Source: Nitrospina sp. LS_NOB
Lineage (GTDB): Bacteria; Nitrospinota; Nitrospinia; Nitrospinales; VA-1
Assembly (NCBI GenBank): GCA_001542995.1
Contig: LFLA01000003.1
Location: 142,195 to 206,194 of the forward strand
Direction: 5' to 3'
Length of the DNA stretch: 64,000 nucleotides
Part shown: positions 1-64,000 of the stretch, piece after piece
How positions within the stretch are numbered: the stretch's first letter is position 1
How the letters are laid out: each line of letters opens with the position of its first letter
Position numbers and translations under genes: made by a program
Notes under the pieces: generated by a model
What the model was told of the DNA's origin: nothing
What the model saw: only the letters and a program-made list of their open reading frames with translations
The model's database searches: none

Positions 1-1
1 T

Positions 2-679
2 GGCTCTGGCAAGACCACTCTCATGAAACTGATCTTCGGCGAACTCATCCCGGTCTATGGCGGTCACGTGCATTGGTTCGGAAAACGCGAACACACACCG
101 CTTCTGGAGGTTCAAGAAAAACTAGGATACGTGTCGGCTGAATACCAGAATAATTATGATCGCCCGGCATCAGGTTGGGAGGTGGTGGCCTCGGGATTTT
201 TCTCGTCGATTGGATTGCACGAGTCGGTCACTCCCCGCCAAAAAGAGTCCGCCCTCAAGGCCATGGCTCATCTCGGAATCGAAACTCTGAGCCACACCCC
301 GTTTCGGCAAATGTCTTATGGAGAAGCCAGAAGGGTTTTGTTGGCCCGGGCCATGGTCCATCGCACGAAACTGTTGATCCTGGATGAACCCTGTGCCGGG
401 TTGGACATCCCCACACGCGAACGTTTCCTGATAACGCTGGAAAAGTTATCGAAAAAGCGCACCTCAATGATCTATGTGACGCACCGGATTGAAGAAATTA
501 TGCCTTGTGTCACCCATGTGCTTTTCCTGAAAGACGGTCAAGTCGCCGCGCAAGGGAAGAAGGACGATATGATGAAATCCGCAATCCTTTCCCGCGTTTT
601 GGGATGCTCCCTATCGGTGGAAAAACATTCCGGCCGATACTGGCTCCTCGGCGCAGGGCCAACTGGCAATGGCTTATAA
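2..679 (+). CDS. ABC transporter ATP-binding protein, 5' truncated (ModF-like)
   Basis: The frame is already open at the window edge and its first residues read GSGKTT, the Walker A motif, so the N-terminus lies outside. The ABC signature is MSYGEARR, Walker B is LLILDEPCAG, and the H-loop histidine is in YVTHRIEE. The order and spacing fit a complete ABC ATPase core. The signature-to-Walker B stretch resembles the ModF/YlmA group of ATPases, which often lack an adjacent permease, but this is only family resemblance by eye. A dispersed repeat begins two bases after the stop. Its substrate cannot be told. Confidence 0.85.
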   Translation, partial: GSGKTTLMKLIFGELIPVYGGHVHWFGKREHTPLLEVQEKLGYVSAEYQNNYDRPASGWEVVASGFFSSIGLHESVTPRQKESALKAMAHLGIETLSHTPFRQMSYGEARRVLLARAMVHRTKLLILDEPCAGLDIPTRERFLITLEKLSKKRTSMIYVTHRIEEIMPCVTHVLFLKDGQVAAQGKKDDMMKSAILSRVLGCSLSVEKHSGRYWLLGAGPTGNGL

Positions 680-680
680 G

Positions 681-751
681 GCCGAGATAACTCTTTGCTC
701 GCCAGAGACAGTTATTGCCCATTGGCCTCACGCCTAGTGGCGGCTCGCCGG
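681..751 (-). repeat. Dispersed stop-codon-linked repeat, copy A
   Basis: Read on the minus strand it runs CCGGCGAGCCGCCACTAGGC, then GTGAGGCCAATGGGCAATAA, and ends AGTTATCTCGGC. The same order of blocks occurs at 1682, 48676 and 56697. It starts two bases after the ABC gene stop, in the opposite orientation to that gene. Confidence 0.6.
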
Positions 752-817
752 CGGTTGCTGTTTTATTTTGAACGGAGTAAAATTTTGCTTCTTTCATCAG
801 TTCGAGGCAGGTCGCTA

Positions 818-1381
818 ATGAAGGTGGGTCTTTTTCTAGCTCTGTTTTTGCTGCAAGTTCCCACAGCCTGGGGGCTTAGTTCTGAACAATGGTTTCAGGA
901 GGGCAACCGGTTAAGCTCAGCGGGGCAGTTTGAAGAGGCGGTGGAGGCCTATGAAAAATCCATTGCCGGCAATGCCTTGTCTCCGGTGGCGCATTACAAT
1001 ATGGGAATCGCTTACAAGAACCTGAGGCAGTTGGACAAGGCCGCGGCGTCGATTGAAAAGTCCGTGGAATTGGAGCCGGTCAATATGGACGCCCGGGTTA
1101 CCCTCGGTAATGTTTATAATCTCCAGGAACGGTGGGCCGATGCGATTGGGCAACTTAATATTGTTGTTCACCGTAAAAGAGGCGATGCCCAGGCTCATGG
1201 AAACCTGGGCTGGGCCTATTACAACTATAGAAAGGGCCCCCCTTTCAAGAGAATAGTGATTCTGAATCTGTCGCATGCTGTGGAATTGTTTAAAGAGCAA
1301 AACCAGCTTCAGGCCGCGGAGGCGACACAAAAAATTCTTGATGAGGCCCGGAATAAATTCGGGGTTTCCTTGATTCAGTAA
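818..1381 (+). CDS. Secreted TPR-repeat protein
   Basis: This encodes 187 residues. I chose the ATG at 818 because it opens a signal peptide (MKVGLFLALFLLQVPTAWG), while the in-frame ATG at 695 would read through the repeat element. Helical TPR pairs follow (GNRLSSAGQFEEAVEAYEKS, then AHYNMGIAYKNL), giving about three to four repeats, with a divergent tail. TPR proteins scaffold protein-protein contacts; the partner is unknown. It probably acts in the periplasm. It may share a transcript with the Nfu-like gene 29 bp downstream. Confidence 0.7.
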   Translation: MKVGLFLALFLLQVPTAWGLSSEQWFQEGNRLSSAGQFEEAVEAYEKSIAGNALSPVAHYNMGIAYKNLRQLDKAAASIEKSVELEPVNMDARVTLGNVYNLQERWADAIGQLNIVVHRKRGDAQAHGNLGWAYYNYRKGPPFKRIVILNLSHAVELFKEQNQLQAAEATQKILDEARNKFGVSLIQ

Positions 1382-1410
1382 GTTTAACCGGTTTTTTTAT
1401 AGAGGTTGCT

Positions 1411-1689
1411 ATGAGCCAGAGTATTACTGTCATACCCACACGCAGTGAACACACCATCACCTTCAAGGTGGACAAGGCTTTGTTGCCGCATGGCAAAAGC
1501 CTGGCTTTTTCTGAAGAGGGTGCGGCAAAGCTTCATCCTATGGCGCAGGCTCTGCTGGCCATATCGGGGGTGAACAGCGGCTGGATGATGGCAGACGAAA
1601 TCATGATCACCAAAGAGATTGATGTCCGCTGGGCTACGGTAAAGCCGAAAGTGATGGAAACCATCCGTAAGGTTCAGTCCGCCCACTAG
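1411..1689 (+). CDS. Stand-alone Nfu/NifU N-terminal-domain protein
   Basis: This is a 92-residue protein. The pattern of a beta hairpin, then LAISGVNSGWMMADEIMITK and a tryptophan plus a KPxVMETI helix, matches the Nfu N-terminal domain found in front of the Nfu iron-sulfur scaffold in mitochondria and bacteria. The CxxC-bearing C-terminal domain is absent here. A CxxC Nfu module is encoded instead at the end of the 5565-6305 gene, so the two halves may work in trans; that is inference. Its stop codon lies inside repeat copy B. Confidence 0.7.
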   Translation: MSQSITVIPTRSEHTITFKVDKALLPHGKSLAFSEEGAAKLHPMAQALLAISGVNSGWMMADEIMITKEIDVRWATVKPKVMETIRKVQSAH

Positions 1690-1743
1690 GCGTGGGGCCA
1701 ACCTGCAATAGCTTTAATTGGCTAGCAAAGAGTTGTCTCGGCT
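1682..1743 (+). repeat. Dispersed stop-codon-linked repeat, copy B
   Basis: It reads CCCACTAGGCGTGGGGCCAA, then CCTGCAATAGC, and ends AGTTGTCTCGGCT. It matches copies A, C and D block for block and contains the stop codon of the preceding gene (TAG at 1687-1689). Confidence 0.6.
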
Positions 1744-1757
1744 GAAATAGTTCTTGC

Positions 1758-3083
1758 TCATTTCCTCGAGGCGTTGCCTTGTTGCAATTTACTCCCGGCT
1801 GTTGGCCGAAAAAACTCTTTGAATGTGCGGATCAGGAGTTCATGATCTTTCGCTCCCGCCATTTCACGGATGGAATGCATGGACAGCATGGGGTTTCCCA
1901 CATCGACGGTTCGGATTCCCAAATTGGCGGCAGTGATTGGGCCGATAGTACTCCCGCATCCCAAGTCAGACCGCACCACAAATTTTTGCACCGGCACTCC
2001 GGCTTTCCTGCATAACGATTCAAACCAGACGCTTGATATTCCTTCCGTGGCATAGCGTTGTCCGGCGTTGCTTTTGATCACTGGCCCACCATTGATGATT
2101 GGCATATGGTGGCTATCATGTTTGTCCGAATAATTTGGGTGGACGGCATGTGCCATATCGGCAGATATGAAGAACGATTTAGCCAGAGCTCTTAAAAATT
2201 TTTCCCGGGAATTTTCTTCAACCAGGGCGATTCGCTCCAATACATCTTTCAGGAAAGGGGAACCCGCTCCTTGTGCAGTTTCACTGCCGACTTCTTCGTG
2301 ATCGTAAAACGCGATCACTCTTGTTACGGAATCTTTCTTCGTAGATTCTGCCAACGCATGCAGGGCACAATGGCAACTGGCGAGATTGTCCAGCCGACCA
2401 GAAAAAATAAATTCTCCATCGGGACCGGCCACGGTGCCTGGTTGCGTATCATATAAGGACAGCTCCATCCCCATGATATCGGCTGGCCGGCATTTCAGTT
2501 TGCGGGCGACCATTTTTTTAAGAATCTCATCGGGGGTTGATTTTTTTTGCAAAGAAAAAATGGGCGGCAAATGGTTTTGCTCGTTGAGAATCAGTCCTTT
2601 TTTATTGACGTCGCGGTTTAAGTGAATGGCCAGTTGCGGGATGCGCAATAAGGCTTGTTCAAACCGGATTAGTTTGGAAAGGGGCATTTTCTTTCCGCCT
2701 AAAATCACACGTCCGGCCAGCGATAAATCCCGGTCCGTCCAGGTAGAAAGAAGCACTCCCCCATACACCTCCACTCCCAGTTGTAGATAACCATTTTTGG
2801 CATAACCCGCCTGCGGTTTCAGTCTGAGGTTGGGACTGTCAGTGTGGGCCCCGATAATTTTAAACCCGGGTTTTGATCCCACGGTAAATGCGATCAGGGA
2901 TGAATCGTTTCGGGTGAGGAAATACCTGCCATTGGGGGTCAGCTTCCAGGCATTGGTTTCTTTAAGTTCAATAAAACCTTTCTCTGAAAGAGTGTCGGTC
3001 ATCTCCCTCACGGCATGGAAGGGCGTGGGAGATCGGTCAATAAATTCCAGCAGGTTTTGAATGCGGTTGGTTTTCGGATTCAT
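1758..3083 (-). CDS. apeB: M18 family aminopeptidase
   Basis: This encodes a cytosolic dinuclear-zinc aminopeptidase of about 441 residues, which trims N-terminal residues from peptides. Family motifs seen in order are GAHTDSPNLRLKP (first metal histidine and aspartate), YDHEEVGSETAQGA (catalytic and metal glutamates), DMAHAVHPNYSDKHD, and near the C-terminus DLGCGSTIGPITAANLG followed by SMHSIREM. The length fits the family. The ATG at 3083 has a GGAG nine bases upstream; the longer reading from 3098 begins with TTG and is less likely. It is monocistronic and convergent with the Nfu-like gene. Confidence 0.92.
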   Translation of the reverse strand: MNPKTNRIQNLLEFIDRSPTPFHAVREMTDTLSEKGFIELKETNAWKLTPNGRYFLTRNDSSLIAFTVGSKPGFKIIGAHTDSPNLRLKPQAGYAKNGYLQLGVEVYGGVLLSTWTDRDLSLAGRVILGGKKMPLSKLIRFEQALLRIPQLAIHLNRDVNKKGLILNEQNHLPPIFSLQKKSTPDEILKKMVARKLKCRPADIMGMELSLYDTQPGTVAGPDGEFIFSGRLDNLASCHCALHALAESTKKDSVTRVIAFYDHEEVGSETAQGAGSPFLKDVLERIALVEENSREKFLRALAKSFFISADMAHAVHPNYSDKHDSHHMPIINGGPVIKSNAGQRYATEGISSVWFESLCRKAGVPVQKFVVRSDLGCGSTIGPITAANLGIRTVDVGNPMLSMHSIREMAGAKDHELLIRTFKEFFRPTAGSKLQQGNASRK

Positions 3084-3346
3084 GAATGGGGTCTCCAAAT
3101 GTACTCAACAATCACTGGGAGCAAGAGAACGGTAGGTTCACTGCTGGTTTAACATGAAGCTGCTTTGGTTTATGACAAGTCCTGCGTGAGCCGAGTTGGA
3201 GTAATGAGCTAAACATTTGTAAACTAATTTACTATGTGACTCCCTGGGCATGAGGCAGTTTTGCGCTCTTAATATAGGGGTCTTTGATTTTGGTGTATAC
3301 CGGATTTCCTGTAGAATATAACTTCCTTTTTGAGGAGTATTTTATC

Positions 3347-3649
3347 ATGGGCCTGTTGATCAAAGCTGATTTTAAAAAGAAGCTGGATATCAAACTTTAC
3401 CGGTTTGATCCAAAAAATCCCAAGCCAGAGTACCATGCCGAAATTTTTTGTGAAATGTTTTCCCAGTTCCCGCAGTTCAAGGCCCATGTTGCGGCCTATA
3501 TTGAAAGAAACTATTGTTTCGTGGTCAACGACGAAGACCATTCCGACCCGAAATCCCTCCTTGACACTTTAAAGCCTGATGAAGTCAGGAAACTGAACGA
3601 ATGGGTTTTGCTGCGTAACAAGCCCGGCATCGTAGAGCGGAAAAAATAA
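3347..3649 (+). CDS. Conserved-looking hypothetical protein
   Basis: This encodes 100 residues with no motif I recognise. The ATG at 3347 is preceded by TGAGGAG at a good distance, which favours it over an upstream in-frame ATG at 3284. The protein is soluble and charged, with aromatic residues (KLYRFDPKNPKPEYHAEIFC) and a lysine-rich C-terminus. There are no membrane segments. It stands alone between the aminopeptidase and a repeat region. Codon use and the ribosome site suggest it is real. Confidence 0.6.
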   Translation: MGLLIKADFKKKLDIKLYRFDPKNPKPEYHAEIFCEMFSQFPQFKAHVAAYIERNYCFVVNDEDHSDPKSLLDTLKPDEVRKLNEWVLLRNKPGIVERKK

Positions 3650-3694
3650 CCCAGCCCAGATTTTTTTACAGCCTCAAATTCAAATTTTTGGGGA

Positions 3695-3940
3695 TAAGAC
3701 TTCTCTGCGGCGAAGAAGGCCTTGCGTAAGTCGAAAAAGCGTAAAGTCGAGATTACCCCTGCGGGGCACGAAAGCTTAGGTGAAACATCACGTCTTCACT
3801 GCGTTCAGAATGACAAGAAACGCAAGTTTGTCATCCTCGAAGAGCCGTTTGTCATCCTCGAAGAGCCGTTTGTCATCCTCGAAGAGCCGAAGGTGACGAA
3901 GGGTCCGGGGTTATGCAAAGATCTCTGCGGCGAACCGTCG
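3695..3940. repeat. Inverted-pair repeat with a 3x21-bp tandem core
   Basis: The left arm contains CTTGCGTAAGTCGAAAAA and TTCACTGCGTTCAGAATGAC. The right arm contains GTCATCCTCGAAGAGCC, AAGGTGACGAAGG and GTTATGCAAAG. These are roughly reverse complements, and the same arrangement is seen at 40879-41025. Within the right arm the unit TTTGTCATCCTCGAAGAGCC plus G is repeated three times without change (3827-3889). No gene is present. Confidence 0.75.
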
Positions 3941-4188
3941 CAAAATTTTAGAGATTTGGGGTTCAGATATTGTGAAATTTAGTGTAAAAGTGTATATCGC
4001 AAGTTCGATATTTGGTAGGCAGGGGGGACACCATGGCAGATGAGAAGCGCAGGCCCGATAAAATTCGGGTTATTGAAGATGATGAAGCTTCAAGCATCAT
4101 CAGAGTGATATGAAGAGATGTTAAATGCACTCTAGCCACATTGTTTGTTCAAAAACTTAGTGCAGCCTGCTTCTGGCCGCATGGCCAG
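3941..4188. other. Gene-free stretch with a tiny ORF
   Basis: It holds a 26-codon ORF at 4033-4113 (+) reading MADEKRRPDK followed by IRVIEDDEAS. The second part resembles the start of a response-regulator receiver domain (beta-1 plus the acidic pair), so this may be a truncated remnant. There is no clear ribosome site. Nothing else is seen between here and moaA. Confidence 0.25.
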
Positions 4189-5196
4189 TTAGCCGCCGAT
4201 GGCGTGCATGGCGCGGGTGGGGCGTTCGAAATCTTCCAGATTGATTTTGTGGCCGGGTTCTTTGACCAGAACCGCTTGGTTGATGGCCTCGGCGATGGTG
4301 GAATCGGTCGCGCCGGATCGGATCAGATCTTTTAGATCGGTTTCGTCAGTCGAAAACAGGCAGGTCCGGAGCTTGCCGTCGGCGGTCATGCGGATGCGGT
4401 TGCAATGATCGCAGAACGGATTGCTGACCGCCGTGATGACGCCGATTTTCCCCTTGCCGTCAGCGAACTTGTATTCACTGGCTGGACCAATTTCCAGAGA
4501 GTTGTCGATCGGTACCAGTTCGTATTTTTCCTTGATGAGATCGATAATTTCATGCCCGAACAGGACTTTGTCGCGTTCCCATACTTTGTCTGAATCCAGA
4601 GGCATGAACTCGATGAAGCGCACCTCGAAGCCATCGGAGCGGCCATACTCGATCAGGCCCATGATCTCGGTTTCGGAAAAATTGCGCACGGCCACGGCGT
4701 TGATCTTGATCGACTTAAATCCGACCTTGCGAGCCGCATCCAAACCATCCAGAACTGCTTGCAGGCAGTCCCTGCGATTGACATCGCGGAACTTATCCGG
4801 ATCAAGCGAATCCAGGCTGACGTTCAGCCTTTTCAGTCCTGCATCCAATAGACTTTGGGCCTGGTCTTTGAGAAAATAGGCGTTGGTGGTCATGGCGATA
4901 TCGTTGATGCCTTCCACCTTATCGATCATTTTGATTAAAGTCGGCAGGTCTTTTCTCATCATCGGTTCCCCACCGGTCAGGCGAATACGGTTGATTCCCA
5001 ATTTGGAAACGACCGTTACCACGCGGTGGATTTCCTCAAACGTCAGCAGGTTGCTTCGGTCCATGAATTCTACGTTATCTGCCGGCATGCAATAGGTGCA
5101 TCGAAAATTACAGCGATCAGTAACTGAAATCCTGAGATTGACAATGGTCCGTCCCATCCCATCGACAAGTTTTGGGGAATCGGTTTTGGTGGTCAT
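4189..5196 (-). CDS. moaA: GTP 3',8-cyclase MoaA
   Basis: This radical SAM enzyme carries out the first step of molybdenum cofactor synthesis, converting GTP to the 3',8-cyclo precursor. It is 335 residues long, typical for MoaA. The N-terminal SAM cluster is Cys29, Cys33 and Cys36 (CNFRCTYC). The C-terminal second cluster is FCDHCNRIRMTADGKLRTC. The protein ends in GG, as in other MoaA proteins where the Gly-Gly tail matters for activity. No other moa gene is adjacent. The sulfite oxidase-like molybdoenzyme at 57.7 kb is a possible user of the cofactor. Confidence 0.95.
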   Translation of the reverse strand: MTTKTDSPKLVDGMGRTIVNLRISVTDRCNFRCTYCMPADNVEFMDRSNLLTFEEIHRVVTVVSKLGINRIRLTGGEPMMRKDLPTLIKMIDKVEGINDIAMTTNAYFLKDQAQSLLDAGLKRLNVSLDSLDPDKFRDVNRRDCLQAVLDGLDAARKVGFKSIKINAVAVRNFSETEIMGLIEYGRSDGFEVRFIEFMPLDSDKVWERDKVLFGHEIIDLIKEKYELVPIDNSLEIGPASEYKFADGKGKIGVITAVSNPFCDHCNRIRMTADGKLRTCLFSTDETDLKDLIRSGATDSTIAEAINQAVLVKEPGHKINLEDFERPTRAMHAIGG

Positions 5197-5564
5197 TCAG
5201 AAGTCCTTGTGGTCTATGGGTGCCTGTCGGGCCCACTTTTCAATACATGGAATCAATAAATGAGCCTGGGCTCAAGTTCAAGTGTGCTTAATTATAGCTT
5301 TTTTAGCCCGAGGATGTATAGGATTAGTTTGAAAGCCCATCACTAATTCCTGTGGTTTAATGGGGGCAGGACAAAAATATGGGCCTGTGAGCCCGGTACC
5401 CCTTAAAATGGCAAATTTAAAGAACTTTGCTGGCCTAAATGCATCTTAAAATTGTTGCAAAGGCTCTATTTGATATATAATTATTGTATTGATCCAATTT
5501 GAGCAGTTGGGGGACCACCTAGGGTTTTCAATCAGGTAAGACTTTAAAGTTTGAGGATTTAATT
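5197..5564. promoter_or_regulatory. Divergent moaA/suf intergenic region with candidate suf promoter
   Basis: This is a 368-bp gene-free divergent region. A sigma-70-like pair is TTGCAA (5455-5460) and TATAAT (5476-5481), although the spacer is only 15 bp; TTGTTG at 5452 gives 18 bp. It lies about 85 bp before the first suf-operon start. I looked for an IscR/Rrf2-type operator and for a Moco riboswitch fold and cannot support either. Confidence 0.35.
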
Positions 5565-6305
5565 GTGTCTGTCGCTGAAGAAAAGTTTTCCGCAAAATTC
5601 GAGGGAATTGCCTCTGAGATCAAGCACCGAGGTGCTTATTATCAGGAGGATGCTGGGGAGAAGGGCATGGCGCTTCTCGAAGCCAAATTTAAAGATACAA
5701 AACTGTACTGGTTGGTGGATCTTAAGGAAGATCGCATTTTCAGTGCCCGGTTTTTCGCTTATGGGGGCAAGATTTCTCTGGTGATCGGTGAAACTCTCTG
5801 TACCATGGTTGAAGGGTTGACTGTGGAGGAAGCGGGCTCACTGCTGAAAACCGATGTGGAGGCCCGGCTTCGTGACGATCCGGAAGTGCCTTCGGTTCCC
5901 GAATCCAAAATGAAAGCTTTCGATAATGTTGAAGAGTTGTTGAAAATTGTCATGGAGCAATATCCCTCGGCGAAAGCGGTGGCTGTTGCCAGTGCATCAA
6001 TAAATAAAGAAGATTTTCAATCCACTGCTGAACTGAACCTGGCGGCTCAAGCCTGGATGGGATTGACGAAGGATGAGCAGAAGGAACAGATAGAGATTGT
6101 TTTGGATGAGCACATCCGCCCGGCTCTCATGAATGACGGGGGAAACGTCCAGGTTCTGGATGTAACGGACGGTGAGAAAGTTTTAGTTCAATACCAGGGG
6201 GCGTGCGGCAGTTGTGGGTCTTCTTTAGGAGCCACCCTGTCGTTTATGGAATCGACCCTGCGCAAACATATTTACAACGAATTAAATGTTGTTCCACAGA
6301 TGTAA
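5565..6305 (+). CDS. NifU-like protein: degenerate IscU-like domain plus Nfu domain
   Basis: This encodes 246 residues from a GTG start with GAGG upstream. The C-terminal 75 or so residues form an Nfu scaffold domain (MNDGGNVQVLDV, then ACGSCGSS with Cys214 and Cys217), which binds and hands over an iron-sulfur cluster. The first 120 residues resemble the IscU fold (FFAYGGKISLVIGE, then MVEGLTVEEA), but the position where IscU has its first ligand cysteine reads GG, so that domain is probably not a scaffold. It is the first gene of the suf operon, 21 bp before sufB. A separate, intact SufU is encoded downstream. Confidence 0.75.
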   Translation: MSVAEEKFSAKFEGIASEIKHRGAYYQEDAGEKGMALLEAKFKDTKLYWLVDLKEDRIFSARFFAYGGKISLVIGETLCTMVEGLTVEEAGSLLKTDVEARLRDDPEVPSVPESKMKAFDNVEELLKIVMEQYPSAKAVAVASASINKEDFQSTAELNLAAQAWMGLTKDEQKEQIEIVLDEHIRPALMNDGGNVQVLDVTDGEKVLVQYQGACGSCGSSLGATLSFMESTLRKHIYNELNVVPQM

Positions 6306-6326
6306 TGAATTACCCGGAGATCAATA

Positions 6327-7778
6327 ATGAGTGACGAACAAAGCTCTGTTTCAGATATTCTGGAAGATAATACCTATAAGTATGGATTCACGACCGATGT
6401 TGAGTCGGAGACCTTTGCCAAAGGGTTGGATGAGGATGTCGTCCGCCGCATTTCCAAGAAGAAGAAAGAGCCTCAGTTTATGCTCGATTTTCGACTCAAG
6501 GCGTTTGCAAAATGGAAAACCATGAAAGCACCCAAATGGCCGAACGTGCAATATCCATCCATCGACTTCCAGAACATTTCCTATTATTCAGCGCCGAAGC
6601 AAAAGAAGGTATTGGAGAGCTTGGATGAGGTCGATCCGGAAGTCATGCGCACTTTCGAGAAACTTGGTATTCCGCTGGATGAACAAAAAAAGCTGGCTAA
6701 TGTTGCGGTCGACGCTGTGTTCGATAGCGTCAGCGTGGCTACTACCCATAAGAAAAAGCTCATGGAAGTGGGTATCATTTTCTGCCCCATGTCTGAAGCC
6801 TTGCAGGAATATCCGGAACTGGTGGAGCAATATCTTGGCACCGTGGTTCCCGTGGGTGATAATTTTTACTCCGCGCTGAACAGCGCCGTGTTTACGGATG
6901 GTTCGTTTGTCTATATTCCGCCGGACACCATCAGCCCTATGGAAATCTCGACCTATTTCCGCATCAATACCGAAGAGACGGGACAGTTTGAGAGGACGCT
7001 GATCATCTGTGCGGAAAACAGTTATGTTTCTTATCTGGAAGGGTGCACCGCACCGCAATTCGACACCAATCAGTTACATGCAGCTGTGGTTGAACTGATT
7101 ACTCTTGAAAATGCGGAGATCAAATACAGCACAGTGCAAAACTGGTATGCCGGGGATAAGGAAACGGGTAAGGGCGGCGTCTACAATTTTGTCACCAAGC
7201 GGGGTAAATGCCAGGGCAACAATTCCAAAATTTCCTGGACGCAGGTAGAGACAGGATCAGCCATCACCTGGAAATACCCAAGCTGTATTTTGCTGGGCGA
7301 CAACACCAGCGGAGAATTCTATTCCGTAGCGTTGACCAACGGCCATATGCAAGCCGATACTGGAACAAAGATGATCCATATCGGTAAAAACACCCGGTCA
7401 AGTATTATTTCCAAGGGAATTTCTGCCGATCATGCCAGCAACACCTATCGGGGCCAGGTGAAGGTGGGAAAGAACGCCACCAACGCCAGAAATTACAGCC
7501 AGTGCGACAGCATGCTGGTTGGTGATAAATCCAGTGCGCATACATTCCCTTATATAGAAACGGCCAATAGTTCGGTTCAGATTGAGCATGAGGCCTCCAC
7601 CTCAAAAATCAGCGAAGAGCAGCTCTTTTATTTTGAATCGAGGGGGATTTCCCGTGAAAATGCGATTGAGGCGGTCATTAGCGGGTTTTGTAAAGAAGTT
7701 TTCAAACAACTGCCGATGGAGTTTGCCGTTGAAGCACAAAAACTGCTGACCCTTAAACTTGAAGACAGTGTCGGTTAA
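6327..7778 (+). CDS. sufB: Fe-S cluster assembly protein SufB
   Basis: This is the core scaffold subunit of the SufBCD complex, which assembles iron-sulfur clusters in the cytosol. At 483 residues it has the normal length. Diagnostic stretches include [29 protein letters not shown], the beta-helix segment with [17 protein letters not shown], and [20 protein letters not shown] at the C-terminus. ATG has GGAG about 11 bases upstream. It follows the NifU-like gene closely and precedes sufC with a 145-bp gap that holds a hairpin. Confidence 0.97.
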
Positions 7779-7837
7779 ACCTTTTCGGCATCAGACCGGA
7801 GTGGTGAGAAATAATCGGCATTGAGTAATATTTGAAT

Positions 7838-7898
7838 AGCCCCTGTGTTGGTTCTTACCGGCGTAGTATCGGTATTAGGGAACTTGCAGGGCTTTTTT
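7838..7898 (+). terminator. Candidate intra-operon terminator/attenuator between sufB and sufC
   Basis: AGCCCCTG (7839-7846) pairs imperfectly with CAGGGCT (7887-7893), enclosing a smaller TACCG/CGGTA stem, and is followed directly by a run of seven T. The sufC ribosome site (GGAGAGG) comes about 15 bases later. The arrangement would let sufB and its leader gene be made in excess of sufC, sufD and sufS. Confidence 0.45.
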
Positions 7899-7923
7899 TA
7901 TTTATTGGAGAGGTAAATAATTA

Positions 7924-8670
7924 ATGCTTGAAATCAAAGATTTGCATGCGAGTGTTGAAGGGAATGAAATCCTGAAAGGCATTTCCCTTTCGATTAAAAA
8001 AGGGGAAATCCACGCAGTGATGGGTCCCAATGGATCCGGAAAAAGCACCTTGGCTAAAATTCTTTCCGGACACCCTTCTTATGAGGCCACGGGCGGAGAG
8101 ATTCTGTTCGAGGGGAAAAACCTTTTTGACATGGATGCGGAAGAACGCTCCCTGTCTGGAATTTTTATGGGTTTCCAGTATCCGGTGGAGGTGCCGGGAG
8201 TGAACAACGCCGAGTTTTTGCGTATGGCTTTTAATGCTCGAAGAGTCCGCGCCGATGAGGAGGAAATGGACCCTCTGGATTTTGATGAACTCCTTTCTGA
8301 TAAAATGAAAATGCTTAAAATGGAAAACAAGTACAAGGAAAGAAGCCTCAATGATGGTTTTTCCGGAGGAGAGAAAAAGAAAAATGAAATTTTGCAGATG
8401 GCGATTCTTGACCCTAAACTAGCCATCTTGGATGAAACTGATTCCGGGCTCGATATTGATGCCCTGAGAATCGTTGCGGAAGGTGTAAACAGTTTGCGCA
8501 ACGAGAATAACGCGCTCATTCTCATCACGCATTACCAGCGTTTGCTGGATTATATAAAACCCGACTTTGTTCATGTTATGCATAATGGGCTAATCGTTAA
8601 GTCGGGAGATAAGGCGCTGGCGCATGAACTCGAAGCCCAGGGATATGACTGGGTGACGGCTGAGAATTGA
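7924..8670 (+). CDS. sufC: Fe-S cluster assembly ATPase SufC
   Basis: This is the ABC-type ATPase of SufBCD; ATP binding drives the conformational change that opens the SufB-SufD interface. It has 248 residues. Walker A is GPNGSGKST (residues 34-42), the signature region is GFSGGEKKKNE, and Walker B is LAILDETDSGLD, all with the SufC-specific KKKNE and DETDSGLD variants. There is no membrane partner, as expected for this family. SufD starts nine bases after its stop. Confidence 0.97.
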   Translation: MLEIKDLHASVEGNEILKGISLSIKKGEIHAVMGPNGSGKSTLAKILSGHPSYEATGGEILFEGKNLFDMDAEERSLSGIFMGFQYPVEVPGVNNAEFLRMAFNARRVRADEEEMDPLDFDELLSDKMKMLKMENKYKERSLNDGFSGGEKKKNEILQMAILDPKLAILDETDSGLDIDALRIVAEGVNSLRNENNALILITHYQRLLDYIKPDFVHVMHNGLIVKSGDKALAHELEAQGYDWVTAEN

Positions 8671-8679
8671 GGAGAAAGT

Positions 8680-9984
8680 ATGTCGGATACACTCGTTGAA
8701 TCCAGTGCTGAGTCGGCGTTTCTGGATTTACATAAAAAACTCTTGGAACAAGGACGTCCTGCCCTTGCGGAGCTTCAGGAAGCCGCGTTGAACCGGTTTG
8801 AGTTGCTCGGGTTTCCCCATTCAAAGCATGAAATGTACACATTTGTGAACACAAAGGGACTGGTGACAACTTCCTTTAGCCTTCCAGCTGGTGTCGCAAG
8901 CGTTTCTGAAGATTTTGTTGCTGGCCATATTTATCCGGACTGTGAAGACCAATGTCTGGTATTTATTGATGGGGTCTTAGATCGGGGCTTGTCACGTTTT
9001 GAAGGAGTGAGCACCAACCTGGTGTCATTGTCAGAGGCTGACCAGGAACTGAAAGGCTATTTGTCAAAAATGGCAGAGAATGAAAACGATGTATTTGCCT
9101 CTCTCAGTACGGCGTTTTGCGGTGAAGGACTGGTTTTCAAGGTAGACGACAACACACAAATCTCTGGCACGGTTCAAGTCCTTTTTGTTTCTACCGGCAG
9201 AGCCGCCGGACCGGTCATGCATGCCCCCCGGTTGGTTTGGCAGTTGGGTAAATTGGCGGAAGTCAAAGTGATCGAAAAATTTGTTGGTACTGAAGGAGGT
9301 TATTTCATCAACTCGGTTCAGGATTGGTTGTTGGCGGAAGGTGCAGGGGTTTCATTCACACAGGTTCAGGCAGATGTTTTTGATTCCTGGCATTTTTCAA
9401 AAACCCGTGTTCATTTAAGCAGAAATGCCAGGTTCTATTCCTCAAATGCTTCTTCCGGGACCCAGTTGGCCCGGCATCATTATGAGGTCTGGCTCAAGGA
9501 AGAAGGTTCTGAGTTGAGGTTGAACGGAGTCAGCGTGCTGGATGGTAAGGAGCAGGTTCATAATTTTATCCGCATCCATCACGAAGCGCCCCAATGTGTC
9601 AGCCATCAGCATTTTAAAAATGTCGTTAACGGGCATGCCCGTTCCAGTTTCGATGGGACCGTGATCGTCAATGGGGGTGCTCAATTGACCAACTCCGACC
9701 AATTGGTCAACAATCTCGTGCTTTCCGATGATTGCCATGCGAATAACAAACCCAATCTGATGATTTTTGCCTATGATGTTAAATGTACGCACGGTGTGAC
9801 CATCGGCCAAATTGATGGGGATCAATGGTTTTACCTGCAAACGCGCGGATTGTCAGCCAAGGCGGCGAAAGAGCTTCTCACTCGAAGTTTTGCAAAAAGT
9901 ATTATCGATACCATTGAGTTCCCCGAAGTGGTGGAAGAATTGAATGGCACACTTCTTAAGAAACTGGAGGCAACGGGTGTCTGA
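8680..9984 (+). CDS. sufD: Fe-S cluster assembly protein SufD
   Basis: This is the SufB paralogue that completes the SufBC2D scaffold. It has 434 residues, with an N-terminal helical region followed by a right-handed beta-helix. Characteristic sequence is RHHYEVWLKEEGSELRLNGV, then the conserved C-terminal core CTHGVTIGQIDGDQWFYLQT and RGLSAKAAKELL, which matches the SufB/SufD family. The ATG has GGAGAAAG immediately upstream. Its end overlaps the GTG start chosen for sufS by eight bases. Confidence 0.95.
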   Translation: MSDTLVESSAESAFLDLHKKLLEQGRPALAELQEAALNRFELLGFPHSKHEMYTFVNTKGLVTTSFSLPAGVASVSEDFVAGHIYPDCEDQCLVFIDGVLDRGLSRFEGVSTNLVSLSEADQELKGYLSKMAENENDVFASLSTAFCGEGLVFKVDDNTQISGTVQVLFVSTGRAAGPVMHAPRLVWQLGKLAEVKVIEKFVGTEGGYFINSVQDWLLAEGAGVSFTQVQADVFDSWHFSKTRVHLSRNARFYSSNASSGTQLARHHYEVWLKEEGSELRLNGVSVLDGKEQVHNFIRIHHEAPQCVSHQHFKNVVNGHARSSFDGTVIVNGGAQLTNSDQLVNNLVLSDDCHANNKPNLMIFAYDVKCTHGVTIGQIDGDQWFYLQTRGLSAKAAKELLTRSFAKSIIDTIEFPEVVEELNGTLLKKLEATGV

Positions 9985-11227
9985 ATCCAGTGCGAGTGTT
10001 ACAGGAAATATTTTGGATGTAGAAAAAATTCGTAAGGATTTCCCCATCCTCTCTCAGACCGTTCGGGGAAAACCCCTGATCTATCTGGATAACGCCGCAA
10101 CGACCCATAAACCGATTTCGGTGATAGAACGAGTCCGTAAATTTGATGCAGAAGAATATGGCACCGTTCGGCGAGGGACTTATAAATTGAGCGAACATGC
10201 CACCCGGTTATATGAAGATGCACGCCAGAAAGTGGCCGATTTTATGGGTGCTGAAAAGAAAGGCGAAATAGTTTTTACCAGTGGAACCACTCAGGCTATC
10301 AATCTGGTGGCTCATAGTTTTGGTAAGCGGTTTGTCAGTGAAGGCGATGAAATTATTATTTCAAACATTGAACATCACGCTAACACGGTTCCCTGGCAGG
10401 TGCTTTGCGAAGAGCGCGGGGCCAGGCTCAAGGTCATTCCCGTTGATGATGACGGCGAACTGATGATGGAAGAATACGAAAAAATTCTTTCGCCCAAAAC
10501 CCGCATGGTTGCCGTCAACCATGTTTCCAACGCGCTGGGAACGATCAATCCAATAAAGGAAATTACCCAAAAGGCACATGCTGCGGGAGCCCGGGTGTTG
10601 ATAGACGGAGCGCAAAGCACACCACATTTGAAATTGAATGTGCAAGATATTGATTGCGATTTTTATACTTTTTCTGGTCACAAGATGTATGGTCCCAGTG
10701 GCATTGGCGGAGTTTATGGCAAGATGGATTTGTGGGAGGAAATGCCGCCTTATGTGACCGGTGGCGACATGATCATGCAGGTGACGTTGGAAAAAACCAC
10801 CTACGCCAAACCGCCCGCCCGCTTCGAGGCGGGAACGCCGCCCATAACACAGGTGATAGGGCTGGATGCGGCCATTGACTATTTGAATGAAATCGGACTG
10901 GATAAGATCGCCGAATATGAAAACTCCCTCCTCGAATATGGCACCCGGTTATTTAAAGAGATTGAGGGAGTGCGAATTATTGGAAACGCTCGCAGCAAGG
11001 CAAGTATCATTTCCTTTTTTAGCGACTCCGCGCACCCTCATGACATGGTTCACTTTCTGGACCAGGACGGAATCTCTTGCCGAGGTGGGCATCATTGCGC
11101 TCAGCCAACCATGATTCGCTATGGAGTACCAGCCACAACCCGGGCTTCGATGGCTTTTTATAATAAACCGGAAGAGTTGGATGCGCTGGCTGAGAGCGTA
11201 CAAAAATGTATCCGTTTTTTTTCGTGA
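9977..11227 (+). CDS. sufS: Cysteine desulfurase SufS
   Basis: This pyridoxal-phosphate enzyme removes sulfur from cysteine as a persulfide and supplies it to SufU/SufBCD. I start it at GTG 9977, which has GGAGG at 9967-9971, rather than at the ATG at 9944; this gives 416 residues. The PLP lysine is Lys236 in SGHKMYGPSG. The catalytic cysteine is Cys374 in SCRGGHHCAQP, the class II (SufS/CsdA) form. HHANTVPWQ carries the PLP-stacking histidine. It overlaps sufD, so the two are translationally coupled. Confidence 0.96.
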   Translation: MSESSASVTGNILDVEKIRKDFPILSQTVRGKPLIYLDNAATTHKPISVIERVRKFDAEEYGTVRRGTYKLSEHATRLYEDARQKVADFMGAEKKGEIVFTSGTTQAINLVAHSFGKRFVSEGDEIIISNIEHHANTVPWQVLCEERGARLKVIPVDDDGELMMEEYEKILSPKTRMVAVNHVSNALGTINPIKEITQKAHAAGARVLIDGAQSTPHLKLNVQDIDCDFYTFSGHKMYGPSGIGGVYGKMDLWEEMPPYVTGGDMIMQVTLEKTTYAKPPARFEAGTPPITQVIGLDAAIDYLNEIGLDKIAEYENSLLEYGTRLFKEIEGVRIIGNARSKASIISFFSDSAHPHDMVHFLDQDGISCRGGHHCAQPTMIRYGVPATTRASMAFYNKPEELDALAESVQKCIRFFS

Positions 11228-11263
11228 TACAATTGAACTTTCTTTTAGTTTTATAAAAACCTC

Positions 11264-11722
11264 ATGTCTTACGATAACGAACTTTACCAGCAGGTCATTC
11301 TTGACCATAATCGCAAACCAAGAAACTTCCATGCGATAGAAAACGCAAGTCATTCCTGCCACGGTATAAATCCGCTTTGTGGAGACGATATCACTGTCTA
11401 TCTGAGTGTTGATGAGGAGGCGGGAAAGATTGATGAAGTCAGTTTTCAAGGTTCTGGATGTGCGATTTCAAAAGCCAGTACTTCTATGATGACTACCTTT
11501 CTGAAAGGCAAGTCGGTGGATGAAGCTCGGCAAATCAAGGATGAATTTCACAAAATGATCCTGGGAGAGATGGACCCGGAAAAGGAAGAACATCACCTGG
11601 GAAAACTGACCCTGTTTATGGGAATCCGCGAATTTCCGTCACGCACCAAATGCGCCAGTCTGGCCTGGCATACTCTTGTCGGCGCACTGGATAAAAAATT
11701 TGAAGGAATCAGTACCGAATGA
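11264..11722 (+). CDS. sufU: SufU-type IscU-like sulfur acceptor
   Basis: This encodes 152 residues. The three ligand cysteines of the family are present: Cys39 (NPLCGDD), Cys66 (GSGCAISKAS) and one near residue 128 (RTKCASLAWHTL). The longer loop between the second and third cysteines is typical of SufU rather than IscU. In Gram-positive bacteria SufU is a zinc protein that takes persulfide from SufS. The gene directly follows sufS, which supports the pairing. Confidence 0.93.
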   Translation: MSYDNELYQQVILDHNRKPRNFHAIENASHSCHGINPLCGDDITVYLSVDEEAGKIDEVSFQGSGCAISKASTSMMTTFLKGKSVDEARQIKDEFHKMILGEMDPEKEEHHLGKLTLFMGIREFPSRTKCASLAWHTLVGALDKKFEGISTE

Positions 11723-11740
11723 TCCGGAGGTTGTCCACCT

Positions 11741-12802
11741 ATGCCTTCCAAAACAATTTCGCATAATCTCGATTCCCAAACCCGCCCGGGCGACCTGGTT
11801 ACAAAGCTTGATGGGGAAAACCTGCTTTGCACCGCCTGCGGTCATTTATGCAAGCTGAGACCGGGGCAGAGGGGAATTTGCAAAGTGCGGTTCAATTCCG
11901 AAGGCACCTTGATGGTGCCTTTTCGTTATTCAGCAGGCCTGCAAAACGACCCCATCGAAAAGAAACCTTTTTTTCACGCGCTTCCGGGCAGTCGGGCGAT
12001 GAGCTTTGGAATGCTGGGTTGCGATTTTCGTTGCGCTTATTGCCAGAACTGGTTCACCTCGCAAAGTCTGAGGGATGAGGCTTCAACGGTTCGTGCCATC
12101 TCCATCACGGCGGGTGAAATTTGTGACATGGCCCAACAGGAAGGCTCTAAGGTGGTGGTCTCGACTTACAACGAGCCCTTGATCACCAGTGAATGGGCGG
12201 TAGAAGTTTTTCAGGAAGCAAAGACAAGAGGGCTCGGAACCGCCTATGTTTCCAACGGACACGGCACGCCGGAAGTGCTGGAATACCTGCGTCCGTGGAT
12301 AGACCTGTTTAAAATAGATTTGAAAAGTTTCTCAGAGAAAGAATACCGCCGCCTGGGGGGTAACCTTTCAGCGGTTCTGGAAACGATTCAAGCCGTGCAC
12401 GGTATGGGAATATGGCTGGAACTGGTCAGCCTGTTGATCCCCGGTTACAATGACTCCGATGAAGAGCTGGCAGAGATGGCCGGGTTCATCGCTGGAGTTT
12501 CTCCCGCCATCCCCTGGCATGTGACAGCATATCATCCTGATTATAAAATGCGGGATCGTGAACGCACCCCGGTGGATACCCTGTTAAGGGCCAACCGGCA
12601 TGGTAAGGAGGCCGGACTCCAGTTTGTTTATTCTGGCAATGTGCCGGGGCAGGTGAAAAACACCGAGAATACCTATTGTTCCAATTGCCGGCATCTTCTG
12701 GTTGAGCGGAGAGGATTCCGGGTTCTGTCGGTAAATTTAAAAGGGGAGAATTGTCCCTCCTGCAATGTTCAGGTGCCGGGCCGGTGGGTTAATTTGTGTT
12801 AG
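11741..12802 (+). CDS. amrS: AmmeMemoRadiSam-system radical SAM enzyme
   Basis: This encodes 353 residues. The radical SAM cluster is Cys94, Cys98 and Cys101 (CDFRCAYC), preceded by a cysteine-containing N-terminal segment (LLCTACGHLCKLRPGQRGIC) and followed at the C-terminus by two CxxC pairs (YCSNC and CPSC). This arrangement is typical of the AmrS family, related to pyruvate formate-lyase activating enzymes. The usual partners (AMMECR1 and Memo) are not in this window. It sits 18 bp after sufU and may be cotranscribed with the suf genes. Its substrate is unknown. Confidence 0.85.
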   Translation: MPSKTISHNLDSQTRPGDLVTKLDGENLLCTACGHLCKLRPGQRGICKVRFNSEGTLMVPFRYSAGLQNDPIEKKPFFHALPGSRAMSFGMLGCDFRCAYCQNWFTSQSLRDEASTVRAISITAGEICDMAQQEGSKVVVSTYNEPLITSEWAVEVFQEAKTRGLGTAYVSNGHGTPEVLEYLRPWIDLFKIDLKSFSEKEYRRLGGNLSAVLETIQAVHGMGIWLELVSLLIPGYNDSDEELAEMAGFIAGVSPAIPWHVTAYHPDYKMRDRERTPVDTLLRANRHGKEAGLQFVYSGNVPGQVKNTENTYCSNCRHLLVERRGFRVLSVNLKGENCPSCNVQVPGRWVNLC

Positions 12803-12843
12803 TAAATACCATTCCGATCTTGATCGCGAAAGGGGCAACCGTT

Positions 12844-13130
12844 ATGAAAAAGAGCGGGATCCTTCTTCGCTAAAGGCTCATCAGGATGACAAAACCGGAT
12901 TTTTAAATTGTCATTCTGAACGATAAACTGTCACCCCGAACGATAAGCTGTCATTCTGAACGATAAACTGTCATCCCGAACGATAAACTGTCACCCCGAA
13001 TGATGAACTGTCATCCTGGACGATAAGCTGTCATTCTGAACGATAAACTGTCATCCCGAATGATGAACTGTCATTCTGAGCGATAAACTGTCATTCTGAA
13101 CGAAGTGAAGAATCTCGGAGTTATGCAGTC
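12844..13130. repeat. Inverted-pair repeat expanded into a 20-bp tandem array
   Basis: The left arm (CCTTCTTCGCTAAAGGCTCA, then TCAGGATGACAA) opposes a right arm ending TCATTCTGAACGAAGTGAAG plus AATCTCGG. Between them, 12911-13090 is nine head-to-tail units of exactly 20 bp with consensus TCATTCTGAACGATAAACTG; variants are TCACCCC, TCATCCC and TGATGA. The last partial unit runs into the canonical arm. No ORF of interest crosses it. Confidence 0.85.
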
Positions 13131-13141
13131 GTGCCGTATCT

Positions 13142-13243
13142 TCATTTTTCATGATTTGCCCTCAACGATTTAGCGGTGAGGTTGTAGAGTTTATAGACCA
13201 TCCGGTCGATTTGGGCTTCCAGGGCGGTGGTGTAATGATAGTC
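13142..13243 (-). pseudogene. Fossil 3' end of a second DNA methylase gene
   Basis: Read on the minus strand the frame gives ALEAQIDRMVYKLYNLTA and then a short tail to TGA. This matches the C-terminus of the intact methylase at 14447 (ALEAEINQQVYKLYNLTADE). At DNA level 13173-13231 and 14481-14539 agree at about 51 of 59 bases by eye. The rest of the gene is missing. The two copies flank the TPR gene as direct repeats. Confidence 0.7.
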
Positions 13244-13265
13244 TGCTTATTGAATCCGCTATGGT

Positions 13266-14450
13266 TTATTTTTTGAATATTGATTTTAATTCTTCAATAA
13301 TTTTCAGTGTCGATTCCTTGTGGTTTTTATACATGGAATAAGCAATGCTATCAATGATTCTGGGTATAAAATCCTGGTAGTGCTGGTTGTCTTTGGTTTG
13401 TTGTATTTTTTCAAACATTTTTGCCATCGCCAATCGGTTGCTGGCTTCAATGCGTAATTGTTTGGCATTGGTATATTGACGAATGACAATAAAAGTGATG
13501 ACGGATGAAAAAACATAGATGGGGTAGAAGGTTTTATAGTCCGTTTCAAGACGGAGGGTTAGGAACAATAAACTACCGAAAACAACAGCAACACTCACAA
13601 TACTTGTCCAAAACCAACGCCTCTCTTCTTTTTCATGCTCGATTTTCAGCTCTTCTAAAATCTCCTGAAAATTTTGAACTTCTGTAATTTTCTCTTCTGT
13701 TTTCTCAGCTTGCTTCTTTGGAATAACAGTCGGGTCTAATTTATTTGCCTCTTGAAAGTCTCGTATTGCCTCTTTTTCTTTGCCTGTTGCACGGTAAGCC
13801 AAGCCGCGATTGTTAAAAGCACCAGCAAGCTTAGGGTTTAATTTAATGGCTCGGTTGTAATCCTTAATGGCCGGGTCAAATTCACCTTGCTTGAGATAAG
13901 CGTTACCCCGATTGTTAAAAGCCTCGGCATATTCAGGGTTTAATTTAATGGCTCGGCTGTAATCCTTAATGGCTTTGTCATATTCACCTTTCCCGCCATA
14001 AGCCGAACCACGATTGTTAAAAGCACCAGCAAGCTTAGGGTCTAATGCAATGGCTTTATTGTAATCCTTAATCGCATGGCCATATTCACCTTTCGCGTAA
14101 TAAGCAGAACCACGATTGTTAAAAGCCTCGGCATGTTCAGGGTTTAATGTAATGGCTTGGCTACAATCTTCAATGGCTTTGTCATATTCACCTTTCCCGC
14201 GATAAGCCCAACCACGATTGTTAAAAGCACCAGCAAGCTTAGGGTTTAATTTAATGGTCTGGTCGAAATCTTTGATGGCTTTGTCAAATTCACCTTTCCC
14301 GCCATAAGCTGTACCCCGATTGTTAAAAGCCTCGGCATATTCAGGGTTTAATTTAATGGCTCGGCTGTAATCCTTAATGGCCAGGTCAAATTCACCTGCT
14401 TCAAAATGGGTATTGCCTTTCTTAAGAAAGCTTATTGCTTCGTTATTCAT
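13266..14450 (-). CDS. TPR protein with two C-terminal membrane segments, coupled to the methylase gene
   Basis: This encodes 394 residues. From about residue 5 to 240 there are seven near-identical 34-residue TPR units, each with an AFNNRG-like turn and KGEYDKAIKDY-like helix. A charged linker (KKQAEKTEEKITEV) follows, then two hydrophobic segments (WTSIVSVAVVFGSLLFL and YVFSSVITFIVI) and a helical tail. The TPRs probably face the cytoplasm. Its ATG overlaps the methylase stop as ATGA, so translation is likely coupled. Its link to DNA modification is positional only. Confidence 0.8.
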   Translation of the reverse strand: MNNEAISFLKKGNTHFEAGEFDLAIKDYSRAIKLNPEYAEAFNNRGTAYGGKGEFDKAIKDFDQTIKLNPKLAGAFNNRGWAYRGKGEYDKAIEDCSQAITLNPEHAEAFNNRGSAYYAKGEYGHAIKDYNKAIALDPKLAGAFNNRGSAYGGKGEYDKAIKDYSRAIKLNPEYAEAFNNRGNAYLKQGEFDPAIKDYNRAIKLNPKLAGAFNNRGLAYRATGKEKEAIRDFQEANKLDPTVIPKKQAEKTEEKITEVQNFQEILEELKIEHEKEERRWFWTSIVSVAVVFGSLLFLTLRLETDYKTFYPIYVFSSVITFIVIRQYTNAKQLRIEASNRLAMAKMFEKIQQTKDNQHYQDFIPRIIDSIAYSMYKNHKESTLKIIEELKSIFKK

Positions 14451-17400
14451 TTTGCGTCCTCAATAATTTTTATCTCATCCGCAGTGAGGTTGTAGAGTTT
14501 ATAAACCTGTTGGTTGATTTCGGCTTCCAGGGCGGTGGTATCTTGGGCTTGTTGTTTGGCTTTGATGATTTTATCGGCTAACTCTGTGAAAGGCTGTTCC
14601 CTGGGTTTATCCAGTAATGGTACTGGAATTTTTTCAATGTAGATTTTTTTCCAACGTAACGTGCCCATTCCAGATGTGGGTGCAACTTGTGATAGGCACC
14701 AATGCGCTAAACCAGAATTTAGAATTGCGCACAGATATTTTGTACTATTTCCTGTCATTATAAAGGTGGTTGCTTCGCAATATATTGCCTTATCGTCATA
14801 TGCAAAACGCCCCCTATCCACTAATTCTATCCAAATCAATTTTTCTTTTGCAAATTCTGCGTGGTAAGCGATTTGGTCTTGGGTTTCAAACCATTTATTG
14901 CCTGTTTTCTTTCTGGATATTGTGTCATTTGATAATTTCTTTCCTGCTTGCTCTAACCGGTCTTTACCAAAAGCTAGTAAATGATTTTTAACGGCTGGGT
15001 AATCATCAATACTTATTTTTAATGCTGGAAAAGTAGCAATAATCCACTTCTCCGCCCAATGGTGTTCATAGGCTTTAATATCCCTACCGCGTAAAACAGG
15101 TTTGATAATCTCGGCGGATTTCGGGTCTTGGGCGACTAGCTCATCCCTTCTGCTGGTATCAATAATAAAGGCTTCGTTAAAGCCCGTTTTTATGCCGTAG
15201 TTAATACTAATATCCCACTCCTTGAGTGGCGTGCCGATTTGTTCTATTTTGGCTCTGATTTTTTGCGCCGCCGGAGACAATATACTCCAGGCCATATCGC
15301 CGACGGGCTGGATTTCCGACCAGTATTGCCCGGCAGGCGGAAAATGTTTTTCGGGCACGGAATCCATATCAACCGCCTTGAATTCTTGTTCCGTGTTGCC
15401 TTTGCCAGCCAGCAATATATTTGTGTCCACAATCGCCTCAAAAGCATCTTTGCCCATGTCTATCAAGCGCAACGGGCTGTGTTCCGCGCTCAAAAAGCTG
15501 CGTAATTTTTCGCCATATCTGGCCCGCATCCAACTGTTGGAGGTGATAAACGCCAGGTTGCCCTGCGCTTCTGTTAGCAACGCCATGCCCTTTTCATAGA
15601 ACAGTTGATAGATGTCTCCGGTTCTGGCAAAGGTCTTGAAATCGCAATTCTGATAAAGGTTCCCCAACCGCCCGCCGTCTTTTGACAATTGAATATAGGG
15701 CGGATTGCCAATGACAATATCGAAGCCGTCTTTAACCCCAAACATCCACTCAGGGTCGAACCAGTCGGCGGTGGAATTTTGATTGTATAAATCCCACTGA
15801 ACAATTTTTTGCATACTCGCTTTAACTTCCGAAGTGATGCCGCTAGTGATGCCGCTTTGGGTTAATTCTTTCAGCATTTGTTGACGCAGGGCTTTGTCTT
15901 CATCTCTATATTTGCGTTTGGTTTCCAGGGTTCTGGCGCTAAAATGCTTGTGCCTGACTTCGGCTAATTCTTTTTGCAATTCTGCGATGCCGGTATCAAA
16001 GATTCCGAACTGCTTGGTATTTGGCATCTCACCTAAAGGCAACAGGCTGTTGGCCACAATAAACCGGGTTTCCAGATTGGGCAGGGCTTTGATGCCGTAG
16101 TTATCGCGCTTATCCCGGTCGGGGTTTTGCTCAATGGTCAGGCTGATAAAGAATCGCAGTTTGCATATCTGGATGGCGACAGGTTGAATATCCACCCCAT
16201 AAATGCAGTTTTCAATAAGATAGAGTTTTTTGCCATAGGCGTTATGCTGGTTTTCTTGTGAGAAAACCTGCTCTATTGCTTTGATGGCACTATTGCAACT
16301 GGCTTCATCCGGGATTTGTTTCGCCTTGTCTATTTGCTGTTGTTTGAAATGGATATTTCCCGGATCAGTTTTTTCCAGAATAAATACCAGTCTTTGTAAT
16401 ACTCCCATCGGATAAGCCCCGCTGCCCACCGCAGGGTCAAGGATTTTCAGATTATCAATGGCATGGATAAGGGTTTTTGTTTGTCGCTCGTCCAGTGTGT
16501 TTTCCGGTGTGATGTCTTTCTCGATAAACAGATCATTGATCTGGCTTCCGTCTAAATCCGTGTGTTGTTTGAAGTATTGCTTCAGGCTTTCATCCACCAT
16601 ATAGCTGACAATTTCTCTGGGAGTGTAAAAACTGCCGGTGGCTTTGCGGGCCTGTTGCCCCGTTTCGGGATTGTAACTGGCAAGCAGGTTTTCAAACACC
16701 TTGCCCAGTAACTCAGGGTCAAGGGCAACCTCTACATCCAAAGGAGTGCTTTCTTCAACGGTAAACTGGTATTGATTAAACAGGTCAATCAAGCCTGAAT
16801 CCCCGTCGTTGAAAAACAAGCTATTGTCTAAAACCAACTCATTTTTACTGCTGTCAGAAAAACCATCAACACGAATGGCGCTTCTTACGGGGCGAATGTT
16901 TGAATCATTATCATAGACCTGTTTTTCTGCATCGCTTGCCTCTCTGTCCAGACACTCAAACAAACCGCCGTTCAAAAACGGGGTTTGCTTGAATAAATCT
17001 ATAATGTCGTCTTTATTGGTATTGGTAAAATAATTTTGATAGCGATAAATATTGGTAACAAGATAATTGGTCTTATTGGCGGTGCCATTGGTGGTTGTGC
17101 GAAAACTACGCTCGGTTACTGGACGGTTGAGGGTGGCGAAAAACAGGTTTTGCAGAATCGCCTTATAAAAACTGCCAGGTTGCTGGTAATCAATCAGCGT
17201 TGGTAATTTGTCTCTATCAAATAAATCCGCATTGATGAGTTTTTTCTCTTTTATAAACCAGATGAACAAAAGCCGTGTGAGCAGGCGGATCAAATGGGTG
17301 TGGTTTTCGGTTTGCTCATCATTGGGGAAGACAGCCGACTTTTGGGCTTTTTCATACCATTTGTAGAGTTTGCCGTAAAACTCTTTGTTTAAGGATTCAA

Positions 17401-17881
17401 CGGCAAAGGCTTGTTTTAGATTTTCCAGCGTGGATTGTTTGTTAAGTTGTCCAAAGCGATCCTTCGCCGTCCGGGTTTGGGTATTTTCACCTAACAGATA
17501 AGTGAAGCGTTTGCTGGCGGTTGGCGTTCTGGTTGAGCCGTCCTCAGTAAAATGGTATTCGATGGCAATAAAACTGAAACGCCATTGCTTGTTCGGGGCA
17601 TCAACATAAACCGCTAAAGCGCCGTCTTCGGTTTTAATTTCTTTGGCAGCCAGGTTGCGTAACTGCACGCGGTTTCTGCTTAACCGGGTATTGGGTTTTA
17701 TATGAATCTCGAAAACAGGTAATTGTTTGTCATCACGGGTGGTAACAAAGCCTAATTGCTCAAAACTTTCCACCTCGTTATTGTCTATGCTGACGGGCGC
17801 AAGATTCTTGGAAAAATTGAAGCTACCATTTAAAAAATCAAGATAGGTATCTTGGTTATAGGCTTGTTGTAATAATTCCAC
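14447..17881 (-). CDS. Eco57I-type (type IIG-like) N6-adenine DNA methylase / restriction-modification protein
   Basis: This encodes 1144 residues from a GTG start with AGGTGA just upstream. It has FYTPREIVSYMV, SAM motif I (LDPAVGSGAYPMGVLQ, about residue 484), catalytic motif IV (IVIGNPPYIQL, about residue 725), and a C-terminal TaqI/Eco57I-like target-recognition region (VLRGRDIKAYEHHWAEKW). The N-terminal 150 residues have PNTRLSRNRVQLRNLAAKE and look like the front domain of such fused enzymes. I cannot identify a sure PD-(D/E)xK nuclease there, so cleavage activity is unproven. The neighbouring helicase suggests an anti-phage role. Confidence 0.88.
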   Translation of the reverse strand: MELLQQAYNQDTYLDFLNGSFNFSKNLAPVSIDNNEVESFEQLGFVTTRDDKQLPVFEIHIKPNTRLSRNRVQLRNLAAKEIKTEDGALAVYVDAPNKQWRFSFIAIEYHFTEDGSTRTPTASKRFTYLLGENTQTRTAKDRFGQLNKQSTLENLKQAFAVESLNKEFYGKLYKWYEKAQKSAVFPNDEQTENHTHLIRLLTRLLFIWFIKEKKLINADLFDRDKLPTLIDYQQPGSFYKAILQNLFFATLNRPVTERSFRTTTNGTANKTNYLVTNIYRYQNYFTNTNKDDIIDLFKQTPFLNGGLFECLDREASDAEKQVYDNDSNIRPVRSAIRVDGFSDSSKNELVLDNSLFFNDGDSGLIDLFNQYQFTVEESTPLDVEVALDPELLGKVFENLLASYNPETGQQARKATGSFYTPREIVSYMVDESLKQYFKQHTDLDGSQINDLFIEKDITPENTLDERQTKTLIHAIDNLKILDPAVGSGAYPMGVLQRLVFILEKTDPGNIHFKQQQIDKAKQIPDEASCNSAIKAIEQVFSQENQHNAYGKKLYLIENCIYGVDIQPVAIQICKLRFFISLTIEQNPDRDKRDNYGIKALPNLETRFIVANSLLPLGEMPNTKQFGIFDTGIAELQKELAEVRHKHFSARTLETKRKYRDEDKALRQQMLKELTQSGITSGITSEVKASMQKIVQWDLYNQNSTADWFDPEWMFGVKDGFDIVIGNPPYIQLSKDGGRLGNLYQNCDFKTFARTGDIYQLFYEKGMALLTEAQGNLAFITSNSWMRARYGEKLRSFLSAEHSPLRLIDMGKDAFEAIVDTNILLAGKGNTEQEFKAVDMDSVPEKHFPPAGQYWSEIQPVGDMAWSILSPAAQKIRAKIEQIGTPLKEWDISINYGIKTGFNEAFIIDTSRRDELVAQDPKSAEIIKPVLRGRDIKAYEHHWAEKWIIATFPALKISIDDYPAVKNHLLAFGKDRLEQAGKKLSNDTISRKKTGNKWFETQDQIAYHAEFAKEKLIWIELVDRGRFAYDDKAIYCEATTFIMTGNSTKYLCAILNSGLAHWCLSQVAPTSGMGTLRWKKIYIEKIPVPLLDKPREQPFTELADKIIKAKQQAQDTTALEAEINQQVYKLYNLTADEIKIIEDAK

Positions 17882-17915
17882 TAATCACCTGTGTATAAGG
17901 GGCAATGAAAAAGCA

Positions 17916-18023
17916 AGTCCCCCTGATAAGGGGGATTTAGGGGGTTGGTCAATGGTTGGTCTCTGATGGTGGGGATTACGGTTTGCAGAATAACCCCCTA
18001 GCCCCCTTGTCAGGGGGGGGGGA
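17916..18023. mobile_element. Palindromic MITE-like insertion
   Basis: The left arm (AGTCCCCCTGATAAGGGGGA, then TTTAGGGGGTT) and right arm (AACCCCCTAGCCCCCTTGTC, then a run of G) are near-perfect reverse complements around a 45-bp centre. There is no coding capacity. An extra inverted pair (CGGTTTGCA/TGCAAACCG) overlaps the right side. It lies between the methylase gene and the stump of vapC, where the rest of vapC should be. Confidence 0.75.
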
Positions 18024-18060
18024 TTTATGCAAACCGCGATTCCAGCAATCATGCAAAAGT

Positions 18061-18105
18061 CTAATTGAAATAATCTACCCAAACAGAGGTATCAATTAAA
18101 TACAT
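18061..18105 (-). pseudogene. Truncated vapC toxin (N-terminal stump)
   Basis: From the ATG the frame reads MYLIDTSVWVDYFN and then stops. This is the start of a PIN-domain VapC ribonuclease, with the first catalytic aspartate in LIDTSVWVD. The remaining 110 or so residues, including the other acidic residues, are absent. The MITE-like palindrome begins 38 bp further on. The stump starts two bases after the ancestral vapB stop. It cannot be a working toxin. Confidence 0.75.
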
Positions 18106-18107
18106 AA

Positions 18108-18351
18108 TCAATCTTTCGGTAAATGCGGGTTAACCCTTAAAGCCTTGTAGTCATAGCCTTCAAAAAAAAGGACTTTCTCCATCCAGCGATTCCAGCAATT
18201 CATCTAAAGTTGTTGTTTTTCTGTGATTTTGCACAAATTCCTTTAAGGCAACATCAATCAACTCCCGCTTGGTTTTTATGTTGCCGGGTTTGAGTGCTTC
18301 CTGAACAAGGTCATTATCTAAAACAATGTTGGTTCTGTGGGGGTTCAGCAT
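18108..18351 (-). pseudogene. vapB: vapB antitoxin with a homopolymer frameshift
   Basis: The open frame gives 63 residues ending ESPFF (stop at 18160). The body (TNIVLDNDLVQEALKPGNIK, then TKRELIDVALKEFVQNH) is a VapB ribbon-helix-helix DNA-binding antitoxin. The run at 18152-18159 is eight A on the plus strand (eight T in the gene). With seven, the frame continues EGYDYKALRVNPHLPKD to a stop at 18108, matching the usual VapB tail (GxYDYKALR) and sitting two bases before vapC. So the toxin-binding tail is lost by a one-base slip. The DNA-binding part could still be made. Confidence 0.75.
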
Positions 18352-18397
18352 TTTTTTAAGCTCTATCTAATTGACTGGATGCGTATTGTAGCACAGG

Positions 18398-21300
18398 TTA
18401 TGTGTATGACTGTGAGATGACAATGGTTGGGTTGGTGTTTTTAGATTTTTGCTGATTATTTTGACTGTCTTCTATGCGGCTGTTAATGTCATATTTTTTG
18501 ATGATATTCAGGGTTTTTTCTAATACGACAATGGGTTTAATGCCCTCAATATTTTTGGTTAATTTATTGATATTTTTAGTTAGATTTTGAAAGCGTTTAT
18601 GCTCAATTTGTTTGGTGGCCAGCTTTAATTTTTCCTGCTCATCGGCATTGATGTCGGGCAGGTTTGCGATTGATTTTAAAAAGTTAATCGCCGTTTGCTC
18701 GGGGGGAGATAGCGATTGATTCTGATTTTGGTTAACTATATTTTGCTCCATTTCATGCTTGAAATTATTTAATGCTGATGATACTTGCGGGTAGTGCTGG
18801 TCATGCAATTCCTCCACTTTGGTATCAGGTGCGCATTTTAGTAATTTAGCCGTTTTAATGAAGCTGTAATTATCAATGTCATTTTTCGCTGCAGATTTCA
18901 CCATATAAAAACGACTGCTGCCTTTGCCCTCGGTGCGGACAAAAACAATCGTCCCGCCTTTATGGTCGGCGTTTTTAACTGCATTCCTGGCTTTACCTGG
19001 CAACTCCCTGATGCGTTTATACGCTTCCGGATTATCCTTTTTGAATTGTCTTACCTCCTCTAAGAACGGGATGGTTTCATTGATTTCTTCTTTTATATTT
19101 TCATCGAATATGCCGAATGTCCCTACTTCTTCAGCGGTTGAATAAATCTGCGAATCTTCACCTAATGCCGAATGAAAGGCTTGTAATTTAATCAGTGCTT
19201 TTTTCTCTAACTCAATATCATCATTAATTTGTACCGTAGGATAAAAGTTATAGACAAAAATATGGCTCGCCGCTTGCCCGATACGGTTGACCCGCCCGAT
19301 GCGCTGCATCAGTTTGGTGGCATTCCACGGCGTATCATAATTGATAACCGTATTGGCGCGGTGCAGGTTGATGCCTTCGGCCAACGCATTGGTGGTGAGG
19401 ATAATTTGATGATCATTGCTTTTTGTCTCTTTTGTATTGGCGTCAAAGTTACGCTCAATAGTTTGTTTGAGTTGACTGCGGTTTTTGGAATCCACGCTTA
19501 GGGTTTTTTCGCTATATTCGGTTTGTTTTATTCGCTCCGATAAATAACGCATGGTGTCGGTACTTTCGGTAAAAAGCACAATTTTTTGCTCTGGATTGTT
19601 TATTTTGTCTAAAAATTCGGGCAATCGGGTTAAAAACGCATCCAGTTTTGGGTCAGTCGTTACTTCGTCCCAATCCGATTTCAGCTTTTTTAATATTTCA
19701 TAGTCGTGTTTGATTCCCGCAATAAAACCATCTTCAAAATCATCGCGGCAACAAACAATCATGCCCGGGTCGGTTAAACTATGATCGGCAATAAGCTCCA
19801 TCAATTCATCTTCTCTGTCCTCTAAAATATAGTCACTGACATTAAAATTTGGCGCGATAATGATTTTATTGTTGCCAATCATCTTTAGCATAGCTTTAGA
19901 GGATGTTATAAAACGCCCCAAAGTTTGCCTGAACGCATAAAAACTGCTATCCATTCTTTTGAGTAACAGTGTTTTCATAATTGCCACCAACCGCTCGGCA
20001 ATAAAGTCGGCTCTTGTATATTGTTGTTTGAGTTCTGGTTTTAAATAATGTAACGCCCGGTAACGGGTATGCAATAACCCGGATTTATTTTGGTTTTTGT
20101 TATCAATTTTTTGAATGGTGTTATCGTATAATTTTTCTAATTGCGCTTCTAATTTATAGTAAACAGGTTTTGGCGGGGTTGTTTTGGGGAACACAATGCC
20201 GTGATCGGTTAAATCTTTTTTATAACGGTCATTATTCAATAAATCAGTACGAGTTCTGCGTACCATGAGCGGTGTAATGACTTTTTCCCGAATTGTTTCG
20301 TAGAGTTTTGCCGTTCGCCGGCCGGCTTCACGTTTATCAGGCGTTTTCAGGATTTCTTTATACTCTTTTTTTGCTTTGGTAAAGAAACCAGCCAGTGGAA
20401 AATCAAGCGTTGAATTGTTGCCGTCCTGGAATAATAAAATTTGATTGTATAAGTCATCGGGGCGGTTATTCAGCGGCGTGGCTGAAATCAGCATCACTTT
20501 TTTAGCCTTGCCATCAGGGGCTTTGGTTTTACAAATAATCTGCAACTGGTTATAGGCTTCTGCGGTATCGTTGCGAAATTTATGTGCTTCATCAACAATC
20601 ACCATATCGTATTTTTGGGCGTTGGTGACCTTATGTAAACTGCCGTTGTTGAGAATCTCGAAGGCATCATCAATTTTAAAGCTTGCTAACGTATCTACCC
20701 AGTTTTGTTTGAGTGCCGGTGGAATCACCAATAAAATTTTAGAACGATAATCAGGGTAGCCATTATGATAATAAAACTGGCGCGCAATTAAAGCGGCAAT
20801 GATGGTCTTACCCAGACCCACCACATCGGCCAGGAAAAAACCATTGTGTTTTTTAAGCATTTCCCAGCCTTCATTCACAGCATCCATTTGATAAGACAGG
20901 CGTTTGAAGTCACCGGGCAAATCTCTAATGGAGTTAGGGTCGAATTCAATTTCCGAACCAAAATACTCAATCAGGCATTTCAAATAAAGTTCATACGGCG
21001 TGATGTTATCTGCCAGATGGGTTTTTTTGAGACTATCCATGGCTGCCTCTGGCAATATTTCTATGCCTTCCTGCCACAGTTCTTCAAACTCAGCGGTGGC
21101 GAATTTAATGTCCTCATAATCATTTAACAACACATTAAATTCATAATTGGGGCTGGCGTTTGTCCCCAGACCGGCATCGGTCAAGTTTGATGAGCCGGTA
21201 ATAACACTGCCCGCTTTGTGCGGGTTAAAATCATCCGGGCGAAAAATATATATTTTGGCGTGAATGCTTTGGTTGGGATGGGCTTTAAGCCGCACTTTTT

Positions 21301-21661
21301 GAGTTTGCATATCGTCAATAAACTGCTTGATACCCTGCTCTGTTTGCTCGTCATAATGGGCTGTTTTAACATCTTCGATAAATTTACTCTGCCAGTCTTT
21401 AATGGTTTTTTCGGCATCGCCCTTGAATAGTGACAGCCCGTCCGCTTGCATTTCTCTGGTTATTTTATCCACGTCAATACCCACCAGAATACGGATATGG
21501 GCGACATTTTCCAATAATGGGCGCAGTTTGAAGTAACCCGATGAGCGGAAATAACCGACCAGGACATCAAAGTTATTGATGGTTTCATTGTGTTTAAAAA
21601 CACCTTCCAACTTATTAAACAAGGTGTTTTCTTTTCTATTTGTAAAAAATCTGGTATCCAT
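18398..21661 (-). CDS. PLD-like nuclease domain fused to SNF2-family helicase
   Basis: This encodes 1087 residues. The N-terminal region has a phospholipase D-type motif (IHAKIYIF about residue 133, then GSSNLTDAGL). The SNF2-type motor follows: GLGKT (about residue 283), VIVDEAHKFRN (about residue 356), SATPLNNRPDDLYNQ, and helicase C motifs ALAEGINLHRANTVINYD and LMQRIGRVNRIGQ (about residue 792). The C-terminal 250 residues are helical and unassigned. Such proteins are found in phage-defence loci beside DNA methylases. Only one HxK motif is clear, so a nuclease would need dimerisation or may be inactive. It is upstream of vapB and the methylase on the same strand. Confidence 0.85.
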   Translation of the reverse strand: MDTRFFTNRKENTLFNKLEGVFKHNETINNFDVLVGYFRSSGYFKLRPLLENVAHIRILVGIDVDKITREMQADGLSLFKGDAEKTIKDWQSKFIEDVKTAHYDEQTEQGIKQFIDDMQTQKVRLKAHPNQSIHAKIYIFRPDDFNPHKAGSVITGSSNLTDAGLGTNASPNYEFNVLLNDYEDIKFATAEFEELWQEGIEILPEAAMDSLKKTHLADNITPYELYLKCLIEYFGSEIEFDPNSIRDLPGDFKRLSYQMDAVNEGWEMLKKHNGFFLADVVGLGKTIIAALIARQFYYHNGYPDYRSKILLVIPPALKQNWVDTLASFKIDDAFEILNNGSLHKVTNAQKYDMVIVDEAHKFRNDTAEAYNQLQIICKTKAPDGKAKKVMLISATPLNNRPDDLYNQILLFQDGNNSTLDFPLAGFFTKAKKEYKEILKTPDKREAGRRTAKLYETIREKVITPLMVRRTRTDLLNNDRYKKDLTDHGIVFPKTTPPKPVYYKLEAQLEKLYDNTIQKIDNKNQNKSGLLHTRYRALHYLKPELKQQYTRADFIAERLVAIMKTLLLKRMDSSFYAFRQTLGRFITSSKAMLKMIGNNKIIIAPNFNVSDYILEDREDELMELIADHSLTDPGMIVCCRDDFEDGFIAGIKHDYEILKKLKSDWDEVTTDPKLDAFLTRLPEFLDKINNPEQKIVLFTESTDTMRYLSERIKQTEYSEKTLSVDSKNRSQLKQTIERNFDANTKETKSNDHQIILTTNALAEGINLHRANTVINYDTPWNATKLMQRIGRVNRIGQAASHIFVYNFYPTVQINDDIELEKKALIKLQAFHSALGEDSQIYSTAEEVGTFGIFDENIKEEINETIPFLEEVRQFKKDNPEAYKRIRELPGKARNAVKNADHKGGTIVFVRTEGKGSSRFYMVKSAAKNDIDNYSFIKTAKLLKCAPDTKVEELHDQHYPQVSSALNNFKHEMEQNIVNQNQNQSLSPPEQTAINFLKSIANLPDINADEQEKLKLATKQIEHKRFQNLTKNINKLTKNIEGIKPIVVLEKTLNIIKKYDINSRIEDSQNNQQKSKNTNPTIVISQSYT

Positions 21662-22136
21662 TAGCGGCTTCTGTTACAGAGTTAATCGGTTGCCCATTAT
21701 TGTTCTGGTGCTGGGATGATGCCCGTTATTTTACTAAATTTTTTATCATTATGCAGAGTATCTGATTACCCAAGTCCCTGCATAGAAATTCGTCAGCACC
21801 CAATACCCTGCTAAATCGCTGTTTTTCTCAAACACTGGCTATTATCATTATTGATATAAAGCGATGCCTGCCTGTCTGCCGACGCAGGCACAGGCAGGAG
21901 GGTAATGCCCCCATGTTGGTGTTTTAATATCACACCTTGTAACTCTTTCCTAATATCGGGAAACCCGGCAAGCCGGATGTTTTCCGCATCAAGGACGACG
22001 ATTTCCAGCTTTTGATTTGTGGTTTAGATGGGACTTTTTGCATTGCCGGTTTTGAGGATGGTCAACTGGCATTGTTTGAAAAATATCATGTTATCATCTT
22101 TGTAGCTCTGTTTAATATTGGAAATGGGAGAATATT
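21662..22136. other. Gene-free stretch with a hairpin repeat and a possible gene remnant
   Basis: There is a strong hairpin at 21865-21898 (CCTGCCTGT ... ACAGGCAGG). A frame open from about 21940 to 22135 (+) reads PNIGKPGKPDVFRIKDDD and later CIAGFEDGQLALFEKYH. It looks like real protein but has no start and is probably the tail of a lost gene. I cannot name it. The region marks the right edge of the AT-rich island. Confidence 0.3.
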
Positions 22137-22604
22137 GTGAAAAACAAGAAACAGGTGGGCAAGGCATTGGGCCGGGTTGCCAGTGGTCTTTATGTGGTCA
22201 CCGCTAAATGTGAAGAAAAAGAAGACGCGGTTCTGGCAAGCTGGGTCAACCAGTGTTCGTTCGATCCTCCTGCCGTAACCATTGCCTTGGCGACTTTGCG
22301 CCCGGTCCGGCTTCTGGTTGAAGCATCGGGGGCCTTTATTGTAAATATTTTGCCTAAAGACGACATGACCTTGTTAAAGTATTTCAGTCGTCCTCCCGAA
22401 GATATTTTCAAGGGTGTGAAAACGAAAAAAGGATTGGAGGGGATTCGTATTTTAAGTGATGCAGTGGCTTATCTGGAATGCGAAGTGGCTCAGGCGATGC
22501 AGTCCGGGGACCATGTTCTTTATGTTGGCGAGATTGTAGGGGGCAAAACTCTCAAAGGGGGAGACCCTTATATCCATGTGCGGGATAACGGGTTTAATTA
22601 TTGA
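22137..22604 (+). CDS. Flavin reductase-like (FMN-binding split barrel) protein
   Basis: This encodes 155 residues from a GTG start with GGGAGA about eight bases upstream. The fold signature is GRVASGLYVVTAKCEEKEDA, then ASWVNQCSFDPPAVTIAL and FIVNILP, as in the flavin reductase domain that binds FMN and reduces it with NAD(P)H or acts as a flavoprotein partner. The tail (DHVLYVGEIVGGK) also fits. It overlaps the convergent small membrane gene by a few bases. Its partner enzyme is unknown. Confidence 0.85.
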   Translation: MKNKKQVGKALGRVASGLYVVTAKCEEKEDAVLASWVNQCSFDPPAVTIALATLRPVRLLVEASGAFIVNILPKDDMTLLKYFSRPPEDIFKGVKTKKGLEGIRILSDAVAYLECEVAQAMQSGDHVLYVGEIVGGKTLKGGDPYIHVRDNGFNY

Positions 22605-22867
22605 TTGAGACCGATCATTTTCAGGAAGTCGGTTCGGGTGATGGCCCAGTAAGCGCCGGTGACCAGAAATACGACGGTGCCGATAATCAAAGCACTTAAT
22701 TTGATCATTCGTTTCGGATCGGCATCATAATATTCTTTCAGGTCGCCGGCCAGACTTTCCACAACCCCTTCGTTGGCGGATTTGCGAAACGTTTTGTCGA
22801 TGGCGTCGCGACCGTATATGATCCCGAAGATCAAAGCAATAATTAGTATTTCAATGGCGCCTATCAT
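22598..22867 (-). CDS. Small two-segment membrane protein
   Basis: This encodes 89 residues. The first hydrophobic segment (IGAIEILIIALIFGIIYG) is followed by an amphipathic charged stretch (RDAIDKTFRKSANEG) and a second segment (LSALIIGTVVFLVTGAYW). The opening resembles TatA-type proteins (hydrophobic helix, then amphipathic helix), but the second membrane helix is not TatA-like. I do not assign a function. It lies 20 bp downstream of the large TPR-FGE gene on the same strand and could be cotranscribed with it. Confidence 0.65.
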   Translation of the reverse strand: MIGAIEILIIALIFGIIYGRDAIDKTFRKSANEGVVESLAGDLKEYYDADPKRMIKLSALIIGTVVFLVTGAYWAITRTDFLKMIGLNQ

Positions 22868-22887
22868 GTCATTTAGATAATGGGGGG

Positions 22888-25410
22888 CTACCCTTTGTTT
22901 CGGGGGACTGCCCGGCTCGTTAATTTTTTCTCTTCGGAGACCGGAGCGGCATTTTTAGCGCAACGAAACCCATAGTCGTCCATGCGGCTTTGGGGGTTTC
23001 CATTATTGCGGAATGATGAATAAATAAAACCTTTCAAATCCCGCCATGATCCGCCACGAACAACTTTAAATTCCCCGCCAATGGGTCCTCTGGGGTTTGC
23101 GTATTCCGATTGTTCCCTATAATACTCGCGATCATACCAGTCGTCTACCCATTCTTTAACGTTTCCCGCCATGTTATGCAACCCGTATGGACTTTGACCT
23201 TCTGTCAAGGCCTGCACCGGCACCATGACTTTGTGTTTTTCTTCTTCTGTCCAAGTCCTGAGATAGCGGGCTCGTGTATCGGAGGGGGCGGAACTGCCCC
23301 ATGGATAAGTTTGGGCGGAGGTGCCACGAGCCGCCTTTTCCCACTCGGCTTCTGTGGGCAGGCGTTTTTCTTTCCATTTACAATACGTGTCCGCTGCGAT
23401 CCATGTGACATTGTTGATGGGGTAGTTTTGAAGACCTTGCCGGGGATGGAAGCGACCATCATAGAACAGTGTGCCAAATTTGTTATCGAGATAATATCCT
23501 TTTACATTGTCCACCGCGTTCAAAAACTCAGCGAATTGCCCTGCCGACACTTCGTATTTATCGATCCAGAATTGGTCGAGATAAACGCGATGCTCGGGGG
23601 CCTCATCGTCAAGGGTTTTGCTGGAGCCCATTATGGAAAAGCCGGAGGGAACAAGGGCCATATTGTCTTCCTGTTCAACCAAACTTTTCCTATCTACGAT
23701 TCTTTTCATCCTGCCGCTTTCAGGAGTCAGTTGTTTTAAGAGATTTCTGGATTCTTCGCCGAAGGGACCGTTTTGTTCCATCTGCAGGTAAGTTTGCAGA
23801 CTGGTCTGCGATTTTTCGGACTGGCCGGATTTAAAATAAATCCATCCTTTAAAAAACTGTAAATCCGCTCTATGGGAGTGGCTGGCAGGGACCTCATCAA
23901 TATCCTGAATCATGCCTTGGGCAATTCCGGGAGGGTTTTCCGAAAGAACCTTTCCATACCATTGTCTTGCCGGGTCGTATTGTTTTTGTAGTAGCGAATA
24001 AAACCCCAGATTCATTTGCGCCAGTGCTTTGAGTCGGTTATCCCCTTTACTTTTCTTCATCCCGCGAAGCGTCCATGCCGAAGCCATAGGCAGATCGTCG
24101 ATTCGGTAATAAGTCCAACCCAGTTGGATGTAATTTCGCAGATGGGTTTGGTCCTGATCGATGAGAAAACGGTATTGCTCGATAGCCCGTTGGAAATCTC
24201 CCATCCTGTAATAGGCTTCAGCAAGCCCTTCATGAATTTCAGGAGCACTTGGAAATTGGCGTTGAACCTTTTTGAGTGTTTCAAGGGCCAATGCTTGTTG
24301 TCCCATTCTTCCATAAGTTGAAGCGATATTGAGATGGTTTTGCAAATTCTCGGGTTGAATCCGAGCAAGAAGCTTAAGGTGTAATAGGGCGGATGTGAGC
24401 CGCTTGTCTTGCAGATAAAGATTGGCCAGCATTTTATGAGCCGGACTGAACCCAGGTTCTATTTGCACGACTTGCAGAAAGGTGTTGACCGCTTTGGTTG
24501 ATTTTCCGGATTCCATAAAGACCAGACCAAGGTTGAACAAGGTGGAAGTATTATGGGGGTCGGCTTTTAAGGCCAGATTATAATGTTTGATGGCTTTATG
24601 AGGTTTCTTTAATTCTGAATAAATATTTGCCAGGTTATTTTGTGCGTCTATCGATTGGGGATTGATGGAGGTGGATAACCCCAGATAAAACACGGCTCTT
24701 TCTGGTTTCTGATTCTGATAATAAACCATTCCGACATTTGAGAAATAAGCACCCAGGGTTTTTCGGCCATCCAGGTTTTTCATGATGTTTTTTATCGGCA
24801 CCCCAAAACGTTGCTGGTAAAAGCTGTCCGGATAGGAAATGCCCCGCTCGGTGGTTTCTATATTGATCCGCGCTCCTCGTGCTCCCTGATGCTCATACCG
24901 AACGAAAAAATGGTTTGGCAGTGCGACTCCGAATAGGGGGAGCTCGAGTTTTTGTCCGAGAATTAAATATAAAAGCGAAAGGTTCATGCAATAACCTTTT
25001 CCGGTTTTCAACAGGCCATGAAGGAAAAGTTCTTCGGGATTGATGGGAACACCCTTTTCATCCACCTGATCGGTGTAGGTATAACCTTTTTCATCATGAA
25101 TGAGGGTTCGTAGTATTTGGATGATGTCTTCGGGCTTATCCCGTCCTTTCAGCTTTTGCCGGGCGGTGAAGGTCAGCTTTTCGACTTCTTCTTTTAATGG
25201 AGCTAAATCCAGGGAAGGTTGCCAATGTTTTGAAACCATTAGAAGGGTTTCCAATAGGTCGGGTTTCGTATTAGAATCCTTCTGGATTTGTAACAGTTGT
25301 ATTTCTATAGCCCCCTCAAACGAGGGATTGCCGCAGGCGATTATCGGTTGTAGGATGTATATGAGCAGGAAAATAAGAACGGGGGTGTCTGTAGATCTCT
25401 TTGCAAACAT
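22888..25410 (-). CDS. Transglutaminase-like / TPR / FGE-sulfatase fusion protein
   Basis: This encodes 840 residues with a signal peptide (VLIFLLIYILQPIIACG). Residues of about 95-210 are transglutaminase-like (GKGYCMNLSLLYLILGQKL, then LPNHFFVRYEHQG), giving the Cys and His of that fold. Residues of about 215-560 are TPRs. The C-terminal 240 residues are an FGE-sulfatase (SUMF1-type) domain: MVPVQALTEG, GLHNMAGNVKEWVDDWYD and VVRGGSW ... FRCAK. In most bacterial members this last domain is a binding fold rather than a formylglycine maker. The enzyme is probably periplasmic and its substrate is unknown. Confidence 0.85.
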   Translation of the reverse strand: MFAKRSTDTPVLIFLLIYILQPIIACGNPSFEGAIEIQLLQIQKDSNTKPDLLETLLMVSKHWQPSLDLAPLKEEVEKLTFTARQKLKGRDKPEDIIQILRTLIHDEKGYTYTDQVDEKGVPINPEELFLHGLLKTGKGYCMNLSLLYLILGQKLELPLFGVALPNHFFVRYEHQGARGARINIETTERGISYPDSFYQQRFGVPIKNIMKNLDGRKTLGAYFSNVGMVYYQNQKPERAVFYLGLSTSINPQSIDAQNNLANIYSELKKPHKAIKHYNLALKADPHNTSTLFNLGLVFMESGKSTKAVNTFLQVVQIEPGFSPAHKMLANLYLQDKRLTSALLHLKLLARIQPENLQNHLNIASTYGRMGQQALALETLKKVQRQFPSAPEIHEGLAEAYYRMGDFQRAIEQYRFLIDQDQTHLRNYIQLGWTYYRIDDLPMASAWTLRGMKKSKGDNRLKALAQMNLGFYSLLQKQYDPARQWYGKVLSENPPGIAQGMIQDIDEVPASHSHRADLQFFKGWIYFKSGQSEKSQTSLQTYLQMEQNGPFGEESRNLLKQLTPESGRMKRIVDRKSLVEQEDNMALVPSGFSIMGSSKTLDDEAPEHRVYLDQFWIDKYEVSAGQFAEFLNAVDNVKGYYLDNKFGTLFYDGRFHPRQGLQNYPINNVTWIAADTYCKWKEKRLPTEAEWEKAARGTSAQTYPWGSSAPSDTRARYLRTWTEEEKHKVMVPVQALTEGQSPYGLHNMAGNVKEWVDDWYDREYYREQSEYANPRGPIGGEFKVVRGGSWRDLKGFIYSSFRNNGNPQSRMDDYGFRCAKNAAPVSEEKKLTSRAVPRNKG

Positions 25411-25517
25411 AAAAACCAGAAGCTTGGGGTTTCAGGGTTTATTGACCATTATATCAGAAGGTGAATTTGGAGTGCTAAAGAATCAGAAGCAGTTTTCAGG
25501 GTTTGCTTTTTTCGGGA

Positions 25518-25625
25518 GACATAAATGAAAATCCTTTGATCCTGATGATCACTGCGGTCGGGGATGATGACTCGCGTCAGCAGGTACTTCAGGCTTGTGC
25601 CGATGATATTTTGGTCAAGCCATAG
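25518..25625 (+). pseudogene. Possible response-regulator receiver-domain remnant
   Basis: The frame reads PLILMITAVGDDDSRQQVLQ and then ACADDILVKP before a stop. This is the second half of a receiver domain (conserved Thr-Ala, then the Lys-Pro pair). No start or first half is present. It lies in a 277-bp gap between the fusion-protein gene and the BatA-like gene. Confidence 0.35.
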
Positions 25626-25687
25626 CCGATCAAGTGACCCTGTCGAACAAAAAGCTGTGGAATCGCAAGAGGCAGGAGTAGGTCCGT

Positions 25688-27790
25688 TTATTCTTTTCTA
25701 ACCATCCACCCCTCAATAAGAAGCATTCCCGCAACCATTAAAAGAAAAGGTGTGGCCAGAGGTACCCCGTCGGAGGTTTGCGGCCGGGTAGTTTGAGTTT
25801 GTGGTTCCAGGAATTCCATTTCAAGTCCCGAAAGAAAACTTTCGATTTCTTTTTGTGATATCTTTCCCGGTTCTGATTCACGGGTATCAATATTTACGAT
25901 GAAGGTTCCGGCCGACTCGGCTCCTTGAGGAAGTTTTGCCAACGCTTTTTGCTCTGCGGTACCGGGTGATGAAAAAAGGTGGTAGACCCCCGGCTGAAAG
26001 GTATCGCTAAAGATATCGTTTTCCAAAGGGTGCAGGGTTCCATCTGGTGTGCGAACGATCCATCTGCTTTCCTGGGCGCTTTGGTGGAAAGGTTCTCCCA
26101 CCACCAAGTTCTGCTGGGAGATATTTTCCAGTCCTCGGGCAGCATACTGAGTCCACCGCTGGATCCAGGGTAAATAAGTCGGTTGAATCGGAAAATCGTT
26201 CCAATCCCTATCCAGTGAACTCAAAAACACAACAACAATTCCTTTTCCCGTCTCAGATTCAATCACCGCAGGATGCTGGTTTGAAAACCAGGTTCCTACT
26301 TTGAATTTTTTATCCTCCCTTGCCTGCACGGTATAAATGGAATAAAAATTGATTCTCCGCATTTCCTCAAGTGTTTTGGGTGAGAAAGCCTGCATGACCG
26401 GGTGAGTGTTATTTTTTAATAGAAGGTGCAGGTTCCCTTCCTGGGTATGATATTGGGAATCCAGTTTGACAGGAAGGAGGTTCCCCAGACGCTCATTGAA
26501 ATACTTAGCATTTACCTGATCTCCCATTCCGAACAACAGGGCACCTCCATTTAAAACAAATTTTTCCAACTCCAATTCATAGTCTGGGGGAAGTTCGCTT
26601 ACGTTCGCAAGTATAACGACCGCAAAATCGGACAGGTTTCGTAAAAGGAGTTCACTAAGAGTGGAAACAGTAGGGTCGATATGCGACAGAGAAACCGAAA
26701 AAGGATTGAGGGCGCGTTCAAGATAAAAAGATTCGCTTTTATGCGAAATGGTCTCCGGGTCTCCATCGACCACTAGGACCTGTATGTTTTGACTGGGATG
26801 AAAAGGAAAATATCGGAAATTGTCAGCCGGTAATGCGTCGTCAGATATTTGTACTTTTCCATTCAGGGGCTGGTTTCTTCTCAGAGGATAAGAAAACTCC
26901 TGCACTAGAGTTTGCCCGGGTGGGATATCGATAAGTTCTTCCTTTACGAGTTTTCCTTCGAGAAAAAGAGAAAGGGGCATCCGGCTCACTGTGCTGGAAA
27001 AATTTTTGATCGTCGCTTTCACTCTTAGTAAACGGCTTTGGGTGAGAAACTCCTGAGTTACTTTGACGCTTTGAACCATTCCCTTATTGTCATCAGACTG
27101 CAGTTGTGAAAAATTTAACACTTGAACCAGGTAGGGTGATAAATGTTCGACCTCGGAAAAGGTTTCTTCCTTCCAACCGTTTTTATCCAGGTCGGTCAGC
27201 AAAAGAATTTTCTTTTTCTTTTGTTCGGCAGATTCAAGTAGCTTGATCGACTTGTCTATAGCGTCTCCGATATTGGTGGTGCGGTAGGAGGCTATTTGCG
27301 CTTTCAGTTTGTTTGAAAAAGTGGATTTGTCGGAAGTCCAGTCCTGCTCAACACGGGCTGGTGAAGATGCGAGAACCAGGCTGAATTCGCTGTTTTCCGG
27401 GGCCTGCTGGAGCCCTTTAGAAACATACTCCAACGCATGATCAAAAAGTGTTTTATCTTTAGACTGGGTTCTCATGCTATAGGAATCGTCCAGAATAAAC
27501 ACGATTGAAGCTGGAGAAGTAGAAAGAAACGCTTCCGATTGCCTGAATGAAAATAACGGGTTGGCCAGTGCCAGGCTTAGCAGAACGATGGCCAGGCAAC
27601 GGGCCAGAAGTAGTAACAGCTTGTTGGGTCGAGATTTTCTAATCGAGCGTTTTTGCGATTGTGCAAGCAGATAGACCGCTGAAAACCGGATTTGTTTTTG
27701 TTGTCTCCGGGTCAAAAGATGGATCAGAACTGGAATGGAAATTCCAAGCAGGCCAAACAAAAACATTGGAGAGGAAAAATTAAGGCTCAT
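25688..27790 (-). CDS. BatA-type vWA-domain membrane protein
   Basis: This encodes 700 residues. The N-terminus is the BatA/aerotolerance regulator membrane domain (FGLLGISIPVLIHLLTRR, then LLLLLARCLAIVLLSLALA). A von Willebrand factor A domain follows with a metal site (VFILDDSYSMRTQSKDKT, a DxSxS motif). A long periplasmic beta-rich region and a C-terminal hydrophobic helix (LATPFLLMVAGMLLIEGWMV) complete it. It overlaps the DUF58 gene by ATGA. Such pairs usually sit in a MoxR-DUF58-Bat cluster; no MoxR ATPase is visible here. Confidence 0.85.
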   Translation of the reverse strand: MSLNFSSPMFLFGLLGISIPVLIHLLTRRQQKQIRFSAVYLLAQSQKRSIRKSRPNKLLLLLARCLAIVLLSLALANPLFSFRQSEAFLSTSPASIVFILDDSYSMRTQSKDKTLFDHALEYVSKGLQQAPENSEFSLVLASSPARVEQDWTSDKSTFSNKLKAQIASYRTTNIGDAIDKSIKLLESAEQKKKKILLLTDLDKNGWKEETFSEVEHLSPYLVQVLNFSQLQSDDNKGMVQSVKVTQEFLTQSRLLRVKATIKNFSSTVSRMPLSLFLEGKLVKEELIDIPPGQTLVQEFSYPLRRNQPLNGKVQISDDALPADNFRYFPFHPSQNIQVLVVDGDPETISHKSESFYLERALNPFSVSLSHIDPTVSTLSELLLRNLSDFAVVILANVSELPPDYELELEKFVLNGGALLFGMGDQVNAKYFNERLGNLLPVKLDSQYHTQEGNLHLLLKNNTHPVMQAFSPKTLEEMRRINFYSIYTVQAREDKKFKVGTWFSNQHPAVIESETGKGIVVVFLSSLDRDWNDFPIQPTYLPWIQRWTQYAARGLENISQQNLVVGEPFHQSAQESRWIVRTPDGTLHPLENDIFSDTFQPGVYHLFSSPGTAEQKALAKLPQGAESAGTFIVNIDTRESEPGKISQKEIESFLSGLEMEFLEPQTQTTRPQTSDGVPLATPFLLMVAGMLLIEGWMVRKE

Positions 27791-28695
27791 AATTTGATGA
27801 GGCTTTTACGCTTGAGTAAATAGTAACTCAAGGCTTGATCCAAAGGCTCGGAGGTGTCGAGGAAAACATAATCCACTCCAAGTCCATTGCAGTCTTTTTT
27901 GAAGGAGTCTATATGATCCTGAATCACATTCTGGTACTCCTCGCGGATGTCCTGCGGGTCGAGTCCTATCGTCGGGTCCTCTTCCAGCGATTCGAACACC
28001 ATATCTCCTTCAAAGGGCAGGTGAATTTCATCAGGATGTAAAACGTGGAATAAAATGACCTCAAGCCCTCTTGAGCAAAGGAGTTTTAAGCTTTTCTTAA
28101 GGTCCTGGTTCTGGATAAAAAAATCTGAAACCAGAATGAGCATGCTCCTTCTTGGGAGTATTTCAGCCAGACCTCCTAGGACATCAGCGATCTGAGTTGT
28201 TCCCTGTGGTGAAATATTAGCCAAACCATGCAAAATATGCTGAAAATGGGAAGCTTTGGAACGAGGCGGAATATGCTCAACAACCTGGTCGTTAAACAGG
28301 GTCAGTCCCACCGCGTCAAATTGTTTCAAAAGCAGATAAGAAAGTGCCGCCACGAGGTTGCGGGCGTACTCCATTTTAGAGGCATGCCCATTTAGCGGAG
28401 ACTGATAGTTCATCGATCCGCTCGCGTCCAGCAAAATCGTGCATTTCAGATTGGTGGATTGCTCAAATTGCTTAACGTGATATTTGTCAGTTTTGCCGAC
28501 AACCTTCCAGTCGATATGGCGGATTTCATCCCCCGGGGAATAATCCTTATACTCCGCAAACTCCACCGAAGATCCTTTGTGGCGGCTGCGGTGTCGCCCT
28601 GTCAGCAGTCCTTCCACTAGATTCATGGCGGTCATTTTGAGGGTGGAAATACGGGAAAGGACTTGAGCGTCAAACTTCTGTGCTGAGTTTTCCAT
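27787..28695 (-). CDS. DUF58-domain protein (MoxR-associated vWA-like)
   Basis: This encodes 302 residues from ATG 28695; a TTG 21 bp upstream is possible but has no better ribosome site. The family signature is YKDYSPGDEIRHIDWKVVGK, and a vWA-like fold follows (TILLDASGSMNYQS, a DxSxS site). DUF58 proteins work with MoxR AAA+ ATPases and BatA-like proteins in envelope protein maturation. Its stop overlaps the start of the BatA-type gene, so the two are coupled. Confidence 0.88.
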   Translation of the reverse strand: MENSAQKFDAQVLSRISTLKMTAMNLVEGLLTGRHRSRHKGSSVEFAEYKDYSPGDEIRHIDWKVVGKTDKYHVKQFEQSTNLKCTILLDASGSMNYQSPLNGHASKMEYARNLVAALSYLLLKQFDAVGLTLFNDQVVEHIPPRSKASHFQHILHGLANISPQGTTQIADVLGGLAEILPRRSMLILVSDFFIQNQDLKKSLKLLCSRGLEVILFHVLHPDEIHLPFEGDMVFESLEEDPTIGLDPQDIREEYQNVIQDHIDSFKKDCNGLGVDYVFLDTSEPLDQALSYYLLKRKSLIKL

Positions 28696-28788
28696 AAACT
28701 TGATCGCAGCTGGCAATAACTATATTTACATATTGTCGCATAAATTGAAGGGCGGTGGGGCAGGGGCTTTTTAGGTCGAGATACCTCT

Positions 28789-28989
28789 TTACCCCTGCGG
28801 GGCATGTGTGATGTCCACTACATTTGTCTTCATACCCTTGTTATATCCTCTTCCGTAAAGCTCATACCCTCCCTCAGGGGTAGAAAGGGTAAAATTTATG
28901 GAAGGGGAACTCACAGCCTCCACGGCTAGTTGCGGTGGGTTGACATTGGGAGGAAGCCTTATAAAATGATCTTTCACTTTAAACAACAT
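28789..28989 (-). CDS. Possible small protein, divergent from the M1 peptidase gene
   Basis: This is a 66-codon ORF from ATG 28989 (MLFKVKDHFIRLPPNVNPPQ, then LAVEAVSSPSINFTL). The composition looks protein-like. There is no recognisable ribosome site, and the stop falls in a CCCCTGCGGGGCA hairpin repeat. It is either a real small gene or chance. Confidence 0.3.
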   Translation of the reverse strand: MLFKVKDHFIRLPPNVNPPQLAVEAVSSPSINFTLSTPEGGYELYGRGYNKGMKTNVVDITHAPQG

Positions 28990-28993
28990 ATCT

Positions 28994-31606
28994 ATGAATT
29001 CAGTTCGATATTGCAAATGCCATTTTCAAAATGGCGAGTCCGAGCACTGGGGTATCCTGGATCGCAAGGCCTTTGCCCAAAAGGGGGCGAAAGCACATTT
29101 TGCTCCGGACACTCCTTTGCTCCCCCAGCACCTTTTGCTGGACCTGCATTTTGACTGGGAAGAGGAGCGAGTCTGGGGAAACACCACCTATGACCTGATG
29201 GTCAATGGCCAGGATGTGAGGGAAATTGTGTTTGACGCTGCAAACCTGGAAATAGAGAGGGTGATGTTGGGCCGTCGCACGTTAGCATTTGAAAATACCG
29301 GCGACCAGATAATTGTGTCACTGGATAAGGCTCTCAAATATGGAGGGACCGTGCAGGTGAAGCTGTTTCATTCGGTCACCCGGCCCCCGGCAGGAGTGTA
29401 TTTCACCAAACCGGATGAGGCTTATCCGGACCGGTTCAAAACGGTCTGGACCCAGGGGCAGGATGAGGACTCCAAATATTATTTCCCCTGTTTTGACCAG
29501 CCAAATTTTAAACAGACCACCGAGGTTAAGCTGCATTTGCCCAAGGGAATGTTTGGGTTGTCCAACGGTCGTCTTATTAAAAAGAAGGAAAGCGCCGGGG
29601 AATCCTTTTACCACTATAAACTGGAAATTCCTTACTCGACCTATCTCCTCTCCATTGTAGCCGGGGAGTTTTCCGGGCATGAGAGTCGTATTGGGGGTGT
29701 CGATATCAAATGGTATGTTCAAAAGGGCCGGGAACAAGAAGGCAGGAATGCTTTTAAGGATACTGGAAAAATCATCCGGTTTTTTTCCGATTATACCGGT
29801 TACCCTTATCCCTATAAACACTATACCCAGATCGCGGTTCCCGAGTTTATTTTCGGAGGCATGGAAAATTTTACCGTCACCACTCAGACGGACCTGACCC
29901 TTCATGATAACCGAGCCAGACTGGATCTGGACTCTAATGGATTGGTTGCCCACGAAGCCGCTCATATGTGGTTTGGCGATGTGGTCACCGCGAGAAGCTG
30001 GTCGCATGCATGGTTGCACGAATCGTTTGCCACTTATTTTGACGCACTCTACACGCGTGAGTCGAAAGGCGAGGGTGAATTCCGCTATCAATTACTGGAA
30101 GATGCGGAAACCTATTTCAGTGAAGATGCCCGATACCGCCGTCCTATCGTGACCCATATTTATAAAGAACCCATCGATTTGTTTGATGCCCATCTTTATC
30201 CGGGAGGGGCGGTGCGACTGCATTATTTGAAATCTCTTATCGGGGAACCTCTGTTCCGCAAGGCCCTGACCCGGTTTCTCAAGCGCCACGAATATGGGCT
30301 GGTCGAGACGGTGGATCTTGTACGGTGTCTGGAAGAGGCCAGCGGGAAAAACTTTGACGAATGGATGGATCAATGGATTTATCGCGGTGGCTATCCTATG
30401 CTTGAGATCGGTTACCAATGGGGGGTGTCAAATCTGGCGGAGATAACGGTAAAGCAAACTCAGAAAGCCGAGAAAAAAGAAGGGGAGCTTTTGTTTAAAT
30501 TTCCGTTGAAGATTGAGTTCTATTATTCCCGGGGGAGTGAAAAGTTTCCGCTGGAAATCAAAAACAAAGAAGAGAAGTTCAGTTTTCATCTCAAATCCAA
30601 ACCGCTTTTTTTCAGGCTGGACCCGGACTACGAGTGCCCGGCTAAAAAAGTAAAGTTAGAAATATCCCGCTCCCTTCTGCACGAGCAGTTGAAGCGGGAT
30701 AAGGACCCCATAGGGCGTATTGAAGCGGCCCAATCCCTTGTTGTCAAAGCCTCACAAACTGACACCAAGGTGCTCAGCCTGAGTCTCAAAAAAGAATTAC
30801 ATTGGGGTGTAGCGAATCGTATCGCCAGAGCCTTAGGTAAAATAGGCGGGGAGTTCGCTCGCGATGGATTGCTTAAGGCGGTGAACAGCCGTGACGCAAA
30901 AATTCGTCGAGGCATCATCCATGCATTGGGAGAGTTTGTGGATGATGAAAAAGTCACCCGGGCTCTGAAGAAAATTGCCAAGGGTGATCCCTCTTACAGG
31001 GTGGAAGCAGAAGCGTTGTCCTCGCTGGGCCGAAGCAAGGCGAAAAACTGTAGAACGTTTCTGGAAGGTTTTCTGGACAGGCCATCGCATAATGATATCG
31101 GACGATCGGCCATATTCAGAGCCCTGGCCAATCTGGAAGAAGAACAAGCGTGGGCAACGTTGATTGAGGGAGCGGATTATGGTGCTGCCCGTAGCAGTCG
31201 GTTTTCCGCTATTCAGGGGCTGGCAAAACTGGCTGGGCGATTTGAACATCTCAAGCCCGAAGCCATCAATGCCCTAAAGCGGTTTGCCCGGGAAACACGG
31301 GGTACTCCCTCTGCAACATTTCGCGGTAAACTGGCGGCCATCCAAGCCATGGGCGAGTTGGAAGACCTCTCGGCAATTTCCACCTTGAGGAGACTGGCCG
31401 AGGGCGAAACCGATGGGCGTTTGAAACGGAGAGCCGAAGAAACGATTGTACGCCTGTTTGAATCAGCTAAAAAACCCGGCGAAATGAAGTTGATACGATC
31501 CGATCTCGATGACTTGTTGAAGGACAATAAATCTCTGCGTGATCGGGTGGATATTATGGAAAAACAGAAAGACGCTAAACAAAAATCCAAAAAGAAAAAA
31601 GGATAA
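28994..31606 (+). CDS. M1 family aminopeptidase with C-terminal HEAT repeats
   Basis: This encodes 870 residues. The gluzincin core is complete: FGGMENFTV (about residue 287), then HEAAHMWFGDVV with the distal zinc glutamate in LHESFATYFD (about residues 318-342). A beta-sandwich N-domain precedes it. From about residue 560 come HEAT/armadillo-like repeats (GKIGGEFARDGLLKAVNSRD, then LGEFVDDEKVTRALKKIA), as in TATA-binding-associated factor TAF2-like and some bacterial M1 enzymes. There is no signal peptide, so it is cytosolic. No good ribosome site was found at this ATG; the start is uncertain by some residues. The LRR gene follows four bases after its stop. Confidence 0.9.
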   Translation: MNSVRYCKCHFQNGESEHWGILDRKAFAQKGAKAHFAPDTPLLPQHLLLDLHFDWEEERVWGNTTYDLMVNGQDVREIVFDAANLEIERVMLGRRTLAFENTGDQIIVSLDKALKYGGTVQVKLFHSVTRPPAGVYFTKPDEAYPDRFKTVWTQGQDEDSKYYFPCFDQPNFKQTTEVKLHLPKGMFGLSNGRLIKKKESAGESFYHYKLEIPYSTYLLSIVAGEFSGHESRIGGVDIKWYVQKGREQEGRNAFKDTGKIIRFFSDYTGYPYPYKHYTQIAVPEFIFGGMENFTVTTQTDLTLHDNRARLDLDSNGLVAHEAAHMWFGDVVTARSWSHAWLHESFATYFDALYTRESKGEGEFRYQLLEDAETYFSEDARYRRPIVTHIYKEPIDLFDAHLYPGGAVRLHYLKSLIGEPLFRKALTRFLKRHEYGLVETVDLVRCLEEASGKNFDEWMDQWIYRGGYPMLEIGYQWGVSNLAEITVKQTQKAEKKEGELLFKFPLKIEFYYSRGSEKFPLEIKNKEEKFSFHLKSKPLFFRLDPDYECPAKKVKLEISRSLLHEQLKRDKDPIGRIEAAQSLVVKASQTDTKVLSLSLKKELHWGVANRIARALGKIGGEFARDGLLKAVNSRDAKIRRGIIHALGEFVDDEKVTRALKKIAKGDPSYRVEAEALSSLGRSKAKNCRTFLEGFLDRPSHNDIGRSAIFRALANLEEEQAWATLIEGADYGAARSSRFSAIQGLAKLAGRFEHLKPEAINALKRFARETRGTPSATFRGKLAAIQAMGELEDLSAISTLRRLAEGETDGRLKRRAEETIVRLFESAKKPGEMKLIRSDLDDLLKDNKSLRDRVDIMEKQKDAKQKSKKKKG

Positions 31607-31610
31607 TGGA

Positions 31611-32183
31611 ATGAATAAGCCTTTTAATGATGACCCAATAGAAGTGCTGGTGAAAAAGTTTTTGACTCAGAACGGAACGGTTTTGGACTTGCGTTTGAAA
31701 TATATCGGCGATGAGGGTCTGGAGTACCTGGCTCAGTGTCCGGAGTTGGTCGACCTGGAAGTGCTGAACCTGGAAAGAAACGAAATCACCGACAAGGGAG
31801 TCAAGGCGTTGGCCGGCTCTTCCATCATCACGAACCTGAAGGAATTACACCTGGAAAGAAACGGCATCGGTGATGGCGGAGCCAAAGCCATTGCCGGTTG
31901 TGCAAACTTTTCCTACCTGAATTTCTTGAACTTCTGGAAAAACAAAGTGGGGGCTGAAGGAGCGCAAGCCATTGCCAACTCCACGATTCTGGTTAATTTA
32001 AAAAGCCTTGATCTAGCTCAGAATAATATTGGCGATGAAGGTGCCAAGGCCCTGGCCGAAAGTGATACTTTGGCGGGACTGGAGTTGCTCGAGGTATTTG
32101 GCAGTGGCCTGACCGATGGCGGCAAAAAACAAATTAAGGAATCCACTGCCTTTCCTAAACTTCAGACCCTTGTTCTGGAGTAA
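31611..32183 (+). CDS. Leucine-rich-repeat (RNI-type) protein
   Basis: This encodes 190 residues. The ATG at 31611 is chosen because the N-terminus then aligns with the paralogue at 47522 (VLVKKFLTQNG versus YLIKQFLTSDK). It contains six ribonuclease-inhibitor-like repeats, each with LxxLxLxxNxIxDxGAKALA (for example LDLAQNNIGDEGAKALA). There is no signal peptide. It is probably a cytoplasmic binding scaffold. It is tightly linked to the M1 peptidase gene, so the two may act together; that is inference. Confidence 0.8.
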   Translation: MNKPFNDDPIEVLVKKFLTQNGTVLDLRLKYIGDEGLEYLAQCPELVDLEVLNLERNEITDKGVKALAGSSIITNLKELHLERNGIGDGGAKAIAGCANFSYLNFLNFWKNKVGAEGAQAIANSTILVNLKSLDLAQNNIGDEGAKALAESDTLAGLELLEVFGSGLTDGGKKQIKESTAFPKLQTLVLE

Positions 32184-32301
32184 ATGGGTTGGTTTCTAAA
32201 AAACTGTTTCGCTTGGATGCTTTTTGACCAAGTATTCATGGTAATTGAAAATGGATAAAATCCCCAGTATTTGCTCATGACTGTTACCCCCAGATGGTGC
32301 G

Positions 32302-33567
32302 TTAGGAACCCCTTAAAATATTTAATCTATTTTTGAGGGACTGGGTCCAGGTTGTATTGCGGGTATTCAATGTTTCTTCGGCTTGTTTTAGGATGGGTTT
32401 TAGGCGTTCGGTATCTCCAAGTTGGTGGTAGGTTTCAGCCAGATCTATCAGGATATGAGCCTCCTCCTTACGGTTCTCGACATATTTTGCGGTGGCGAGG
32501 CTCTGGACGAAAAATGCCGTTGCCGATTCCCATTGTCCCAGTTTCCTGTAGTTCAGGCCGATGCCTACCAGCAGTTCCAACTCTTTGTCGTGGTCTTTCT
32601 GCCGACGATAGCTCTCCAAAGCATTTAAGTAACAGTCGATGGCTTTTTCAATTTTGTTTTGTTTGACGTAGACGAATCCGAGCCCGTTAAAGGAGCTACC
32701 AATGAAAGCGCTGTAGCCATTTTTCATGGCGAGAGTCTTTTGCATTTCAAAATATTTTCGGGCCTGGTCGAGATTTCCAGATATGGCGTACGCATCACCA
32801 AGGCTAGCAAGTAGCCCGCATTGCTCTTCTTTGTCGCCTAGCTCTTTTGTGATTTCAAGTTCCTGGAGAAAATAAGCAATGGCTTTTTGAGTCTGTCCTA
32901 ATCGGGTATAGGCCAGCCCGAGGGCGGAGAGGGCGTTTTTTTCGGCTTTTTTATCGGAAACGGCACGCGCTTTTTTGAGGAAAATAGTTTCGGACTCCAC
33001 CACCCTCCGTAAATCAAACGCGCTGGAAGATTCAAGATCGGACGGTTTGCCGGGCCTGGCGTCGTAACCTGCAAGTCGCTCAAAACTTTCTTCGACGGAC
33101 AAAGACATTTTCTCTTCTACCTCCCTTTTGAAATTCAGTTCCCCCTCAATATCTTCCAGAACCTCCTCAAGGTCTTCTTGTAAAAACGCGCTTCTCAATT
33201 TATAGGATTTATAATCACAAAGATGTTTTAAAGCTTCATTGCCCCTTTCCGGCAGCGTTGCTCCATCAAGCAGTAAGGGGACAATTATAATATCTAGATT
33301 TATTGCGGAAATGATTTCAAAGTTAATTCTATCGCCTTGAATCGGTCCGTCAATAGTCAGGGCAGAGTGTTCTGAGTAGGACTCTTTGTTACCAATTACA
33401 ATAATCAATGCATCACAAAGGGAAAGGTTTTCGTAGAGGGTGGGGAGTCCATTCGGATTTTCCAGAAATATACATTGACCCTCCAGAGATGACTGGCATT
33501 CCCCGATGATATTCTGAATTGTGGTTTTTAATCTGGGGTCGGTTAGGCTGAAATAAAGAGTTGGCAT
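32302..33567 (-). CDS. TIR-like domain fused to TPR repeats
   Basis: This encodes about 421 residues. The first 150 resemble the bacterial TIR fold: beta-1 TLYFSLTD, then LYENLSLCDALIIVIGN, INFEIISAINLDIIIVPLLL and DGATLPERGNEALKHL, the same succession as in TIR proteins with an RLEIEAAL ... IPVLVDGATMP run. From about residue 205 there are five TPR units (LSALGLAYTRLGQTQKAIAY, later GSSFNGLGFVYVKQNKIEKA). I start it at ATG 33567, where beta-1 begins; an in-frame TTG at 33678 would add 37 residues of unlike composition. TIR-TPR architectures can act as NADases in immunity or signalling. Catalysis here is unproven. Confidence 0.7.
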   Translation of the reverse strand: MPTLYFSLTDPRLKTTIQNIIGECQSSLEGQCIFLENPNGLPTLYENLSLCDALIIVIGNKESYSEHSALTIDGPIQGDRINFEIISAINLDIIIVPLLLDGATLPERGNEALKHLCDYKSYKLRSAFLQEDLEEVLEDIEGELNFKREVEEKMSLSVEESFERLAGYDARPGKPSDLESSSAFDLRRVVESETIFLKKARAVSDKKAEKNALSALGLAYTRLGQTQKAIAYFLQELEITKELGDKEEQCGLLASLGDAYAISGNLDQARKYFEMQKTLAMKNGYSAFIGSSFNGLGFVYVKQNKIEKAIDCYLNALESYRRQKDHDKELELLVGIGLNYRKLGQWESATAFFVQSLATAKYVENRKEEAHILIDLAETYHQLGDTERLKPILKQAEETLNTRNTTWTQSLKNRLNILRGS

Positions 33568-34039
33568 GTTGGGGGTTTTTTTACTAACCCGTGCCTGTGA
33601 AGTGGTATCGACCTTAGTTAATTTTAAAAGTACGTTCAGTCGTCCTTTTTGAGCAGTTATTTCAACCGGGTCTGGCAACGGGGTTCTCGGGTCAACTCTA
33701 TCATGATTTTCTCGTTAACGTTTAAATTCTGCATGCTGGCTTTAGAGAAGTAATGGGAAAACGCTGCCCACAGGCTGGGGATATCCCGGAATTCGTTGTA
33801 AGTAGTTAGACGGTCCTGCTTGGCTTAATCTGCTTCTTCATTGTGTAGCCCATAATAACACCTAAATGGCGTTAGCTGGGGCAGCCCCAAAAATTTCATT
33901 GAACCATTGTTTTTACATTTTGAGCCGGTTTTCCAACCAGTTTCGCAAGATTTTGTGAATTGATGGCGTGGCGTACTTTGGGACGTGAAAGCCGTGCAAG
34001 GTGGGAGGAGAGAGAAACTGCTGATTTATAGCGGTGTCT
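33568..34039. other. Gene-free stretch with a weak remnant
   Basis: On the minus strand 33657-33824 is open for 55 codons (QDRLTTYNEFRDIPSLWAAF, later MQNLNVNEKIMIELTREP) with no upstream start. It may be a degraded gene fragment or a short peptide. Nothing else is convincing between the TIR-TPR gene and recG. Confidence 0.25.
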
Positions 34040-36238
34040 TTAAATTATTTCCATCAACTCCATATAGTTACCCATGAAGTTTTGCAGGACTTTATGCAAC
34101 GGTTGGTGTTTTGGGTCTGTGATGTCGGGGTCCTGGTCAATGAGATGAAAGGCTTCTTTGCGAGCTATTTTCAGCACACGGATATCGCGGAGCAGGTTGG
34201 CGATTTTTAAAAGAGGCATCCCCGATTGCCGGGTGCCCATAAAATCTCCGGGGCCGCGGATTTTTAAATCCTCTTCAGCGATGACGAATCCATCGCCGGA
34301 GTTTTGCATGGCTTTCATCCGAGCCTGTCCTTCTTCGGATACAGGATGGTAGGCCATCAGCAGACAATGGGAGGCATGGTCTCCCCGGCCTACACGTCCA
34401 CGTAATTGGTGCAGTTGGGCCAGGCCGAACCTTTCGGCATGTTCAATTATCATAACCGTGGCGTTGGGAACGTCGATGCCCACCTCAATGACCGTTGTGG
34501 AAACCAGAACCTGAATTTCTTTTTGGAGGAACCGGGACATGATATCATGGCGATCTTCTTTTTTAAGTTTTCCATGAATCAGGCAGGCGGTGAAATTTGG
34601 AAAGCGTTCTTGGATAAAATCCAAAACCGTAACAGCGGCTTTGAGGTCCATGACCTCCGACTCTTCGATTAAGGGACAAACCACAAACGCCTGTCTGCCT
34701 TGTTGCAACTGTTCTTCCATTATGTTGTAGGCTTTTCCCCGCCGGTTCTCAAAAAACAGGTCGGTAGCAATTTTTTGCCGCCCTGGTGGACACTCATCTA
34801 AAAGTGAAACATCCATATCTCCATAGAGGGTGAGCGCGAGGGATCTTGGGATGGGTGTGGCTGTCATGATGAGAAGATGCGGATGGTCGCCTTTTTTGCC
34901 GATGGCTTCTCTTTGCATGACTCCGAATCGATGTTGTTCGTCAATCACTGCCAACCCGAGTTTTTTAAATTGGATATCTTTTTGAATCAGGGAGTGGGTT
35001 CCAACAACAATGTGTGTTTTTCCGGTCCGTACATCTTCAAAATGGCTTTGCCGTTCTTTGCCTTTGAGCGCGCTGGTTACCAAGCTGAGTTTGATGCCCA
35101 GTTTTTCACAAAAGGGGCGGATATTTAAATAATGTTGTTCGGCAAGAATTTCTGTTGGAACCATTAACGCAGACTGCGTTCCGTTATCCACAGCGGTCAA
35201 CAGAGCGATAAGAGCGACAATGGTTTTGCCGCTCCCGACATCTCCCTGAATCAGTCGGTTCATGGGTTTCTCTTTTTCCAAGTCTTCCATAATTTCACCG
35301 AGAATCCTTTTTTGTGCTCCTGTCAAGGTGAAGGGCAAAAGCTTTACAAACTTCTTGATGAGTTCTCCGCGGGTTTTAAAGGAGGTCCCTGTGTGCTCTT
35401 CCCCCACACGGTTTTTTCTAAAGGCCAGGGCTAACTGGATCAGGAACAGTTCTTCAAAGACCAGCCGTTTCTGCGCAGGGGTCTGAAAGGCATCCAACTC
35501 TTTCAGGGAGGAACCTTGTGGAGGGAAATGAGATTGGGCAAGAGCCTCTGACCGGGGAGGGAAATTATGACGCCGGACCAGATCATCGGGAAGAAACTCT
35601 TCGACCAGATGCAGGTATTTATCGAGCACATTTTTAATAATGGTTCGCATGGATTTGAGATGCAGCCCATCGGTGACATGGTATACGGGGACAATTTTTC
35701 CGATTTCGAGAGAGCTGACATTTTCTCCTGATACTTGCTCGGTATCCGGGTGGATGATCTCCAATCCTGAACGTTTGTTGATATTGGGTTTTCCTGAAAG
35801 AATGATTTTTTGTCCCGTTTTAAACTTTTCTTTCATATATGTTTCGTTAAAGCGGAACCATTTGGCTCGGACGACTCCTGTCTCATCCTGAACGATGACT
35901 TCAAATACCCTTTTTCGGCGTCCCATGAACATTGTTCCGGAATTCAGGACTTCTCCGGTGAGTGTGACATATTCACCGGGAACAGCTTGGGAGATTTTTT
36001 TGAATTGGGTCCGGTCTTCAAACCGGAAAGGCAGGAAATAAAGGCAGTCTTCAATGCTCGTTAGACGCAATTTTTCAAGAAGAACCGCTTTTCTGGGGCC
36101 GACCCCTTTTATAAATTGTATGGGATCGTCCAGGGAAGGTGTGTGTTTCATGGCCTCAATATTAACGTGCAAGTCGTGTGGGAGCAAGGAGTTCTGTTGC
36201 GATTGAACGTTGACAGAAAAATTTTGTGGAAGTATCAT
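34040..36238 (-). CDS. recG: ATP-dependent DNA helicase RecG
   Basis: RecG is the branch-migration helicase that remodels stalled forks. This protein has 732 residues. The wedge domain is N-terminal (KGVGPRKAVLLEKL, then an OB fold). Motor motifs are GDVGSGKT (about residue 334), VIDEQHRFGV, TATPIPRSLALTLYGDMD, and the C-terminal RecG motif RGRVGRGDHASHCLL with GPGDFMGTRQSG. The start may instead be the ATG at 36151, just before the conserved region; neither has a strong ribosome site. It is divergent from the rel gene. Confidence 0.95.
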   Translation of the reverse strand: MILPQNFSVNVQSQQNSLLPHDLHVNIEAMKHTPSLDDPIQFIKGVGPRKAVLLEKLRLTSIEDCLYFLPFRFEDRTQFKKISQAVPGEYVTLTGEVLNSGTMFMGRRKRVFEVIVQDETGVVRAKWFRFNETYMKEKFKTGQKIILSGKPNINKRSGLEIIHPDTEQVSGENVSSLEIGKIVPVYHVTDGLHLKSMRTIIKNVLDKYLHLVEEFLPDDLVRRHNFPPRSEALAQSHFPPQGSSLKELDAFQTPAQKRLVFEELFLIQLALAFRKNRVGEEHTGTSFKTRGELIKKFVKLLPFTLTGAQKRILGEIMEDLEKEKPMNRLIQGDVGSGKTIVALIALLTAVDNGTQSALMVPTEILAEQHYLNIRPFCEKLGIKLSLVTSALKGKERQSHFEDVRTGKTHIVVGTHSLIQKDIQFKKLGLAVIDEQHRFGVMQREAIGKKGDHPHLLIMTATPIPRSLALTLYGDMDVSLLDECPPGRQKIATDLFFENRRGKAYNIMEEQLQQGRQAFVVCPLIEESEVMDLKAAVTVLDFIQERFPNFTACLIHGKLKKEDRHDIMSRFLQKEIQVLVSTTVIEVGIDVPNATVMIIEHAERFGLAQLHQLRGRVGRGDHASHCLLMAYHPVSEEGQARMKAMQNSGDGFVIAEEDLKIRGPGDFMGTRQSGMPLLKIANLLRDIRVLKIARKEAFHLIDQDPDITDPKHQPLHKVLQNFMGNYMELMEII

Positions 36239-36321
36239 TAACTCAAAGGTTTATCCTTTTTTAATCGACCTTTTTGCTGGCCTCTGGTCGAGTAGAAAAA
36301 AATGGAGGTTTCATTCCTGCT

Positions 36322-38568
36322 ATGAAAGTTCAGGATCTTACAGATGCGCTATTGGAATACATGCCTGATGCCGATGTCGACATCATTCTGAACGCCTATA
36401 TTTATTCCGCCAAGGCTCACCGGGGGCAGAGCCGAAGATCCGGAGAGGCCTATATTTCGCATCCCCTTGAAGTGGCCCATAACCTGGTGAAGCTAAAGCT
36501 GGATGCCACCACCGTAGCCGCCGGACTGTTGCACGACACCATAGAGGACACCCTTTCCACCCCGGAAGAAATCCAGGAATTATTTGGTGAAGAAATTTTC
36601 CAGCTTGTCGATGGGGTGACAAAGATCAGCCAGATCCATTTTTCCAGTCATGAAGAAAGCCAGGCAGAAAACTACCGCAAGATGATCTTTGCCATGGCCC
36701 ATGATATCCGGGTGGTTTTGATCAAGCTTGCTGACCGGGCTCACAACATGCAGACTCTGGATTCCCTTTCAGAAGAAAGACAAAGAAGGATTGCGCGGGA
36801 GACCTTGGAAATATACGCTCCCATTGCCAACCGTCTGGGTATCGGATGGTTAAAGACCGAGTTGGAGAATAGTTCGTTCCGTTATCTTTATCCGGAAGAG
36901 TTTCGCACGATTGAGGAAAAAGTGGCAAAGGGTAAGGACTATCGCGACAAGTATGTAGAAAAAGTCACCTCCCGTTTGGTGAAGGAGTTGGAAGAGGCGG
37001 GAATCCCAGGAAAGGTTGCCGGACGGCCCAAACAGTTTTTCAGTATCTATAAAAAGATGATGGACCAGAATATAAGTTTTGAAGATGTTTATGATCTGAT
37101 TGGCGTACGGGTTTTGGTCGAATCCTTGCGCGACTGTTATTCGGTTTTAGGGCTGGTGCATTCTCTCTGGAAACCCATACCGGGTAAATTCAAGGACTAT
37201 ATTGCCATGCCCAAGCCCAATATGTATCAGTCTCTCCACACTACGGTGATCGGTCCGAGGGGGGAAAGGGTGGAGGTGCAGATTCGCTCTGAGGAAATGC
37301 ATAAGGTTTGTCAGGGGGGCATCGCGTCCCACTGGCGCTATAAAGAAAAAACGGATGGTGATGAAAAGCCGATGAACCAACAGTTGTTATGGGTCCGGCA
37401 CCTTCTTGAAAACCAGAAGGACTTGAAAAATCCGAAAGAATTTCTCAACGCCTTCAAGGTGAATTTGTTTCCGGATGAGGTTTATGTGTTTACCCCCGGA
37501 GGGGATGTGATTGCCCTACCGTATAATGCTACTCCAGTTGACTTCGCGTTCCAGGTTCATACCGATGTAGGGTGCCATTGCCAGTCCGCGAAGGTGAATG
37601 GGAAAGTGGTGCCTCTGCGTTATAAATTGCAAGATGGTGACCAGGTGGAAATCATTGCTTCCGAGGAGGCATCCCCAAACCGTGACTGGCTGGCCTTTGT
37701 TAAAACCTCTAAGGCGCGCAGTCGGATTTCCAACTTTATAAACAACGAAGAGCGCGCAAGAAGTTTGAGCCTGGGAAAAGAACTTTTGCAAAAAGAATTA
37801 CAGGAATATGATCTGGATCCGGCAGTAGAAATGGCTGGCGAGGCCTTTGAAGAAGCCGCCCAGGCCTGCGGTTTTAATTCCACCGACAGCCTGTTGACGG
37901 GAATTGGAATTGGAAAGCTGTCGACCCATCATGTTATCGAAAAACTGATCCCGAGGGAAAAGCTGGAGGGCAAAGAGTTTCGTGAGAAGACATTAATCAA
38001 GCTAAAGGAAAGCAAGCCGCCGGAATCCTCGCGTAACGCCATCAAGGTCCAGTGTTTCAATGAAAATATTTTCATCCGTATTGGTAAATGCTGCCATCCT
38101 CTTCCCGGGGAGCCGATCATCGGTTATATCACGAGAGGCAGAGGGGTCACGGTGCATCATATTGACTGTCCGAGTGTCGGGAATGTTATCAATGATCCGG
38201 AGAGGCTTGTGGGCGTTGAGTGGGACACCGGTATGAAAACAATTTATCAGGCTCATATCGCGATTGTTGCAGCCGACAAACCCGGAATTATGGCCACCAT
38301 CAGTCAGGCCTTCGCGGAATGTGGAATCAATATTACCCGCGCCAATGTTCAACAGGGATCAAACAAAAGAGCTTACTTCGACTTGTCCATAGAGATTCTG
38401 GATGTGGAACACCTGAATCAAATTCTTGAAAAAATACGTCAGGTCGATGGTGTGATTTACCTGGAGCGGATCAAGGATTTTAACAAAAATGCGCCGATAA
38501 AAAGCAGGTTGGAGGCCTTGGGTGAAAAACTGGGGGCACAGGGAGAACGGGAACTAAGCGCTACTTGA
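36322..38568 (+). CDS. Bifunctional (p)ppGpp synthetase/hydrolase Rel/SpoT
   Basis: This stringent-response enzyme has 748 residues. ATG 36322 follows GGAGG; a longer reading starts at a TTG. The HD hydrolase domain has HPLEVAHNL and LLHDTIEDT intact, so hydrolysis is expected. The synthetase domain has [24 protein letters not shown] and [20 protein letters not shown] ([20 protein letters not shown]), a helical region with conserved [14 protein letters not shown], and a C-terminal ACT domain follow. The chain is full length. It converges with rpmB, overlapping by eight bases. Confidence 0.95.
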
Positions 38569-38755
38569 TAGCCTTAGTTATTTTTCCTGACTTGATGCAA
38601 CGGGTGCAGATTTTCATGGTCTTTATAGAACCCTTCATCACCACACGCAGCTTTTTTATATTTGGTTTCCATTGCCGGCGGGTTTTATTATTCGCATGGC
38701 TGACATTATTGCCAAATTGTGGTTTTTTATCACAAATTTCACATTTTAGGGACAT
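38561..38755 (-). CDS. rpmB: 50S ribosomal protein L28
   Basis: This encodes 64 residues. The sequence begins [20 protein letters not shown] with [10 protein letters not shown], the L28 signature, and has two CxxC pairs (CEIC and CTRC), the zinc-binding form. ATG 38755 has GGAGAA upstream; a TTG one codon earlier is not needed. It stands alone, not with rpmG. Its 3' end overlaps that of the rel gene in opposite orientation. Confidence 0.95.
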
Positions 38756-38837
38756 CAAATTCTCCGAAATAGATTGTCTTGAAAGTGGTTAGATGCTAGC
38801 ATACCCTTGTTAAAGGGGCAAGAGTGAATAGTCAATT

Positions 38838-39140
38838 ATGATTGTCGATAAAAATACCACGATCAACGAGATTCTCCATGCCTACCCTGAGGCCATGAAG
38901 TTTTTTAATGAAAAACAAATGGCCTGTGGCAGTTGCTTTGCTGTAAAGTTTGATACCTTGGAAAACGGGGCCTTAATGCATGGCATGGAGGTCAGCGTCT
39001 TGATTAGCCAACTCGAACAATTTTTGCAAGCCCTTCCTACCCGTATCGCCTCCGCCCAGCACAAATTAGCACGTTTCGCCTTAACTTCTTATCTTTGTTT
39101 GGATGAGGGCTTGGTATCCAACTCAGGTTGGAATGAGTAG
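38838..39140 (+). CDS. DUF1858-domain protein
   Basis: This encodes 100 residues. The first 65 match the DUF1858 domain (TTINEILHAYPEAMKFFNEK, then ACGSC with Cys30 and Cys33, and MEVSVLISQLEQFL). The CxxC points to a small redox or metal function seen in proteins near hybrid-cluster and iron-sulfur enzymes. The last 35 residues are unrelated and extra to the domain. No partner lies next to it. Confidence 0.7.
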   Translation: MIVDKNTTINEILHAYPEAMKFFNEKQMACGSCFAVKFDTLENGALMHGMEVSVLISQLEQFLQALPTRIASAQHKLARFALTSYLCLDEGLVSNSGWNE

Positions 39141-39184
39141 AAGAGCTGTCTTTTCGCGGAAAAAATCAGGGTAGGGGTGAGAAA

Positions 39185-39514
39185 TTAGCCGAGAAACTCT
39201 GATTCAGTGATGATGTTTTCGAGAACTTTTTCAGCAAGTGCTTCAGCGGGAATGTGATAATTGCCATCCTTGATATCATTTTTAAGCTGCTCCAGCCTTT
39301 GGGCGTTTTCGGGGCGGATAGCCGGTGCGGCATTGGCCGTTTCAGTCGCTTTTTGAATATCTTTGGCCTTGGAAGAAATAGCAATTTGCTCGGTACCACT
39401 GGTTGAGGAAGCGCTGCCTTGACTCTGGGTGGCAGCCTTTTTATCCCCGGCCTTGACCTGGCTTTGAACCGATCGATTTTTGTTAACTCGAATATTGTCG
39501 CCTGGAATTTCCAT
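39185..39514 (-). CDS. flgM: Anti-sigma-28 factor FlgM
   Basis: This encodes 109 residues. The N-terminal half is disordered and rich in Ser, Gln and Lys. The C-terminal half carries the FlgM sigma-28-binding region (ISSKAKDIQKATETANAAPA, then IRPENAQRLEQLKNDIKDGN and IPAEALAEKVLE). FlgM holds FliA until the hook is complete, so this implies the cell has flagella. It is orphaned; no flagellar gene is adjacent. No sigma-28 promoter was found upstream. Confidence 0.85.
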   Translation of the reverse strand: MEIPGDNIRVNKNRSVQSQVKAGDKKAATQSQGSASSTSGTEQIAISSKAKDIQKATETANAAPAIRPENAQRLEQLKNDIKDGNYHIPAEALAEKVLENIITESEFLG

Positions 39515-39832
39515 GGTACCAGCCCTTAAAAGAATGGGTTTCGCTTAAATTAGAGTAACTTTTTACCTTGATAGAGTAAAGACCTTTTTCTAACCCTCTT
39601 TTTCTAACCCTCTTCTAACCCTCTAAGGTGAAACTTGATCTTCTGTTATAATTATCGGAATCCGTTGAGATTACTTTAGCCGGATTGTATAGAAAGAAGA
39701 ATTTTTAATCCTGCGTCCCCTTTAAACTAAATGGTTTCCCGAACCTGATAATCCGCAATCCAAATATTGTTCTTTGGTCTAGCTGGCGTTTGGGCCCCGA
39801 GAAGCAGTTAAAACCTTGAAATTTTTTCCCCT
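39515..39832. other. Divergent intergenic region
   Basis: It lies between flgM and the M28 peptidase gene. It contains three copies of a short unit (TTTCTAACCCTC, 39585-39623) in tandem. I see no gene and no convincing promoter or RNA. Confidence 0.5.
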
Positions 39833-40765
39833 ATGAAACGGTTAAGACAGATTCGAAATTTTATGGCAGTTGGGAGCATGGTTTTTGTGCTTTTCTGGAG
39901 CTTGCCCGGTTTTGGCAATACTCTCGATTCTGAAAAATACTCCAGAGTCATCTGGAATTATTTGGAGACTCTTTGTGCTTTTGGCCCAAGAAACCCCGGC
40001 AGTGAAGGCTATCGCGAAACCCTGGATTTGATCCGAAAGATGGGTGAAAAATATGCGGATCAGGTGGTGGAACAGCCATTTTCGGTTCGCACCTCCATGT
40101 CGACCTCTGTGGATATGGTCAATTTGGAGCTCAGGTTTGAAGGAACCCAGGGTGGTGCCCCAATTTTGATTGGAGCGCATTTCGATACCCGGCCTTTTGC
40201 CGATGAGGACCCGGATCCTGCAAATTGGTCAGAACCGATATTGGGCGCTAACGATGGTGGTTCGGGCACTGCGATTCTGCTTGGACTTGCCCAATATCTC
40301 AATCAGCATCCTGTGGCCCGGCCTGTCCACCTGGTATTTTTTGATGGAGAGGATTTTGGTGCCAAGGATTCCGGATTGAAGCTGTTGGGTTCGACCTATT
40401 ATGCCGAGCAGTTGGTCAAGGAGGAAAGGGAAAAATGGCCTTACTGGGTGCTGGTCATCGATATGGTCGGTGATAAAGATTTAGAGATCTTTAAGGAATT
40501 TTATTCCCTCAAGGGCAGTGCGAGTTTTCTGGACAGGATTTACCGTGTCGCCGAGGACCAGGGTATTCAGTCCTTGAACGAGAAAATGAAATATACGATT
40601 TACGATGACCATTATCCTTTCCACCGCATGGGTATTCCATCGACGGTGCTGATTGATTTCGATTATCCCTACTGGCACACACTTCAAGACACGCTGGACA
40701 AATGTTCCATTAAGAGCATGTTTTCTATTTTCTCTGTTGTGGTGAAGACGATCGAGGATTTGTAG
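39833..40765 (+). CDS. M28-family glutaminyl-peptide cyclotransferase-like enzyme
   Basis: This encodes 310 residues with a signal peptide (VGSMVFVLFWSLPGFGN). The zinc ligand runs are GAHFDTRPFADEDP, GANDGGSGTAILL, FFDGEDFG and a C-terminal DYPYWHTLQDTLDK. The order and spacing fit animal-type glutaminyl cyclases, which form N-terminal pyroglutamate, in the M28 fold. A general M28 aminopeptidase is the alternative; the RPFADEDP and single-zinc-like pattern lean to cyclase. It probably acts in the periplasm. Confidence 0.8.
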   Translation: MKRLRQIRNFMAVGSMVFVLFWSLPGFGNTLDSEKYSRVIWNYLETLCAFGPRNPGSEGYRETLDLIRKMGEKYADQVVEQPFSVRTSMSTSVDMVNLELRFEGTQGGAPILIGAHFDTRPFADEDPDPANWSEPILGANDGGSGTAILLGLAQYLNQHPVARPVHLVFFDGEDFGAKDSGLKLLGSTYYAEQLVKEEREKWPYWVLVIDMVGDKDLEIFKEFYSLKGSASFLDRIYRVAEDQGIQSLNEKMKYTIYDDHYPFHRMGIPSTVLIDFDYPYWHTLQDTLDKCSIKSMFSIFSVVVKTIEDL

Positions 40766-40878
40766 CTGAAAGCCAACTCGCATATTGCATGATTGGAGGT
40801 TGTAAATACCCCTTCGGGGTACGTTGAGAAAGAGGGGTCCATTGAAGCTCGCCCTCCGTGGAGGAGGTTTTCACTGCC

Positions 40879-41025
40879 CCTCTGGCGAGAGAGCTTTGCG
40901 TAAGTCGAAAAAAACAGAAAAGCGAGATTCTTCACTGCGTTCAGAATGACAATACTGGGCCATTTTGTCATTCTGAGGAACAAGGTGACGAAGAATCTCG
41001 GGTTATGCAAAGCTCTCCTCTGGCG
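40879..41025. repeat. Inverted-pair repeat between convergent genes
   Basis: Left arm GAGAGAGCTTTGCGTAAG, then GAGATTCTTCACTGCGTTCA and GAATGACAA. Right arm TTGTCATTCTGAGGAACAAG, GTGACGAAGAATCTCG and TTATGCAAAGCTCTC. The arms are reverse complements over about 50 bp and could fold into a long hairpin. It ends five bases before the stop codon of the protease-TPR gene. Confidence 0.85.
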
Positions 41026-41030
41026 AAGAG

Positions 41031-42371
41031 TTAATGTGCTATGGGAAGTTCGGAAAGTCTTTTTTTCGCTTCTTCGTTGAAGGGGTCGATTTCCAGGATT
41101 GTTTTCAATTCCTTTTCAGCATCCGGGATTCTCTGGCTTTTTTTGTGGATTTCATAAAGCTTCCAATGCATGGAGAGAAAATCGATACCCTGTTTTTGGG
41201 AAAGCTCGAATACTTTTTGAGCTTCATCCATTCGATTGAGCGCGAACAGGGAATTGCCCAGATTGAAATTTGCAATGGCAAATTCCGGGTCCAGGGCCAG
41301 AGCTTTTTTCAAAAGCCTAACGGCTTCATCAGGGTGTCCCTGCTTGTTCAGCGCTGCACCTAAATTGGAAAGGGCCTGGATGAAGTTCGGGTAAACCTGA
41401 ACCGCTTTTTTAAGCAGTTCTACTGCTTTATTCAGTTTTCCCGAACGAAAATAATACCCCCCAAGATTCGATAAGGCTTCCGGAAAACCCGGATTCAATT
41501 CCAGGGTTTTTTCATATTGGCCGATGGCTTTTTCGATCATCCCCAGATCACGGTAGGCAACGGCCAGATCGTAATGGGCCAGAATAAAGTTCGGATCTTT
41601 TGCCAGTATTTTTTCAAACTCATAGAGCGCCTTATTGGGGTCTCCCAATCCATACAGAAAATAATTTCCCCGATAATACATGGCTTCCAGGGAAGTTTGG
41701 TCTTCATCCAGAAGCTTCTGCAGCGAAAAAGTAGTTTTAGAGTCCAAAAACTCCTTAACAGGGTTTATAGGAAGCGCAAGATTGATGGATCGTCCCTCTA
41801 CCGTGGCTAATCCTACGACCTTGTTAGATTTGTTGACCACCGGTCCGCCGCTGAAACCCGGGCCGAATGCGGAGGTTGTATAAATAAAAGGTGTTTTGGG
41901 ATCGGCTTGGGGATGAACCCCGAGAACAAATCCATAGGTTTGCACGATTTGGCCATTGTCCTCGGTTACCTGAGCGGAGAGATATCCCAAAGCACTGGTG
42001 TAGTCATAAGGCTTCAGGGAGGAGGAGTCACCAATTTCCAGAGTGGAATAAAATCCTTCCTTTAGTTTTATAATTGCAAAATCTCTAGCCCGGTCAACCT
42101 TGAATACTCCTGTCACTTCGGAACGCGAACCATCGGGGAAACGCACGTCAATACTATGGGCATCGACCAGAACGTGGTAATTGGTGACAAGAGTTCCTTC
42201 GGGGCGGGCCACGAAACCCGATCCGGTTCCAACGATTTTCCCGGCTTTGTCTTTTGCGATGAGCAAGGCTACTGCATTTTTATTGACTTCATAAGCACTT
42301 ACAGGTCCCGAAAGGAACATCAAGCTAATGATGAAGCAATATATAACGGATAGGAAAAAACGGTTTCGCAT
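41031..42371 (-). CDS. Secreted trypsin-like serine protease with TPR repeats
   Basis: This encodes 446 residues with a signal peptide (ending at about SAYEVNKNA). The trypsin-fold triad is visible: His in LVTNYHVLV, Asp in DRARDFAIIKL and Ser in GPGFSGGPVVN, as in DegP/HtrA-type proteases. No PDZ domain follows; instead the C-terminal half (from about residue 215) is six or seven TPRs (HYDLAVAYRDLGMIEKAIGQ and similar). The TPRs probably bind targets or assemble the protease. It is convergent with the M28 gene, from which a palindrome separates it. Confidence 0.87.
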   Translation of the reverse strand: MRNRFFLSVIYCFIISLMFLSGPVSAYEVNKNAVALLIAKDKAGKIVGTGSGFVARPEGTLVTNYHVLVDAHSIDVRFPDGSRSEVTGVFKVDRARDFAIIKLKEGFYSTLEIGDSSSLKPYDYTSALGYLSAQVTEDNGQIVQTYGFVLGVHPQADPKTPFIYTTSAFGPGFSGGPVVNKSNKVVGLATVEGRSINLALPINPVKEFLDSKTTFSLQKLLDEDQTSLEAMYYRGNYFLYGLGDPNKALYEFEKILAKDPNFILAHYDLAVAYRDLGMIEKAIGQYEKTLELNPGFPEALSNLGGYYFRSGKLNKAVELLKKAVQVYPNFIQALSNLGAALNKQGHPDEAVRLLKKALALDPEFAIANFNLGNSLFALNRMDEAQKVFELSQKQGIDFLSMHWKLYEIHKKSQRIPDAEKELKTILEIDPFNEEAKKRLSELPIAH

Positions 42372-42548
42372 ATCTTATAGCTTACGCCTTTTTAAAAGGC
42401 TGTGCTTATTTGAAAAAAAACATTAATTTTGGTGGTGAATCCATTCTATAAATTGACTGCAACGATTACAACTGAATTCAAAGGAAATTAAGAGGAAGGG
42501 TGATCAAGGAAAAACCGGGTTGATGCCATGCGGATTGGGTGGAAATAA

Positions 42549-42582
42549 AAATCCGGGCCGACTTTGGAGCCGACCCGGATTA
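42549..42582 (-). terminator. Rho-independent terminator
   Basis: On the minus strand AATCCGGGTCGGC, a six-base loop and GTCGGCCCGGATT form a 13-bp stem with two G-U pairs, followed by TTTATTT. It lies 14 bp past the stop of the DUF4399 gene. Confidence 0.85.
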
Positions 42583-42595
42583 TATATGAGTCTTT

Positions 42596-43009
42596 TTACT
42601 TAACGTTAATCGTCACCGTTGCGGTCAAAGCCGGATCGTAGGGGACGTGATTGCCTTTGGCAAACAGAGTGCGGATGATGTGTTTGCCTGCAGAAAGTTT
42701 AATTTCCTTACAGGTGGAACCATCTCCCATATGGATGTGATTCGCGTCTTTTCCAATCGGCTTGCTCAAGTCTTTTGGCAGGTTCACATCGACAATAATG
42801 TGATGATGCCCTTTTCCTTCATTAACCCCTTTTTTAGCCGGTTGCACTTCAACCCCTTCCGTATCCATGCAAACTTTAACCGGGCTTGAGACCATAGCAC
42901 CGTTAGGAGGGTCGGTGATCGTTACGGCGTTACCCGCGAAAGCACTGGTTGCCCCGGTGATGAAAAGGAAGACAAACAGCATAATCAGTTTTGAGTAAAT
43001 GGTTTTCAT
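42596..43009 (-). CDS. DUF4399-family secreted protein
   Basis: This encodes 137 residues with a signal peptide (LIMLFVFLFITGATSAFAG). The core (TDPPNGAMVSSPVKVCMDTE, then GHHHIIVD, KDANHIHMGDGST and GKHIIRTLFAKGNHVPY) matches DUF4399. The conserved histidines suggest metal or copper binding, which is inference. It is monocistronic with its own strong terminator. ATG has GGAAC about ten bases upstream. Confidence 0.75.
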   Translation of the reverse strand: MKTIYSKLIMLFVFLFITGATSAFAGNAVTITDPPNGAMVSSPVKVCMDTEGVEVQPAKKGVNEGKGHHHIIVDVNLPKDLSKPIGKDANHIHMGDGSTCKEIKLSAGKHIIRTLFAKGNHVPYDPALTATVTINVK

Positions 43010-43152
43010 TTTTCTGTGTTCCTTATAAAATTGTTGATTTTTTTACTGCTTGATGAATCCAAACGGTATTTCGGAATTAGATTTGAAAAACGTGAAAAGG
43101 TTTCAGAAAAACTGAAATCTTGGGCAGGTATTAGTATTTTTGCCTATTTCCC

Positions 43153-43181
43153 TTGACATCGTAATCTGAGTTCCATAACCT
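43153..43181 (+). promoter_or_regulatory. Candidate sigma-70 promoter for mrp
   Basis: TTGACA (43153-43158) is followed after 17 bp by TAACCT (43176-43181). The -35 is perfect and the -10 is weak. The leader of about 75 bases ends with AGGAGG before the mrp start. Confidence 0.4.
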
Positions 43182-43260
43182 CTAGTATGCAGTTTCATAA
43201 TCCCCATGGAGCCCATCGGAATAAAAGCCCGTGCGTCCCAATATGTTTTTTTAGGAGGTT

Positions 43261-44151
43261 TTGATGGTAGTTACAGGAGAATGTCGACTCCTTCACACTT
43301 GTGAAATGTGTGAGTTTAATAATGAGACCGACTGCAAAGCCGATAAAAATGAGCACAACCGCTGGCTTGTCAACCATCGGATGAATGACATCAAGCACAA
43401 ACTTATTATAGGCAGCAACAAAGGTGGGGTCGGCAAAAGTACTGTAACCACCAATCTTGCTATTGCCCTGGTGGAAAAAGGCTTTGCTGTAGGACTGGCA
43501 GATGCTGACCTTCACGGCCCCAACATTCCTAAATTATTGCAGGCCGAGGATGTCCGGTTGAAAGCCACGGATACAGGGATCGATCCTTATGAAACTAAGA
43601 ATGGTCTGAAGGTGGCTTCATTAGGATTTCTCATTGAAGACCCCAATATGCATATTGCCTGGAGGGATGCCGTTAAGTATGATTTCATTATTGAGTTGCT
43701 GGGGAATATAAACTGGGGCCCGTTGGATTATCTCCTGTTCGATCTTCCCCCCGGTACCGGAAATGAGCAAATTACCATCATCGACTTTATCGGTGAGGTC
43801 GATGGCGCTGTGGTGGTCACAACCCCTCAGGATCTGGCGATTCTGGATGCCCGGAAAATGATCTCTTTCGCCCGCGACAGCAATGTCCCCATAGTGGGGG
43901 TGATTGAAAATATGAGCACGATGTCCTGCCCACATTGTAATGAGAAAATCGATGTGTTCAAAAAAGGCGGAGGAAAAAAATTAGCCGAAGAACTGGTATT
44001 GCCCTATCTGGGTAGTATTCCCCTTGATGGGGAGATTGTCGCCAATTCCGATAGCGGAGAGCCTGTTGTCTTGTCTCGTCCGGATTCCGTAGCCGCTAAA
44101 GCCTTCATGCAATTGGCTGAGAACTGCCATAAGTTCCTCAATCCTGAATAG
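43261..44151 (+). CDS. Mrp/NBP35-type iron-sulfur carrier ATPase
   Basis: This encodes 296 residues. The P-loop is the deviant Walker A GSNKGGVGKSTVTTN (about residue 50), with Walker B in YLLFDLPPGTGNEQ. An N-terminal cysteine-rich segment (CRLLHTCEMCEFNNETDC) and a C-terminal CPHC provide cluster ligands, so this is close to the NBP35 form. Mrp proteins receive and transfer [4Fe-4S] clusters. It probably works downstream of the suf system at 5.5-11.7 kb, though the two loci are unlinked. TTAGGAGGTTTT is a strong ribosome site. Confidence 0.9.
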   Translation: MMVVTGECRLLHTCEMCEFNNETDCKADKNEHNRWLVNHRMNDIKHKLIIGSNKGGVGKSTVTTNLAIALVEKGFAVGLADADLHGPNIPKLLQAEDVRLKATDTGIDPYETKNGLKVASLGFLIEDPNMHIAWRDAVKYDFIIELLGNINWGPLDYLLFDLPPGTGNEQITIIDFIGEVDGAVVVTTPQDLAILDARKMISFARDSNVPIVGVIENMSTMSCPHCNEKIDVFKKGGGKKLAEELVLPYLGSIPLDGEIVANSDSGEPVVLSRPDSVAAKAFMQLAENCHKFLNPE

Positions 44152-44408
44152 TCTGGCAAAAATTAAAGAACCGAACTTCGCCAGTGGGCAGACTCCCCCG
44201 AACTAGCTCTTTGTGCTTTTTCACTCCACCCTGGCCGAGGGTTGAGTCAGGCGGAAAAGCGCTTTTTTGAGGAAAACCTTAATGCAAACAATGGATTGCG
44301 TTTTCAGGTAGGATTGAGGGATAATAATACTATACGGTCAGTTTCTGGATTATAAAAATTATCCATGACTCTTCGATAAGGGCTTTTCCTTTCTTTTATA
44401 AAATTCAT

Positions 44409-45494
44409 ATGTGTATCCGCTTTTCTGGCAAATTAATAGTTAAGAAAATACTGGCAGTTTCCTTTTTGCTTTGTGTCGTTGGAGCTGCTGAAGTGTTTGC
44501 AGACTCAATCCAAAATCCTATTTACTCGAATAACCCGATAGCCGCGGAAGTGGATGGGGAACCTGTTTATCTGGACGACCTCAAGCATATCCGTATCCAG
44601 GAAGCTCTCAAGCAACTGCATGAAATGCAGACCCGCGCCTTGAAAGAAAAAATTCTCGATAAGCTTGCAGAAAAGCACCCTGAACTGGCTGCGGAAAAGC
44701 CTCCCAAGGTGACGGAAGCGGAAATCAAACAGTTCTATGAAAGCAATCCGGGCATCAAGGGGATAGGAAATCTTTCTCAGGTAAGTGCTGAAATTCGCGA
44801 TTTTCTGGAAAAAAGTTTCCGGCAGGTTCATGTCGAACAGCAATACCAGCATGCGGTGCGGCAGGGCTGGGTCAAGGTTTATTTGACGCCTCCCAATGAT
44901 TTTCATTTGGTTGCAGGGCTCGGTACAGCCATGGTGTGGACGGAGGAAAAAAATCCTTCAACCCGGCGGGTTTTTGTATTGGAATATTCTGATTTCCAAT
45001 GTCCGTTTTGTAAGCGGGTACAAAGCACTTTGCAAACGCTTAGAAAACGCTACTCCAATGAGGTTCAGTTTGGCTACCGCCATTTTCCGCTACCCTTTCA
45101 CAAAGAAGCCCAGAGGATGGCCCAGGCTGTTGAATGCGCCAGGGACCAAAATAAATTCTGGGAACTCCAAGATCTTTTATATAAAAGTATTTCCAACGCC
45201 GCGAATGATAAGGAAGTTATAGGACTGGCCAGGCTTTCGGGAATCGAAGATATGCGGGATTTTGAGTTTTGCTGGCGAAACGGGAAATATGCAGAGCGAG
45301 TGCAAAACGATATTCGTGAAGGAGCTGAGTTGGGGATTCAGGGAACCCCGACTTTTATTTTGGGAGCCTACGATCCGGAAACCAGAACCGTTTCCGGCGA
45401 AATGTTTTCCGGCGCAGTGTCAGAAGAAAAGTTTGTCCATGTTATAGAAAAATATCTCTCCTCTACCCGAACCGAAGCTAAGTTGAGCCGCTAG
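44409..45494 (+). CDS. SurA-like N-domain fused to DsbA/thioredoxin-fold
   Basis: This encodes 361 residues with a signal peptide (VSFLLCVVGAAEVFA). Residues of about 35-150 resemble a SurA/parvulin-type chaperone N-domain (AAEVDGEPVYLDDLKHIRIQ, then a helical region). Residues of about 190-350 are a DsbA-like thioredoxin fold with redox pair CPFC (Cys198, Cys201) and the cis-proline loop GTPTF. It may introduce or isomerise disulfides in bound clients. The DsbD N-terminal-like gene follows 17 bp later. Confidence 0.82.
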   Translation: MCIRFSGKLIVKKILAVSFLLCVVGAAEVFADSIQNPIYSNNPIAAEVDGEPVYLDDLKHIRIQEALKQLHEMQTRALKEKILDKLAEKHPELAAEKPPKVTEAEIKQFYESNPGIKGIGNLSQVSAEIRDFLEKSFRQVHVEQQYQHAVRQGWVKVYLTPPNDFHLVAGLGTAMVWTEEKNPSTRRVFVLEYSDFQCPFCKRVQSTLQTLRKRYSNEVQFGYRHFPLPFHKEAQRMAQAVECARDQNKFWELQDLLYKSISNAANDKEVIGLARLSGIEDMRDFEFCWRNGKYAERVQNDIREGAELGIQGTPTFILGAYDPETRTVSGEMFSGAVSEEKFVHVIEKYLSSTRTEAKLSR

Positions 45495-45511
45495 CTTTTT
45501 CTCCCCTTGCC

Positions 45512-46027
45512 ATGATTAGGATACTGACTTTTATTCTGGCTGGAATGATTGTTCCGGTTTCTGTGTTCGCAGAATCCATTCCGTTTTTAGCCCCAAATAC
45601 CCCATCCGGTCCCAAGATAAGATTGTTCCCTGTGATTGATAAAGACCCTGTCTATTCGGGTGACCGTTTCAAGTTATACCTGTCTGCCCTGATTGAGGAG
45701 GGCTGGCATATTTATTCCCTGAAACCTATGGATGGCAATGAACTGCTGGCAACTCAAATTACTCTTGAGGATAATATTTTCGAAAGCCAAGAGCGCTGGC
45801 AGGAATCTCCAACCCGTCTGATTCAGGATGAGGCCCAGGAAAAACTGGTCAAAGGTCATGTCAGCACTGCGGAGTTTCATAACAGTTTTCGCGTACCCAA
45901 AAATGCGAAACCGGGAAACCACTCCATAAACGGGGAGCTATTTTACCGGGCCTGCGACAACAATATTTGTACCCTTCCCAAAAGCCTTCCTTTTGCCAGC
46001 CAGATTCATGTGGGCGGCATCAAATAG
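45512..46027 (+). CDS. DsbD N-terminal (alpha) domain-like protein
   Basis: This encodes 171 residues with a signal peptide (MIVPVSVFAES). The fold resembles the N-terminal domain of DsbD/ScsB, with a cysteine pair in YRACDNNICTLPKSLPF, matching the CxxxxxC of that domain. DsbD's membrane part and C-terminal thioredoxin are not fused and not adjacent. It is likely to pass electrons to the partner fusion protein encoded just upstream; this is inference. Confidence 0.78.
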   Translation: MIRILTFILAGMIVPVSVFAESIPFLAPNTPSGPKIRLFPVIDKDPVYSGDRFKLYLSALIEEGWHIYSLKPMDGNELLATQITLEDNIFESQERWQESPTRLIQDEAQEKLVKGHVSTAEFHNSFRVPKNAKPGNHSINGELFYRACDNNICTLPKSLPFASQIHVGGIK

Positions 46028-46125
46028 CAGAATCAAGTTTAGCCAGTAGAATCGCCTTTCCTTATTCAGATACAATAGGATAAACTCGTATTACACGTGC
46101 TGATGAGAAAAGGAGATCAAGGGCG

Positions 46126-47406
46126 ATGAATAGCCTGATTAAAGAAAGGCTGGACGAGGATGTATTCCAGCTTCTTGAACGTATTGCCCAGATAGGAGAT
46201 CGCCTGGGAGTATCTGTTTATGCAGTTGGGGGATTCGTGAGAGACTTGCTTTTAAATATTCCTAACCAGGATATTGATATCGTCATTGAAGGGGATGGAA
46301 TCCCTTTTGCGGTCTGCCTGGTAGAAGAATATGGCGGTAGTGTTAAATCGCATGAGAAATTTGGGACATCTGTTGTTATTTTTCCCGATGGCAATCGCAT
46401 AGATGTAGCCACCGCACGTAAAGAATATTACGAATATCCTGGTGCCTTGCCCACGGTGAAAAAAAGTTCGGTCAAGTCAGATCTTTTCCGGCGTGACTTC
46501 ACTATAAACAGTATGGCAGTTAAACTGACTGATCCTGATTCGTTTTGTCTGATCGATTTTTTTAATGGCGAAAATGATTTAAGAAGCAGGGAAATCCATG
46601 TTCTACATAGTTTGAGTTTTATCGATGATCCCTGCAGGTTGTTCAGGGCCATACGGTTTGAACAGAGATTTGATTTTAAAATAGGCAAGCAGGATGAGGT
46701 TTTGATGCAAAACGCCATTGAACAGCGCTCGATTGATTCTTTAAGCGGAACACGCTTGTTTAACGAGATTAAGCTATTGCTCAGTGAGCAAAGCCCAATG
46801 GATTGCATACTCAGGATGCGGGAGTTCGACCTGTTTCAGTTTGTTTCCCCGGAAATGTTGAAAGCCCCCAAAGACCTTGAGGTCCTTGAAAGGCTGGAGC
46901 CGGTATTCCCTTGGGCGGATAGGGTCATTGTTCCCGGAAAACCGGAAATCTGGTACGTCTATTTTCTGGGACTGTTTTATTCCCTGAAGGAAGAAGCGTT
47001 TTTAAAAGCGGCAGACCGTCTACATCTGCCAACGCGCCTGAAAAACTCCCTGCAAGAGGATAGAACTCGTTGTCGAGAAAGTTTGGATCGGCTGGTGTCC
47101 CAAAAGGAGTGGGGTCCGAAGGAGATTTACCATACCTTTGCTAACCTTTCTGTTGAAGCGGTTATATTTTTGATTGCATTGTCTTCCACGGATCGGCTCA
47201 ATCAGTATGCGAACATTTATTTTACCCAGTACCAGGGCAAGGCGGAGCCAGCATTGACGGGGGACGATCTGGTGAAAATGGGACTAAAACCCGGTCCGGT
47301 TTTCCAGTCTGTGCTCAATGCGCTTCGAGAAGCTCGGGTGATGGGCAGGGTGAACTCCAGAGAAGAAGAAGTTGCTCTGGTGGAGGAGCAATTTCTGAAT
47401 TCCTGA
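46126..47406 (+). CDS. CCA tRNA nucleotidyltransferase / poly(A) polymerase family protein
   Basis: This encodes 426 residues. The class II nucleotidyltransferase head is YAVGGFVRDLLL, DIDIVIEGDG and LFRRDFTINSMAVKL, followed by the RNA-binding motif FIDDPCRLFRAIRFEQRFDF. The helical body and tail are divergent and no HD domain is present. CCA addition versus poly(A) polymerase cannot be told from sequence. ATG has AAGGAGATC upstream. It is tRNA-processing housekeeping. Confidence 0.88.
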   Translation: MNSLIKERLDEDVFQLLERIAQIGDRLGVSVYAVGGFVRDLLLNIPNQDIDIVIEGDGIPFAVCLVEEYGGSVKSHEKFGTSVVIFPDGNRIDVATARKEYYEYPGALPTVKKSSVKSDLFRRDFTINSMAVKLTDPDSFCLIDFFNGENDLRSREIHVLHSLSFIDDPCRLFRAIRFEQRFDFKIGKQDEVLMQNAIEQRSIDSLSGTRLFNEIKLLLSEQSPMDCILRMREFDLFQFVSPEMLKAPKDLEVLERLEPVFPWADRVIVPGKPEIWYVYFLGLFYSLKEEAFLKAADRLHLPTRLKNSLQEDRTRCRESLDRLVSQKEWGPKEIYHTFANLSVEAVIFLIALSSTDRLNQYANIYFTQYQGKAEPALTGDDLVKMGLKPGPVFQSVLNALREARVMGRVNSREEEVALVEEQFLNS

Positions 47407-47521
47407 AATCCTGAGCGCTGTCCTGTTCCGATATGTCATGCTCGCCGGTTAAAGCCGGATAGGGATGTGCTATAATGACGATCTAAATTTTCCCTTTAAA
47501 CATGTGAAGAGGTGGTGGCTC

Positions 47522-48106
47522 GTGGCAAGTGTTGAATACCTTATTAAGCAGTTTTTAACTTCGGATAAAAAATCTCTCGATTTGAGCAACCAGAATATCG
47601 GGGATAAAGGGGCCATCGCGTTGTCCACATCCAAGAATCTTCGCCGACTGAAAAAATTGATTCTACCTAACAATAATATCAGCGACGAAGGAGTTACAGC
47701 GATTGCCAACTCGGAAAACTTCAAGCACCTGACGGATTTGGATATTTATGGCAATGTTATCAGTGATGATGGGGTCAAGGCGATAGCCGAATCTCCCCAT
47801 ATGAGCAACCTGAAAAAACTCAGCCTTTATGGCAATTTGGTTGAAGATGAAGGGGCCATTGCAATTGCTGAATCCCAGACGCTTTCAAAACTAAAACACT
47901 TGTTTATCACCTCAAACCGAATTCGGCGTGAAGGAATTGAATCGCTGCAAAAAGCAAAATGCCGCACCCGACTTTGCATTCTTCATGTGGATGACCTGAA
48001 GGACTTTTATTACGAAGAGGTTACGGATGAGGATGACGAAGACTTGATCAATAGCTGGGAAGAACTCAAGGCCCGGGCTGCCAAGGACGGGGATTCAGAG
48101 GATTAA
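47522..48106 (+). CDS. Leucine-rich-repeat (RNI-type) protein
   Basis: This encodes 194 residues. I start at GTG 47522, which has AAGAGGTGG upstream and gives an N-terminus like that of the paralogue at 31611; the ATG at 47465 is possible. There are four to five repeats (LDLSNQNIGDKGAIALSTSK, then NNISDEGVTAIA). The C-terminus is strongly acidic (YEEVTDEDDEDLINS). There is no signal peptide. It is eight bases before another LRR gene with a signal peptide. Confidence 0.75.
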   Translation: MASVEYLIKQFLTSDKKSLDLSNQNIGDKGAIALSTSKNLRRLKKLILPNNNISDEGVTAIANSENFKHLTDLDIYGNVISDDGVKAIAESPHMSNLKKLSLYGNLVEDEGAIAIAESQTLSKLKHLFITSNRIRREGIESLQKAKCRTRLCILHVDDLKDFYYEEVTDEDDEDLINSWEELKARAAKDGDSED

Positions 48107-48114
48107 TCTTTCCA

Positions 48115-48675
48115 ATGCCAAAGCGAAAGTTTATTTTTCTGTTTGTGTTCTTTCTCCTGCCAGTAAATTTTGGTGAAGCTCAAATCGATTTGTCCGGGCC
48201 GGTGGATTATGAGAAACTCTTTGCTGAAAACCTGTCGAGGGGAGGCAAGGTTTTAAACCTCTCAAGGAAAAACATAGGAGATGACGGCCTGAAAATTCTC
48301 CTCCAACAGGAATTCATAAAAAAACTTGAAAAGCTCGACCTAAGATACAACGACATCAGTCCCAAGGGAGCCAAAATTCTGGCTCAAGCCCCACCTTTAC
48401 CAAAACTCAAAACATTGATCCTGAGACATAATTTTTTTTCAGATGAAGGCACATTGGCTTTCGCCAATTCTTCCAGCTTTCCTAATCTGGAGGCATTGCA
48501 GTTGGGGTGGAATGAAGTCCGGGATGCGGGCGCTTTGGCCTTGGCGAGTTCGAAAAACTTCCCTAAATTGAAGAAACTTGATTTAAGGGGAAACTTCCTG
48601 GCTGGAAAAACAAAAGAAACCCTCAGGGCCTCCCTGGGTCACCTGAAATCCTTACGCATATTCCAATCCCACTAA
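48115..48675 (+). CDS. Secreted leucine-rich-repeat protein
   Basis: This encodes 186 residues with a signal peptide (FIFLFVFFLLPVNFGEAQ). RNI-type repeats follow (LNLSRKNIGDDGLKILLQQ, LDLRYNDISPKGAKILAQA, LRHNFFSDEGTLAFANSSSF, LQLGWNEVRDAGALALASSK). The pairing of cytosolic and exported LRR proteins in one operon is unusual. Its function is unknown. The stop is followed by repeat copy C. Confidence 0.75.
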   Translation: MPKRKFIFLFVFFLLPVNFGEAQIDLSGPVDYEKLFAENLSRGGKVLNLSRKNIGDDGLKILLQQEFIKKLEKLDLRYNDISPKGAKILAQAPPLPKLKTLILRHNFFSDEGTLAFANSSSFPNLEALQLGWNEVRDAGALALASSKNFPKLKKLDLRGNFLAGKTKETLRASLGHLKSLRIFQSH

Positions 48676-48738
48676 CCGGCGAGCCGCCGGTGGCTACTGC
48701 AATCGCTTTATTTGGCGAACAATAATTTGTCTCGGCTT
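48676..48738 (+). repeat. Dispersed stop-codon-linked repeat, copy C
   Basis: CCGGCGAGCCGCCGGTGGCT, then ACTGCAATCGCTT and TTTGTCTCGGCTTAA. It matches copies A, B and D. It begins one base after the LRR stop. The first 15 bases form a small GC stem. Confidence 0.6.
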
Positions 48739-48825
48739 AAAAAAAATTAACATGGTTCTCTCCTCCCTTCATAGGGAGGAGTTGGAGGAGGGTTGGCTTT
48801 TACTTTTTTGTTTTAAGTCCCCGTT

Positions 48826-48897
48826 TGTCACCCTGAGCTTGTCGAAGGGTATAAACCCTTCAAATAAGGTGTATGCTTCGAGAACCTCAGCATGACA
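48826..48897. repeat. Short inverted-pair repeat
   Basis: TGTCACCCTGAGCTTGTCGA plus AGGGT faces GTATGCTTCGAGAACCTCAG plus CATGACA. The two are near reverse complements around a short centre. This is the shortest member of the GTCATTCTGA-arm family in the window. Confidence 0.75.
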
Positions 48898-48945
48898 TCG
48901 AAGAAAAATCTCATCACAGTGAGTTTTTCAGCAACCTGCTAGTGG

Positions 48946-49188
48946 CTATACCTTAATGATGCCGCTATCTTCATCATAAAAGAAGGCGTCACCGTCTGGT
49001 CCGCGGTAGTTGATTTCCTTAACTTCCCAGATTTGTTTCATTTTGACATCTGCTTCTGCGGCGTGAAATCGCCCGTTATCTTCCCGCTGCAAAAGGAGGA
49101 ATTTGTTATTGTTATTCGAAACAATTTTCCAATGGAAAAAATCACTTTGAACGGTTCCTTTTTCGTAGTCGATACTGATGATGTTCAT
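48946..49188 (-). CDS. Hypothetical protein downstream of the S41 protease
   Basis: This encodes 80 residues. It is polar and beta-rich (YEKGTVQSDFFHWKIVSNN, later YRGPDGDAFFYDEDSGIIKV), without signal peptide or membrane segment. It follows the S41 protease gene by 30 bp on the same strand. There is no family I recognise. ATG has AAGAGG about eight bases upstream, which supports it. Confidence 0.6.
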   Translation of the reverse strand: MNIISIDYEKGTVQSDFFHWKIVSNNNNKFLLLQREDNGRFHAAEADVKMKQIWEVKEINYRGPDGDAFFYDEDSGIIKV

Positions 49189-49218
49189 TTCTACAACCTC
49201 TTAAATCTTGATGTTTGG

Positions 49219-50775
49219 CTAATAGTTAATATTGGCGGCAATTTCACGGGCTTTTTCCATAGACCGCTTTTTGCTGGCAACGGTAGTATTTTTCAAAATA
49301 CGAAGAGCCAGTTCTACGGTTGAATCGTGTTCCGCGCTCAAAGCAATGTCCTGCTTTTCAAAAAACTTATTGAGACTGGATACTTTTAAGGTCAGCGAAG
49401 ATTGTATAGGGCTGGCCTTGTCCGGTTTCTGATCCTCTTCCCCCGCGACATTATTGACGATATGAATTTCCGGAATAATACCATGTTTGGTGATGTCGAT
49501 TCCCGAAGGTGTGTAATATTTTGAAGTGGTGAGGCGTAGCCCCGAACCATCGCTTAACCTGAAGATGGTTTGCACAGAACCTTTGCCGTAGGAATTTTCA
49601 CCAATGATCAGGGCCTTTCCCGAATCCCGCAATGCCCCGGCGACAATTTCTGCTGCACTGGCGCTATACTGGTTAATGAGAATGGCGACCGGGACTTGAT
49701 GCAGACTGTCTTTGTATAAGCCGCGGTACTCATGGTAATTGTCTCCCCCTCGGCCTTGGGTATAAACAACCATTCGTCCCTTGAAAAGGAAATGACTGGC
49801 CACTTTTACCGATTGGGTGAGCAGTCCGCCCGGATTTTCACGCAAGTCCAGAATGAATCCTTTCACACTATTTTTTTCAGCTTGTTTCAAACCTGCTTTC
49901 AATTGTTTCTCGGTTTGTTTGGAAAAACTGCTGATCTTTAAATAACCGATCTGGTTATCGAGCGTTTTATATTCAACGGTGTTGATTAAAATGATTTTCC
50001 GAGTGAGGGTATAGGTTCGGTTTCTTTTTTCTTTTGGCCGCAAAAGGGTAAGGGTGACCTTGGTTTCAGGGTATCCTCGAAGCAGGTTGGCGAGTTCCTC
50101 AATATGTATTCCGGCGATGTCCTTACCGTTCACACTCACGAATGAATCATTGGCACGAATTCCGGCTCTTTCAGCCGGTGAGTTTGCCATGGTTTTGACC
50201 ACAAACAGCTTGTTATCTTTCATGGTGATCACCATTCCCAAACCGCCATACTTTCCTTCTGTTTCGCGCGTGGACTTTTTAAAGGAGTCCTTGTTCATAA
50301 ACTGGGAATAGGTGTCAAGCGAACTCATAATTCCTTCAATCGCTGAGTTTTCCAGATTTCTCTTGGTAATGGCTTTGTCAGACTGGTCGTGGAGAAAATA
50401 ATAAACTTTCTGGAGCTCGTCCCAATCGTGGCTTTTGTCATAGGTCAGTTTATATTGGGTGCCTCGATTCTTATACCTTACGGTATTGATGCCGGAGTTT
50501 TTGCTGAGTGTCACCAACTCGGAGTCCGCGTTTTTTATCATTCCTTCAATCGCGGCAGAAAACAGTTTTTTATGGTCAGGAGGGTAGACATATTTTTCTG
50601 AAACCAAATCCATGACCTCTTCAAATATTTCCAGATCGCTGTTAAAAAAACCTGCGTCAGCTGTTCCCTTAAAGCTAGCGGAGCCCAGAATATTGACATG
50701 GGGCAAGCATAGAAGAGCAAAAACCCCTGCCACCAGGCCCAATGAATATTTTCTCAAGTTTTTATCCGGGTTCAT
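49219..50775 (-). CDS. S41 family C-terminal processing peptidase (CtpA-like)
   Basis: This encodes 518 residues. A signal/anchor segment (LGLVAGVFALLCLPHVNIL) is followed by a PDZ domain (GLGMVITMKDNKLFVV, then AGIRANDSFVSVNGKDIAGI) and the serine-lysine catalytic core (INQYSASAAEIVAGALRDSG with the Ser nucleophile near residue 371, and ENSYGKGSVQTIF with the Lys near residue 396). It acts in the periplasm on C-terminal tails of envelope proteins. DsbA lies upstream on the same strand. The N-terminal 100 residues are longer than in the shortest family members. Confidence 0.92.
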   Translation of the reverse strand: MNPDKNLRKYSLGLVAGVFALLCLPHVNILGSASFKGTADAGFFNSDLEIFEEVMDLVSEKYVYPPDHKKLFSAAIEGMIKNADSELVTLSKNSGINTVRYKNRGTQYKLTYDKSHDWDELQKVYYFLHDQSDKAITKRNLENSAIEGIMSSLDTYSQFMNKDSFKKSTRETEGKYGGLGMVITMKDNKLFVVKTMANSPAERAGIRANDSFVSVNGKDIAGIHIEELANLLRGYPETKVTLTLLRPKEKRNRTYTLTRKIILINTVEYKTLDNQIGYLKISSFSKQTEKQLKAGLKQAEKNSVKGFILDLRENPGGLLTQSVKVASHFLFKGRMVVYTQGRGGDNYHEYRGLYKDSLHQVPVAILINQYSASAAEIVAGALRDSGKALIIGENSYGKGSVQTIFRLSDGSGLRLTTSKYYTPSGIDITKHGIIPEIHIVNNVAGEEDQKPDKASPIQSSLTLKVSSLNKFFEKQDIALSAEHDSTVELALRILKNTTVASKKRSMEKAREIAANINY

Positions 50776-50828
50776 TTTTAGATTTTTAGAGCAGGGTTAC
50801 AATTGCAAGCGAAAAGATGGCCTGAAGA

Positions 50829-51455
50829 TTAACCATTATTTTTCAAAATGTCTGCGAAAATTATTTCCAGATTGTCGGTCATCTCATCGGTGCTTCCATT
50901 GGTCATGCTCGGCGCCACTTTCAGGACATCATTAATGATAATTGTTGGTGTCTCATTGGCCTTGACCTGCTTGGCCAGTTCCAGCGAATGGTCGGTTTTT
51001 GCCTTGATGGAAGCAGATTGCATGCCTTCGGCCATCTCCTTGCCTATCTTAAAATCACGGGCCAGAAACTTAATGACTTTAGGTTGAAAAATATCGACAC
51101 CCAATTTGAAACTGGTGTCAAACAATTCCTGAGTGAATTCTTCTTCGAGCCCCAGTTCGTCAGCGATATAAAATGCCATTGCCGGGTAAGCCGTTTGGTT
51201 GCCCCAGTAAATGGGGAACTTTTTATGATGAAGCTTGTCCTTAAACTTGGAGCGCAGTCGTTTGGAGGTTTCCAGGAACCGGTAGCAATGTCCGCAGGAA
51301 TAATTGAAGAATTCGGCCATCTCAATCGTTTTAACATTTTTGAGCTTGCTGATGTCACCGATCACTTCGTACTTGCCGCGAATTTTCTCATCAGCCTGAG
51401 CCCATCCGGGTAAAAAGAAAAAAATGGCCAGTAAAATGGCGGAAACCTTTTTCAT
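50829..51455 (-). CDS. dsbA: DsbA family thiol:disulfide oxidoreductase
   Basis: This encodes 208 residues with a signal peptide (ILLAIFFFLPGWAQA). The redox site is CGHC (Cys54, Cys57) in FNYSCGHCYRF, and the cis-proline loop is ETPTIIIND. This is the classic DsbA form and not the SurA-fused form at 44409. It may support folding of the cytochromes encoded on either side. Confidence 0.92.
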   Translation of the reverse strand: MKKVSAILLAIFFFLPGWAQADEKIRGKYEVIGDISKLKNVKTIEMAEFFNYSCGHCYRFLETSKRLRSKFKDKLHHKKFPIYWGNQTAYPAMAFYIADELGLEEEFTQELFDTSFKLGVDIFQPKVIKFLARDFKIGKEMAEGMQSASIKAKTDHSLELAKQVKANETPTIIINDVLKVAPSMTNGSTDEMTDNLEIIFADILKNNG

Positions 51456-51490
51456 GAACGACTCCTTGTATTTTTAAAACGGGTACTCAA

Positions 51491-52807
51491 TTAATGTTTG
51501 ATTTTCGGCCAATATTTCGCGTAATTAAAACGCGGGCTGTGATTTTTTACGTGGCACTGCTTACAGGCTTCTGTGGCCTGGCTCCCAAAGCCCGACTGCG
51601 GGGCCGATGCGTGGCTCCGTCCGGGACCGTGGCACACCTCGCATTGGACGTTTTTCAGGCCAGGTGTATCCAGCTCGCTGATAAAGCCTCCTGGAAGGTT
51701 GAAGCCGACCACATGGCAAACTAGGCATTCAGGATCAAACGCCTTATTGATTTTCCTTAAAGTGTTATAAGCCCGACTATGATGAGAACCTGACCATACC
51801 TTATGTTCTGCAGGATGGCAGGTTTTGCACAAGGTGTCGCCAGCGTAAACGGGTTTATTTCTCTTGTTCCGCTTGCCAGCCAGATTCTCGAAGAACATAG
51901 CTTCGACTTTTTCATTATACTGTTCATATAACTTTACCATTTCGGGATCAAATTTTACACTTGAATCCAGTTTTACCATGTTATGACTCAAAGATTTATG
52001 GCCTTCGGGATCAATCTGTACCCTCAATTCCCCCATTTTTTGCCCCCGGGACGAGGACTGAACGAAAAGTTTGCCGTTTTTTCTCACTGGTTTCATATCA
52101 ATGACATCTGATTCGGTGGCAATATGTCCATTGATCACAATATCGACCCCATCAAGATCCAGGTAATCCAGCGCGGCCTGCCGTTCTGCATGAGTGAGAA
52201 GAACAATGAGATCGGGGTTTTCTGTTTCACGCATACGGGTGATCAGATTTAAAGCTGTCTGCTTTGGGTCTTCAATGTTCAGTCCGACATGACCATAAAA
52301 CAAGCCGGGATCGGCCACCGCCAGGATGCCCACTTTCAATCCGTTTGGCAGTGATTTCACTTTTGACCGCGCGGGTTCAAATTGATCGATCATCAGGTTT
52401 CCCGCCATCCAGGGGATTTGCGCGTGATCCTTCAAAAATTTGGAGCCATAAACCAGATCCCGATCCCCCAGTGCGACCGCATCGTATTGCATTTTTTCCG
52501 TTGCGATGAGAAGCGTTTCGGCTTTCAGTTTTCCCTGGCGTGTGGGTTCTTTAAAATGGTCGCCGGTATCGACAAGTAAAAGGTTAGGGTGTTGGCTCCG
52601 CGTATCTTTGAGGTATTGCATTCGCCGCTCGATGCCGCCCTGGTCTTCCTCCTTGGCGCATCCGCAGGGTTTCAACTCCGCCAGCAGGTTGCCGGTAAAG
52701 ATGATTAAAACCTCCCTGGGGTGTGCCGGTGAGGTTCCGCTCTGACTTACTGAAAGACACCCAACTGTAAATATCAGAAAAATCCATGCTGTCTGTTTCA
52801 TGATCAT
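51491..52807 (-). CDS. Metallophosphoesterase domain fused to tetraheme cytochrome c
   Basis: This encodes 438 residues with an N-terminal hydrophobic export signal. The front half resembles the 5'-nucleotidase/UshA-type metallophosphoesterase (VDTGDHFKEPT, GDRDLVYG, LTHAE, VINGHIATESDV). The C-terminal part has four CxxCH heme sites (CKTCH, CLVCH, CEVCH, CKQCH, about residues 326-424). The CGCAKEEDQGG near the N-terminus is a further unusual cysteine motif. It is likely periplasmic and redox-linked; its substrate is unknown. The start may be the second ATG, at 52801. Confidence 0.85.
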   Translation of the reverse strand: MIMKQTAWIFLIFTVGCLSVSQSGTSPAHPREVLIIFTGNLLAELKPCGCAKEEDQGGIERRMQYLKDTRSQHPNLLLVDTGDHFKEPTRQGKLKAETLLIATEKMQYDAVALGDRDLVYGSKFLKDHAQIPWMAGNLMIDQFEPARSKVKSLPNGLKVGILAVADPGLFYGHVGLNIEDPKQTALNLITRMRETENPDLIVLLTHAERQAALDYLDLDGVDIVINGHIATESDVIDMKPVRKNGKLFVQSSSRGQKMGELRVQIDPEGHKSLSHNMVKLDSSVKFDPEMVKLYEQYNEKVEAMFFENLAGKRNKRNKPVYAGDTLCKTCHPAEHKVWSGSHHSRAYNTLRKINKAFDPECLVCHVVGFNLPGGFISELDTPGLKNVQCEVCHGPGRSHASAPQSGFGSQATEACKQCHVKNHSPRFNYAKYWPKIKH

Positions 52808-52987
52808 TAAGGTATCGGAAATTCCTTTTTAAATCAATCATGGGAGCCGGAACACTTGTGTTTCAGGGGCCAGAAAACCAGTGTTTTAGAAGGCAAAAGC
52901 GTATTGGGTTGTCGAGGAAAACTGTATTTAGTATATGAAATCTCCGTAAAACCCGCTAATATACAGGGAAAACGGGGTGGTTAACCT

Positions 52988-53872
52988 ATGCCAATGCGTA
53001 AATCTGAAATTCATATGCACTCCATCTTTTCCGATGGTGAATTTTCGCCTGCAGATTTGATTGATATTGCGGAAAAAAATGAGGTGTCTATTCTATCCCT
53101 AACCGATCACGATACTTTCGAGGGCATTCCTGAATTTCTGCAATCTGCGGAGGAAGCGGAGATCACTGCTTTTCCCGGCATTGAAATCACAGTCAAGTTT
53201 CATGATTTTAATATTCATATGCTGGCTTACTTCAAAGACTATGAATCCATCAAACCGGAATTCAGGGCTCGGGTGAAAACAATGACCGATACCCGGGAAA
53301 AACGTATGCGCGAGTTGATCGAGCGGATCAACGAGGTCATTCCTGAAAGGTTTCGGGGCACGATAGAATTTGAGAATGTGAAAAGAGCAGCCGAAGGGGT
53401 TCTTGCCAGGCCGCATCTCGCACGCGAAATGGTGAGGCTTGGTATTGTGTCGAGTACCGGCCAGGCCTTTGAGCGCTATCTGGTGAAATATAATGTCGAA
53501 CGGGAAAACCTGGATGCGCCAACCGCCATCAGCATGGTGCGGGAAAGTGGCGGTGTTCCGGTCCTGGCTCATCCAGGAGAGAGATCCTACTCGCTCATTT
53601 GTCCCGAAAAGGGGAGACAACCTGAAAATGCTCCCGTTTTGCTGGAAGAGTTGAAGCAGATGGGGCTTTTGGGCCTCGAATGCCATTATCCCTATCATGA
53701 AAGAATGGGGACAGTGGATTATTTTATCGACATGGCCAATAGTTTTAATTTGATCGTCACCGGTAGCCGCGACTTTCACGGATTCAACTCACACCAGAAA
53801 GTCAATATTTTTGGCACCACCAAAATGGAACCTGTTTTTCTCGAACAGTTCCAGGAAGTATGGTCCTCCTGA
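52988..53872 (+). CDS. PHP-domain phosphoesterase
   Basis: This encodes 294 residues. The PHP metal motifs are EIHMHSIFSDGEFSP, LTDHDTFEG, PGIEIT and VLAHPGERSY, then a final GSRDFHG. This matches the YciV/TrpH branch of PHP phosphoesterases, which in other bacteria act as 3',5'-nucleotide or 5'-3' exonuclease enzymes. It is cytosolic and stands alone, divergent from the phosphoesterase-cytochrome gene. Its specificity is not shown by sequence. Confidence 0.88.
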   Translation: MPMRKSEIHMHSIFSDGEFSPADLIDIAEKNEVSILSLTDHDTFEGIPEFLQSAEEAEITAFPGIEITVKFHDFNIHMLAYFKDYESIKPEFRARVKTMTDTREKRMRELIERINEVIPERFRGTIEFENVKRAAEGVLARPHLAREMVRLGIVSSTGQAFERYLVKYNVERENLDAPTAISMVRESGGVPVLAHPGERSYSLICPEKGRQPENAPVLLEELKQMGLLGLECHYPYHERMGTVDYFIDMANSFNLIVTGSRDFHGFNSHQKVNIFGTTKMEPVFLEQFQEVWSS

Positions 53873-53882
53873 AAGCGGGCGA

Positions 53883-54956
53883 CTACGGCAACTGAAAACT
53901 CACCAGAATCCCGCCCATCACATCATCCAGCACGAAATCTTTTTTCGGACTACCGGGGTGGCCGTTGTGACAGTTAACACAACCGCGCGTCACAGCGATA
54001 TCCGGATAAATAGCCTGGAAATATTTTTTCCGACCCACCTTGGAATGCTTGATATAAGGGCGAATGGGGTGCACCTCCACACTTTCCAGTCCGTTCTGCT
54101 CAAACTCGTTGGCAGGCCGGTTTTGCGGATTGATGGGATAAAGGCTGATCAAACGAAAGTCCAGCCCTAGTCGTTTGGACTTAATCGCTGCGGCGCTGTT
54201 TAATAAGAACTGTGCCGGCAGCATGAGAGCTTTTTCATTTTTCCATTTTTCCTTGGAATGCAGAATGCCTTGCTCTTCCAACCGGTTGACAACATGCCGG
54301 GCATATACTGTGCGGTCCGATTCCAGTACCGAGTGCACATAGTCTGCAACTACTTCCGGAGCCAACTGGAACTTTTCATCGACATTTTTTTCTGTTCTCC
54401 TGCCCAAAGGCAGGTCGATGATGATTCCCCCCATGACATCACCAACTTTAAAATCTGTTTTGGGGCTGTTGGGATGATTGTTATGGCAGATGACGCAGGT
54501 TATCGAAATAGCGATGTCCGGATAGATGGCCTCAAAATACCAACGCCCTTCACGCGGAACGATCCATGTGAAAGGCTGATCCGGATTCTTCACGACTTCT
54601 TCCAGTCCAAGTTTTTCGTTTTGCGATCGCGGAGCGTTATGGTTATTGAGAGGCCAGAGGCTCATCAGCCGGTACTTCATGCCGATCCCGCGCGAGTTGG
54701 AAGTTTTGGAAGACATCGAAAGAAACTGGGCCGGTAAAAGTAATGTCTGGTCCTGCTCCCAGTTTTCAGAAGCGTTGAGAGCGCCTTGCCGGGTTAAATG
54801 TTCAACCACCTGCTTGGAGTAAGTGGTTCGCCCGGCTTCCACCACCGCGTGGATGAAGTCGGCCGCCAGTCCGGCGGGGATTCCCTTCTCTTGGCTTTGA
54901 GCCGGGGAGGGAATAAACAGGAAGAACAGAGCGATACGGAACGCGAAAGATTTCAT
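53883..54956 (-). CDS. Duplicated Tll0287-like (DUF3365) heme protein
   Basis: This encodes 357 residues with a signal peptide (IALFFLFIPSPAQSQ). Two tandem copies of the same module each end in a heme site followed by GHPGSPKxDF-like sequence: CVICHNNHPNSPKTDFKVGD (about residue 155) and CVNCHNGHPGSPKKDFVLDD (about residue 330), each closing with VMGGI. The modules also share LTRQG/LEEQG and the LMLPAQFL-like runs. The family is a c-type heme sensor/electron-carrier domain. This protein has two hemes and no fused signalling domain. Confidence 0.82.
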   Translation of the reverse strand: MKSFAFRIALFFLFIPSPAQSQEKGIPAGLAADFIHAVVEAGRTTYSKQVVEHLTRQGALNASENWEQDQTLLLPAQFLSMSSKTSNSRGIGMKYRLMSLWPLNNHNAPRSQNEKLGLEEVVKNPDQPFTWIVPREGRWYFEAIYPDIAISITCVICHNNHPNSPKTDFKVGDVMGGIIIDLPLGRRTEKNVDEKFQLAPEVVADYVHSVLESDRTVYARHVVNRLEEQGILHSKEKWKNEKALMLPAQFLLNSAAAIKSKRLGLDFRLISLYPINPQNRPANEFEQNGLESVEVHPIRPYIKHSKVGRKKYFQAIYPDIAVTRGCVNCHNGHPGSPKKDFVLDDVMGGILVSFQLP

Positions 54957-55049
54957 GGGCCTACCTCCCTAAAAGGTGCGCTACCGTAAATATAGGTTCC
55001 AAAAGGTTAAAACTCAATACCGTCTATAATGGGACGAGAATAGGGTTTG

Positions 55050-55127
55050 CTACTCCCACATGGCATAAAGTGTGAGTGCCGCCATCATGGCACCCATAAT
55101 AATTCGAATCCAGATGTCTGTGTTCAT
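55050..55127 (-). CDS. Possible 25-residue membrane peptide
   Basis: It reads MNTDIWIRIIMGAMMAALTL and then YAMWE. A single hydrophobic helix with charged ends. GGGGCG lies about eight bases before the ATG. It is 25 bases downstream of the metallo-beta-lactamase-fold gene on the same strand. Short membrane peptides of this kind occur but chance cannot be excluded. Confidence 0.35.
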   Translation of the reverse strand: MNTDIWIRIIMGAMMAALTLYAMWE

Positions 55128-55151
55128 TCGTCACGCCCCGAAGGGGTAGGC

Positions 55152-56567
55152 CTAATGGGCCGGTTTGCCTTTCCAACGCTGGACGTCTCGCATGAATTTT
55201 CTACGGTCCATGTCCGCGTCCCAGGGGAAAATATCCATCAAAGGTTCCAGGGCATAGTTTGACTTGTCTTCGGGAGGGAGCTCGAATCCGCCATCGGTAA
55301 TGCGGTAGATATTGTTAAACGTCCGGTAATTGCCACACAGGGTGACATAATCCCAAGCCGTGCTTCCTTCTATCAGGGCGCAGAGTTCCGAGGAAGAAAT
55401 GCCTTCGTAAAGGTTGATTTTTCCGATATCGCCTTTTTGGAGTTGAGGTTTTCCGGGTTGACCAAAATCAACGGTCCATGTCTGGGGGCCGTCTTGCCCA
55501 AACACTTCCAGTTGATAAACGATCTGCCAATGTTGCCAGCCTTCCAGCAGTTCGCTGTTTGAAATCCGCTCAAGCAAACAGTCTTCAATGAAGTCACCCA
55601 CCACTTTCATTTCCCTTTTATACTCTTCAGGATCGGCGGTTTGAGTGGTGATCACCGGAACGTAGGCGTGTGGTTTGAATGTTATCAGGTGGCTGTCGTC
55701 TTCTTTGACACGCACAAAATCAGACGATTGCTTTTCAATGCGAACTTCATCAGCCGAGATATGCGCTACATCTCCGGAAAAAAATGGAGCGCTGGAAACT
55801 TCCGGGCAGAATGCTGCCAGATCGCGTAGAAACTGATCCTGCGTTATAGGAAACGAAACCTGGTTCATGAACAATAACTCGTCTCGGTACCGGAACGCCG
55901 CAGAACCGGGCACGACAAACCTGGGATTGAGGGCCTTCACCACATTCAGGAAAGTGCAGTACTCGTCAACGGGCAGGGTGAGCGGTTTATTGTAGGAGAG
56001 GTTTCCCTCAATCAACGGAACAAAGCGGGAATGGAAAAAATCTATCTGACCGTATAATTCACCGATCCGTTGGATGATGTCAGGGTTCACCAGAGAATCC
56101 ACCTGATTCCAGATCGTCACTCCTCCGTCATTGACCAGCAGTCCATGTTCAGGAAAAGGATCTTCAGCGGTGCTCAACTGGTTGCGTGAAGGGGTCGGGG
56201 TGATGGTCACATCCTTGACTTGAATGGGTTCGAAATCTGTAACCACTTTTACATTTTTAAATTCCAGTTCATTAAGAATGTCGAGCAGAAGATTGTCCTG
56301 AGGCGCGAAGATGAGTGTGTCGGGCGTAATAATCCTCTTATTTTGCACCAGATAAGCCAGAGTGCGAACATCGAAATGGTCCTGATGCCGGTGTGAAATA
56401 TTGAGGACATCCAACGGTGGTACTTTGTCTTTTTCCAGAACGATACTGGGACATAGCGTGTTGATTTCTTCCCAAAGATAATCGAACCAGACCGGATCGG
56501 TCAGGATAGTGGTTTCTTTTGATTGTATGAGCAGGCAGGCGTGTCCGACCAGAGTCGTCTTGATCAT
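55152..56567 (-). CDS. Metallo-beta-lactamase-fold hydrolase
   Basis: This encodes 471 residues. The metal motif is HRHQDH (His59, His61, Asp63, His64), preceded by the UlaG-like start (TTLVGHACLLIQSKETTILT). Further down a GHAC and NPRFVVPGSAAFRYRDE run support the fold. The C-terminal 200 residues carry an extra domain of unknown type. It resembles the N-acyl-phosphatidylethanolamine PLD/UlaG branch; the substrate is unknown. There is no signal peptide. Confidence 0.82.
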   Translation of the reverse strand: MIKTTLVGHACLLIQSKETTILTDPVWFDYLWEEINTLCPSIVLEKDKVPPLDVLNISHRHQDHFDVRTLAYLVQNKRIITPDTLIFAPQDNLLLDILNELEFKNVKVVTDFEPIQVKDVTITPTPSRNQLSTAEDPFPEHGLLVNDGGVTIWNQVDSLVNPDIIQRIGELYGQIDFFHSRFVPLIEGNLSYNKPLTLPVDEYCTFLNVVKALNPRFVVPGSAAFRYRDELLFMNQVSFPITQDQFLRDLAAFCPEVSSAPFFSGDVAHISADEVRIEKQSSDFVRVKEDDSHLITFKPHAYVPVITTQTADPEEYKREMKVVGDFIEDCLLERISNSELLEGWQHWQIVYQLEVFGQDGPQTWTVDFGQPGKPQLQKGDIGKINLYEGISSSELCALIEGSTAWDYVTLCGNYRTFNNIYRITDGGFELPPEDKSNYALEPLMDIFPWDADMDRRKFMRDVQRWKGKPAH

Positions 56568-56680
56568 GTTTCAATTCTCTGTTTTATAAGGAGAACTGAG
56601 GTTAACCGATCAGAACAGGTAATTCAAGTCCCACTCGGCGTACCCCTTCGGGGCACGAAGACTTAGGAAGAATGTAACGC

Positions 56681-56807
56681 CAGCGGAGGTACTCCGCCCA
56701 CTCGGCGTGGGGCCAGCGTGCAATAACTTTTGTTTTCTGGCAAATAGTGTTAGCGGCAAAATAAAGACATTGCAAGTTGTCAGCGGCGGTACTCCGCCTA
56801 GCGGCTG
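56681..56807. repeat. Dispersed stop-codon-linked repeat, copy D, with flanking direct repeats
   Basis: The element at 56697-56757 reads GCCCACTCGGCGTGGGGCCA, then GCGTGCAATAAC. It is flanked by CAGCGGAGGTACTCCGCC (56681) and CAGCGGCGGTACTCCGCC (56781). The right one runs into the stop codon of the sigma-region-4 gene (56798). The neighbouring CCCCTTCGGGGCACGAA at 56643 is another hairpin repeat. Confidence 0.6.
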
Positions 56808-57040
56808 AGAAATTTTTTCAGGGTTTTATCGCAGATTTTTTTTACCTTCGATTTCGAGATGTCGAGCACCTGGGAAATTTCCGCCGAGGTCAGTTCTTCA
56901 TGGCAGTGCAGGGCCATCACCAGTCTTTCCTGTTCATTGAGCATGTCAATGGCCTCGGCAATTTCCGCCTTCCAGCTTGCCCGATCTTCGGGCGATAAGG
57001 GTATTTCTTTGGCTTCTGTCAAAATCGCGGTCTCGTCCAT
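56798..57040 (-). CDS. Stand-alone sigma-70 region-4-like HTH protein
   Basis: This encodes 80 residues. Residues of about 30-78 are a sigma region 4 (LNEQERLVMALHCHEELTSA, then EISQVLDISKSKVKKICDKT). Regions 1-3 are absent. Small region-4 proteins exist as regulators that bind -35 DNA or core polymerase. It starts 14 bases after the stop of a 44-codon ORF with a strong ribosome site, so the two make a mini-operon. The ATG has GAGGGGT upstream. Confidence 0.75.
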   Translation of the reverse strand: MDETAILTEAKEIPLSPEDRASWKAEIAEAIDMLNEQERLVMALHCHEELTSAEISQVLDISKSKVKKICDKTLKKFLSR

Positions 57041-57054
57041 GGCAACCCCTCGTT

Positions 57055-57189
57055 TCAGTGAAGTTTTTTCACGTTTGTTGTTTGTCTATTCCGTTTTAAC
57101 GCCATGCATTTGCCTTTGCGATAGACATTCCAGCCAGCGGTGTCTCTAAACATCTGTGCTAAAAGTTCATCTACAGTCAAGTCTTTCAT
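57055..57189 (-). CDS. 44-residue protein upstream of the sigma-region-4 gene
   Basis: It reads MKDLTVDELLAQMFRDTAGW, then NVYRKGKCMALKRN and a basic tail. ATG is preceded by GAGGAGG, one of the strongest ribosome sites in the window. The acidic N-terminus and basic C-terminus fit a small regulator or antisigma-like partner. It has no family I know. Confidence 0.6.
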   Translation of the reverse strand: MKDLTVDELLAQMFRDTAGWNVYRKGKCMALKRNRQTTNVKKLH

Positions 57190-57316
57190 AACTCCTCCTC
57201 TGTCTGAATTTTGACGCAGCCACCTTTTTTTATTTACAGAGCAATTCGCATGCCAAAACCTGCAACTGCCCTCCGGTTGGTACTTTTCAGAAATATTAAA
57301 TCAGGAATTCGACCCT

Positions 57317-57697
57317 TTATAAAGGGTTAGGCCGGTAGGAGTATTGATGCCCCAACGGATTGTGAGGCTGGGGAGACGATTTCTTTGTCCCTTGGTGCGT
57401 AGATAAGTAATCCAAAATTGCTTTTCTCAGGCTTGGTTCCAGATCCCACAAGCCTTGCTTTTTTTGCATCCAGGTCAATGTTTGATCCCACTGCTTCCGG
57501 GACATGCGGTTTTGTAGAATGATGGCGGTGGAATGGCACACAGTACAATTCTCAAGAACCTGTTTTCGCCCCATTCCCGGTGCCAGTCCCTGGTATTGGA
57601 AATCTTCACTGAAACCCATATTGGGGATCGTCCATAATATGGATAAAACCAAAATCAATCGAGCCATTCGCGACTGATTTTTTTGCGGGGAGTTCAT
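57317..57697 (-). CDS. Monoheme cytochrome c, likely sulfite dehydrogenase subunit (SorB-like)
   Basis: This encodes 126 residues. I start at ATG 57697, which has AAAGGAA upstream and gives a clear signal peptide (ARLILVLSILWTIPNMGFS), rather than ATG 57724. The single heme site is CTVCH (Cys51, Cys54, His55). A distal methionine is available in NRMSRKQWD. The molybdoenzyme gene directly upstream indicates a SorAB-like sulfite-oxidising pair. Confidence 0.8.
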   Translation of the reverse strand: MNSPQKNQSRMARLILVLSILWTIPNMGFSEDFQYQGLAPGMGRKQVLENCTVCHSTAIILQNRMSRKQWDQTLTWMQKKQGLWDLEPSLRKAILDYLSTHQGTKKSSPQPHNPLGHQYSYRPNPL

Positions 57698-57730
57698 AGT
57701 TCCTTTGTGGAAAAACCTTTCCATTTTCTT

Positions 57731-58978
57731 TCAAAGCACGGTGACGGCGACTCGGTGCGTGGCATTGTTCAAATAGCCTTTGGGATTCCATCCCGGCACC
57801 ACCATGGGTTGCATCACTCCGGCAGTGTCTGTGGCTCTTGCCCAAATCTCATAATAGCCTCTTTTCGGAAAACCAAGCATCGTGCTCCAGTTTTGCCAGG
57901 CAAAAGGATTGGCCGGAGGAGTCAACGACGTTTCCCCCCAATTGGCTCCAAAATCGATCGACACATGCACGGTTTTTACGCTACTATCACCTGCCCATGC
58001 ATGCCCTCGCACCTGAAGAGGTTTCCCATATTTCCAGTTGAGCCGGGACTTTGGAAAAGTGATCAGTGATTTCACGGGCATCGATTCGATGATCTTCATA
58101 TCTCTCTTAGGCACATGCGCGCCGGGAGGTACCGGGTAACGGGGAACCCGGTAGGAATAACCTGTCATCTTGGGTCCGTCATGTTCCCGATCACGAACGG
58201 TAATGTGTTTCAGCCATTTGATGGAGGTCGATCCGGGCCAACCTGGTGTGACCACGCGCAGGGGAAACCCATGTAAAGTGGGAAGAGGTCGACCGTTCAT
58301 TTCCCAGGCGATCAGAGTATGCTCATCCATTGCCTTGCTGATGGGAGTTCCCCGCGAAATAGGTATTTTGTTAGGATCGCCACTCAAATGCAGGTCGTTT
58401 CCATAATAACCCGTGTAGACGGCGGAGTTCTTCAGTCCCGCAGAACGAAGTACATCGCCCATGCGTACGCCCGTGTAGGTGGCGCAACCCACCGCACCGT
58501 AGGTCCATTGGTTGCCCTTTGCTGGAGGATCGTAACCCGCCCTCCCGTTGCCTCCGCATTCGATCTGCAGGGAATAGGTGTATGGCTTGAATCGTTTAAG
58601 TTGCTCCAGAGTCAGGACCAGAGGGTTGTGCACTTCGCCGTCGACGGTGAGTGTCCATCCTTTGGCATCCATTTCATGGGCAGAAGACGGGACGAGTCCA
58701 TTATTTCTCACGAAATGCCGGTCATTAGGTGTTATCTCGTCATCTAAAAAGTGTGGGAGGGTCTCGGCATTTAATGGCCGATTGTTCAAAATTCTCAATC
58801 CGTTCTTCCCCGGAATCGATATGTCATCCAGAGGATCTGCGTTAGCGACAGCCATCCACCCGGAATAAGAAGGCCGTAGAAGAGGCAGAGAAAAATCCAC
58901 TGCGATAGTCAGGGCTGTTAAGCCCCCGTACTTTAAAAATGCTCGGCGAGAAGCGTTTGGTTTTTGGCGATTACTCAT
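57731..58978 (-). CDS. Sulfite oxidase-family molybdoenzyme (SorA-like)
   Basis: This encodes 415 residues. The N-terminus is a Tat signal (ASRRAFLKYGGLTALTI). The molybdenum cysteine is Cys141 in LQIECGGNGR, the sulfite oxidase-family position. Conserved RVVTPGWPGSTSIKWLKHI and a C-terminal Mo-co dimerisation domain are present. It would oxidise sulfite (or a related substrate) in the periplasm, passing electrons to the cytochrome encoded just downstream. MoaA at 4.2 kb could help supply its cofactor. Confidence 0.9.
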   Translation of the reverse strand: MSNRQKPNASRRAFLKYGGLTALTIAVDFSLPLLRPSYSGWMAVANADPLDDISIPGKNGLRILNNRPLNAETLPHFLDDEITPNDRHFVRNNGLVPSSAHEMDAKGWTLTVDGEVHNPLVLTLEQLKRFKPYTYSLQIECGGNGRAGYDPPAKGNQWTYGAVGCATYTGVRMGDVLRSAGLKNSAVYTGYYGNDLHLSGDPNKIPISRGTPISKAMDEHTLIAWEMNGRPLPTLHGFPLRVVTPGWPGSTSIKWLKHITVRDREHDGPKMTGYSYRVPRYPVPPGAHVPKRDMKIIESMPVKSLITFPKSRLNWKYGKPLQVRGHAWAGDSSVKTVHVSIDFGANWGETSLTPPANPFAWQNWSTMLGFPKRGYYEIWARATDTAGVMQPMVVPGWNPKGYLNNATHRVAVTVL

Positions 58979-59050
58979 GGTCTAAAATTTTTCTTTGTAG
59001 ATTTATTTTGGTTTGTAGATTTATTTTGGATTGGTTTTGTTCAGATTGTA

Positions 59051-59278
59051 TCAGCTATCCTTAATTTGGGCAAAAGAAACCCAACATGAAAAAGAATATT
59101 TGCGGATTTTTTGATTTTCAGTTTGGATCTTTAATTGTTGAGAGTCTTGATATGCGGAAGCCAGAAAATGGGTGAGGCTCAAACATTTTTTAAACTCAAG
59201 GTTATGTGTGCTTGATAAACGGGGGCGAATTTTTTTCAGTAAACTTTCTAATTGGGCACGGTGGGGATTATCTTTCAC
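59051..59278 (-). CDS. Hypothetical protein after ruvB
   Basis: This encodes 75 residues, 26 bp downstream of ruvB on the same strand. It is a basic helical protein (PHRAQLESLLKKIRPRL, later FKKCLSLTHFLASAYQDSQQ). There is a weak ribosome site (GTGGAG about 17 bases upstream). No family recognised. It may be real but short. Confidence 0.45.
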   Translation of the reverse strand: MKDNPHRAQLESLLKKIRPRLSSTHNLEFKKCLSLTHFLASAYQDSQQLKIQTENQKIRKYSFSCWVSFAQIKDS

Positions 59279-59304
59279 TTTAATTATTCTCCACTGTCAG
59301 GGAT

Positions 59305-60330
59305 TTAAAATAGATTGTCCTGATTACCTTGGCTGGGTGGGAGTTTGTTGAAATGTTTGTAGGCCATGGGTGTGGCGACGCGGCCACGCGGGGTGCGCTG
59401 GATGAATCCGCTCTGGATGAGATAGGGTTCCAGCACATCTTCAATGGTGTCTTTTTCTTCGCTGATGGATGCGGCCAGGCTTTCGATGCCGACCGGTCCG
59501 CCGGAATATTTTTCGATCATTGCCAGTAGAAGTTTGTGGTCCATTTTGTCCAGTCCTTTACCGTCCACCTCCATCATTTCGAGAGCGCTGGCGGCGACTT
59601 CGCGGGTGATCACACCATCGGCTTTCACCTGAGCATAGTCGCGTACGCGTCTTAGCAGTCGGTTGGCAATTCTGGGTGTGCCACGCGATCGGCGCGCAAT
59701 TTCATTGGCTCCTTCAGGGACGATAGATATTTCAAGAATTCCAGCTGAACGGGTGAGGATGATTTCCAGTTCCTTCTCGCTGTAATAGTCGAGCCGATGC
59801 ACCACTCCGAACCGATCCCGCAAGGGAGAGGTGAGGAGTCCGGCCCGGGTTGTGGCCCCGATAAGCGTGAAGGGTGGCAGTTCCAGCTTGATGGAGCGGG
59901 CGCTCGGTCCCTGGCCGATCATGATATCCAGTTTATAGTCTTCCATCGCCGAGTAGAGAATCTCTTCGATGACGTTGGAGAGTCGGTGGATCTCATCGAT
60001 GAACAGCACATCGCCTTTTTTCAGGTTGGTCAGAAGCGCGGCAAGGTCGCCGGTCTTTTCAATGACCGGACCCGAGGTGCTCTTGATGTTCGCACCCATT
60101 TCAGCCGCGATGATGTTTGCGAGGGTGGTTTTGCCCAGTCCGGGTGGACCGTAAAACAGCACATGGTCGAGAGACTCCTCCCGCATTTGTGCGGCGGATA
60201 TGAAGATGTTGAGATTCTCCTTGATCTTTTCCTGCCCGACATACTCGGTCAGGTGGCTGGGCCTGAGACTGTTATCGAATTGGATCTCTTCGTTGTCCGG
60301 TCCCGAATCTATAAGTCTGTCTTCTTCCAT
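59305..60330 (-). CDS. ruvB: Holliday junction branch migration helicase RuvB
   Basis: RuvB is the hexameric AAA+ motor that drives Holliday junction branch migration with RuvA. It has 341 residues. Walker A is [13 protein letters not shown], Walker [10 protein letters not shown], the sensor 1 region [19 protein letters not shown], and the winged helix closes with [16 protein letters not shown]. Length and motifs are normal. It follows ruvA by 40 bp and ends the ruvCAB group. Confidence 0.97.
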
Positions 60331-60370
60331 TAATTTTTCCTGTGAGTGACACCTGTTCAGGTGATACCCG

Positions 60371-60964
60371 CTATAAAATATTTAAACTTTCTTTAATAAG
60401 GTCTTCGAGGCCGGCATCCTTGCCGTTCTGGTTATAAATTGTTTTCAGAGCTCTTTCCGCTTCCGGTTTTTTATAACCCAGGTTACATAGGGCCGAGAGT
60501 GCGTCATCATAAAAACCTTCTTTTGGCTGGAATTCAGGACGATGGTCCATTTCCAGAGCCATGTCTGCCAGTTTGTCTTTCATTTCCAGAGTCAGACGTT
60601 CTGCGGTTTTTTTTCCGACACCGGGGATAGTGCTCAGTCTGGCAGTGTCATTGTTCATCACGGCGGACAATAAATCTGCCGGGGACATGCCGGACAGGAT
60701 ACCGAGAGCCAGCTTGGGTCCAACCTTGTTGATAGTGATGAGTTTTTGGAAAATGGCTTGTTCTTCTTCTGTCAGGAAGCCGAAGAGTTTGAGTTCGTCT
60801 TCCCGCACGCGGGTATGTATCCGAAGTGACACGGCCTGGCCTGGATTGGGCAGGGCGTAATAGGTTGATAGAGGTGTGAAAACCTGATAGCCCACGCCAT
60901 TGACATCGATAATGGTGTATTCGGGAGACTTGTAAGTCAGTTGTCCTTTAAGGTGGGCGATCAT
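60371..60964 (-). CDS. ruvA: Holliday junction binding protein RuvA
   Basis: This encodes 197 residues from ATG 60964, seven bases after ruvC; the longer ATG reading at 61057 overlaps ruvC heavily and is rejected. It has the OB domain ([20 protein letters not shown]), two helix-hairpin-helix motifs ([18 protein letters not shown] and [20 protein letters not shown]), and the flexible C-terminal RuvB-binding domain. It works as a tetramer on junction DNA. Confidence 0.97.
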
Positions 60965-60971
60965 ATTTTGT

Positions 60972-61472
60972 TTATCCCTCGGCCTGTTTGATTTTCTGTT
61001 GCAATTCGGCGTTATGAATATGGCAGATAGCGACAGCCAGTGCGTCGGAGGCGTCAAACGGTTCGGGTTTCTCTTTCAGGCGCAGCAGGGTCGAAACCAT
61101 GTCGCAGACCTGGTTTTTATCGGCGCGTCCATAACCGACGACCGATTGCTTGACCTCCAGTGGGCTGTATTCGGCAACTTCAATGTCGCAATTGACGGCG
61201 GCCAGTAGAGCGACACCACGGGTTTGCCCGAGTTTTATTACTGTTTTTACATTGGTGGCGTAGAAGATGTCTTCCACTGCCACCACATTGGGCTGGAATT
61301 TTTCCATAGCGAGTATCAGTCCGTCATAAATAAGCTTGAGTCGTTCGGGGAAGGATTGTTTTGGCGAAGTGCGCACACTGCTCCAGTGCACGGCATGCAG
61401 GTCGCCTTTGATTTCTTCGACAATGCCGAGTCCGGTGCAGTTACTGCCGGGGTCTATTCCCATGACACGCAT
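60972..61472 (-). CDS. ruvC: Holliday junction resolvase RuvC
   Basis: This encodes 166 residues. RuvC nuclease motifs: MGIDPGSNCTGLGIV with the first catalytic Asp, VAVEDIFYATN with the Glu, and FDASDALAVAICH with the last Asp residues. It cleaves four-way junctions moved by RuvAB. Gene order ruvC-ruvA-ruvB, with yebC just upstream, is a classic arrangement. Confidence 0.97.
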   Translation of the reverse strand: MRVMGIDPGSNCTGLGIVEEIKGDLHAVHWSSVRTSPKQSFPERLKLIYDGLILAMEKFQPNVVAVEDIFYATNVKTVIKLGQTRGVALLAAVNCDIEVAEYSPLEVKQSVVGYGRADKNQVCDMVSTLLRLKEKPEPFDASDALAVAICHIHNAELQQKIKQAEG

Positions 61473-61532
61473 TTTTTTCAGCCTTGGTGAAAGGATTAAC
61501 TTTTGGGATGGGCCACCGCTACCTGTCGGAGT

Positions 61533-62288
61533 TCAGCTACCCTCTATGATAGCGGCCATGACATCATCCGAGATGTCGAAATTGGAATAGGCTTTTTGGA
61601 TGTCGTCGTGGTCTTCCAGAATATCCATCAGTTTGAGTAGTGCTTTGCCTTTTTTCTCATCAAGGGAAACAGTGTTTTGTGGAATACGGGTGATCTCTGC
61701 CATTTCTATCGGCACTTCTGCATCTTCAAGAGTTTTGCGCACCGTCTCGAAACTTTCAACACTGGTGATGATCTCGTAGTGATCGTCGACGGCCTGCATA
61801 TCATCGGCACCGGCATCGATGGCCAGTTCCATCAGGTCGTCTTCGCTTTTAGCTTCTGTCTTGACGGTGATGAGTCCTTTTTTTTCGAACATCCACCCGA
61901 CGCAGCCGTTTTCGCCCAGGTTTCCGCCAGCTTTACCGAGGGCGGCGCGAATTTCGCTGACAGTGCGGTTTTTGTTGTCGGTCATTGCTTCCAGAAAGAT
62001 GGCTGCCCCGCCAGGACCGTATCCTTCATAGGTGTGCTCTTCATAGTGCACGCCTTCCAACTCGCCGGTGCCTTTTTTGATGGCGCGGGTGATGTTGTCC
62101 ACCGGCATGTTCTTGCTTTTGGCGATCGAGATGGCGGTTCTAAGTCGTGGGTTGCCATCGGGGTCTCCACCACCGATGCGTGCGGCTACAGTGATTTCCT
62201 TAATGAGCTTGGTGAAAATTTTTCCACGTTTGGCGTCGGCCGCGCCCTTTTTATGTTTTATACTGGCCCACTTAGAATGACCCGACAT
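61533..62288 (-). CDS. yebC: YebC/PmpR family transcription/translation regulator
   Basis: This encodes 251 residues from ATG 62288 ([20 protein letters not shown]), the conserved family start; the in-frame ATG at 62306 adds six residues. Family hallmarks are [39 protein letters not shown] and [16 protein letters not shown]. YebC proteins bind DNA, and some help ribosomes pass proline runs. It is the usual neighbour of ruvCAB. Confidence 0.95.
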
Positions 62289-62370
62289 ATTCGTTCCTCT
62301 ATTCAAAGAAATTATAAACTATGGGTAATTTAACATAATCTATGATCGTCTCTCAACTTCGTATGAGTTT

Positions 62371-63027
62371 ATGACCGAGAAAACCGTAAAATTAAAAATT
62401 TCAGGAAAAACCATCCAGGCCAGGGTCGGAGAAACTCTCGTGCATGCCCTTTGGGCGGCGGGAATGGCCGAAAGTGTCAAGGTTGGTTGCGCCGGAGGGG
62501 TCTGCGGGGCCTGCACCGTCACTTTGCGCTATTCTGATGGCCGAACAGGGGGCACGGAACTGGCCTGCATGAAACCGGTGGAGGCCGGGATGGAAGTCTT
62601 CCCCTGTCCCGTTGAAGCTGATGCCCCTGTGACACCGGTGGCTCAGCCGGAACTTTCCCATCTGCAATCGGTGTTTCCCACGCTAGACCGGTGCACCAAA
62701 TGCGGAAGCTGTACCACTGCCTGCCCTATGTCTATCCCAGTGATGGACTCGGTTTTACGCATGCAAAAGGGTGAGTTTCAAGCGGTGGCAGAAGATTTTA
62801 CCACCTGCATCCATTGCGGGCTGTGCCGGTTCGTGTGTGAAGACAAAGTCAAACCGCATAATATGGGGCTCTGGATACGCCGTTCTCTCGGCATGAGCCG
62901 GGATATTGCGATAGAAAAAACCGAGGTCAGTGTTGAACAGGAGTGGAAATATCTGCTGGATGAAAGCAGCGAACAGAGGCTTCAAAGAGCCCGACAATTT
63001 CGTAAGTCAGGGAGGATCGAGCCGTGA
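62371..63027 (+). CDS. Iron-sulfur subunit of a fumarate reductase/succinate dehydrogenase-like enzyme
   Basis: This encodes 218 residues. The [2Fe-2S] domain has GCAGGVCGACTVTL with a later Cys in ELACMKP. The second domain has CTKCGSCTTACPMS and CIHCGLCRFVCEDK, two ferredoxin-type sites. The second lacks the long-spaced CP pattern of standard SdhB, so the site may be [4Fe-4S] rather than [3Fe-4S]. Its stop overlaps the flavoprotein start by one base. Electron transfer to or from quinone or ferredoxin is expected. No membrane subunit is seen in the window. Confidence 0.82.
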   Translation: MTEKTVKLKISGKTIQARVGETLVHALWAAGMAESVKVGCAGGVCGACTVTLRYSDGRTGGTELACMKPVEAGMEVFPCPVEADAPVTPVAQPELSHLQSVFPTLDRCTKCGSCTTACPMSIPVMDSVLRMQKGEFQAVAEDFTTCIHCGLCRFVCEDKVKPHNMGLWIRRSLGMSRDIAIEKTEVSVEQEWKYLLDESSEQRLQRARQFRKSGRIEP

Positions 63028-64000
63028 TGGAATGGGCGAAAGAGTCTCTGGAAAAGCTTGAAAGTTCGCGTCCGGCCCGGCTCAATCAGTCCGCGCCCAT
63101 TCCTGACTCAGCCCAGGCAGAGGAACTTCTCAAACAATACCATCCGGATTACCTGGGCCACGAGAGGCAGGTGACCGTTGGCCCCAACGCCGGGGACCAG
63201 AAATTTCCTTTAGAGCTTGCCCAATTATTGGAGGGCGACAGTCCTGTCGAGTCGGACTACGTTCCCAACCCTGAGATAGAAACCGATGTTTTGATCATAG
63301 GCGGCGGCGGAGCCGGGGCGGCTGCGGCCCTGACCCTGGAAGGGTCGGGACTCACTGTTCATCTGGCCACCAAACTCAGGCTGGGCGATTCCAACACGGT
63401 GATGGCCGAAGGGGGTATTCAGTCTGCGCTCGGTCCTGACGACTCACCAAGGCGGCATTTTGCCGATGCCCTGGTCGGTGGGCACGGCAAAAATGATCCG
63501 GACCTGTTGCGGATTCTTTGTGAACAGGGTCCCGAAAGTATTCGTTGGCTCAGTCAGCTCGGTTGTCTGTTTGATCAGAATGAGGACGGACAGTTTCGCT
63601 TGCGCGGTGGTGGCGGGACTTCGGTACCGCGCGTTTTAGCTTGCCGGGATTATACGGGTCTTGAGATCATGCGCGTGTTGAAAGACGCGGTGCGCCTGAC
63701 CAGCACCCGGTTACTGGAAGAACATGTGGCAATGGAACTGGTCGATGACGGCAAGGGCCGGGTGACTGGTGCTATTTTGTTCGACCGCAATGCGGGAAGA
63801 CCGGTCTGCGTTTCGGCGCGGGCAGTGATTCTGGCTACCGGTGGCAGCGGACAGATTCGCTTACAGGGATTCCCCACCAGCAACCATGTCGGTGCGACCG
63901 GTGATGGTCTGGTGCTTGCTTACCGGCAGGGGTGCCGGCTCATTGATCTCGACAGTTATCAGTATCATCCTTCAGGCGCCTGCTACCCGGAAGCCCTGGC
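63027..64000 (+). CDS. Flavoprotein subunit of a fumarate reductase/succinate dehydrogenase-like enzyme, 3' truncated
   Basis: The first 324 residues are in the window. A 90-residue leader precedes the FAD motif DVLIIGGGGAGAAAAL. The covalent or bound FAD and active-site regions follow (DSNTVMAEGGIQSAL, then RLRGGGGTSVPRVLACRDYT, and ATGGSGQIRLQGFPTSN). Start ATG 63027 overlaps the iron-sulfur gene by one base; GTG 63024 is in frame too. GGAGGATC is the ribosome site. The unusually long N-terminal leader is not found in SdhA. The true reaction (fumarate/succinate or other) depends on missing C-terminal residues. Confidence 0.85.
   Translation, partial: MEWAKESLEKLESSRPARLNQSAPIPDSAQAEELLKQYHPDYLGHERQVTVGPNAGDQKFPLELAQLLEGDSPVESDYVPNPEIETDVLIIGGGGAGAAAALTLEGSGLTVHLATKLRLGDSNTVMAEGGIQSALGPDDSPRRHFADALVGGHGKNDPDLLRILCEQGPESIRWLSQLGCLFDQNEDGQFRLRGGGGTSVPRVLACRDYTGLEIMRVLKDAVRLTSTRLLEEHVAMELVDDGKGRVTGAILFDRNAGRPVCVSARAVILATGGSGQIRLQGFPTSNHVGATGDGLVLAYRQGCRLIDLDSYQYHPSGACYPEAL

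Follow-up and report, generated by a model that had tools for sequence, protein, structure and literature searches.

The window, a 64,000-nucleotide stretch of the Nitrospina sp. LS_NOB genome (contig LFLA01000003.1), carries a compact two-gene operon on its minus strand (Table 1). In the direction of transcription, a sigma-54-type promoter is followed by a conserved leader 13-mer, a ribosome-binding site, a 44-codon ORF, 14 bases (57054-57041) and an 80-codon ORF encoding a region-4 protein. An earlier note on this DNA had described the strong ribosome site, the two ORFs and the 14 bases between them, and we confirmed all of these on the minus strand. That note mentioned neither the sigma-54 promoter nor the conserved leader, nor the affinity of the region-4 protein to flagellar (FliA/WhiG) sigma factors.

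Table 1. Features of the operon in the window, in order of transcription
Feature	Position in window	Strand	Basis or remark
Sigma-54-type -24/-12 promoter TTGGCATGCGAATTGCT (GG-N10-GC)	57240..57256	(-)	First base 67 nt from the small ORF ATG
Leader element GCGTCAAAATTCA, conserved 13-mer	57205..57217	(-)	GTCAAA begins 23-26 nt past the promoter pattern
Strong ribosome-binding site AGGAGGAGTT, AGGAGGAG-type	57190..57199	(-)	Directly 5' of the small ORF, from sequence
Basic small protein of 44 aa in the window and 49-52 aa in relatives, no known family	57055..57189	(-)	Alignment, pN/pS
Stand-alone FliA/WhiG-like sigma region 4, 80 aa	56798..57040	(-)	Pfam, NCBIfam, PDB profile, fold

The ribosome-binding site is of the GGAG type in most operon loci, and weaker in G007 and G068. 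The neighbouring genes encode a SorAB-like sulfite dehydrogenase and a metallo-hydrolase in the window, and Sel1-repeat and DUF932 proteins in the sister genus; as none is flagellar and they differ between the genera, they were dropped as a clue to function. A structured RNA at the locus was rejected, since an Rfam search matched nothing at 56500-57600. A tiny upstream ORF across the leader was likewise dropped, because the frame through GCGTCAAAATTCA is, by eye, not in constant register with the small ORF across the sequences compared. Directly 3' of the region-4 gene, at window positions 56640-56805, lie short GC-rich repeated motifs resembling GGCGGTACTCCGCC, and some relatives have other hairpin-like GC-rich motifs after this gene.

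The small protein begins with an acidic stretch and is basic thereafter (net +6, pI 10.1), the polarity that the earlier note had seen in it. The window copy is atypically short, NR(I/V) and a few residues further on being absent from it, and 14 columns are invariant among 13 aligned sequences. No family match was found in Pfam or NCBIfam with the window copy, in PHROGs with two relatives or in PADLOC with one relative. PADLOC returned a single weak match of 13.5 bits, and a defence system was rejected on this result. The small ORF did not match the FlgM family PF04316, Pfam giving only an unrelated sub-cut-off match for the window copy. Its predicted structure is of low confidence (pLDDT 66, two helices), the model had no fold match in the PDB, and the sole PDB sequence match had an E-value of 1.1. 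The charges of the two proteins are opposite, with a net charge of +6 to +9 for the small protein and of -2 to -12 for the region-4 protein.

An initial view of the distribution came from a scan with two short peptide patterns, whose named matches were MAGs of Nitrospina, Nitrospinaceae and Nitrospinota (12 loci). Among 77 genomes of the phylum, the small ORF was found in 16 (15 intact), all in two genera of one family, Nitrospinaceae: 10 of the 16 genomes of the window's genus and 6 of the 9 of its sister genus. The conservation of this ORF, which the earlier note had proposed as a check, was thus borne out. A complete short region-4 ORF was present in 15 of 46 family genomes. Both ORFs were intact together in 14 genomes and one partner was broken in two, G015 having an intact small ORF and a region-4 ORF that ends soon after WKADIA, and G068 an intact region-4 ORF and a frameshifted small ORF. 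Pooled pN/pS in the window's genus was 0.28 for the small ORF (10 sequences) and 0.27 for the region-4 ORF (9 sequences), with 0.20 and 0.21 in the sister genus (5 sequences each); these ratios are rough, synonymous differences being near saturation (pS about 0.5-0.6), and G068 is not in the set. Judged from these sequences, the conservation of both ORFs is beyond what chance would give, and the comparison shows an operon that is specific to Nitrospinaceae and whose ORFs are co-conserved under purifying selection. A phage origin was rejected, as no relatives of the small ORF were found in viral contigs or phage records and the PHROGs matches of the region-4 protein were generic sigma families.

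The same data bear on whether the operon is a lineage-specific leftover of a duplicated fliA, retaining little function and in the course of being lost. Such decay would fit the patchy presence in 15 of 46 family genomes, the truncation in G015 and the frameshift in G068, as well as the state of the window copy, which has lost small-ORF residues and has Cys in the region-4 protein where other copies of the genus have Tyr and Arg. However, pN/pS is 0.20-0.28 for both ORFs in both genera, and promoter, leader and gene order are kept in both, so that we consider a dying remnant quite unlikely.

The 80-residue protein matched PF04545 (Sigma70_r4) over residues 30-76, covering positions 1-47 of the 50 in the profile (37.4 bits against a cut-off of 24.1). 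It is indeed little more than a region 4, as the earlier note had it. The best NCBIfam model was FliA/WhiG (2.1e-13), at 50.5 bits against a cut-off of 189.6 for the full family, the protein having 80 aa and region 4 only. A PDB profile search with the region-4 alignment gave WhiG- and FliA-type sigma factors as best matches. The predicted structure (pLDDT 81) has four helices, and Foldseek matched it to sigma region 4 domains, including that of sigma-28 with FlgM, with no E-value below 0.001. These affinities are best explained by descent of the domain from a FliA/WhiG-type sigma factor, with which it shares the region-4 fold and which is its nearest sequence family. It differs from these factors in having neither region 2 nor region 3.

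The earlier note had proposed a split sigma or a sigma-modulator pair. The second half of this proposal remains plausible, given a co-conserved pair with a region-4-only protein; the first half is not supported. A split sigma would have the region-4 protein pair with a region-2 protein to read promoters, and the architecture does recall SigO, the sigma-4 half of the Bacillus subtilis two-subunit sigma factor SigO-RsoA, in which the sigma-4 domain is encoded apart from sigma-2 (PMC8103513). However, a profile search of the window's genome found no lone region-2 protein of the kind the earlier note had suggested looking for, although a diverged partner could lie below the reach of the profile. 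The frames of all five region-2 proteins are long (192-591 aa), and each seems to include a region 4 of its own, as judged by eye from printed ends and translations; one of them also matched in the region-4 search. The partner in the operon is instead a basic protein of 44-52 aa with neither a family match nor similarity to sigma factors. With the residues for promoter reading also replaced (see below), we regard a split sigma as very improbable, and on the region-2 search and the small ORF it was rejected as the main reading.

Alignment to the FliA proteins of relatives separated a retained core from a lost part. Identity of the 14 region-4 copies to FliA is 59% in the first 30 positions and falls to 30% in the recognition helix, which makes up the last 19; among 23 FliA copies it is 97% in both stretches (G018 was dropped from the 24 FliA loci, no FliA frame having been extracted). 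Three residues invariant in 23/23 FliA copies, which we take to be the equivalents of sigma-70 R586, Q589 and K593 in the -35 recognition helix, have mostly been replaced. At the Arg position 7 copies have K, 6 have E and 1 has R; at the Gln position 13 have K, 1 has I and none has Gln; the Lys is present in 6/14. Because these promoter-reading residues are replaced, the reading of FliA promoters is unlikely in both genera. The recognition helix of the sister genus is acidic, with Glu at the first contact position in 5/5 copies and Asp or Glu at the third, and the protein as a whole is acidic there (net -7 to -12, last part net -1); in that genus the domain seems unlikely to bind any DNA. In the window's genus the last ~28 residues have a charge of +1 to +7 and the recognition helix is basic in most copies, so that the domain may bind DNA there.

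The retained core is presumably the part of FliA region 4 that carries the contacts with the RNA polymerase flap. The region-4 protein might accordingly be a flap binder that displaces region 4 of a resident sigma, making with its small partner an anti-sigma or sigma-appropriation pair and not a decoy of FlgM. This would explain why the operon is retained in a genome without FliA, as described below. However, region 4 alone usually binds the flap weakly, and the specifically FliA/WhiG-like ancestry would be left unexplained. We think this explanation unlikely.

Upstream of the operon, all 16 loci, which had been found by protein search, have the pattern TTGGCA(C/T)-N5-TTGC(A/T) starting 64-70 nt before the ATG of the small ORF. 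It contains the -24/-12 signature GG-N10-GC in 16/16 loci and fits the predicted sigma-54 site motif printed as TGGCA(T/C)(G/A)nnnnTTGCA (PMC11704786). The strict pattern had four matches in the window's genome against none for a reversed-pattern control, and 25 sites against one for the control in three relatives. RpoN is intact in the window's genome (G000), with Sigma54_DBD in a 478-aa frame, and is found in 14 of the 16 genomes of the genus. Transcription of the operon by sigma-54 RNA polymerase is the best explanation of this promoter sequence. Among the genes that follow the 25 sites in relatives are flgB and fliK (by Pfam); fliL, recognised by eye, at three sites; a lytic-transglycosylase gene at three (two by Pfam, the third by similarity); a ShlB/FhaC-like gene at two (one by Pfam); and, by eye, a gene for a UrtA-like substrate-binding protein at three. 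Others were unassigned. With flagellar and other genes behind the same type of site, the operon would therefore belong to a sigma-54 regulon that includes flagellar genes and is not restricted to them.

The leader is equally well kept, with CGTCAAAA in 16/16 loci and its GTCAAA at the spacing given in Table 1. The 13-mer occurs once in the window's genome. Outside the operon it was seen once in G005 and once in G002, and both occurrences were taken as chance, the former being inside a long gene and the latter having no visible sigma-54 site or small ORF. Among the 25 sites in relatives, GTCAAA lies 23-25 nt after the -12 element at the three operon copies and at the three transglycosylase genes (L141, L149 and L151) and at 0/19 other sites; one further site has it at 17 nt. 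In a shuffled background GTCAAA occurs at that spacing in 0.6% of leaders. At the two ShlB/FhaC-like genes (L132 and L133), a looser TTGCGCCCAA lies in about the same position.

This recurrence is a point in favour of a different role for the region-4 protein, that of a small HTH DNA-binding regulator with a new DNA target and the small basic protein as co-factor. A possible target would be the leader element, giving autoregulation, together with the matching element at the transglycosylase gene. The basic end of the protein in the window's genus would suit such a role, as would the first contact position, which on the mapping we assume is basic (K or R) in 8/14 copies. Against this, the helix of the sister genus is acidic, yet the leader element is just as conserved there, and a region-4 domain by itself binds DNA poorly as a rule. 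We regard a DNA-binding regulator as possible, though not probable.

Within the window's genus, the 10 genomes with the operon or its small gene all have flhA (10/10), the gene being broken in the window's own genome, and the three genomes that lack flhA also lack the operon (3/3). The one-sided chance of this association is 20/560 = 0.036 (calculated by hand) and two of the three flhA-less genomes are only 57% and 74% complete, so the link between flhA and the operon is weak. The operon is also missing from three genomes of the genus that do have flhA (G006, G008 and G009). In the window's genome fliA is a decayed pseudogene, flhA is split in two and contains a stop, and an internal stop interrupts fliL, whereas relatives keep these genes; the loci concerned include L002 (at C5 of the same genome, about 96 kb from the operon) and L075. 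We note that this decay points to a recent loss of flagella in the window's lineage. The same genome keeps the operon intact, together with RpoN and one clear FlgM gene. The FlgM homologue, at window positions 39185-39514 (-), is in frame and has diverged from the FlgM of relatives; FlgM is found in 59 of the 64 genomes of the order, most relatives carrying two FlgM paralogues. That the operon persists in a genome without FliA speaks most strongly against a role in the FlgM-FliA switch. This persistence could reflect the recency of the flagellar loss or a second target, or such a role could be a wrong reading of the locus.

The explanation we favour, with a probability of about 35%, is that the region-4 protein mimics sigma-28 region 4 and binds one of the partners of sigma-4 (FlgM or the flap of RNA polymerase), the small protein serving as its cofactor. 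The region-4 protein would be made when sigma-54 drives the middle flagellar genes, and would act by protein mimicry and not by reading promoters. It would take the place of FliA region 4 on the usual partner of that domain (most likely FlgM, the anti-sigma factor, or else the beta-flap) and thereby shift the share of FliA that is free versus bound. The co-encoded protein may serve as a cofactor or stabiliser of the region-4 protein, because its charge is opposite.

In favour of mimicry we counted the sigma-54 site at 16/16 loci, RpoN, the flagellar genes behind the same pattern, the FliA/WhiG affinity, a core that is retained where the recognition helix is lost (59% versus 30%), the exchange of the invariant FliA residues, the acidic helix of the sister genus, and the association with flhA. 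Against it we counted the decay of fliA, flhA and fliL beside an intact operon, the divergence of FlgM, the three flhA-positive genomes without the operon, the sigma-54 sites before non-flagellar genes, and the basic recognition helix in most copies of the window's genus. The A. aeolicus complex has FlgM wrapped around sigma-2 and sigma-4 at once (PMC4598750), and an isolated region 4 could therefore bind weakly.

A precedent for mimicry of this kind is PhyR, in whose sigma-like domain the contacts to promoter and RNA polymerase are degenerate; by binding the anti-sigma factor, PhyR frees its sigma (PMC8103513 and PMC4598750). The operon protein resembles PhyR in its degenerate promoter-contact region, a likeness that is clear for the FliA-type contacts (PMC8103513); in the window's genus the domain may have gained a new DNA specificity. 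It differs in having neither a receiver domain nor a sigma-2-like part, and in being of FliA type where PhyR is of ECF type; binding of an anti-sigma factor is putative here, with FlgM as the candidate partner. A fuller proposal is that a sigma-54-expressed, promoter-blind sigma-28 region 4 and its small partner form an anti-anti-sigma decoy for FlgM (or a flap competitor), tuning FliA output before FlgM export and adding a new layer of flagellar control; we hold this to be doubtful. The titles and abstract openings of open-licence papers revealed neither a FliA-type region 4 that stands alone nor a FlgM decoy made of region 4. If true, the proposal would extend the sigma mimicry known from PhyR-NepR to the flagellar sigma-28/FlgM switch, and would give a regulatory role to a small protein family without a known relative. 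Gene regulation in marine nitrite oxidisers has, to our knowledge, been little studied. Given the sigma-54 promoter, the leader and the alignment of 16 loci, mimicry can be tested directly with purified proteins.

Two further observations concern sigma-54 sites. One site (L076, at C7:72888 of the window's own genome) precedes an unassigned small ORF of 74 aa, counted from the second ATG, that had no Pfam match. Three (L142, L143 and L153) precede a gene for the substrate-binding protein that by eye resembles UrtA, which suggests that sigma-54 may control nitrogen uptake as well.
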